32,968 nt of DNA from Desulfobacterales bacterium (GTDB taxonomy: Bacteria > Desulfobacterota > Desulfobacteria > Desulfobacterales > UBA11574), in the NCBI GenBank assembly GCA_030145345.1, contig JAQYVT010000025.1:1-32968 (forward strand). The letters run 5' to 3'. Position numbers and translations under genes: made by a program. The notes beneath the pieces were generated by a model. The model was not told the origin of the DNA and ran no database searches. It saw nothing but the letters and a program-made list of their open reading frames with translations. Below, piece after piece: positions 1 to 32,968 of the stretch (position 1 is its first letter; each line of letters begins with the position of its first letter).

Positions 1-28
1 TCCGGCTCTGCCTGAGAATCTTGTTGCC

Positions 29-158
29 GGAATAATGGAGTGATGGAGTAATGGGATGAGGGGCTTGAGAAACATGATCAATTTTATCAGTACCATGAGT
101 ATTTCTGTGATTCTTATTCAGAAAAATTACGTTTTTAGACCCAACACTCCATTATTCC
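29..158. repeat. Inverted-repeat element with 14-bp perfect arms
   Basis: The left arm at 29-42 reads GGAATAATGGAGTG, and its exact reverse complement is at 145-158. Both arms continue into further degenerate copies of the same word (GGAGTAATGG on the left, CACTCCAAC on the right). The spacer of about 100 bp is AT-rich and non-coding. The architecture resembles a small palindromic intergenic element. No flanking target duplication was found. Confidence 0.5.
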
Positions 159-255
159 AACACTCCAACTGTTTGAGTTGAAGTTTATACTACACCCCTA
201 TGGGGTGAAACCAAAGCCTGGTCCTCTGGGCCAGGATTCTTTACTATGTTTTTTT

Positions 256-292
256 AATACGCCCTCCGGTTGCGTCGGGGAGCTCCAGTTTA
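256..292 (+). repeat. REP-like palindromic repeat, copy A
   Basis: This copy starts AATACGCCC and ends GGGGAGCTCCAGTTT. It shares the frame AATA-CCCC-(8-12 nt with GCTTGC-like centre)-GGGGAGCTTCA-TTT with copies at 8570-8600 and 14428-14463, and with the tails of longer copies at 21607-21693 and 30705-30790. The stem is weaker than in copy B. It ends 12 bp before the hydrolase start codon. Confidence 0.5.
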
Positions 293-304
293 GGTGGTTG
301 TGTT

Positions 305-1246
305 ATGTCCCCGAATACTTCAAGCGCTAAACCAGAGATGCTTACATCGTATGATTTTATGAAGACGTCGGATAGGAGCGCGATCCGCTATGGTATAGCG
401 TACTGCCAAAAAGAACGAAGGCGAGGATCGATCCTTTTGCTCAACGGCAGAAAAGAATTCATGGAAAAATATAGAGAAACCATCGGCGAGTTGATTGAAA
501 GAGGTTTTGATGTGTACAGTTTGGACTGGCGCGGCCAGGGGCTTTCAGCACGGATGCTGGCGAACAGACATAAGGGGTTTATCGAGGATTTCGACATTTA
601 CTTGAATGATCTGAAAATGTTCGTCAGCAACGTGGTTAAGCCGAAAGCCATGGATCCGCTGATCATTCTTGCCCATTCCATGGGCGGTCATATTGCACTT
701 CGTTTTATCCATGATCACCCCCAAATGGTTGAAAGGGCGGTCCTGACAGCACCGATGATAGATATTTTTACATCCCCCCTGTCCAGATGGTTTGCAAGTT
801 TTATTTCCCGGGCTGCAAATAAAATCGGTTTAAGGCATGCATATGCCATTGGGTCCGGTGACTATGCGGATGAAACATTTGAAGGCAACAACCTCACATC
901 AGATCCAATGCGTTTGATGGATACAAATAAGGTAATCGCAAAAAATCCTGATCTTGCTTTAGGAGGGGTGACTTATGGGTGGTTATCAGAGAGCATAAAA
1001 TCGACAGGTATTCTCACTCAGCCCGGGTTTGCCAAAAAGATCACAACACCAATCCTGATAATCAGCGCCGGTGAGGACAACGTCGTATCCAATGAGGCTC
1101 AAAAGAAAATCTGTGCTTTGCTGCCCGATTGCGAATTTATGGAAATTCCAAGGGCACGCCATGAAATTCTCAGAGAGACAGATGCAGTCCGATCGATCTT
1201 CTGGGAGGAATTTGACAGATTTACTGATCCGGGCACCCGGGCATAA
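305..1246 (+). CDS. Alpha/beta hydrolase, lysophospholipase/monoglyceride-lipase-like (Hydrolase_4, serine aminopeptidase S33 type)
   Basis: This 313-residue protein has no signal peptide and is probably cytoplasmic. It carries a full alpha/beta-hydrolase catalytic set. The nucleophile elbow AHSMGG puts the Ser at about residue 125. SAGED supplies an Asp at about 258, and RARHE supplies a His at about 286. The stretch LDWRGQG near residue 73 is typical of the PldB/monoacylglycerol-lipase group (YSLDWRGQGLS). The expected reaction is ester hydrolysis of lysophospholipids or monoacylglycerols; the true substrate cannot be read from sequence. The ATG at 305 is preceded by AGGTGG at a short distance. 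It is a single-gene unit: the next gene, a cold-shock protein, is convergent, and a shared terminator lies at 1280-1320. The leader contains hairpins and a REP-like repeat. A peptidase or other esterase function is possible but less likely. Confidence 0.85.
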   Translation: MSPNTSSAKPEMLTSYDFMKTSDRSAIRYGIAYCQKERRRGSILLLNGRKEFMEKYRETIGELIERGFDVYSLDWRGQGLSARMLANRHKGFIEDFDIYLNDLKMFVSNVVKPKAMDPLIILAHSMGGHIALRFIHDHPQMVERAVLTAPMIDIFTSPLSRWFASFISRAANKIGLRHAYAIGSGDYADETFEGNNLTSDPMRLMDTNKVIAKNPDLALGGVTYGWLSESIKSTGILTQPGFAKKITTPILIISAGEDNVVSNEAQKKICALLPDCEFMEIPRARHEILRETDAVRSIFWEEFDRFTDPGTRA

Positions 1247-1279
1247 AATACTTTTTAGCTCTGAAAAAATACGACCCAT

Positions 1280-1320
1280 AAAAAAGGCACTCCGGCATCA
1301 TTCAATGAAGCACCTTTTTT
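1280..1320. terminator. Bidirectional intrinsic terminator between hydrolase and cold-shock gene
   Basis: A run of six A followed by GGCAC pairs with GCACC followed by six T, around a partly paired centre (TTCAT/ATGA-like). Read on either strand it gives a GC-containing stem followed by a U-run. It lies between two convergent genes, whose stop codons are at 1246 and 1339. The stem contains G-U pairs, so strength is uncertain. Confidence 0.65.
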
Positions 1321-1338
1321 CTGATTAAATATCGTCAG

Positions 1339-1539
1339 CTAAATTACTTTGACATTTACGGCGGAAGGCCCTTTCGCTCCCTGCTCGATATCAAAGGAAA
1401 CCCGATCACCTTCATTCAGAGACTTGAAACCGGCTCCATCGATGCCTGAATGATGAACGAACACATCCGGCCCGTCTTCTTGCTCAATAAAACCGTAACC
1501 CTTTTTTTCGCTAAACCATTTTACGATCCCATTAGCCAT
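1339..1539 (-). CDS. Cold-shock domain protein (CspA family)
   Basis: This 66-residue single cold-shock domain protein binds single-stranded RNA/DNA and acts as an RNA chaperone. RNP1 is visible as KGYGFIEQ near residues 14-21 and RNP2 as VFVHHSGI near 28-35. N-terminal [16 protein letters not shown] is the family signature. The open frame extends 12 codons upstream, but the ATG at 1539 has a good GGAGAG ribosome binding site and matches the family N-terminus (MANGIVKWF). A promoter is predicted about 120-150 bp upstream (1661-1689), giving a long 5' leader as in many csp mRNAs. It is monocistronic and convergent with the hydrolase. Whether it is cold-induced or constitutive cannot be told. 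Confidence 0.95.
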
Positions 1540-1660
1540 CGTGAAACTCTCCTTTCCAAACAATAATGGTTTCAAACTTCAGGCTGCCACTTTTGACAAA
1601 TGGATGTTCCCTTCAGAACGAAACCTGCCCGCCAACAATTGCGAGCCTTCATTGATTGGT

Positions 1661-1689
1661 CAAATATACCTGTTTTCAAGTAAAGTCAA
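1661..1689 (-). promoter_or_regulatory. Predicted sigma70-type promoter of the cold-shock gene
   Basis: On the minus strand the -35 box TTGACT (1684-1689) and the -10 box TATTTG (1661-1666) are separated by 17 bp. The predicted start of transcription is near 1654, so the mRNA leader would be about 115 nt. An alternative -10 (TATATT) with 15-bp spacing overlaps. Only sequence match supports this. Confidence 0.5.
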
Positions 1690-2273
1690 GTGATTGATGA
1701 GATCGATTCTGTTAAATCCCGGGTTTTGTATTGGCATTTGGATTTTTTGGATCATAATTTCTATCTGATTGCTTAAAACTCGCTGAAATCACCCATTGCA
1801 TTCTGTGTTTGTTAGGGGGCGTATAAATTTGACATGGGTCACCCATTGTTTCTGAATTTATGTCTCAAAACCTGGTTCCAATTACACTGCATGGTATGTG
1901 AAGGAACACGGGGGGCAGCGAAGGAAAAATCATGGAAGCGATCGGAAGGACGAAGCGCCTTGGCCGTTCAGAAATCAATCGATGTATTTCAGAATAAAAG
2001 GAATATTTTATTGATGGTATATCATGGATTATTGTGAGAGATGGGCGTTAAAACAGACGATGAGCTCGGATTTCCTACCGTTCCAGCAGGTGAGAGATCC
2101 GCGCTCATCGAAAATTGATAGTTTCTATGATGCCCGCGGGCTTAATGAAAAATGAACGAAAACGGGTTTTAACGCCTTAGCGTGACATCATTTTGACCCT
2201 TTTAACAAAAGGCGTTCATCTCCTCAGAAATCGGTGGAGAATGCGCTCGCGGTTGCAGCTCAGATTGACATTT
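1690..2273. other. Non-coding region between cold-shock gene and CNBD gene
   Basis: No supported gene is present; a 67-codon open frame at 1834-2037 has no ribosome binding site and no family resemblance. The region holds a direct repeat TCACCCATTG (1789-1798 and 1839-1848, exactly 50 bp apart). It also holds the nested inverted-repeat structure at 2043-2177 (own entry) and a small hairpin at about 2199-2213 (CCTTTT, AAAAGG). Confidence 0.6.
2043..2177. other. Nested inverted-repeat structure, candidate small RNA or mobile miniature element
   Basis: The outer arms GGCGTTAAAAC (2044-2054) and GTTTTAACGCC (2166-2176) are perfect complements of each other. Inside is a second stem, CGATGAGC-t-CGGAT (2058-2071) with ATCCG-c-GCTCATCG (2097-2110): 13 base pairs with one 1x1 mismatch. 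The palindrome GCCCGCGGGC lies at 2132-2141. Thus about 135 bp can fold into a multi-helix structure on either strand. There is no open reading frame of note in it. It could be a non-coding RNA or a miniature inverted-repeat element; no target-site duplication was seen. Confidence 0.4.
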
Positions 2274-2762
2274 TCATACAACGGCGTCGGATTTTTGAAT
2301 CTGTTCCGTTCCCGAAGAAGGGGAAATTCTCGCTCGAGAAGATGCTGTGAGCATATTATAGCTCCAAAGCAAACGGCTTCCGATGGTTCCTGCAAAGCGT
2401 TTAAAGAATATGAGCCCGTTGACCGGGTCTTTATCCAGAATCGAATGTACCTTGTTCTTGTCAAATTTTTGAAGTATGGACTCTTCCAAACATTCTCCCG
2501 ATGCAGAATAGACGTCCCGATCAATGAGACTGGACCATCCGAAAGCCTCGCCGGCATGATCGACGGTGTACGTCACCCCCCCTGCGTCACCAATGCTCAG
2601 TTTGACACGTCCTTTGATTAAAATATAAAAGTAAGTCGCAGGATCTCCCTTGTGAAAAATAAAATGTCCTATTTTATAGGATTCTTTTTCAGCGATATCC
2701 ATCAGTTCCTTTACGAAATCCCGTTTCAAACCCCAAAAAAGATCTGCCTGCTGGAAATACAT
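2274..2762 (-). CDS. Stand-alone cyclic-nucleotide-binding-fold protein (Crp/Fnr-type sensor domain without HTH)
   Basis: This 162-residue protein has a single cyclic-nucleotide-binding beta-roll over about residues 5-120: IFHKGDPATYFYILIKGRVKL matches the usual start of the fold (G-D-x-x-x-x-x-Y-I-L-x-x-G-x-V). The phosphate-binding cassette position reads GEAFGWSSLIDRDVYSAS, with no R-T/S-A pair, so cAMP binding in the classic way is doubtful. A Crp-type DNA-binding helix-turn-helix would follow at about residue 140 but is absent. The protein ends in a polar tail. The ATG at 2762 has a strong AGGAGGG site. It is isolated and divergent from the tetR operon. It may act as a ligand- or protein-interaction sensor; its partner is unknown. 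Confidence 0.75.
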   Translation of the reverse strand: MYFQQADLFWGLKRDFVKELMDIAEKESYKIGHFIFHKGDPATYFYILIKGRVKLSIGDAGGVTYTVDHAGEAFGWSSLIDRDVYSASGECLEESILQKFDKNKVHSILDKDPVNGLIFFKRFAGTIGSRLLWSYNMLTASSRARISPSSGTEQIQKSDAVV

Positions 2763-2887
2763 AGCTCCCTCCTTTCGCTCCGGGCCACCACGAACCCGAT
2801 GACCAGAGACGGCTTGATACCGAAACCGTCCTCACGGAGTCATACGTCTATTTTCAAGATCGACCTTTTTGATTGGTTGAGATGATC

Positions 2888-2926
2888 TTGCTCAAAACAG
2901 AACCTGTACGGTCCTGTTTTGAGCAA
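2888..2926. repeat. Long perfect palindrome upstream of the CNBD gene
   Basis: The arms TTGCTCAAAACAG (2888-2900) and CTGTTTTGAGCAA (2914-2926) are perfect 13-bp complements. Pairing can continue past one mismatch (ACC with GGT) to a 5-nt loop. Neither strand has a following T-run, so it is not a typical terminator. It sits 126 bp upstream of the CNBD start codon. It may be an operator, a 5' leader hairpin or a repeat. Confidence 0.55.
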
Positions 2927-3316
2927 AATCAGCAGATTTTGAGGTATTTCCTCATGGAAACCGCCTTAATGGAATTTGCTCAATATGGGAGTGTTAATAC
3001 ACTCCCGAGTAATGGGTTGAATTGACGGATCGATACCCGTTTGAATTCGGGGAAAAAAAGTAATCCTAAATGCGGCCGGCAGAAAACCATGTTTCACGAG
3101 ATGCGTTGATGCAGAGCAGATGTCGAATATTTTAAAATATTTTCATATTCAGGAAAATTTGTCCATAGGGCGAACGCCTTATTTTTATAGGGGAACCCCC
3201 CTGTAATATAGGAAGTTTATCCTGCTTGGCAGTTAAAATGTCTTTCCAATCCAATGGGACCTTTGGGTCATGATTTCGAGCCGGGCGCAAAAATCCGACT
3301 GCGGTCGGTTTTTTTG
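2927..3316. other. Non-coding region upstream of the efflux operon
   Basis: No supported gene is seen. A 63-codon minus-strand frame at 3132-3323 overlaps the operon promoter and has no ribosome binding site or recognisable family. The stretch is AT-rich (for example 3124-3160). It ends in the palindrome CCGACTGCGGTCGG (3295-3308), which is followed by seven T. Confidence 0.55.
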
Positions 3317-3359
3317 TTGACAAAAGCCGCCCCCGTGATTAAATTTCCGACTTCGGTCG
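3295..3359 (+). promoter_or_regulatory. Promoter of tetR-MFP-RND operon with twin palindromes (candidate TetR operators)
   Basis: The -35 box TTGACA (3317-3322) and -10 box TAAATT (3340-3345) are separated by 17 bp, with a predicted start near 3352. Two related palindromes flank it. One is CCGAC-TGCG-GTCGG at 3295-3308, followed by seven T so it also looks like a terminator. The other is CCGAC-TTCG-GTCGA at 3347-3360, on the transcription start. Paired related palindromes around the promoter of a tetR-led operon suggest autorepression. This is an inference; the first palindrome alone could be a terminator. Confidence 0.5.
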
Positions 3360-3381
3360 ACTTTCACAGAAAGGATAAATT

Positions 3382-4014
3382 GTGAGCGGTCTTAGAGCAA
3401 TAAAAAAGAGAAAAACACGCCGGGCCATTATGGATGCAGCCGTCAAGCTCTTTTCGGAAAAAGGTTTTGAAAATACAACCGTCAATCAACTGGCCAAGGA
3501 GGCCGGTGTCGGCAAAAGCACCATTTATGGCTACTTCCAGAGCAAAAACGAGATATTTCTGGCCTTTTGCGAGGACGAAATTAATTTTGTTTTTACCGAT
3601 CTCGCTGAAAAAAGAGACCCGGACACCCCCATAGAGAAACAACTCCTGACCTTGTTTATGGAACAGCTCCGTTACGTTTCCAGAAACTACGACTTCGGCC
3701 GCATCCTGGTTCGGGAAATGATTTTTCCCAAGGAACTGACCATGGAGAAATCAAACGACCTTTCCGAAAGGTACCTCGGCGCTCTGGGCGAAATCCTTAC
3801 CCGGGCGATATCCCGGGGAGAACTGCGCGACGACCTGGACCTTCTTTATATCTCGGGTCATTTTTATGCCTTCTACCTGCTCGTTTTGTCCGCATGGTAC
3901 CAGCGTCGCCTTCAAAACGAACAAGAAGTTGAGGACGCTTTGCGAAAACTGATGCAGCAGGCAATGGAAGGGCTTGCTCCCGGCAACGGACAACACCATA
4001 CGAATAAAAGGTAA
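3382..4014 (+). CDS. TetR/AcrR-family transcriptional regulator
   Basis: This 210-residue protein has an N-terminal TetR helix-turn-helix over about residues 10-56: IMDAAVKLFSEKGFENTTVN followed by AGVGKSTIYGYFQSKNEIF is the family signature. The C-terminal part is helical and would bind the inducing ligand and form the dimer. The start is GTG at 3382, preceded by AAAGGA at proper distance. It is the first gene of an operon: five bases separate its stop from the membrane fusion protein. By analogy with AcrR/NalC-like systems it most likely represses this pump operon, including itself. The twin palindromes around the promoter are the candidate operator. The ligand is unknown. Confidence 0.9.
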   Translation: MSGLRAIKKRKTRRAIMDAAVKLFSEKGFENTTVNQLAKEAGVGKSTIYGYFQSKNEIFLAFCEDEINFVFTDLAEKRDPDTPIEKQLLTLFMEQLRYVSRNYDFGRILVREMIFPKELTMEKSNDLSERYLGALGEILTRAISRGELRDDLDLLYISGHFYAFYLLVLSAWYQRRLQNEQEVEDALRKLMQQAMEGLAPGNGQHHTNKR

Positions 4015-4019
4015 CTACC

Positions 4020-5171
4020 ATGCACGCCAAAGAAATCAAGCCTCAAACCAAGCGTGGCAGGATCGTAAAAATAATCTGGGAAGCCCTGCCCCTTTTTCTG
4101 CTGTTTGCCACCGTGGTTTTAATTGTCAGCCTTTTTACGGTGATCAATGCGAAGAAGACGCGGATCGCCGAGGCACAGGCCGAAGCCCTGGCCAACGAGC
4201 GGCCGGCCACCAATGTGGTGCTTTTGGATGTACAGTCCAGCATCATACGTGACCGGATCAATCTTCCGGGAATTATTGAGCCGTGGACCGATCTGGAACT
4301 GCTTGCCAAAATCAGCGGCGAGGTGATCGAAGTGCGCCTTGTGGAAGGCGATCAGGTGACTCCGGGCGAGGTCATCGCCCGTATCGATCCGGCCGATTAC
4401 CAGATCGCACTCGACGCCGCCAGGGCCTCGTACCGGTTGGCTTTCGCTAACCTGCAACGATTGCAGAAGTTATTTAAAAAAGGCCTGATCCCCAAAGCTG
4501 AACTTGAAAATATTGAAACCCAGGTTCAGACCACCCGGGCTGAAATGAAGAATGCGGCGCTGAGGCTTTCTCGCTGTAACATCACCGCACCGATGTCCGG
4601 TGTGATCCGGCGGTTGGACGCCAAGAAAGGGCTGCTCCTGAGCGTGGCCGATCCCATTGCCCGGATCCTCAAAATCGATACGGTAAAGGCGGTCATCGGC
4701 ATACCCGAGTCGGACGTGGCCACGGTGCGAAACATCGACACCGTCAAACTCACCGTCCAGGCCTTGAACGACCGTATCGTAGAGGGTCGCAAGCAGGTTC
4801 TCGCCGCCTCACCGGATAACGCCGCCCGTCTCTATAACCTGGAACTGGCCATTGCCAACCCTGACGGCATGCTTTTGCCGGGCATGTTCGTTCGGGCGGA
4901 GATCGTAAAAAAAGTGGCAGAGGCCACCATAAGCGTACCCCTTTATACGGTGATCACTCGCAACGGCGAACAGTATGTCTATGTGGAGGGAGACGGTGTG
5001 GCCAAGCGACGGGCCGTGAAATTGGGAATCCTCGAAGATTGGCGAGTGCAGGTTACAAAAGGGCTTGTACCGGGAGATCGGGTCATCGTCGAAGGCCACC
5101 GCAACGTAGAGGACGGACAGCGGGTGAACATCGTCCGAATCGTTTCCGACAAAGAGGGTACACTGCTATGA
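4020..5171 (+). CDS. Membrane fusion protein (HlyD/AcrA family) of an RND efflux pump
   Basis: This 383-residue periplasmic adaptor has one N-terminal membrane anchor at about residues 16-42 and no lipobox. A lipoyl-like half-motif follows (LLAKISGEVIEVRLVEGDQV, about residues 88-108). Then comes an alpha-helical hairpin (about 125-180) and the second lipoyl half (NITAPMSGVIRRLDAKKG, about 183-200). Beta-barrel and membrane-proximal domains follow (VPLYTVI, VVEGHRNVEDGQRV-like end). It links the inner-membrane RND protein to an outer-membrane channel. No TolC-like gene is in the window. The ATG at 4020 follows AAAAGGTAAC. Its stop overlaps the next start (ATGA at 5168-5171), indicating translational coupling. 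Confidence 0.92.
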   Translation: MHAKEIKPQTKRGRIVKIIWEALPLFLLFATVVLIVSLFTVINAKKTRIAEAQAEALANERPATNVVLLDVQSSIIRDRINLPGIIEPWTDLELLAKISGEVIEVRLVEGDQVTPGEVIARIDPADYQIALDAARASYRLAFANLQRLQKLFKKGLIPKAELENIETQVQTTRAEMKNAALRLSRCNITAPMSGVIRRLDAKKGLLLSVADPIARILKIDTVKAVIGIPESDVATVRNIDTVKLTVQALNDRIVEGRKQVLAASPDNAARLYNLELAIANPDGMLLPGMFVRAEIVKKVAEATISVPLYTVITRNGEQYVYVEGDGVAKRRAVKLGILEDWRVQVTKGLVPGDRVIVEGHRNVEDGQRVNIVRIVSDKEGTLL

Positions 5172-8100
5172 TCGTTTCCGATACTGCTGTCAACAAAGGC
5201 ATCACCGTGATGGTGCTTGCCGTGATTATCCTCGTCTTCGGAGTTTATTGCTACAATGTCTTGCCCAGGGAGTCCGACCCGGATATTACCATCCCCAACG
5301 TCTTTGTTACCACGGACTACCGGGGGGTCTCACCCACGGATATGGAGACCGCAGTAACCATTGAGATCGAGAAAAAACTCAAAGGGTTGGACGGTGTCAA
5401 AAAAATCCAATCCGTAAGTAGTGAGGGACTTTCCTCTATTAATATCGAGTTCGTTACCGGCACGGACATCGACAACGCCTTACAAGATGTCAAAGACAAG
5501 GTGGACGAGGCCAAAGGCGAACTGCCCACGGACCTGGAAAATGACCCCTCGGTCTTTGAAGTGAATTTTTCCGAGCTTCCCATCGTGGTCTTTTCCATGA
5601 GTGGAAGCTGTGGATTGGCCAAACTCAAGGAGATCGCCGACGATCTCAAGGATGATATCGAGGCCATTCCCGGCGTGCTCGAGGCGGAAGTGACCGGTGG
5701 CCTGGAGCGGGAAATCAGGGTGGAGGTCTTTCCTGAAAAACTCGCCTATTACGGGATGTCTATCCCCACCTTCCAGCAAATTCTGTACAGCGAAAACCAG
5801 AACACCTCCGGCGGTGCCATCCGAATGGGCGACGGCCGATTTCAGCTGCGGGTGCCCGGCGAATTTCGAACGCCTTCCGAGATCTATAATCTGATCATGG
5901 GCACCCATAACGGCCAACCGGTTTACCTGAAAGACCTCGCCCGGGTGGTGGACGGCTTCAAGGAAGAGACCAGCAGATCCCGATTGGACGGCCGTTCTGC
6001 CGTGAATATCGCCGTCAAAAAACGCTCCGGTGAAAACATCATTAAAATCAGCAACCAAATCGACCGGCGGATCGCAAAACAACAACCCGCCTGGCCCAGT
6101 GGCACCGAGATCGTCAAGGTCATGGACAAGGCAAAAGACATCAAGCTCATGGTCGCCGATCTTGAAAACAACATCCTTTCGGGTCTAATCCTGGTGGTGG
6201 TCGTTCTCTTTTTTGCCCTAGGGTTGCGAAACGCATTTCTGGTGAGTCTAGCCATCCCTTTTTCCATGCTGCTGTCTTTTATAGTCCTTCATATCATGGG
6301 AATTACGCTGAATATGGTGGTGCTCTTTTCCTTGACCCTGGCCCTGGGGATGCTGGTTGACAACGCCATTGTAATCATTGAAAATATTTACCGTTATATG
6401 GAACAGGGCGTATCGAGGATCATGGCGGCCAAACGGGCGACGTCCGAGGTCGCCTATCCGGTGATCGGTTCCACCGTGACAACACTGGCCGCCTTTTCAC
6501 CCATGCTTTTCTGGCCCGGAATCATGGGGGAATTTATGAGCTATCTGCCGCTGACCCTGATCGTCACGCTCTCTTCCAGTCTGTTTGTGGCTATGGTGAT
6601 TAATCCGGCATTGGCTTCGTTTTTTATGAAGACCAAAAAGGACAGCCACCAAAAGTACGTGTTAAGTGCCGAAGAGATCGAGGTCGCCGGTGAAAAACCC
6701 GTTGAGATTAAAGGCAGGATGCTTTCATCCTATTCGACAATGCTTACCTTCGCGCTGCGTCGACCGTTTATTGTGGTGGGATTTGCCTTTGCCGTTCTGA
6801 TTCTGTTTTTCCAGGCTTGGCTGCTGGCGGTGGGCATTGAAAAACCGGTGGAATTTTTTCCGGACATCCAGCCAAAGTCCATGTACGTCAACGTCGATGT
6901 CCCGGAAGGCGCGGATATCGACTATATTGACCGGATCATGCAGCGTATCGAAATGGCGGTGGCCGGTATTTCAGAAAAAGACCTGTTCGCCCCGACTGCC
7001 GGAAACGGAAGCCGGTATCAGCAGGCCCTGTTGCCCAAGACCCATGAAAAAGCCAATGGCGATATTTTTATAGGTCCCAGCGATCTCGGCAATATCGAGA
7101 ACATCTATGTCAAGGCGGTAACTTCTTCCAAGAGTTCGATTTTTGACCCCAATGCACCCAACCATGTCGGGATTCGGTTCCTGGACATGGCCGAACGCAA
7201 GACATCGTCGTCAGACACCGTCGATATCATTCGCAAGCGGGTTAAAAATATTCCCGGCGGCCGAATTACCGTGGCCATGCAGGAAGAGGGGCCGCCCACC
7301 GGCGCACCGATCAATATCGAGATTGCCGGCGATGATCTCCAAATGCTGGGTAACACGGCCAAAAAGATTCGGGCCATCATTTCCCGGATCCCCCACGTCA
7401 AAGACATCCGCGATGACTTTGTCGAGGGCACACCCTCGGTCAAGGTGGTGGTAGACCGACAGAAGGCGGCACTGTTCGGCCTCACCACCGACATGATCGG
7501 GTTTGCGCTGAAAACAGCATACAACGGCCTTGATGTCTCGTCGTTTCGTGAGGGTGATGAAGATTATGACATCACCGTGCAGCTGCCCGAGGCGGACCGT
7601 CGGGTCACCGACGTGCTCCGGGAGTTGATGATCCCCACACCCAATGGCGAGATGGTTCCTTTGTCGACCCTGGCCACGGTGGAATACAGCGGCAGTATCG
7701 GCGATATTGTCCGGATCGACAACAAGCGGGTGGTGACGGTTAAGGCCAATGTGGACGAAACCAAAATTCCCGGTCCGGTGGCCCGGGCCCAGGCTGAAGC
7801 GCTTTTGAAACAATATCCCCTGCCACCCGGGTATACAGTGGGGTTCACGGGTGAAAACGAGTTTCAGCAAGAGTCCGAGGATTTTTTAAGCAAGGCCTTT
7901 GTGATTGCCTGTTTCCTTATCTTTTTAATCCTTGTCAGCCAGTTCAACTCGGTGTCCCAGCCCTTTATTATTATGACCTCGGTAATTCTTTCCCTGGGCG
8001 GCGCCTTTCTGGGCCTTACGCTGTTTAAGCAGCCGTTTGGCATCATCATGACCGGCGTCGGGGTTATATCCCTTGCCGGGGTGGTCGTGAACAACGCCAT

Positions 8101-8500
8101 CGTTCTCATCGACTACATCAACCGGTTGCGGGAACGGGGACTGGCCGTCAAAGAAGCGGTAATTAGAGCCGGCGCCACCCGGCTTAGGCCGGTGCTGCTC
8201 ACCGCCGTTACCACGATTCTGGGCCTCATCCCCATGGTGACCGGTATTTCCTTCGACTTCCGTAATCTGGCGATTTCCTGGGTGAGTGAGTCGAGCCAGT
8301 GGTGGCGGTCCATGGCCATTGTGGTAATTTTTGGCCTTATGGTCGCCACCTTTCTTACGCTGCTGGTGGTGCCGACCCTTTATGTCCTGTTCGACAATAT
8401 GGCGGAAAAAGGACGCTCTGCAGCACAGTGGCTGCGTCATATCTACTGGAAACCCTACCGCTGGCTGGCGGGGGAAAAACTACACGGCGGCAGGAAATAA
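5168..8500 (+). CDS. RND-family efflux permease (AcrB/HAE1-like)
   Basis: This 1110-residue inner-membrane pump is close to the AcrB family length. It has an N-terminal transmembrane helix (about residues 12-30), a large periplasmic loop, a central block of helices (about 335-540), a second periplasmic loop and a C-terminal helix block (about 900-1085). The proton-relay motif in TM4 reads GMLVDNAIVIIEN, so the first Asp (about 398) is kept and the second is Asn. In TM10 the AcrB lysine position reads VVNNAIVLIDY (Asn about 975). This variant is found in a broad RND subgroup. The open frame extends upstream to 5039, but the ATG at 5168 overlapping the adaptor's stop fits the family N-terminus. 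The substrate is not predictable; multidrug or solvent export is likely. Confidence 0.93.
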   Translation: MIVSDTAVNKGITVMVLAVIILVFGVYCYNVLPRESDPDITIPNVFVTTDYRGVSPTDMETAVTIEIEKKLKGLDGVKKIQSVSSEGLSSINIEFVTGTDIDNALQDVKDKVDEAKGELPTDLENDPSVFEVNFSELPIVVFSMSGSCGLAKLKEIADDLKDDIEAIPGVLEAEVTGGLEREIRVEVFPEKLAYYGMSIPTFQQILYSENQNTSGGAIRMGDGRFQLRVPGEFRTPSEIYNLIMGTHNGQPVYLKDLARVVDGFKEETSRSRLDGRSAVNIAVKKRSGENIIKISNQIDRRIAKQQPAWPSGTEIVKVMDKAKDIKLMVADLENNILSGLILVVVVLFFALGLRNAFLVSLAIPFSMLLSFIVLHIMGITLNMVVLFSLTLALGMLVDNAIVIIENIYRYMEQGVSRIMAAKRATSEVAYPVIGSTVTTLAAFSPMLFWPGIMGEFMSYLPLTLIVTLSSSLFVAMVINPALASFFMKTKKDSHQKYVLSAEEIEVAGEKPVEIKGRMLSSYSTMLTFALRRPFIVVGFAFAVLILFFQAWLLAVGIEKPVEFFPDIQPKSMYVNVDVPEGADIDYIDRIMQRIEMAVAGISEKDLFAPTAGNGSRYQQALLPKTHEKANGDIFIGPSDLGNIENIYVKAVTSSKSSIFDPNAPNHVGIRFLDMAERKTSSSDTVDIIRKRVKNIPGGRITVAMQEEGPPTGAPINIEIAGDDLQMLGNTAKKIRAIISRIPHVKDIRDDFVEGTPSVKVVVDRQKAALFGLTTDMIGFALKTAYNGLDVSSFREGDEDYDITVQLPEADRRVTDVLRELMIPTPNGEMVPLSTLATVEYSGSIGDIVRIDNKRVVTVKANVDETKIPGPVARAQAEALLKQYPLPPGYTVGFTGENEFQQESEDFLSKAFVIACFLIFLILVSQFNSVSQPFIIMTSVILSLGGAFLGLTLFKQPFGIIMTGVGVISLAGVVVNNAIVLIDYINRLRERGLAVKEAVIRAGATRLRPVLLTAVTTILGLIPMVTGISFDFRNLAISWVSESSQWWRSMAIVVIFGLMVATFLTLLVVPTLYVLFDNMAEKGRSAAQWLRHIYWKPYRWLAGEKLHGGRK

Positions 8501-8673
8501 AGGCAAGACGCATCTTCAAAAGCGTTCCGCTGCCTGCTATGGAACATAAAAATTTATCCTCATACGGGTAATACCCCGCCGGCTTGTGGGAGCAAGGTTT
8601 ACCCCGTGAAACCTATCTTTCTTTTTTGTTTATCTGGGGCAAAGATCCTGCCTCTGGGGGGCGTCGGGGCGCC
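8501..8673. other. Convergent intergenic region with REP-like copy C
   Basis: This gap lies between the stop codons of the RND pump (plus) and the CoA ligase (minus). It holds a REP-like copy at 8570-8600: AATACCCCGCC, GGCTTG centre, then GGGAGC. The copy is enclosed by ACGGGTAA and TTTACCCCGT, which can pair. It may serve as a transcription end for both operons; no clean T-run follows. Confidence 0.45.
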
Positions 8674-10374
8674 TCATGTGTTTTTTCTTTTTGCCATCTC
8701 TTCTTCTCTGAGAGTCTTTTTCAAAATTTTTTCTATGTTGGTTTTAGGCAGTTCGTCTCTGAACTCAACCTCGGTTGGAAACTTATACTTGGCGATCTTA
8801 CCTTCGCAATATTCGATGAGCTCTTCCTGGGTGGCAGTTTCTCCTTGTTTGACCACAACAAAGACTTTGACCGATTCGCCCCGGGTCGGGTGCGGTATCC
8901 CAATCGCCGTCGCTTCCTGAACCTTGGGGTTTTCGTAGAATACTTCTTCAATATCGCGGGGATAAACATTACAGCCCCCGGATATGATCATATCCTTTTT
9001 ACGGTCGACAATATAAAAATAACCCTCTTCATCCATTTTGCCGATATCTCCGGTATGGAGCCAGCCGTCAATCAGGGCATTGGCCGTTTCTTCGGGATTG
9101 TTCCAGTAACCCTTCATGACCTGTGGGCCTTTGACCAGCACTTCACCGGTTTCTCCAACCGGAACGTCTGTATTTCTGTCATTCAGATCTACAATTCTGC
9201 ATTCAGTGTCGGAAATCGGAACCCCGATACTTCCGACTTTCCGCTTTCCATCCGCAAATGGGTTTACGTGGGTTCCAGGCGACGATTCTGTCAAGCCGTA
9301 GGCTTCCACGATGACCGCACCGGTTTTGTTCTCGAAATTACGGATCACTTCCAGCGGAAGCGGTGCACTCGCTGAAAAACATCCCTTGATGGACGTCATA
9401 TCAACCCTATCGATATCCGGGTGGTTCAGCATTCCGATGATCATGGTCGGTACCAGGGGCGCAAAGGTGGGTTTGTACTTTTTGATGGCATCGAGGAGGG
9501 GTTTGGGTTGGGGTTTGGGAATCAGTATATGCCCCCACCCCATATGTATGGCAAAGTTCATGGCACATGAAAGTCCGAAGACATGGAAAATCGGCAGGGC
9601 GCCCAGCATGACTTCATCACCTTTGTGGTATGTCGGAAACCATGCTTCACACTGTTGAACATGCTTGCTCAGATTGCCGTGGGTGAGCATGGCGCCTTTT
9701 GAAACGCCTGTGGTGCCGCCGGTGTACTGATACATGGCAACATCATCAAAGGACAGTCCCACATCCGGTGGATCGGGCGGGCTTTTCGCCAGAAGATCCT
9801 TCCATTTGTAAACATTTTCAGCGGCGTTTACATCTGCAGCCAGGTTTTTCTTTTTAGCAACGAGGGGAAACAAAAGGTTCTTGGGAAACGGGAGATAATC
9901 ACCGATGGACGTATAGATAATCTGTTTTATGTTTGTTTTTGGCCGAAGGTCGATCATGCGATTGCCCAACAGGTCTATGGTAATGAGAATTTTTGAACCG
10001 GAATCGTTGAGTTGATGTTCAAGTTCCCGATCAGAATACAGCGGATTATTCATCACCGCTATGCCGCCGATCTTTAAGATGGCGTAGTAGGCAATCACAC
10101 AGGGGATAACGTTTGGCAACAGGATGGCGATACGATCACCTTTATGGATACCAAAGGCATTCAGGATGGCGGCAAAACGGGTTGCCATATCATTGAGTTC
10201 ACGATAGGTAAGTTTATATCCCTCAAAGAGCAGTGCCATTTTATCTGGAAACTGGCGGGCCGTCCGTTCAAGAATCATCGGCAGACATATTTCCTCGTAG
10301 TCTATATTTTTCGGTACCCCCTTTTCATAATTGGCTAACCAAGGTTGGTCTTGATACGTTATTTCTCTAGTCAC
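8674..10374 (-). CDS. Long-chain acyl-CoA ligase (AMP-forming, FadD-like)
   Basis: This 566-residue ANL-superfamily adenylating enzyme activates a fatty or aromatic acid with ATP and CoA. Core motifs are intact: YQYTGGTTGVSKGAML (about residues 215-230), AYGLTESSP (358-366), WLHTGD (438-443), VDRKKDMIISGG (456-467), and a C-terminal catalytic Lys in PKTNIEKILKK (about 549; the usual Gly before the Lys is Glu). The open frame extends 35 codons further upstream. The GTG at 10374 has a good AAAAGGAG site, and the product then begins in the family style (TREITYQDQPW), so I use it. The DUF401 gene lies upstream in the same direction, 165 bp away. A role in beta-oxidation of acids is likely; substrate chain length is unknown. 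Confidence 0.92.
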   Translation of the reverse strand: MTREITYQDQPWLANYEKGVPKNIDYEEICLPMILERTARQFPDKMALLFEGYKLTYRELNDMATRFAAILNAFGIHKGDRIAILLPNVIPCVIAYYAILKIGGIAVMNNPLYSDRELEHQLNDSGSKILITIDLLGNRMIDLRPKTNIKQIIYTSIGDYLPFPKNLLFPLVAKKKNLAADVNAAENVYKWKDLLAKSPPDPPDVGLSFDDVAMYQYTGGTTGVSKGAMLTHGNLSKHVQQCEAWFPTYHKGDEVMLGALPIFHVFGLSCAMNFAIHMGWGHILIPKPQPKPLLDAIKKYKPTFAPLVPTMIIGMLNHPDIDRVDMTSIKGCFSASAPLPLEVIRNFENKTGAVIVEAYGLTESSPGTHVNPFADGKRKVGSIGVPISDTECRIVDLNDRNTDVPVGETGEVLVKGPQVMKGYWNNPEETANALIDGWLHTGDIGKMDEEGYFYIVDRKKDMIISGGCNVYPRDIEEVFYENPKVQEATAIGIPHPTRGESVKVFVVVKQGETATQEELIEYCEGKIAKYKFPTEVEFRDELPKTNIEKILKKTLREEEMAKRKNT

Positions 10375-10539
10375 GTGAGACTCCTTTTCAGTGTGGTTCT
10401 GATCAATTGTAAAATATTTCGGATGCCATATTTTTGGAAAATAGTGTTTCTGTTTATCGGTCCCAAAAGCGTCATCCAATCTTTCCGCACCATGGAAAAT
10501 AAGGTGTGGATCTAAACATGGCGCCTTTCTTAAAATCGA

Positions 10540-11838
10540 TTATATCAATTTTAATATCCATCGGGATATCAAAAAGTAAGCGATTCCCGAACTCATGAGG
10601 CAAACACACAACAGCCAGAGATGCCGGTATACGCCGCCCATACGCGTGTTGAAATATTCATTGGACAGGATAAAGCACAGATGAAGCGGAGAAAGGAGCA
10701 CACCGGAGAAACCACAAACGATGGTCAGCATAACATACTGTAACATAAAACCGCTCTCACCCAGGGAATGGATCAGCGGAATCAATATGGGGAGCGTCAC
10801 GCCGACAAAAGCAATGGTAATTCCGGTAATAAGCCCCACTAAAAACGGAAGTATCACGGCAATCCACATCAGCGGAACTTTAAGACCTATCAATTCATGA
10901 CTAATCTCTCCGACCGCATGGCTGTCTTCTAGAATTCCCTTAAAAATTAAAATGGATGCAACGATGTACATCATGTTTAAATTTTGAGGGTTGCGAATCA
11001 CTGTCCATATTTGGTTTTGGGTTAAATTATTTGTGGACCAGACCCATCCGATGGCCCCAAAAAGGGCAAGGATTAACCCCGCTTCTTTGGAAATAGAAAG
11101 GTTTGGGAACATAAAAGAAAAAAGTATCCCCGTTCCAAGTCCCGGAATTATAACCAGGAGAATCGGTATCAACTCCTTGAAAAAGGGCCATACCGTCACA
11201 TGGGAATCCTGGCTCGGATCGTTTCCTGTTGTTTGACCCAGATCCTTTAACGGCAGGTAGCCAAAGAAGACCGCCAAAAGGGTTATGGGGAACATAAAGC
11301 CTATAAAATTGAGAAGATTAATATCCGCCATAAGTGTCGCCAGCAGAACACCGGGGTACAACGGCCACCAGTATTCCCAGATGTGACGAAACCAGTAATT
11401 GATAAAACTGAGCTTGTCGCCGGAAAGATCGTACTGGGTTCCCAGGTCTTTTACCATGGGTGCGGAAAAAACAGCACCGCCCGGCATCGGCAAAAGCCCA
11501 ATCAGGGCCGGAAAAATGATAAGATTTACTCTGATATTTTTAATTAAGCCCCTGAACTTCCTCAGCATCCTCTCCATTTGACCCGAAAGTTCCATACTGC
11601 TGCTGAGAACCAAAATCAACGAAACGATAAGTGCCAGAGACAAGGTTTTCGGGTATACGATGGATTGGGCCATGGACCCGATCATTGCCCTAGGTTGCAA
11701 ACCGAAAAAAAAGCTTAATACAACAGCTCCCAGCATAAAAGCATGACCCAATGAGAGCTTTTTTCTGATCAAAAAAAGGACAAAAATAAATACGATGATC
11801 ATCCGGATCATCGCGGGAGTGTGTTGTAAAAAAGACAT
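10540..11838 (-). CDS. DUF401-family integral membrane protein (putative transporter)
   Basis: This 432-residue, very hydrophobic protein has roughly ten to twelve transmembrane segments. The segments LLPMPGGAVFSAPMVKDLG (about residues 110-130) and INYWFRHIWEYWWPLYPG are typical of the DUF401 family, which is related to the GntP/ArsB-type transporter fold. No substrate is established for the family. The frame can start at TTG 11868, but the ATG at 11838 (MSFLQHTP) gives the normal N-terminus; neither has a strong ribosome binding site. It is followed by the acyl-CoA ligase on the same strand, so organic-acid or lipid transport is conceivable, but that is only context. An inverted-repeat element lies just upstream. 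Confidence 0.8.
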   Translation of the reverse strand: MSFLQHTPAMIRMIIVFIFVLFLIRKKLSLGHAFMLGAVVLSFFFGLQPRAMIGSMAQSIVYPKTLSLALIVSLILVLSSSMELSGQMERMLRKFRGLIKNIRVNLIIFPALIGLLPMPGGAVFSAPMVKDLGTQYDLSGDKLSFINYWFRHIWEYWWPLYPGVLLATLMADINLLNFIGFMFPITLLAVFFGYLPLKDLGQTTGNDPSQDSHVTVWPFFKELIPILLVIIPGLGTGILFSFMFPNLSISKEAGLILALFGAIGWVWSTNNLTQNQIWTVIRNPQNLNMMYIVASILIFKGILEDSHAVGEISHELIGLKVPLMWIAVILPFLVGLITGITIAFVGVTLPILIPLIHSLGESGFMLQYVMLTIVCGFSGVLLSPLHLCFILSNEYFNTRMGGVYRHLWLLCVCLMSSGIAYFLISRWILKLI

Positions 11839-11873
11839 ATTTTGCGCCCGATAAGGTCCAACGGACAAAACGT

Positions 11874-11963
11874 CATTTCAAAACCTTCCGGTGAATGATT
11901 TTTGAATCTTTATTCCCGCTTTAGCGGGATAAAATTTGGTAACCCATGGGAGGTTTTGAAACG
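11874..11963. repeat. 90-bp element with 16-bp imperfect inverted ends and inner hairpin
   Basis: The outer arms CATTTCAAAACCTTCC (11874-11889) and GGGAGGTTTTGAAACG (11948-11963) match at 14 of 16 positions as inverted repeats. An inner perfect hairpin, TCCCGCT-TT-AGCGGGA, lies at 11914-11929. It fills most of the gap between lemA and the DUF401 gene. The inner hairpin has no good T-run on either strand, so it is a poor terminator. The overall design resembles a miniature palindromic element. Confidence 0.45.
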
Positions 11964-11976
11964 GCATCTCAAAATG

Positions 11977-12555
11977 TTACTGGAATTTCACTTTAGGGGC
12001 TGCTTGTTCAGCCTCGGGCACCTCATAGTATTCTGCTTTTGAGACGCCTGCAAACATTGCATAAAACCTTCCGAAGAACGTACGGGTATATGTGTTCAGA
12101 AGCTGAACAGATTCATTGTATCGTTTTCGTTCCACAGCAATTCTATTTTCAGTCCCTTCCAGACTGTCCTGCAGCTTGAGAAACGATTCATTGGCCTTGA
12201 GAACCGGGTATCTTTCCTGGAGTAAAAGAAGCCTTGAGAGTACACCTTCAAGCTGATTTGAAGCCTTGATCTTGCCTTTTACATCTTTTGCTTGAAAGTA
12301 TTGTGTTCTGGCTTGGGCGATATTTTCGAACAGTTCTTTTTCATGCTTTGCATAGCCTTTTACCGCTTCAACAAGATTGGGGATCAGGTCATATCTTCTC
12401 TTTAACTGGTTTTCCACCTGCGCCCATTTTCCTTTAACATTTTCATCCATGGCAATCACTCGGTTATACTCGGCGATAATTTTGCCGAACATCATAAAAC
12501 CGACCAGTAAAATGACACCCACGATGATGAGTATGGTTTTAAGTTTTTTTGACAT
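11977..12555 (-). CDS. lemA: LemA family protein
   Basis: This 192-residue protein has one N-terminal membrane helix (about residues 7-27) and a long helical domain. The hallmark GKWAQVENQLKRRYDLIPNL followed by VEAVKGYAKHEKELF is at about residues 42-75, and the ending YNESVQLLNTYTRTFFGRFYAMF is typical of the family. LemA proteins are small membrane-anchored helical bundles of unknown biochemical role that are usually encoded next to TPM-domain proteins, as here (the TPM gene ends 82 bp upstream). The ATG at 12555 has a GGAGGA site. The gene is probably the third of an operon with the NTase-like and TPM genes. Confidence 0.93.
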   Translation of the reverse strand: MSKKLKTILIIVGVILLVGFMMFGKIIAEYNRVIAMDENVKGKWAQVENQLKRRYDLIPNLVEAVKGYAKHEKELFENIAQARTQYFQAKDVKGKIKASNQLEGVLSRLLLLQERYPVLKANESFLKLQDSLEGTENRIAVERKRYNESVQLLNTYTRTFFGRFYAMFAGVSKAEYYEVPEAEQAAPKVKFQ

Positions 12556-12637
12556 AATGTTCCTCCGATAAATAATAATTAAATATTATAATAACTTAGT
12601 AGATGTATTTATGAATTTGAGCACTCAGCTATTTCAA

Positions 12638-13417
12638 CTACCAGCCTCCGGACGCCCCGCCGCCGCCGAAACCGCCGCCGCCACCGCCGAAACCGCCGCC
12701 GCCGAAACCGCCGCCACCGCCCCATGAACCTCTTCTGCCGCCCATGGATGAAAACAAAAGTAACATCAGAAACAGTCTTGGATTTTTTATAAACAGTATT
12801 CCCAGAATAATCAGAAATGCAACGGTTATTATGGTATTAAAGGGACCGGCGGGTTCGCCCTTTTCTGCCGGCTGTGTGCTGTATCTTATCTTGGGCATTC
12901 CCTCTATTTGAACCCCCGAGGCTTCGGCAATCTTATCTGCTACGGCAAGTGCTGTGGTAAAAATGCCCGTTGAATAGTCGCCTTTTCTGAAATAGGGTAC
13001 CAGCAGGTCCCGGCCCAGGCTGCCCACAAGGCTGTCCGGAAGGACGCCTTCGAGTCCGTAACCGACCTCGATTCTGTACTTTCGGTCTTTTAGGGAAATC
13101 AGCAACAGCACGCCGTTGTCTTTTCCCTTTTGGCCGAGTTTCCATTTGTCATGGGCAATTGTTAGGGAAAAGTCTTCGATGGATTCGCCCTCGAGGCTGG
13201 GTATGGTGAGGACCACCGCTTGGGCCGTTGTCTTTTGTTCAAGTTCCTGAAGATATCCGTTGAGTCTGTTTTCTGAAGCATCATCGATAATACCGGCCAG
13301 GTCCACAACATATCTTGGCGGCTTTTCCGGAACGCTTGTGGCATGAGAAACAGATCCGACAACCAGGCACAGGAAGAGAATTGCCAGAAAAACTGCGGGT
13401 CTAGTCTTTGATGTCAT
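12638..13417 (-). CDS. TPM-domain protein (YgcG/TPM_phosphatase family) with Gly-rich tail
   Basis: This 259-residue secreted or membrane protein has a signal peptide or anchor at about residues 8-27. It has a TPM domain at about 35-165 (YVVDLAGIIDD ... DNGVLLLISLKDRKYRIEVG ... YGLEGVLPDS), a second membrane helix at about 200-220, and a C-terminal tail of about 35 residues that is almost all Gly, Phe, Ser and Trp (GGGGG-F repeats). The tail is encoded by GCC/CCG-rich simple repeats at 12645-12725. TPM proteins are linked to membrane protein quality control and repair. The start overlaps the end of the upstream NTase-like gene by 17 bp. The family is usually paired with LemA. Confidence 0.92.
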   Translation of the reverse strand: MTSKTRPAVFLAILFLCLVVGSVSHATSVPEKPPRYVVDLAGIIDDASENRLNGYLQELEQKTTAQAVVLTIPSLEGESIEDFSLTIAHDKWKLGQKGKDNGVLLLISLKDRKYRIEVGYGLEGVLPDSLVGSLGRDLLVPYFRKGDYSTGIFTTALAVADKIAEASGVQIEGMPKIRYSTQPAEKGEPAGPFNTIITVAFLIILGILFIKNPRLFLMLLLFSSMGGRRGSWGGGGGFGGGGFGGGGGGFGGGGASGGW

Positions 13418-14138
13418 CTGTAATATCTCCCAGTTTTTCCAAAGCCGTATAATAGTCTTCGAAGATGGCGTTGAGCTGTTCCATCATCAGTTTTGTTTTC
13501 TGTTTCTTCTGCTTTAACACCGTTCTAAATACACGGGTGTTTATGCCGGAAACTTCCTCAAGGGCGGTCAGAACATCGTGGTTTCTCAAGGGGGGTTCTT
13601 TTCCCAAGAGAACAATAATGCTCCTGAAAAGGGGAATGTATCCTGAAAAAGAATCGATAAACATATCGGTGAGTATTTTTCGGTCTCCTGAAGCAGAGAG
13701 ATATCCCTGCCTGAGCCCGATCAATCTGACTTTCAGTTCCCTTTCACACTGCAGCCTGAGGTCAGATGGATCGATTTTAAGATCTTGAAAGAGATCTTTT
13801 CCGAATATGGTTTTATGTATCAGTTTTATGTTCAGAAACTCCAGGGGGAAGACATCCAGAGAATTCTGGATGTATTCAGGGGTCATAATCAGTGGTGCGG
13901 CAATTCTTTTTTTGCCGTATTTTTTTCCCAACGGTGCCAGAATTTCAAGAAACTTTAAATCCATTTCATTGAGGACAAACACAGAATTGACGTCTGACTT
14001 TCCGGGGTCAAAATCATCGGTCAGGGAACTTCCGGTGATGGTTATTGAATGAATGTTATCTTTATAACTTCTTAATATTTCATCCTGAAAGGGTTTGAAT
14101 TTTTCAGCGACTTCATGGTTTAGGCTCGGATCGGTCAT
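13401..14138 (-). CDS. Nucleotidyltransferase-fold-like protein with altered catalytic motif (unassigned)
   Basis: This 245-residue soluble protein is not one I can name. Near residues 35-57 it reads ITITGSSLTDDFDPGKSDVN followed by SVFVL. This resembles the MNT/Pol-beta nucleotidyltransferase signature G-S-x(9-13)-D-x-D, but the second Asp is Asn. The rest is mostly helical with many charged residues, and the C-terminus could form an HEPN-like helical bundle. The frame can begin at TTG 14156, but the ATG at 14138 has an AGGAGA site six to seven bases away. Its end overlaps the TPM gene by 17 bp, so it is co-translated with it. It may be an inactive or altered NTase linked to the LemA/TPM membrane system. 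The fold call is inference only. Confidence 0.55.
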   Translation of the reverse strand: MTDPSLNHEVAEKFKPFQDEILRSYKDNIHSITITGSSLTDDFDPGKSDVNSVFVLNEMDLKFLEILAPLGKKYGKKRIAAPLIMTPEYIQNSLDVFPLEFLNIKLIHKTIFGKDLFQDLKIDPSDLRLQCERELKVRLIGLRQGYLSASGDRKILTDMFIDSFSGYIPLFRSIIVLLGKEPPLRNHDVLTALEEVSGINTRVFRTVLKQKKQKTKLMMEQLNAIFEDYYTALEKLGDITDDIKD

Positions 14139-14198
14139 CAAAATCTCCTGGTTCAAGGTTAAGGTTTTTGCCGGTCATTTATAACCATACGAAAAATT

Positions 14199-14402
14199 TC
14201 AGGCTCGGTGATTCATAACCAGACGGGCAAAATGCTCAAAGGAACGGTCGTAAGTCCGTTCGGCATCGTTGGGGAAACAGCAGGCTGGAAGCTCCCGGCT
14301 TTTTAAATGGTAACTGATACATTCGCAGCATACGCCCTTACGGGCACACGGTTCGTAGCTGCAATTGCACGGCTTGAGATTCTGTTCTTTCATGCAGTCC
14401 AT
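14199..14402 (-). CDS. Small Cys-rich protein, DUF6485-like
   Basis: This 67-residue protein has eight Cys: CNCSYEPCARKGVCCECISY covers most, and LPACCFP adds two more. The pattern and the ending ERTYDRSFEHFARL match a small anaerobe family (DUF6485). The Cys spacing suggests metal or Fe-S binding; no function is known. The ATG at 14402 follows AGGAGA. It is upstream of the NTase-like gene in the same direction, with about 60 bp between them, and may be the first gene of that operon. A REP-like repeat lies immediately upstream. Confidence 0.75.
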   Translation of the reverse strand: MDCMKEQNLKPCNCSYEPCARKGVCCECISYHLKSRELPACCFPNDAERTYDRSFEHFARLVMNHRA

Positions 14403-14427
14403 GGAGCTCTCCTATATTATGATTTTC

Positions 14428-14463
14428 AATACCCCGTCCGCTTGCGGCGGGGAGCTTCATTTT
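14428..14463 (-). repeat. REP-like palindromic repeat, copy B (best-formed copy)
   Basis: The core CCCCG-T-CCGC-TT-GCGG-CGGGG (14432-14452) forms a strong nine-pair stem with one bulged base, flanked by AATA on the left and GAGCTTCATTTT on the right. It lies between the end of the phosphopantetheinyl transferase gene and the start of the Cys-rich gene. It could stabilise the end of the long upstream transcript. See copies A, C, D and E. Confidence 0.6.
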
Positions 14464-14482
14464 GTCGGGTTCCGTTGTTCAT

Positions 14483-15124
14483 TCAGCCGACGTGCCTTTT
14501 GGCGTTGTCATTGAGCGATGCCGGCAGAATTGTCCATTCAACATTAAAATTGTTTTTAACCACCGATGCGAGGTGGCCGTCGAAATCATGGTGTTCTATA
14601 ATCCAGTCTTGGTTTTTGTAATTTATGATCAGATGGTTATGATCGATTATCTTGACAATTCGACATTTTGAAAGATCTTTGATACCTGCTCCCGAAGCCT
14701 TTATTACCGATTCTTTTGACGTCCAGTACCGAAAAAAAAGTCTGGTTGGATCAGCGTTTGAAAGGCGCCATTCGCTGTCTTGGGCCGTTTTTCTGAAAAG
14801 CGCCGCTGAACAGGGACGGATTTTTTCTAAATCCATACCGATCTTCGTTGAAGCAATCACCCCGCCCACATATCCGGTTTTGTGGGTAAGAGACCAGTAA
14901 TTTCCGTCAAAGGGCAAAGGTTCACCATTTTCACCCTTTATTAGATGGGTTAATTCGACGCCGCTTTTTTGGGCGGATATTTCAAGGGCGCCTCTGGCAT
15001 GCCGGCTTAAAAAGGCAACCTTTTCTCTGCCGGTAAGTTTTTGTTGTTTATCAGGAACCGCGAGAATAACCGGATAAATAATCGGGTTTTGAGTTTGGGG
15101 TTTAGGATTTAGGATTGTCTCCAT
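14483..15124 (-). CDS. 4'-phosphopantetheinyl transferase superfamily protein (Sfp-type)
   Basis: This 213-residue enzyme would move the phosphopantetheine arm from CoA to a serine of an acyl- or peptidyl-carrier protein. The Mg-binding motif IGMDLEKI (Asp about 98, Glu about 100) and RYWTSKESVIKASGAGI (W-x-x-K-E-x-x-x-K, about 133-149) are complete. SLTHKTG (about 78-84) matches the usual S-x-S/T-H-S/K block. The first 15 residues (ILNPKPQTQNPII) are encoded by degenerate TTTAGGATT-type repeats, which is unusual. No later Met or GTG gives a sensible start, so I keep the ATG at 15124. It is the last gene after rsmI, 23 bp downstream. The carrier-protein partner is not in the window. Confidence 0.85.
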   Translation of the reverse strand: METILNPKPQTQNPIIYPVILAVPDKQQKLTGREKVAFLSRHARGALEISAQKSGVELTHLIKGENGEPLPFDGNYWSLTHKTGYVGGVIASTKIGMDLEKIRPCSAALFRKTAQDSEWRLSNADPTRLFFRYWTSKESVIKASGAGIKDLSKCRIVKIIDHNHLIINYKNQDWIIEHHDFDGHLASVVKNNFNVEWTILPASLNDNAKRHVG

Positions 15125-15165
15125 ATCAATATTCTATGCACCATGCGCTATGCGCTATCCACCTT
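15085..15165. repeat. Degenerate simple repeats spanning the rsmI-PPTase junction
   Basis: Two different low-complexity words meet here. At 15088-15117 there are degenerate copies of GTTTAGGATTTAGG-type units, which encode the start of the phosphopantetheinyl transferase. At 15136-15160 there are ATGCGCTATGCGC-type units (ATGCACCATGCGCTATGC), which encode the last codons and stop of rsmI. The repeats therefore extend into both coding ends. Confidence 0.6.
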
Positions 15166-16023
15166 GCGTTTCAGCTTCAGCGCCGCTTCATATACCTTAT
15201 TTTTAGGAAGACCGTATTTTTGGGCGACCGTTCTTGTAACCTCGGACAGTTTGCTTCCGTTTTCAGCAAGCCCTTTGATGAGTTCAGCTCTAACGATGTC
15301 CAGAGAGACTTCATTATTTTCTTCAGAGCCTTTTACCAGAAGTGTGCATTCCCCTTTCACCGCCGGCCGTTGGCGCAACGAATCCATAATTTCAGATAAA
15401 ACACCCCTTAAAAATTCTTCGTGCAACTTTGTCATTTCCCGGCAAAGAACGCAATATCTGTTCCCCATAACATTCATGATTTCTTCCAGTAAGGATAAAA
15501 TACGCCCCGGCGATTCATAAAATATTAGGGTTCTGTTTTCATTGGCCAGTGCTTTGAGCTGATCCATTCGCTTTGATTTTTTTCGGGCGGGAAACCCTGC
15601 AAAAATAAAAGAGTCGGTTGGCAGTCCTGCAGCGCTGATAGCGGTAATTACGGCAGAAACTCCGGGAATGGGAATAACCCGAATATCGTTCGCTATGGCT
15701 GCTTTGACCAGCCGGTAGCCTGGGTCCGATACGGCGGGGGTGCCGGCATTGGTTACCAGTGCAACCGATGATCCTGTCTTGAGACGATGAATCAACACCG
15801 GCGTGCGCGATTCTTCGTTATGTTCATGATAAGAGATCAGATTATTTTTGATGTCATGATATGCCAGCAGCCTGCCGGTGTGCCGGGTATCTTCCGCAGC
15901 CACAAGATCGACCTGACCGAGGGTTTTTAGGGCCCTTAGGGTAATATCCTCCATGTTTCCGATGGGTGTCGTCACCACATAAAGGTCACCTGTTTTATTA
16001 CAAAGATTTGACATCAAACCCAT
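15148..16023 (-). CDS. rsmI: 16S rRNA 2'-O-ribose C1402 methyltransferase RsmI
   Basis: This 291-residue tetrapyrrole-methylase-fold enzyme uses SAM to methylate the 2'-O of C1402 in 16S rRNA. The N-terminal LYVVTTPIGNMEDITLRAL and the AAEDTRHTGRLL block are diagnostic. ALVTNAGTPAVSDPGYRLV and IPIPGVSAVITAISAAGL form the SAM site. FAGFPARKKSKR and FYESPGRI follow, and the C-terminal extension ends in LPKNKVYEAALKLKRK. The length matches the family. The ATG at 16023 is used; a Met three codons later is also possible. The last codons are formed by a simple repeat. It is downstream of yraN, as in many proteobacteria, but a 103-bp gap with a palindrome separates them. Confidence 0.95.
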   Translation of the reverse strand: MGLMSNLCNKTGDLYVVTTPIGNMEDITLRALKTLGQVDLVAAEDTRHTGRLLAYHDIKNNLISYHEHNEESRTPVLIHRLKTGSSVALVTNAGTPAVSDPGYRLVKAAIANDIRVIPIPGVSAVITAISAAGLPTDSFIFAGFPARKKSKRMDQLKALANENRTLIFYESPGRILSLLEEIMNVMGNRYCVLCREMTKLHEEFLRGVLSEIMDSLRQRPAVKGECTLLVKGSEENNEVSLDIVRAELIKGLAENGSKLSEVTRTVAQKYGLPKNKVYEAALKLKRKVDSA

Positions 16024-16064
16024 CGCTTTTCACAACAGTAATATTAAAATTCTTGCGTTACGAG

Positions 16065-16085
16065 GACTGCGCTTCCAGCGCAGTC
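16065..16085. repeat. Perfect palindrome between yraN and rsmI
   Basis: GACTGCGCT (16065-16073) and AGCGCAGTC (16077-16085) form a perfect nine-pair stem with a three-base loop. There is no T-run on the minus strand, so termination between the two co-directional genes is unlikely. It could be an mRNA processing or stabilising hairpin. Confidence 0.5.
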
Positions 16086-16126
16086 AATTTAAAAATTAAC
16101 TGAATACCACGTTTAGGCACTTCAAA

Positions 16127-16498
16127 TTATCCGTAGGCGAGTTCAAAGGCATTTTTTACGATCTCTATTCGGGGATTGTCTTGGGCTGAACTTATTGAAA
16201 TAACATCAAACCTTGCTTTGGCACGGGTCTGTTTCGTGGCTTTAAGATAGTACAAGGCAACCATGGAAATTTTACGCTGTTTTTTGGGGGTGACCGCCCC
16301 TTTGGGGTTTCCGAAAAGATCCGACCTTCGGGCCTTGACCTCGACAAAGACCAGGGTTCCTTTTTCTTTGGCAATGATATCGATTTCCCCCAGTTTGTTT
16401 CGGTAATTCTGCTCCAGAATCTTGTATCCGTTTTTCTTAAGGTGCCTTACGGCTAAAGACTCACTTTCTTTACCGAATTGCTGCCGCTTGTTTAGCAT
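16127..16498 (-). CDS. yraN: YraN family protein (UPF0102, predicted restriction-endonuclease-like fold)
   Basis: This 123-residue protein begins with the typical GKESESLAVRHLKKNGYKIL and then shows YRNKLGEIDIIAKEKGTLVFVEVKARR (residues about 31-57), with the E-D-x(n)-E-x-K nuclease-like motif, G-E-I-D and F-V-E-V-K. The family is related to Holliday-junction-resolvase-type nucleases but lacks an agreed function. The ATG at 16498 follows AAAGG. It lies between rnhB and rsmI, a common arrangement in this gene cluster. Confidence 0.93.
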   Translation of the reverse strand: MLNKRQQFGKESESLAVRHLKKNGYKILEQNYRNKLGEIDIIAKEKGTLVFVEVKARRSDLFGNPKGAVTPKKQRKISMVALYYLKATKQTRAKARFDVISISSAQDNPRIEIVKNAFELAYG

Positions 16499-16560
16499 TA
16501 TAAAACCTTTTTAGTTCTACAAGGTTAAGGCCAAATATTTAAGGTGTTGACGTTAGGGGA

Positions 16561-17169
16561 TTACAAATATTCCTTAACTCCTTTGAAGCTTTGTCTGTGG
16601 ATGGGGCAGGATCCGAATTCCCGGATCGCTGCCTTATGGGCTTTGGTCGGGTATCCTTTGTGTTTGGAAAATCCAAACTGAGGATAATCCTGGTGGTACC
16701 GTTCCATCAGCCTGTCACGGGTTACTTTTGCAATGATCGACGCAGCGGCAATGGAAATACTGCGGGCGTCACCTTTGGGAATCGGCTCCTGGGGCAGGGT
16801 TGAAGAAATCTTAAAAATACCGTCTATGAGAAGGCAATCCGGTTGGGGGGCCAGATTTTCAGACGCCATGGCCATGGACAGGAGGGCGGCTTGCAGAATA
16901 TTGATGCGATCTATTTCCGGCGGGTCGACGATCCCGATTCCAATGGAGACCGCACGGTCGTAAATCTTGTCGTAAAAATACGCCCGTTTTTTGGGTGTCA
17001 ATTTTTTGGAATCGGATATTCCGGGAATATGCAAATAATTAGGCAGGATAACCGCTGCAGACACAACCGGGCCGGCCAGTGGTCCCCGGCCGGCTTCATC
17101 GATACCCGCGATTCTTGAAAATCCGTTATCAATGCTTTTTTTTTCGAATAACCACAGGTCTTGTCCCAT
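16561..17169 (-). CDS. rnhB: Ribonuclease HII
   Basis: This 202-residue endonuclease removes the RNA strand of RNA-DNA hybrids and starts removal of misincorporated ribonucleotides. The signature IAGIDEAGRGPLAGPVVSAA (about residues 21-40) contains the first acidic pair. LIDG (about 114-117) gives a third acid, and SIIAKVTRDRLM (about 143-154) with HKGYPT (about 169-174) complete the family pattern. Length is normal. It follows rplS in the usual order rplS-rnhB-yraN. The 98-bp gap upstream holds a short inverted repeat (GTTAAG/CTTAAC on the minus strand) but no clear terminator. Confidence 0.96.
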   Translation of the reverse strand: MGQDLWLFEKKSIDNGFSRIAGIDEAGRGPLAGPVVSAAVILPNYLHIPGISDSKKLTPKKRAYFYDKIYDRAVSIGIGIVDPPEIDRINILQAALLSMAMASENLAPQPDCLLIDGIFKISSTLPQEPIPKGDARSISIAAASIIAKVTRDRLMERYHQDYPQFGFSKHKGYPTKAHKAAIREFGSCPIHRQSFKGVKEYL

Positions 17170-17267
17170 GGAATCACAATCGATCGAGGTTAAGTTCGCC
17201 TTAACTATACGGGTTGTTGGGATCCTGATTTTTTTAAACCGACACGGTTAAGGTTCACAAAAGACGG

Positions 17268-17615
17268 TTAATTGATGCGACGTTCTCTGATTCTTGCTGC
17301 CTTGCCCCTTAATTTGCGCAGGTAGTATATTTTTGAACGGCGTACACGTCCGAATGTGACCACTTCCAATTTGTCGATGACCGGAGAATGTAACGGGAAA
17401 ATACGCTCGACCCCGATTCCGTAAGATACTTTGCGAACGGTAAATGAAGACTTTGTCCCGCCGCCGCGTTTGCTGATCACGACACCTTGAAAAACCTGAA
17501 TCCGTTCTTTTTCACCTTCTTTAATCTTTACATGAACCTTAACGGTATCACCGGCGGCAAAATCCGGCAAATCAAGCCGCATCATCTCTCTTTCAATCTG
17601 TTGTACTCTTTCCAT
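17268..17615 (-). CDS. rplS: 50S ribosomal protein L19
   Basis: This ribosomal protein of about 115 residues lies at the 30S-50S interface. [56 protein letters not shown] and the basic end [17 protein letters not shown] are textbook L19. Three in-frame ATGs lie close together (17627, 17621, 17615). The last has GGAG six bases upstream, so I chose it; the first adds four residues. It follows the SPOUT methyltransferase gene in the trmD-rplS neighbourhood. Confidence 0.96.
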
Positions 17616-17674
17616 ATTCATCTCCATAATTCATTCATTAGGCTCGTAATTCAGCAGTTTTCGAGCATGGTTTT

Positions 17675-18220
17675 TTATTCTTTTCTTCCAAACAGTCTGT
17701 CAAGTATGACGGCTGCAGCCGATCGCACGGATAGGTGATTGTAATCGGTATTTCCGAAGACCGGATCGAGTGCGTAATCGGCATCTGCCATAAATTTTTC
17801 TGAAAGCCCCCAGCCCGTACCGAATATTAACAGGTAAAGGGTGTCATCTTGGAGCATTTCCCGGAACCGTTTAAAGCTTATATTACGGGGGCTGTGACCG
17901 GCGCTGGTAACAACCGTTTTCGGTGAATCTCCGCTGTTTTTACGGATATGTTCGATGACCTCATCGATAGATTTTTTTATTCTGATCAGCTTCAGGGCTT
18001 CTTTACGTTTTGGATTATATCTTGCGCCTGTTCCTTTTAACCAATGGGAAATAATTTTTTCCACCAGTGCTTTCTGGTCGGAAAGGGGCGTGACCACATA
18101 AAATGATCGCACACCGTATGTCTTTGCCGCTCTCGATATATCATGCAGATCCAGGTTCGTTACCGCAGATGCAATAATATCACCCTTCTTGTTGACCACC
18201 GGATAATGCGTCAGGGCCAT
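17675..18220 (-). CDS. SPOUT-type RNA methyltransferase (PF09936-like, TM1570 family)
   Basis: This protein of about 181 residues has ALTHYPVVNKKGDIIASAVT followed by NLDLHDISRAAKTYG at the N-terminus. A C-terminal SPOUT knot follows: LLIFGTGWGLSEKFM (about 130-146) is the SAM-binding loop, and YNHLSVRSAAAVILDRL follows. The family is encoded beside, or fused to, trmD in Thermotoga, Aquifex and deltaproteobacteria-like genomes, and its RNA target is not settled. The frame is open from 18250, which would overlap trmD by about 70 bp. The ATG at 18220 gives the usual N-terminus MALTHYPVVN but still overlaps trmD by about 40 bp; neither has a clear ribosome binding site. Translation is probably coupled to trmD. 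Confidence 0.85.
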   Translation of the reverse strand: MALTHYPVVNKKGDIIASAVTNLDLHDISRAAKTYGVRSFYVVTPLSDQKALVEKIISHWLKGTGARYNPKRKEALKLIRIKKSIDEVIEHIRKNSGDSPKTVVTSAGHSPRNISFKRFREMLQDDTLYLLIFGTGWGLSEKFMADADYALDPVFGNTDYNHLSVRSAAAVILDRLFGRKE

Positions 18221-18977
18221 ATAAAGATTGGTCGTGTATGATTTTTTCAATATCGAGGCACCACTTTTTCAGAATTTCAATCTCCTGGCTGCTCAGGGGT
18301 CTATCCTCCAGCAAATCCTGCCGTTTCAGGAATGTGCGTATCAGCGACGTTTCAAGCCTCCATTTCTCGATTTCTTTGTGGTTGCCCGACAACAGTACAC
18401 CGGGGACTTCAACGTCTTCGAAGATCCTGGGCCGTGTATAATGTGCATGTTCCAACACACTGTCTGAAAAAGAATCTTTTTCAGCCGAGTCCTTACCGCC
18501 GAGCACACCGGGAATCAACCGGGTTATGGCATCGATGATAACCATGGCTGCCAGTTCACCCCCTGTGAGGATATAGTCACCGATGGAAATTTCATCATCG
18601 ATAAAATCGTTGCAAATCCGTTCATCAACGCCTTCGTAGCGGCCGCAAACCAAAATAAGTCCATCCGATGATGCCAATTCCCGGGCGACACTCTGATCAA
18701 AACGTCGCCCCTGGGGTGTCAGGAGAATCCTTTTGGACAACGGCGCTTTTTTTTCAGCAGCCCGGATGGCACCGGCCAGGGGTTCGGGCTTCATAATCAT
18801 CCCGCAGCCACCGCCGTATGGCCTGTCATCGGCAATACGGTGCTTTCCTTCTGCAAAATCTCGGATATCTATGGCTGATACGGAAATTTTGTCCTGATCT
18901 ACCGCGCGTCTGATAATCCCGTGTTCCCAAAATGGATTGAACATTTCAGGAAAAATAGTCAGGACAATAAAATTCAT
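18180..18977 (-). CDS. trmD: tRNA (guanosine(37)-N1)-methyltransferase TrmD
   Basis: This enzyme of about 265 residues makes m1G37 in tRNA with SAM, preventing +1 frameshifts. NFIVLTIFPEMFNPFWEHGI is the family start. YGGGCGMIMKPEPL (about 54-67), VCGRYEGVDERI (about 107-118), the knot loop SIGDYILTGGELAAM (about 127-142) and PGVLLSGNHKEIEKWR (about 199-214) are all present. The ATG at 18977 fits the family, although AAGGGG lies directly against it. A GTG at 18992 that overlaps the rimM stop (GTGA) is the alternative and would add MKFKG. The 3' end overlaps the SPOUT gene. Confidence 0.95.
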   Translation of the reverse strand: MNFIVLTIFPEMFNPFWEHGIIRRAVDQDKISVSAIDIRDFAEGKHRIADDRPYGGGCGMIMKPEPLAGAIRAAEKKAPLSKRILLTPQGRRFDQSVARELASSDGLILVCGRYEGVDERICNDFIDDEISIGDYILTGGELAAMVIIDAITRLIPGVLGGKDSAEKDSFSDSVLEHAHYTRPRIFEDVEVPGVLLSGNHKEIEKWRLETSLIRTFLKRQDLLEDRPLSSQEIEILKKWCLDIEKIIHDQSLYGPDALSGGQQEG

Positions 18978-18988
18978 CCCCTTAAATT

Positions 18989-19510
18989 TCACAACCCTTC
19001 CGGCAAAGCCACCCGCATGGTTTTATGTTCGAAATCTATTTCCAAAACCACCGATTCAAGCGCGGGAATCAGTGTTTCATTATCATCGCCTTTATCCAGA
19101 TCCTTGACCACAAAAACGTCGTTACTGCCGGTGGATATTATCGATTCAACGCGACCGATGTACTGTTCATCGGTGGTAAAAACTGAAAGCCCGATAATGT
19201 CACACCAGTAAAAGGAACCTTCTTCGGGCTCAGGAAGCGCGGCCCGTTCGATAAGAAGCTCGGCGCCGATCAGGGTTTCAGCTGCATTCCGGTTCCCAAT
19301 ACCTTCAAATGATAAAAGAATGCGTCTACCGTGAGGTTTGGCCCATTTTATGGTATAATTTTTTTCGATTTTGCCGGCGCGGACAACAAGAATCGAACTG
19401 CCTGGGGTGAAAACAGACAAAGATTCAGCATTAGAATAGACCTTAAGGTTTCCTTTTACTCCATGGGCGCCAACGATTTTTCCAACAGTAAGAAACCCGT
19501 TTTTTTCCAC
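18989..19510 (-). CDS. rimM: Ribosome maturation factor RimM
   Basis: This 173-residue 30S assembly factor binds S19. The N-terminal barrel has FLTVGKIVGAHGVKGNLKVY (about 6-25) and the C-terminal PRC barrel has FYWCDIIGLSVFT followed by GRVESIISTGSNDVFVVK, with IPALESVVLEIDFEHKTMRV near the end. The start is GTG at 19510, four bases after the khpA stop, with AGGG upstream. It is part of rpsP-khpA-rimM-trmD, which is conserved in many bacteria. Confidence 0.96.
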   Translation of the reverse strand: MEKNGFLTVGKIVGAHGVKGNLKVYSNAESLSVFTPGSSILVVRAGKIEKNYTIKWAKPHGRRILLSFEGIGNRNAAETLIGAELLIERAALPEPEEGSFYWCDIIGLSVFTTDEQYIGRVESIISTGSNDVFVVKDLDKGDDNETLIPALESVVLEIDFEHKTMRVALPEGL

Positions 19511-19514
19511 ATCC

Positions 19515-19745
19515 CTATTCTATAATTTCAAGAACCGATCGTTTTTTTAATTTGGCGGAAGCAGCGCTCAATATGGTGCGCATGGCCCGCGCTGTTCGTC
19601 CCTGTTTCCCAATCACCTTTCCTAAATCCTCCTGGGCCACTTTGAGCTCTAATACCGAGGTCTGATTCCCCTCTACCTCTGAAACTTCAACGACTTCTGG
19701 ATTATCAACCAACGCCTGGGCAATATACTTGATCAGATCTTTCAT
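19515..19745 (-). CDS. khpA: KH-domain RNA-binding protein KhpA
   Basis: This 76-residue protein is a single KH domain. [15 protein letters not shown] carries the GxxG loop (GKQG, about residues 45-48) that contacts RNA, preceded by the [14 protein letters not shown] strand. KhpA proteins bind many RNAs and lie between rpsP and rimM in numerous genomes, as here. The ATG at 19745 has AAGGAGAT at good spacing. The stop is four bases before rimM. Confidence 0.94.
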
Positions 19746-19787
19746 AGCTCGATCTCCTTTGTTGGCTTATGAGTAGGGGTAAAGATC

Positions 19788-20042
19788 TTATGCAGGCTTA
19801 GCAAAAAAACCTTCTTCTTTCAAAAGGCTTTTTACAGTGTCTGTAGGAATGGCGCCCTGATCAATCCAGTACTTGATCCGCTCTTGTTTCAGAACAACCT
19901 TGGCCGGATCTGTCAAAGGATTGTATGTTCCGACATTTTCTAGGTATCTACCGTCCCGGGGGGATTCACTATCCGCAACAACAATTCGGTAAAAAGGTCT
20001 TTTCTTTGCGCCGTGTCTGGCCAATCTGATTTTAACTGACAT
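19788..20042 (-). CDS. rpsP: 30S ribosomal protein S16
   Basis: This 84-residue protein starts [20 protein letters not shown] and continues [20 protein letters not shown] with NPLTDP, the S16 signature. [19 protein letters not shown] is the usual end. The ATG at 20042 follows AAGGAGA. It sits directly after ffh (13 bp gap) in the same operon. Confidence 0.97.
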
Positions 20043-20055
20043 ATAAATTTCTCCT

Positions 20056-21387
20056 TCAAAACGACGGCATGCCCATGCCTAACCCTCGCATGCCGCCTTT
20101 GTTGACTTTTTTAATCATTTTAATAACTTGAGTGTAATTTTTAAGCAGCTTGTTGATATCCTGTACACTGGTTCCACTCCCTTTCGCAATTCTTTTGCGG
20201 CGGCTTCCCTTTATCAAAGTATACTGGCGTCGCTCCAAGGGGGTCATGGAATTAATAATCGCTTCGATCTTAACAAATTCCTTTTCGTCAACTTCGAGAT
20301 TTTTGAGCTGCTTCATTTGACCCATCCCGGGTATCATATTGATGAGTTCTGACATAGAACCCATTTTCCGAATCTGAACCATTTGATCACGAAAGTCTTC
20401 GAGTGTAAACTCATTTTTTCTTAATTTTTTTTCGAGTTCCGCCGCTTTTTTTTCGTCAACGACAGACTGGGCCTTTTCTATGATGGTGAGGACATCCCCC
20501 ATCCCCAGTATCCTTGAGGCCATTCTGTCCGGATGAAACGGCTCCAGATCGCTGAGTTTTTCACCGACACCGACAAACTTTATCGGTTTATCGGTTATCG
20601 ATTTTATCGACAAGGCTGCTCCGCCACGGGCATCGCCATCCATCTTTGAAAGGACAACGCCGCCAATATCCAAGGTCTTGTTGAATGATTGGGCGATATT
20701 AACAGCGTCCTGACCTGTCATGGCATCGGCCACCAAGAGAATATCGGCGGGTTTGACTGCGTCCTTGATACGGGAAAGTTCATCCATCAATGCCTCGTCG
20801 ATATGTAGACGACCGGCCGTATCGATGAGCAGTGTATCGCACCCTGTTCGGTGTGCCGTGGTTCTGGCTTCCTGACAAATTTGTACCGGGTCCATTTCCA
20901 GGCTGGATGGAAAAACGGGAACAGACAATTGCTGGCCGAGTTTGCTCAACTGGTCAATGGCGGCAGGGCGGTAAACATCTGCCGGAACCAGATACGGCTT
21001 TTTCCCCTTTTTCCTCAAAAAAACAGCGAGCTTGCCTGCGGTGGTCGTTTTGCCGGATCCCTGCAACCCCACCAGCATGATCGATACCGGCACAGGCCCT
21101 GAAAGGTTCAGGTCTTCAAGGCGACCCCCCATGAGCTCCGTCAGTTCATCGTTGACGATTTTGACAACCTGTTGGCCGGGAGTCAGGCTTGCCATAACTT
21201 CCTGCCCCAGGGCACGTTCCTTAATATCGGAAATAAACTTTTTTACAACTTTGTAGTGTACATCGGCCTCAAGAAGTGCCATTCTAACTTCTTTTAGGCC
21301 CTCCTCGATATTTTTTTCCGTTAATTTGCCGTGCCCCTTGAGTTTTTTAAATACGGCATTCAGTCTGTCACTCAAATTATTAAACAT
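20056..21387 (-). CDS. ffh: Signal recognition particle GTPase Ffh
   Basis: This 443-residue protein binds the 4.5S RNA and targets membrane-bound ribosomes to FtsY and the translocon. The N domain (1-90) is followed by the G domain, with [15 protein letters not shown] (about 107-121), LIDTAGR (about 187-193), [13 protein letters not shown] (about 246-258) and [14 protein letters not shown] (about 275-288). The C-terminal M domain includes [13 protein letters not shown] and the RNA-binding [16 protein letters not shown]. Length is normal. A good promoter lies about 35-65 bp upstream. It heads the long minus-strand cluster. The 4.5S RNA gene was not found in this window. Confidence 0.97.
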
Positions 21388-21423
21388 AAAAGCACCGATA
21401 ATATCTCAATATTGAAAACGCAA

Positions 21424-21452
21424 AATGTAATAGTTAAATAATATTATGTCAA
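21424..21452 (-). promoter_or_regulatory. Predicted sigma70-type promoter of the ffh-rpsP-khpA-rimM-trmD operon
   Basis: On the minus strand the -35 box TTGACA (21447-21452) and the -10 box TACATT (21424-21429) are 17 bp apart. The predicted start is near 21417, giving a leader of about 30 nt before ffh. The surrounding DNA is AT-rich. Confidence 0.6.
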
Positions 21453-21716
21453 GATTAAATAAAATGGTTTCACCATTTTATCGTTAATTTTCACGCTTAA
21501 TTTCGAAAACAATACGGTCGGGCATAGACACTTGACAAATGCACGCAATCATAGTCTGTTTTGACAGATTCCGAAGATTTGTCACGGGTGTATACTTTGC
21601 CCCCATGAACTGGAACAGCGAGCGCATTCCCCACAGACTGGGTGAAGCGCATCGGATTTCCCGTCAAAAGGACGGGAGCTTCAGGGAGCTTCAATTGTTC
21701 AAAAGGAACGTTTGAA
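21453..21716. other. Divergent intergenic region between ffh and rlmN
   Basis: No gene is seen. It holds a perfect hairpin AAAATGGT-TTC-ACCATTTT (21461-21479), a TTGACA at about 21537 and another at about 21559 (no good -10 at 17 bp), a TATACT at about 21590, and REP-like copy E (21607-21693). The rlmN open frame reaches back into the repeat, but the ribosome binding site points to the ATG at 21717. Confidence 0.55.
21607..21693 (+). repeat. Long composite REP-like repeat, copy E
   Basis: This copy starts GAACTGGAACAGCGAGCGC, has ATTCCCC, and ends GGGAGCTTCAGGGAGCTTCAA. It aligns over its whole length with copy D at 30705-30790 (GAACTGCAACAGCGAGGGC ... CTGCAGGGAGCGCCAA). The tail matches the short copies A, B and C. 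It contains the hairpin TTCCCGTC-AAAA-GGACGGGAG. It lies 24 bp before the rlmN start codon. Confidence 0.6.
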
Positions 21717-22778
21717 ATGTTGCCGGACATTAAAGAACTTACCAAAGACCAGCTTATTTTATGGCTTGAAGACCGAAATATCAAGCCTTATCGTGCCAAG
21801 CAGATCCTCAAGTGGATCTATGTGCGCCAGGCAGACACTTTTGAGGTGATGACCGATGTGGGAAAAGATATCAGAAAATGTCTTGCACGCCATTTTTCCA
21901 TCAAACGGCTTGAGAAGGAACGCACCGAAACCTCACGAGATGGTTCAAAAAAGTTTCTTTTTAAACTCATTGATGGAAGATATGTCGAAAGTGTCCTCAT
22001 CCCGGAAAAGAATCATTATACACTGTGTATATCCAGTCAGGTCGGCTGTGCACAAGGATGCAGGTTCTGTCTTACCGGCAGGGGCGGATGGGTGCGAAAT
22101 CTCACAAAAGGCGAAATCATCGCCCAGGTGCGCGATGTTGCAAATGATCTGGATAACTCAAAACGTCTCACCAACATTGTGATGATGGGGATGGGTGAAC
22201 CGCTGGCAAATTATTCCAATGTTGTCGGCGCTGTTGCCACCATCACGGACAGTGATGTTGGATTGGGATTTTCAAGTCGAAGGGTGACGGTTTCTACGTC
22301 GGGTCTTGTTCCCAAGCTGTCCCAATTGGGCCGCGAAACAGGGGTTAATCTGGCCATATCATTGAATGCCACGGACAATAAGACCCGCGACATGCTGATG
22401 CCCATCAACCGAAAGTATCCTCTGGAAAGGCTGCTGGACGCGTGTGCCGGATATCCTTTAATGCCCCGCCGCAAAATTACCTTCGAATACATTATTATAA
22501 AAGGGGTCAATGATTCAGAAGAAGACGCAAAACGTCTTGCCAGGCTCCTGAGACCGATACGGGCAAAAATCAACCTTATTCCATTTAACACCTTCGAAGG
22601 GAGCGACTTTGAGCGTCCCGAAGAACATGTCATTCTTACCTTCAAGGAAATTCTCAACAAAAACAATTATACCGCCGTCATTCGACAGAGCAAAGGACAG
22701 GATATTTCCGCGGCCTGCGGTCAGCTCAGCGCAAATTCGATGCAGGATTCAGACACTTTTTCGGTGGGTCCGGATTAG
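21717..22778 (+). CDS. rlmN: Dual-specificity RNA methyltransferase RlmN
   Basis: This 353-residue radical-SAM enzyme makes m2A2503 in 23S rRNA and m2A37 in some tRNAs. The radical-SAM motif GCAQGCRFCLTG (C-x3-C-x2-C, about residues 105-116) is preceded by HYTLCISSQVGC, whose first Cys is the conserved partner cysteine. The methyl-carrier Cys is in ISAACGQL near the C-terminus. MMGMGEPLANY, LAISLNATDNKTRD and LIPFNTFEGSDFERP are family blocks. The open frame extends to 21642 through a repeat, but the ATG at 21717 has AAGGAAC and fits the family N-terminus (LPDIKELTKDQL). It is convergent with the PP-loop gene (stops 4 bp apart). Confidence 0.96.
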   Translation: MLPDIKELTKDQLILWLEDRNIKPYRAKQILKWIYVRQADTFEVMTDVGKDIRKCLARHFSIKRLEKERTETSRDGSKKFLFKLIDGRYVESVLIPEKNHYTLCISSQVGCAQGCRFCLTGRGGWVRNLTKGEIIAQVRDVANDLDNSKRLTNIVMMGMGEPLANYSNVVGAVATITDSDVGLGFSSRRVTVSTSGLVPKLSQLGRETGVNLAISLNATDNKTRDMLMPINRKYPLERLLDACAGYPLMPRRKITFEYIIIKGVNDSEEDAKRLARLLRPIRAKINLIPFNTFEGSDFERPEEHVILTFKEILNKNNYTAVIRQSKGQDISAACGQLSANSMQDSDTFSVGPD

Positions 22779-22781
22779 GTG

Positions 22782-23777
22782 CTATATCAGAAAGTGCTTG
22801 ACTTCTTTCGGAGGGATTCCAATCACTTGGATTATTTCCGGCTCGCCGGGGGTTACAGCCCTCACTTCAACCGGGATGTTGTCTGGCGCTTTGCTGTAAC
22901 CGGCACATATTGAGGCTGCGAGTGTCCGGGTTTCTCTGCTGCCACCGTGGGGTACCAGAACGATGGGGCCGGGAAACTTTTTTACTTTGATCAACGTGTC
23001 CAGATCCGGATCATAATGTTTTAATAGGTTTTCATTGTCCTTCTGGGTTCGCCCGACGATTATTTTTGTTGTTTTGTTCAATCGAAGATGTCGTCCATGT
23101 TTTAAAAGATGGAGTTCTCTGTCGGCAGTTGTATCCTGGTGATCAAAAAGGTCCCTGAGCCGAGATGCGTAGCCTTTGTCCGTCAATAGACATCCGCCGG
23201 CAGGAGACGGATAGTTCGTGATTCCAAATTCTTGGGCAAGTTTCATCTGGGGTTTTCGGGATCTTCCGGATATGTCCAGCAGCAGATCCCTGTTTAACAG
23301 CCCCTCTTGTTCAGGTCGGGTTATCGGGAGCTTTTTTGCGCTTAACGGTCGCACGATATACCCATCAAAGCCGGATCGTTTTTCCACATAACGGAGAGAA
23401 TTCATGGTCTGGGACATGGGGCGCTGTCCCAGGACCTCTCCGCTGAAAAGAAAATCAAATCCATTTTCACGCATGATGGTTCCGGCCTGATTGAACATCA
23501 AGGCATGACAGTCCATACATGGATTCATGTACTTTCCATACCCACAATGCGGGTTTTTCAGCATCTCCAGATAAGGACGGGTTATATCCCTGACCATCAG
23601 GGGTATACCGGTGGTTCTGGACGCCTGCCGTGCATTTTCGGATGAAAAAAACGGTGTTTCGAATGTGATCCATTGGACGTCTATGCCCTGGTTTTGCAAC
23701 ACCAGGGCCGACAGGATGCTGTCGAGGCCGCCGGAACACAGGCCTAAAGCCCGCACTTTTTTTGACGGTAAATTCAT
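22782..23777 (-). CDS. MnmA-like PP-loop ATP pyrophosphatase fused to an NFACT-R (DUF814)-like domain
   Basis: This 331-residue protein has the ATP-pyrophosphatase loop CSGGLDSILS (about residues 14-23). A Cys pair follows in MNPCMDCHALMF (Cys 87 and 90), and a further Cys in SPAGGCLLTDKGYA (Cys 196). These correspond to the two catalytic cysteines of tRNA-thiolating MnmA-type enzymes. The last 110 residues (TKIIVGRTQKDNENLLKHY, KKFPGPIVLVPHG, AASICAGYSKAPDN) resemble the NFACT-R RNA-binding domain rather than the MnmA C-terminus. It is probably a sulfur transferase acting on tRNA, but the position modified is unknown. The ATG at 23777 lacks an obvious ribosome binding site. It is divergent from nth across an inverted-repeat element. 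Confidence 0.75.
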   Translation of the reverse strand: MNLPSKKVRALGLCSGGLDSILSALVLQNQGIDVQWITFETPFFSSENARQASRTTGIPLMVRDITRPYLEMLKNPHCGYGKYMNPCMDCHALMFNQAGTIMRENGFDFLFSGEVLGQRPMSQTMNSLRYVEKRSGFDGYIVRPLSAKKLPITRPEQEGLLNRDLLLDISGRSRKPQMKLAQEFGITNYPSPAGGCLLTDKGYASRLRDLFDHQDTTADRELHLLKHGRHLRLNKTTKIIVGRTQKDNENLLKHYDPDLDTLIKVKKFPGPIVLVPHGGSRETRTLAASICAGYSKAPDNIPVEVRAVTPGEPEIIQVIGIPPKEVKHFLI

Positions 23778-23840
23778 GATATGTGGTAGCTCAAAAAAAT
23801 AATGAGTAAAGAATCATTGTCCATAGAACGATTAAGTGTG

Positions 23841-23947
23841 AAGTGACTAAAGTGATCTAAAATGCCTAAAGTTCCGGAGTCGCTTTGCTCCGGTTATTTT
23901 ATATATAATTGGCAGAATTCCTTAACTTTAGTTCACTTTAGTCACTT
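23841..23947. repeat. 107-bp inverted-repeat element upstream of nth
   Basis: The left arm AAGTGACTAAAGTGATCTAAA (23841-23861) matches the reverse complement of 23927-23947 at 20 of 21 positions. The arms are built of degenerate GTGACTAAA words. An inner hairpin, CCGGAG (23874-23879) with CTCCGG (23888-23893), is followed by TTATTTT. It lies between divergent genes, so it is not a terminator for either. It is a likely member of a dispersed palindromic repeat family. Confidence 0.65.
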
Positions 23948-24060
23948 GGCATTTTTTCTCGGTAGAGCCGAACAACTCTGCCCCCGGCGATGCGGAACAG
24001 GCAAGACCCATAGGACCAGGTTTTAATGATCAAATAAAAAAAATCTATAAAGGATCCCCA

Positions 24061-24726
24061 ATGGCAAAAAAAACAACATTGAACAAAGATAAGGCCCGAG
24101 CTTTAAAAATTCAACGCATTCTAAAAGAAACCTATCCCCATGCCAAAACGCAACTCCGTTATGACACCTCTTTTGAACTTCTGGTGGCAACCATACTGTC
24201 TGCTCAATGTACGGACAAACAGGTCAACGGCGTAACCGGTGATTTGTTTAAAAAACTGAAAACCCCCGATGACTTTGCCGGTGCCCCGAACAAGACCATC
24301 GAGGCGCTGATTCGACCGACCGGTTACTTTCGCAACAAGGCAAAGAATATCAAAAACTGTTCCAAAAGTCTCATTGAAAAATATAACGGCCAGGTGCCGA
24401 ATACGCTAAGTGAATTGGTTGAACTGCCCGGAGTGGGACGTAAAACCGCCAATGTGGTCCTTGGCAGTGTCTTTAATATCCCGGGTATTGTTGTCGATAC
24501 CCATGTGGCAAGGATATCAAAACGACTCGGACTTACGGAAAATCACAATCCGGTCAAAATTGAGTATGATCTGATGGATGTCATTCCCAAAAAGGAATGG
24601 AGCGACTTTTCCATACAACTGATCTATTTTGGAAGGGCCCTATGCAAAGCAAGAAAACCGGCGTGTGCCCTCTGTCCCCTGTATGATCTGTGCGATGCTT
24701 CCGATAAAATTGCCAAACCGGCTTAA
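24061..24726 (+). CDS. nth: Endonuclease III
   Basis: This 221-residue DNA glycosylase/AP-lyase removes oxidised pyrimidines. The helix-hairpin-helix LVELPGVGRKTANVVL (about 119-134) contains the catalytic Lys, and VVDTHVARISKRLG (about 142-155) contains the catalytic Asp. The C-terminal Fe-S cluster motif CKARKPACALCPLYDLC has C-x6-C-x2-C-x5-C spacing. ATILSAQCTDKQVN is the usual N-terminal block. The ATG at 24061 follows AAAGGATC. It is a single gene flanked on both sides by long inverted-repeat elements (23841-23947 and 24801-24921). Confidence 0.96.
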   Translation: MAKKTTLNKDKARALKIQRILKETYPHAKTQLRYDTSFELLVATILSAQCTDKQVNGVTGDLFKKLKTPDDFAGAPNKTIEALIRPTGYFRNKAKNIKNCSKSLIEKYNGQVPNTLSELVELPGVGRKTANVVLGSVFNIPGIVVDTHVARISKRLGLTENHNPVKIEYDLMDVIPKKEWSDFSIQLIYFGRALCKARKPACALCPLYDLCDASDKIAKPA

Positions 24727-24800
24727 ATATTTGAAGCAGGGAACTATGTTTTCTTGCCCGTTTCAGCCCAGGATAATTCCGTTTTAATCTGCAAGAACTC

Positions 24801-24921
24801 GCAAATAAAACCGCGTAAAAGCGAACAGGTCTAAGGTGTTTAGATTACACGACGGGCGTATGATAATTATCAACAAGTTTGGCACCCTCATTGCTGTTCG
24901 CATTAACGCGCTCTAATTTGC
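24801..24921. repeat. 121-bp element with 28-bp imperfect terminal inverted repeats
   Basis: The left arm (24801-24828, starts GCAAATAAAACCGCG, ends GCGAACAG) matches the reverse complement of the right arm (24894-24921) at 23 of 28 positions. The 65-bp centre is AT-rich and codes for nothing. It lies between the convergent genes nth and the HD-GYP regulator. It looks like a miniature inverted-repeat element; no target duplication was recognised. The rest of the gap (24727-25001) shows no gene. Confidence 0.55.
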
Positions 24922-25001
24922 TCAGACAGCTTCCCGATCAAAACGGAACTATCCTGAGGCTTATTAAAATTGCGACCGTAAGCAATTCAATCAGAACATA
25001 T

Positions 25002-26030
25002 TTACTCGAATTTAAATTTGCCGGTAGAGAAAAGGTCCCAGCAGGTATCCGCCACCGCTGGATCAAAAAACGTCGATTTGTTGTTCATGACTTCTTCCAA
25101 AGCCTTATCTATACCGAGACCCGGTCGATAAGGACGATGGGAGGACATGGCCTCTATTACGTCTGCAACCGACAGAATTCTTGCTTCCAAAAGAATTTCT
25201 TCGCCGGTAAGTCCTGACGGATATCCCGATCCGTTCATCCTTTCATGATGCTGTAAAACAATTTGGGCAACAGGCCATGGGAATTCTATGCCTTTTAGGA
25301 TTTCATATCCGATTTGGCAGTGCTGTTTAATAATGTTATATTCGTCCTGTGTTATTTTACCGGGCTTGCTTAGAATTTCTGCAGGCACAGAAATTTTTCC
25401 GATATCATGCAGCAACCCTGCGATACGGAGTCCTTCAATCAGGTTTTCTGAAAGGCCCATGTTTTCTGCTATGGAACACGCCAGCTTGGTAACGCGCTGT
25501 TGGTGACCGGACGTGTATGGGTCCCTGATCTCAGACGCAGATGCCAGGGCGACGACCGTTTGGTCCTGGGCTCTTCGCAATTTTTCGAAACTTTGTTTAA
25601 GTTTCGCATCCGCTTGATTTCTTTCAGCAAAGAGAATGCGCTCTTTGAGGACCCGTTTCAACCTGAGCATCAATTCTCTGGGGTTGATCGGTTTTTGAAA
25701 AAAGTCGCTTGCGCCGCCTTCAATCACTTTCTCATACGTAAAATCTTCTGCAAAGCCGGTCATAACGATGACGTCAGAATCATGTTTCTCTTTTACTTTC
25801 ATGGTTAATTCAATGCCATCGAGGCCTGGCATTCTGATATCGGTTATGATGACATCCACATTTTTATTCCCCGCATCCAGGAATTTCAAAGCGTCCACCC
25901 CGCTTTCAGCGATGGTGCATTCATAGCCGGCGCGCTCCACATTCTGTTTGATCATATCCCGGATGAGGTCATCATCCTCAACAACCAAAATATGGAAGTT
26001 TTCACCACTGCTTTTATGGAAATTTTTCAT
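25002..26030 (-). CDS. Response regulator with HD-GYP output (putative c-di-GMP phosphodiesterase)
   Basis: This 342-residue protein has an N-terminal receiver: VEDDD (about 18-22), phosphoacceptor Asp 64 in IITDIRMPG and Lys in FFQKPINP (about 113). A short coiled segment (about 125-155) joins it to an HD-GYP domain with HQQRVTKLA (about 176-184), LLHDIGKISVP (206-216), HHERMNGSGYPSGL (261-274) and SVADVIEAM (287-295). All metal ligands are present, so it probably hydrolyses c-di-GMP after phosphorylation. The frame extends to 26093, but the ATG at 26030 has AGAGGAGA. The hybrid kinase gene lies upstream in the same direction, separated by a terminator and hairpin cluster, and is a plausible but unproven partner. 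Confidence 0.92.
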   Translation of the reverse strand: MKNFHKSSGENFHILVVEDDDLIRDMIKQNVERAGYECTIAESGVDALKFLDAGNKNVDVIITDIRMPGLDGIELTMKVKEKHDSDVIVMTGFAEDFTYEKVIEGGASDFFQKPINPRELMLRLKRVLKERILFAERNQADAKLKQSFEKLRRAQDQTVVALASASEIRDPYTSGHQQRVTKLACSIAENMGLSENLIEGLRIAGLLHDIGKISVPAEILSKPGKITQDEYNIIKQHCQIGYEILKGIEFPWPVAQIVLQHHERMNGSGYPSGLTGEEILLEARILSVADVIEAMSSHRPYRPGLGIDKALEEVMNNKSTFFDPAVADTCWDLFSTGKFKFE

Positions 26031-26073
26031 GTGTTCTCCTCTGGTAAAGCCACTTCTCCGGTTTATTTTCGCC

Positions 26074-26097
26074 AAAAACCGGGTGCTTTGCACCCGG
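26074..26097 (-). terminator. Intrinsic terminator downstream of the hybrid kinase
   Basis: On the minus strand CCGGGTGC-AAA-GCACCCGG (26079-26097) is a perfect eight-pair stem with a three-base loop, followed by five T. It lies about 140 bp beyond the kinase stop codon and 44 bp before the HD-GYP start codon, so it would end kinase transcription. Confidence 0.7.
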
Positions 26098-26136
26098 CAG
26101 CAAATGCAACGATTAAAACACTAACGTGCTTTTGCC

Positions 26137-26182
26137 TTTTCGGCCTATGGCCGAAAATTCAAGCCACCCGTTTTACGGGTGG
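26137..26182. repeat. Two adjacent perfect hairpins in the kinase 3' region
   Basis: TTTTCGGCC-TAT-GGCCGAAAA (26137-26157) and CCACCCGT-TTT-ACGGGTGG (26164-26182) are perfect stems six bases apart. With the terminator at 26074-26097 they form a three-hairpin cluster of about 110 bp containing no gene. Such clusters occur at ends of IS200/IS605-type elements and in structured RNAs; neither is shown here. Confidence 0.55.
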
Positions 26183-26238
26183 TCGTTGACTCGGGTTTTG
26201 CATGCCCCGAAGATGTGCCGGTGCTTTCAAATTGCACA

Positions 26239-27801
26239 CTATTTCCGGTTCAAAACCTCTCGGATCTTCAGTGCAATCTCTTTCACACGGACCGGCTTAC
26301 TGATGAGTGCGCCGATCCCGAGGCTCTTGGTATGATCTTCCGTTATTTTTTCATTGAATCCGGTACATAAAATTATCGGAATATCAGGGCGGATGTGCAT
26401 CAATTTTTGGACCAACTCCATTCCCGTCATTTTGGGCATGGTCTGGTCGGTGATAACCAGATCGAACTTCTCGGGTTCCCTGCGGAATTCCTCGAGGGTC
26501 TCGATGCTGCTTGTCTTTGGAAAAACGCGATATCCGAGTCTTTCCAGCATCAAATGCATCATTTCAAGCACATCTTCTTCATCATCAACCAGCAAAATCG
26601 TTTCATTACCCGATGGTATATGGGCTTCGGCGGATACATTCGACACTGTTTCGGATTTCGTAGGGGGCAGCGGCAGGTAAACGCTAACCGTCGTCCCCTG
26701 GCCCGGTTCACTGTCAACGTCGATACTCCCGTTATAGCTTTGGACGATTTCGTCTACCATGCCAAGACCCGTCCGGATGCCTTCATTTTGGTTGTTGATA
26801 CGATAGCTCGGATCGAAAATATGCTGTATCTGATCCCTTTCAATGCCATGGCCTGTGTCTTTAACCGCCAGGTGCAGGTAGAATCCAGGGCTCAGATCCA
26901 CATTGGAGGAGACATCCCTGGAATCTATAATCACCTCCGAGAGGGTTACCTCCAGTACACCGCCCTTTTCTTCCATGGCCTGGTATGCATTGGTGCTAAG
27001 GTTCATTAAGATCTGCTGTATTTCCGACGGATCGGCCGCAACAGGGCCACAAGCGTTGTCTATCGCCTGGCGGATTTCTATGGTTGTCGGCAACGATGCC
27101 CTCAAGAGCTTGAGCGTTTCTTTTATAATATATTGAATTTTTATAAGTTTTTTCTCTTGACCGCCTTTTCTGCTGAAATTGAGAATCTGCTGAATAAGGT
27201 CCTTTGCCCGGTCGGCTGCTTTAAGGACGGATGCCAGATTTTTTCGGATTTTGCTGTTTTCGGGGATATCGTACATGCTCATCTCGGTGTAGCCGATTAT
27301 GGGGAAAAGAATATTATTGAATTCATGCGCAATACCTCCCGCCAAAGTTCCAATGGCCTCCATCTTCTGTGCTTGTTGACGCTGCTTTTTAAGTTGGGTC
27401 TTTTCTTTTTCCAATGCATCGACGCGTAATACCATGCGGATTTGCGCATTTAAATCAGCACGGTTAATCGGTTTATTCAGAAAAACGTCAGCGCCGGCTT
27501 CCAATCCCTTAACATAACTGTTGGAATTCGATTGGGCCTCCATCATCATCATAACCGGGATTTGTTGGGTGTTTTCGTCAGATTTCAGACGCTTACAAAC
27601 CGAATGCCGCTCCATTTCCGGTGCGCAAATGCCCAGAAGAATGGCAACCGGGGATTCGGTCTTTGCGCGTTCTATCCCCTCCGAACCGGATCGGACGGCA
27701 ATCACCCGGCAATCCGGGATTACGTCTTTTAATAAGGTCTTAATATTATTTAAATCTTCCGTTTTATCGTCAATCACCAATATTGTTTTAATCATTATCA
27801 T
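26239..27801 (-). CDS. Hybrid sensor histidine kinase: receiver - HisKA/HATPase - receiver
   Basis: This protein of about 520 residues has no membrane segment. Receiver 1 (about 5-125) has the acidic pair VIDD and the Lys of FLNKP, but the phosphoacceptor site reads ILLGICAPEM, with Gly at about 57 instead of Asp. A coiled segment (about 128-148) leads to the H-box GGIAHEFNNIL (His about 159). The ATPase follows with NLSTNAYQAM, VKDTGHGI and GIRTGLGM. Receiver 2 (about 400-518) is intact, with Asp about 452 in LVITDQTMPKM. The frame can start at TTG 27813; the ATG at 27801 follows GGAAGG and is preferred, with ATG 27795 possible. It probably phosphorylates its own receiver 2 and perhaps the HD-GYP regulator downstream. 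Confidence 0.9.
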   Translation of the reverse strand: MIMIKTILVIDDKTEDLNNIKTLLKDVIPDCRVIAVRSGSEGIERAKTESPVAILLGICAPEMERHSVCKRLKSDENTQQIPVMMMMEAQSNSNSYVKGLEAGADVFLNKPINRADLNAQIRMVLRVDALEKEKTQLKKQRQQAQKMEAIGTLAGGIAHEFNNILFPIIGYTEMSMYDIPENSKIRKNLASVLKAADRAKDLIQQILNFSRKGGQEKKLIKIQYIIKETLKLLRASLPTTIEIRQAIDNACGPVAADPSEIQQILMNLSTNAYQAMEEKGGVLEVTLSEVIIDSRDVSSNVDLSPGFYLHLAVKDTGHGIERDQIQHIFDPSYRINNQNEGIRTGLGMVDEIVQSYNGSIDVDSEPGQGTTVSVYLPLPPTKSETVSNVSAEAHIPSGNETILLVDDEEDVLEMMHLMLERLGYRVFPKTSSIETLEEFRREPEKFDLVITDQTMPKMTGMELVQKLMHIRPDIPIILCTGFNEKITEDHTKSLGIGALISKPVRVKEIALKIREVLNRK

Positions 27802-27868
27802 TCTACCTTCCAACTAGCGGATCCTACAGGTACAAATCAAGGTATGCCATTGCTTGGGATTCGATCCC

Positions 27869-29026
27869 TTAAAAAACCCCCTTGCTGGCAAGCGATTTTA
27901 TCCGATTTTCGGTATAACCGAGTTCCTGAAGAATAGAGACCGTGCTTTCTCCAAAATCTACCGGTGGTGTTCGAATGGCGCCAGCGGTTTCACTCAACTT
28001 AATCGGGATACCGAGAGTTTTAAATTCTACCCCGTCTTTTTGTCGGATATCAACAACCATTTCCCTTTCTCTGAAATGGGGATCTTCCAGCACTTCTTTG
28101 AGATTCTGTATTCGTCCCCAGCAAACATCAAGGCCGGCAAGTTCAGTTTCCCATTGGGCAAGCGTCTTTTTCTTGAATGTGGTCCGCATGAAATCGAGAA
28201 TCTCTTTTCTGCATTTTTCATCATACTGGAGAGCGGCATACTCCGGAGCACCTAAATATTCACAAAGTTGTTTCCAGAAACGGTGCTCCACCGCACCGAT
28301 GGAGATATAGCGGCCATCGGCTGTTTCATAGGTGTTATAAAAAGCGAAACGGTGAGAAAACTGCGAGTCACCGCGCCTTGGGGCATCTCCTGTGCGTTGA
28401 TGAAAAAACAGCGCCAACGGCAGAAGGCTTGCCATTCCATCGGTCATGGCAATATCGATATACTGACCTTTTCCGGTCCTTTCCCTGGCCCATAGCGCCA
28501 GAAGGACGCCGATGGCGGCGCTCATTCCCCCCCCTGCAATGTCTGCAATCTGGACTCCGGGGATGGATGGCGGCCGGTCCGGTTCTCCCATAAGATCGAG
28601 AACACCCGAATGGCCGAGGAAGTTCACGTCGTGTCCGGCTCGATTTTTATGCGGCCCGGTCTGTCCATAACCCGTAAGGGAGCAGTAAATGATTTTGGGA
28701 TTGATGGAACGAACCGTATCATAGTCAACACCCAGTCTGTGAACAACCCCGGGTCGAAACCCTTCGAGTAAAATATCTGTTTTGTCGACCAGCCGGTAAA
28801 AGATCTCTTTGCCTTCCGGGGTCTTGAGATTTAGAGACATATGCTCTTTGTTTCGATTGATGGAGGGAATGAAAAGGTCGTCTGCCATAAAACGTTTATC
28901 CTCCACCGATATCACACGTGCGCCATGGTCTGCCAGGATCATGGTGCAAAAAGGGCCGGGCAACAGACGTGAAAGATCCAAAACCGTTATTCCGGATAAG
29001 GCACCGTCATTTGACATGTTTTTCAT
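27869..29026 (-). CDS. CaiB/BaiF-family protein, alpha-methylacyl-CoA racemase-like
   Basis: This 385-residue class III CoA-transferase-fold protein starts GITVLDLSRLLPGPFCTMIL (residues 12-31). AGHDVNFLGHSGVL (130-143) and VQIADIAGGGMSAA (158-171) place a His at about 132 and an Asp at about 162. These match the His/Asp pair of alpha-methylacyl-CoA racemase. It therefore more likely epimerises 2-methyl-branched acyl-CoAs than moves CoA, though the two groups are close. This fits degradation of branched or hydrocarbon-derived fatty acids. The ATG at 29026 is used; a Met three codons later is an alternative. The DUF3108 gene ends 23 bp upstream on the same strand. Confidence 0.88.
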   Translation of the reverse strand: MKNMSNDGALSGITVLDLSRLLPGPFCTMILADHGARVISVEDKRFMADDLFIPSINRNKEHMSLNLKTPEGKEIFYRLVDKTDILLEGFRPGVVHRLGVDYDTVRSINPKIIYCSLTGYGQTGPHKNRAGHDVNFLGHSGVLDLMGEPDRPPSIPGVQIADIAGGGMSAAIGVLLALWARERTGKGQYIDIAMTDGMASLLPLALFFHQRTGDAPRRGDSQFSHRFAFYNTYETADGRYISIGAVEHRFWKQLCEYLGAPEYAALQYDEKCRKEILDFMRTTFKKKTLAQWETELAGLDVCWGRIQNLKEVLEDPHFREREMVVDIRQKDGVEFKTLGIPIKLSETAGAIRTPPVDFGESTVSILQELGYTENRIKSLASKGVF

Positions 29027-29049
29027 AGTCCCGGATTTACTGTTTTCTC

Positions 29050-29859
29050 TTATTTTAAGCCAACAGCTGAAACGAGTTCTCCAACAAAGCTTCCAACAAC
29101 GACTTTGCTCTTTAATTTAACGGGAATTCGCCGGTGATCCGCTGTGACCCATACCTGGATTTTAGCATCCTTACTTTTCTCAAATACACCGCCGACATGT
29201 TCGATCTCGGGTTCTATTAAATAGGTATCATAGGTTCCGCTTGCCAGTTTAAGTGTTTCTCTTTTGATAACAGTTGCCTTGCCCATGATAGATTTCTTTC
29301 CATCCGTTACCGGACGTTCAATGGCTGATTTTCTTTCGAGATCAAAAAGACGGACAAAATAAAAGGCGGATAATGGATCAAATGATCCGGATAATATATC
29401 AATCGGCGGACGCGTCTCCGTCAATGTGGAATATACGGCCTTGTTATTTCTCCAATCGAAATTCACAATAATATCTCTATGTGTTTTTCCTTCCTGCTGT
29501 TTTTTTTTGTAAAGGATCGAATGGGTCATCTCAATGTCTGTATAGGCATCAATTTTGTCTCGAACCTTATAAAAATTATCGATAAAGGAATTCGATTTTA
29601 CCGTCAGCAAAAAATGGTATGCTTTGACACCCGCTATGGTTTCTATGGGAAGTACCTCAAGAACGGCTTCTCCGGCCGGTATAAACGTCCATTTAAGCTG
29701 AAATGTCAGTTTTTCACCCGGATAAAACGGAGAATCATTCTCACCGGCTTCAATATTACCGCTCAAACTAAACATCGTTATGGCAGTGATTACACCGAAT
29801 ATAACCCACAACCGAATCTTCAGGCCGGCGGTGTAACTCCGTGAAGAGTCCCCGTTCAT
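29050..29859 (-). CDS. DUF3108 domain protein, exported
   Basis: This protein of about 269 residues has an N-terminal membrane segment or signal peptide (LWVIFGVITAITMFSLSG, about residues 17-35). The DUF3108 domain follows: FYPGEKLTFQLKWTFIPAGE (about 45-64), then KAYHFLLTVKSNSFIDNFYK. It closes with IQVWVTADHRRIPVKLKSKV. The family is predicted to be periplasmic beta-rich; function is unknown. The open frame reaches 29889, but the ATG at 29859 has AGAGGTG seven bases away. It lies between the HD-domain gene and the racemase-like gene on one strand with short gaps. Confidence 0.85.
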   Translation of the reverse strand: MNGDSSRSYTAGLKIRLWVIFGVITAITMFSLSGNIEAGENDSPFYPGEKLTFQLKWTFIPAGEAVLEVLPIETIAGVKAYHFLLTVKSNSFIDNFYKVRDKIDAYTDIEMTHSILYKKKQQEGKTHRDIIVNFDWRNNKAVYSTLTETRPPIDILSGSFDPLSAFYFVRLFDLERKSAIERPVTDGKKSIMGKATVIKRETLKLASGTYDTYLIEPEIEHVGGVFEKSKDAKIQVWVTADHRRIPVKLKSKVVVGSFVGELVSAVGLK

Positions 29860-29904
29860 CAAACGCACCTCTCGCGATTTTCGATCCATCAGGATTATAA
29901 AAAA

Positions 29905-30663
29905 TTATAATAAGTGAGCAAACTCAGTATTAATAACATTAAAGAGTTCTTTGCCAATTGCAACGCCCATATCTATAAACTGGGGACCGTATTTTTTCCC
30001 GGTGCGTGTCCGGAAGGTGGGCTTTATTTTGGCCAGCTTTTCCATTCCTTCGGGATAAAGATCCATAAACTCGACAACAGGGATGTTAAAGTATGATACC
30101 ATGGCCCACACCGTATTTGTAAAGTTGTCAGGCCCCCAACGGAATTTGTCGGCATCATAGAGACAGTCGGAAACCAGCGCACCTTCAATGGTATCTGCTT
30201 TTACAGTGGGTTTGAAGGCTTCATGATTTCGAATCGCCCGGCAGATATCGTCCACCTCACTGGGATCGAGCGGATAGGGTTTCAGAACTTTCCTTGCATG
30301 GTCAGATCCTTTAATGGCGTGATTTTCTTGCCTGCGCTTGATGTCGTGGAGGAGACCGGCGCACTGGACAACGGCGACTCTGCGGTTTATTCGGTTGTCG
30401 GTTTGTTCGGCAAGTTTGTTCTCGATGATCATCAACGCGCCCGCATCAATGGCCACCTTGATAGCATGCTCAAGGCCATGCCCAAAATTTTTTTCTAAGT
30501 GTTTTGCAACAAATTTCCGTAATTCTGCGGTAAAAGAATTGGTTTCAAAATACTGACGGGACAATTCATTTGCAAAAGAATGATCTTGGTAAAAGTCGGG
30601 AGATGGGTAGCGAGAAACAATCTGGCGGGCTCGTTTACGAAAACGAGCATATATAATTTCCAT
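29905..30663 (-). CDS. HD-domain metal-dependent phosphohydrolase-like protein
   Basis: This 252-residue soluble protein has an HD domain: GHGLEHAIKVAIDAG (about 61-75), AGLLHDIKRRQENHA (about 102-116), IRNHEAF (about 143-149) and YDADKFRWGPDNF (about 169-181). These give the H...HD...H...D metal set. A substrate cannot be assigned; hits to this type of protein are usually annotated only as HD domain. The ATG at 30663 lacks a strong ribosome binding site. It is followed by the DUF3108 gene after 45 bp. A long REP-like repeat (copy D) lies upstream. Confidence 0.8.
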   Translation of the reverse strand: MEIIYARFRKRARQIVSRYPSPDFYQDHSFANELSRQYFETNSFTAELRKFVAKHLEKNFGHGLEHAIKVAIDAGALMIIENKLAEQTDNRINRRVAVVQCAGLLHDIKRRQENHAIKGSDHARKVLKPYPLDPSEVDDICRAIRNHEAFKPTVKADTIEGALVSDCLYDADKFRWGPDNFTNTVWAMVSYFNIPVVEFMDLYPEGMEKLAKIKPTFRTRTGKKYGPQFIDMGVAIGKELFNVINTEFAHLL

Positions 30664-30704
30664 ATTTTCCGATCAATTGAAAAATTATATCAATTTGGTC
30701 TTTT

Positions 30705-30790
30705 GAACTGCAACAGCGAGGGCATTCCCCGCAGCTTGTTTTAGCGCAGTGGAAATACCGCCTTGCGGGGCTGCAGGGAGCGCCAAAAAA
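30705..30790 (+). repeat. Long composite REP-like repeat, copy D
   Basis: This copy starts GAACTGCAACAGCGAGGGC, then ATTCCCCGCAGCTTG, and later GGAAATACCGCCTTGCGGGG and CTGCAGGGAGCGCC. It matches copy E at 21607-21693 along its length. Two CCCCGC/GCGGGG-type arms allow a long stem. It lies between the start of the HD-domain gene and the end of the next minus-strand gene. Confidence 0.6.
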
Positions 30791-30865
30791 CAAATCTCAT
30801 CTGAATTTTATACGCCGTTTTCAAACGGTTGGAGCGATTGTCAGACAGTTTAGGTCGTTGAATCA

Positions 30866-31366
30866 TTATCCTCCATATTGGGGCAAAGAAAAAAGGTTCC
30901 CGCAAACCTTCCACCGGTTGTCTTCCTTTATGACGTTGAAGGTTTCGTCAACCTCATGGGTTGCACCGATGTTAAATAGTTTCGCCACAATCGGATAAGC
31001 ATGATTGATGGCAACTCTTGTTTTGCCGGTTATCCGAATTTTGGCGGTGGTATCATTTTTTGAAAGGGTCTCGGTTTCTATGTGGTAGAGTTTGTTTTTC
31101 ATGAAATTTATACCAAACCCGCGTTCGTTTGCCTCTTTCGCTGCGAGGTATAGATATTGATCGACAATATCGACATCGTCAGTTGTCAGTTGTTTTTTGC
31201 AGATTCTATCCGCCATTGATCGATCAAGCTGGAAATATCCTTTGCTAAATTCTACAACAGCTTTATTCGGTGTATCTCTTAGGTCTGCCAGTGAAAAGAG
31301 CAACTGCGCCAGGAATCCAACAATTAGAACCAGAATTATGCCTACACTCCTGCTCAATTGTATCAT
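30866..31366 (-). CDS. Membrane-anchored protein of unknown function
   Basis: I do not recognise this 166-residue protein. An N-terminal hydrophobic helix (GIILVLIVGFLAQLLFSLA, about residues 9-27) anchors or exports it. The remainder (about 30-166) is a mixed alpha/beta domain ending in FNVIKEDNRWKVCGNLFSLP, which reads like an NTF2-like or DUF4878-type fold end (D-x-W-K-V), though this is only a guess. The ATG at 31366 has a strong AAGGAGGAAGA site. It is divergent from the activase gene, and a near-palindrome GGACAAATTCGTCC at 31462-31475 lies between them. Confidence 0.65.
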   Translation of the reverse strand: MIQLSRSVGIILVLIVGFLAQLLFSLADLRDTPNKAVVEFSKGYFQLDRSMADRICKKQLTTDDVDIVDQYLYLAAKEANERGFGINFMKNKLYHIETETLSKNDTTAKIRITGKTRVAINHAYPIVAKLFNIGATHEVDETFNVIKEDNRWKVCGNLFSLPQYGG

Positions 31367-31509
31367 CTATTCTTCCTCCTTTTAAACGGTCATCATGAAA
31401 ATATTTGTATAAAAGGTCTGTTTAAATTTGGTTTGATAGCATGGAATAAATTTTGAAACAAGGACAAATTCGTCCGTTCCAATTTTGTCAATAATCCGGC
31501 ACTTTTTCT

Positions 31510-31538
31510 TTGACACACAACCCGGTATTTTTTATACT
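31510..31538 (+). promoter_or_regulatory. Near-consensus sigma70-type promoter of the activase gene
   Basis: TTGACA (31510-31515) is followed after exactly 17 bp by TATACT (31533-31538). The predicted start is near 31545, giving a leader of about 78 nt before the ATG at 31623. This is the closest match to consensus in the window. Confidence 0.65.
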
Positions 31539-31622
31539 TCTGACTCAACCGGCACCTGTCCTAACGCTACTTTTTTCTTTTTATTGCAAATACTGTATTC
31601 TTGTTCGGGGTTTGAGCTTCCA

Positions 31623-32968
31623 ATGAATTATGAAGGTTCAAAAGGACAATTGAATCAGAAAAGGCGTCTTTCGGAAAAAACAAATTCCCTGGGTCTGTGC
31701 CTTGGGGCCTCCACCATAACCCTGGTTCATCTGGATTGCGAACCGGTCAAGGATATGGGGAATCCCACAAGGGTGAAGCGTTCCCCCCGGGTGGTAAAAT
31801 ATTCACGCCATCCCCACGAAGGCGATCCCAAGCGGACCCTGCTGTCCGCCGTCAACGGTTTCGACCTGAAGGCATTCGACCGGATTGTGGCCACCGGCCG
31901 GAAGTTCCGGGCGTTTGTCAATCTTACCTCCATCCCCGAACCCGAAGCGGTGGAATATGCCTATCGATTTGTGAAGCCTTCCGGTGTTTCGTGTCCGGCG
32001 GTTGTTTCGGCCGGAGGGGAAACCTTTATGGTGTATGTGCTCAACCGATTGGGGCAGATCTCCAATGTATTGACCGGCAACAAATGCGCGTCGGGCACCG
32101 GGGAATTTTTCCTTCAACAGCTGCGGAGAATGGACGCGTCTTTGGAAGAGGCGGCCCAGTGGGCCGCGACCACCGCACCGCATCATGTTTCCGGGCGCTG
32201 CTCGGTGTTTTGCAAATCCGACTGTACCCACGCCACCAATAAAGGGGTTCCCAAATCAAAGGTCACGGCCGGTCTGTGCAAGATGATGGCCGGCAAGATC
32301 CTGGAGCTTTTAAAAAAGGTTGAAAGAAAGAACATCATGATCACCGGCGGAGCGGCCCGGAACCGGATGATGGTGGAATATTTGCGCAAAGAGATTCCCG
32401 GTCTGATCGTTCCGCCGGAGGCGGCCTATTTTGAAGCATTGGGTGCCGCGCTCTGGGGGTTGGAGAACGATACCGCCCAATTTTCCGGAATGTCCGATTT
32501 GCTGAAGCGCAAAACGGCTTCGTTTGACCGGCTCCCGCCGCTGGAAGATTTCAAAGACATGGTGACGTTCAAGACCTTGGAAAAGGGTAAGATTTGTTCA
32601 GGCGACACCTGTATTCTGGGCCTGGACGTGGGGTCCACCACCACCAAGGCGGTGCTGGTTCGAACATCGGACAACGCAATGCTGGCGAGTGTTTATCTGC
32701 TCACCAGCGGGGATCCGGTGGGGGCTTCCCGGCAGTGTTACCGTGCCATTCTTGACCAGGTCGAGCAAACGGTCGACCCTTCTGAAATATCGATAGACGG
32801 TTTGGGCGTTTGCGGATCCGGCCGGCAGATCGCCGGTCTGCACGCCCTCACGGACAGCGTTATCAACGAGATCATCGCCCATGCGGCGGCGGCGGTGTTT
32901 TTCGATCCCGGGGTGGACACCATCTTCGAGATCGGGGGACAGGACGCCAAATACACCTATATCACCAA
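31623..32968 (+). CDS. Large BcrAD/BadFG-type CoA-dehydratase/reductase activase, N-terminal part (cut by window edge)
   Basis: An open frame of 448 codons runs off the window end. It holds two ASKHA ATPase modules. Module 1 (about 22-290) begins SLGLCLGASTITLVHL, where the phosphate-1 Asp is missing, but has NKCASGTGEF (Cys 155) and GRCSVFCKSDC (Cys 193). These match the two Cys that bind the shared 4Fe-4S cluster in HgdC-type activases. MITGGAARN follows. Module 2 (from about 330) begins ILGLDVGSTTTKAVLV with the Asp present, then GVCGSGRQIAGL and IFEIGGQDAKY. The layout matches the very long activases (about 1400 residues) that carry dehydratase-like domains at the C-terminus. It would use ATP to drive electron transfer to a 2-hydroxyacyl-CoA dehydratase or benzoyl-CoA-type reductase. 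The start is uncertain: the ribosome binding site is weak, and a TTG at 31650 preceded by AAAAGGA is an alternative. Confidence 0.88.
   Translation, partial: MNYEGSKGQLNQKRRLSEKTNSLGLCLGASTITLVHLDCEPVKDMGNPTRVKRSPRVVKYSRHPHEGDPKRTLLSAVNGFDLKAFDRIVATGRKFRAFVNLTSIPEPEAVEYAYRFVKPSGVSCPAVVSAGGETFMVYVLNRLGQISNVLTGNKCASGTGEFFLQQLRRMDASLEEAAQWAATTAPHHVSGRCSVFCKSDCTHATNKGVPKSKVTAGLCKMMAGKILELLKKVERKNIMITGGAARNRMMVEYLRKEIPGLIVPPEAAYFEALGAALWGLENDTAQFSGMSDLLKRKTASFDRLPPLEDFKDMVTFKTLEKGKICSGDTCILGLDVGSTTTKAVLVRTSDNAMLASVYLLTSGDPVGASRQCYRAILDQVEQTVDPSEISIDGLGVCGSGRQIAGLHALTDSVINEIIAHAAAAVFFDPGVDTIFEIGGQDAKYTYIT

Follow-up and report, generated by a model that had tools for sequence, protein, structure and literature searches.

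Does the nested inverted-repeat structure at positions 2043-2177 form a single element, and if so, of what kind? The window, by which we mean the whole stretch of 32,968 nucleotides analyzed here, is contig C69 of genome G000. A sequence-only reading had described perfect outer arms, an inner stem and a GC palindrome within a gene-free 135 bp, and had proposed either a structured small RNA or a miniature mobile element with terminal inverted repeats. All of these components are present. The perfect 11-bp arms lie at 2044-2054 (GGCGTTAAAAC) and 2166-2176 (GTTTTAACGCC), the palindrome GCCCGCGGGC lies at 2132-2141, and no open reading frame of 60 aa or more falls within 2043-2177. The inner stem (2058-2079 opposite 2089-2110) is 82% complementary as DNA; as RNA, with U.G pairs, it has 20 pairs, interrupted by two 1x1 mismatches, around a 9-nt loop.

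We compared the fold of the region with shuffled sequence. The plus strand of 2030-2190 folds at -56.8 kcal/mol (z -4.40) and beats 200 of 200 shuffles, none of which equalled it. The minus strand reaches -47.1 kcal/mol (z -3.22), a value equalled by 2 of 200 shuffles. Pairing well above that of neighboring gaps had also been claimed, and this was not borne out: among the nine gaps long enough for 135-nt folds, the hairpin's own gap included, two fold more strongly. The strongest 135-nt plus-strand folds were -58.8 in gap 2763-3381 and -56.1 in gap 26094-26238, compared to -52.9 here. No Rfam family was found in the window at gathering score, and a search of 1780-2300 at E ≤ 10 returned two matches only, both far under their gathering scores. 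A tRNA search of the window found none. A pattern search of viral contigs gave one match (L143), with about 20 bases in common and no matching hairpin by eye, which was taken as chance.

Other inverted repeats were noted in the window. At 2883-2931, a strong hairpin (22-nt arms 91% complementary, 5-nt spacer, z -3.5) sits between the divergent cyclic-nucleotide-binding and TetR-type genes and is possibly an operator or an RNA hairpin. At 29-158, a perfect 14-bp inverted repeat (GGAATAATGGAGTG and CACTCCATTATTCC, spacer of about 102 nt) precedes the gene at 305, and a perfect 15-bp inverted repeat with a spacer of about 77 nt lies at 23841-23947, in gap 23778-24060.

To place the structure among related genomes, we searched 60 genomes (its own and relatives) and then 24 genomes of the family (its own included). 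The segment was found in three other species of the genus, represented by genomes G001 (contig C479), G002 (C435) and G003 (C69), the last of which has a contig that ends inside the hairpin. The shared sequence includes the stem-loop at 2058-2110, which we refer to as module 1, and its left flank at 1994-2057, where differing sites number 7 of 64 in G001, 9 of 64 in G002 and 6 of 63 in G003. On the right side, G001 and G002 retain synteny between the hairpin and the gene for a cyclic nucleotide-binding domain protein (2274-2762, minus strand), with 90-91% identity at the DNA level. On the left side the neighbors are different: an aldehyde dehydrogenase gene in the relatives, identified by a Pfam match for the G003 gene, and a cold-shock protein gene (1339-1575, minus strand) in the window, to which nothing at that place in G001 or G002 is homologous. 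Homology with the relatives stops at window position 1994; in a DNA search, a 561-bp query that included the start of the aldehyde dehydrogenase gene matched G000 at 1994-2064 only. The synteny break at 1993/1994 is compatible with a real rearrangement or with an assembly join.

These comparisons bear directly on the proposed mobile element. A 135-bp miniature element (MITE) with GGCGTTAAAAC as its terminal inverted repeats would account for perfect 11-bp arms around a noncoding interior, and the structure is likewise short, noncoding and bounded by inverted arms. It differs from such elements in lacking both a second copy and conserved ends. A 241-bp query found no second copy bounded by the same arms in its own genome at E ≤ 0.001; at E ≤ 0.01, the sole further match covered the right module alone. 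The left arm pairs fully with 2166-2176 only in the window. The predicted pairing probability of the outer arms falls from about 1.0 there to about 0.03 in G001, and G002 has lost the right arm to a deletion. Moreover, the relatives' homology runs unbroken across the left arm, out to 1994. With one genomic copy, unconserved arms and conserved sequence through its left end, a MITE with 11-bp ends was rejected, and we regard it as extremely improbable. What survives of a repeated element is the right-hand part only, and its boundaries differ from the claimed arms. An integron attC site was also considered and discarded, as the core-like ends stand in the wrong order.

By shuffling, the outer arms are near chance. 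Whole-window shuffles (n = 20) gave a mean of 1.75 perfect 11-mer inverted-repeat hits at distances up to 200 nt, and the window itself has 14 overlapping hits at 5 separate places, the outer arms included. When this gap alone was shuffled (n = 2000), 4.7% of the sequences held a perfect 11-mer inverted repeat. The G001 arms carry two changes per side. Since 9 of the 11 pairs can still be written in that genome, and one of them is kept by a double change from G-C to T-A, the outer helix is not entirely random. The left arm lies outside module 1, and the right arm lies within a second module (module 2, about 2123-2198). Given the near-absence of predicted arm pairing in G001 and the loss of the right arm from G002, the nested appearance is peculiar to this genome, and the arms probably represent coincidental pairing of the two modules in G000.

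The components originally observed are thus real, reading them as one unit is unsupported, and each module belongs to a known kind. The feature is mostly ordinary: two unrelated things adjoin. In line with the observed modularity, conservation, extra copies and failure of the outer arms, we consider it probable that the nested structure is a composite, with the conserved stem-loop of module 1 and a decayed copy of a REP-type repeat in module 2 side by side, joined by coincidental outer arms.

We then considered the conservation of module 1. Because its contig ends inside the hairpin, G003 was omitted from the pair counts. In the three full sequences, 59 of 60 pair cells are kept on the plus strand versus 53 of 60 on the minus strand, and U.G pairs occupy 6 cells on the plus strand and none on the minus strand. 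The check for covariation revealed one compensatory pair, an A-U to C-G double change in the G002 hairpin; the score is not significant, as 158 of 500 shuffles reach the observed value, and it is weak because only three full sequences of module 1 exist. The apex (2067-2101, 35 nt) is more conserved than the flanks, with 2 differences in 70 sites versus 22 in 178 (Fisher p 0.03); the neighboring gene, as a reference, differs at 11 of 65 (G001) and 8 of 63 (G002) of its fourfold sites. Using model R1, we detected the hairpin in no other of 291 sampled genomes of the order, a search whose listings include G000 and G003 of the genus and not G001 or G002. An apex pattern scan of genome contigs matched only the two known contigs. 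As neither R1 nor the apex pattern found anything beyond the genus, module 1 is a locally conserved stem-loop of narrow range.

What could such a stem-loop do? Its position suggests an intrinsic (Rho-independent) terminator of the minus-strand cyclic-nucleotide-binding gene, in which an RNA hairpin would form and UCUGUUUU would free the polymerase ahead of the next gene. The hairpin lies about 163 nt past the gene end and, on that gene's strand, is followed as in known terminators by TCTGTTTT (window and G001), with TCTGTTTA in G002 and TCTTTTTT in G003. It was kept with this gene while the gene on the other side changed, and visual inspection showed hairpin-plus-T terminators behind homologous or paralogous genes at several other loci (L122, L124, L125 and L126). 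However, the d'Aubenton-Carafa score is -19 to -35 on the minus strand in all three sequences, compared to +30 and +41 for two clear terminators. A pattern scan did not list the hairpin, pairing on the minus strand is poorer, and the apex is its most conserved part. Intrinsic terminators combine a GC-rich hairpin with a strong U-tract; all three sequences fall short of this (nT 2.1 to 2.3, with d in the range given above). Module 1 differs from them in its long stem, 9-nt loop, weak U-tract, negative score and conserved apex. The negative score led us to discard a strong terminator as its identity, and intrinsic termination in general appears possible, if rather unlikely.

A small regulatory RNA on the plus strand, of which module 1 would be the whole or a part, fits other features of the hairpin: the confinement of U.G pairs to that strand, the nearly invariant 35-nt apex and the plus-strand fold (z -4.4). 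Yet on the plus strand no sigma-70-like promoter was listed immediately upstream and no U-tract follows the hairpin, no Rfam family matches, and the range is one genus. We consider this identity unlikely. The structured small RNA proposed initially is possible for the inner hairpin only, where genus conservation, better plus-strand pairing and one compensatory change speak for it, and not for the whole nested unit. More specifically, module 1 might be a new genus-specific RNA motif of the plus strand whose apex, GGATTTCC[T/C]ACC[G/A]TTCCAGCAGGTGAGAGATCC, would bind a protein or pair with a target; this seems quite improbable. Module 1 is a genus-specific conserved stem-loop that has stayed beside the cyclic-nucleotide-binding gene, on its 3′ side, and most likely it acts in cis as an RNA stem-loop of this intergenic region. 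It may provide 3′-end protection or weak termination of minus-strand transcripts, or it may form a short plus-strand RNA. Since the terminator score is negative in three of three sequences, we leave its role between minus-strand termination or protection and a plus-strand small RNA.

Module 2 belongs to a dispersed repeat family, first seen as secondary BLAST matches to 2160-2196 in its own and related genomes. Better-kept copies consist of a hairpin, GT(A/C)GATTCCCACGGGC-loop-GCCCGTGGCA, followed after about 15 to 20 nt by ACGGGTTTNNAANNCCTNACNGCGAGATCATTTTGA. The window copy, on the plus strand, is diverged and consists of a REP-type hairpin remnant and a conserved 3′ tract running from ACGGGTTTNNAANNCC to ATCATTTTGA. 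We built model R3 from seven copies, with the window copy left out. R3 scores the window copy at 37.2 bits, with a per-genome E of 9.3e-5, and the orthologous G001 copy at 42.3 bits. At E ≤ 0.01, R3 finds the repeat in 9 of 24 family genomes at no fewer than 21 places, at least 6 of them in G000. These counts could be too low, since the number of first-look candidates scored per genome was limited (150 for R3 and 18 in an earlier search of the 291 order genomes with model R2). Weak R2 matches in distant genomes (about 17 to 23 bits) were treated as chance and left unused; one match among them, in G151 (25.3 bits), was examined further.

One copy has the same flanks in all four genomes of the genus (G000 C22, G001 C123, G002 C404 and G003 C40). 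The G002 C404 copy is upstream of a PCMT gene, and G000 has a like protein. Another copy (G000 C113) is ahead of an AMP-binding enzyme gene, and a copy in G004 is flanked by a phage-integrase-type gene and a dnaX-type gene. The better-kept relatives of module 2 thus appear to occupy intergenic regions. In the seven copies of R3, 82.3% of cells are paired, a value reached by 14 of 500 shuffles, and 9 of 500 shuffles equal the covariation score; because the seven sequences are related, the pair test is weak evidence for an RNA. No Rfam family was found on the repeat in nine loci. The six rows returned were tRNA, tmRNA and chance-level matches. Among the last of these, a microRNA-family match (E 1.7) in L008 overlaps the hairpin.

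In G004, the repeat stands directly after a tRNA-/tmRNA-like 3′ end at two places (C272, L059 640-810; C115, L023 1-170). That 3′ end, GGTTCGAATCCC..TCCGCCA, was identified by eye and gives a weak tmRNA match. In C272, the tRNA-/tmRNA-like end and the repeat follow a phage-integrase-type gene, and the arrangement looks like an integration site.

The hairpin of the family resembles repetitive extragenic palindromes (REPs), whose GTAG-tagged class bears GTAG (or a GTMG-type tetranucleotide) at one foot of a palindromic stem-loop of 20-40 nt. PMC3733652 describes GTAG REPs, including family 14 in D. alkenivorans, which we take to be Desulfatibacillum alkenivorans, a member of the Desulfobacterales. 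In the relatives of module 2, a GTAG head likewise accompanies a short-looped GC stem (GTAGATTCCCACGGGCTTACGCCCGTGGCACTT); these copies are dispersed and, where we looked, lie between genes. A GTAG-headed hairpin pattern with up to 3 mismatches was found at nine places in three of the four genus genomes, five of them in G000, and the reversed control gave none. GTAG or GTCG heads many aligned related copies. The palindromic stem-loop is clear in C22, C113, G001 C123 and G003 C27. In contrast to typical GTAG REPs, the window copy has lost most of its hairpin: it keeps only the 10-bp palindrome at 2132-2141, which alignments place as the putative remnant of the 5′ arm, the 3′ arm seems to be missing, and the nearest head is ATAG. 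In G001 the head is GTAG, but the stem is degraded. With its own hairpin so strongly degraded, the REP descent of the window copy rests mainly on the 3′ tract. Two further features set the family apart. Several module 2 copies have in common a conserved tract on the 3′ side of the hairpin; according to PMC3733652, a small number of REP families are regularly associated with similar flanking sequence. Copy number here is low (by R3, at least 6 places in its own genome), whereas more than 100 copies are usual for known REPs according to PMC2817692.

Y1 transposase genes flanked by REPs are described in PMC2817692. We fetched 30 Y1 loci (L083-L112), three of which hold the hairpin: L089 in G008, and L090 and L112 on one G011 contig. 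In G008, hairpins stand at both ends of the Y1_Tnp gene, one of them just after it, and in G011 a hairpin is beside the Y1 match. G008 and G011 belong to genera other than that of the window, and in them the hairpin abuts IS200-like Y1 transposase matches. The Y1 locus examined in the window's own genome (L098) does not contain the repeat's hairpin. We infer that the ancestor of module 2 was a REP mobilized by a Y1 transposase; module 2 would be a decayed member of a dispersed REP-type family in which a GTAG-headed palindrome is joined to a conserved tract.

A related arrangement was seen elsewhere. In G008 C218 (L089 1388-1939), two GC hairpins on the same strand, GTAGAT..GTGGCACTT and ACCCACGGG..GTGGTCCTC, enclose the Y1 transposase gene. 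Both hairpins recur in the same order, 35 nt apart and without a transposase, in G001 C340 (L080 1502-1596) and G018 C442 (L069 1502-1596). Going by their layout, these pairs would look like a small deletion derivative of the transposon.

The practical value of these results is mostly in annotation. They indicate that chance pairing between two independent elements can give a single genome a striking nested fold, and they add a small family of REP type, marked by a conserved tail, in uncultured relatives of the Desulfobacterales.
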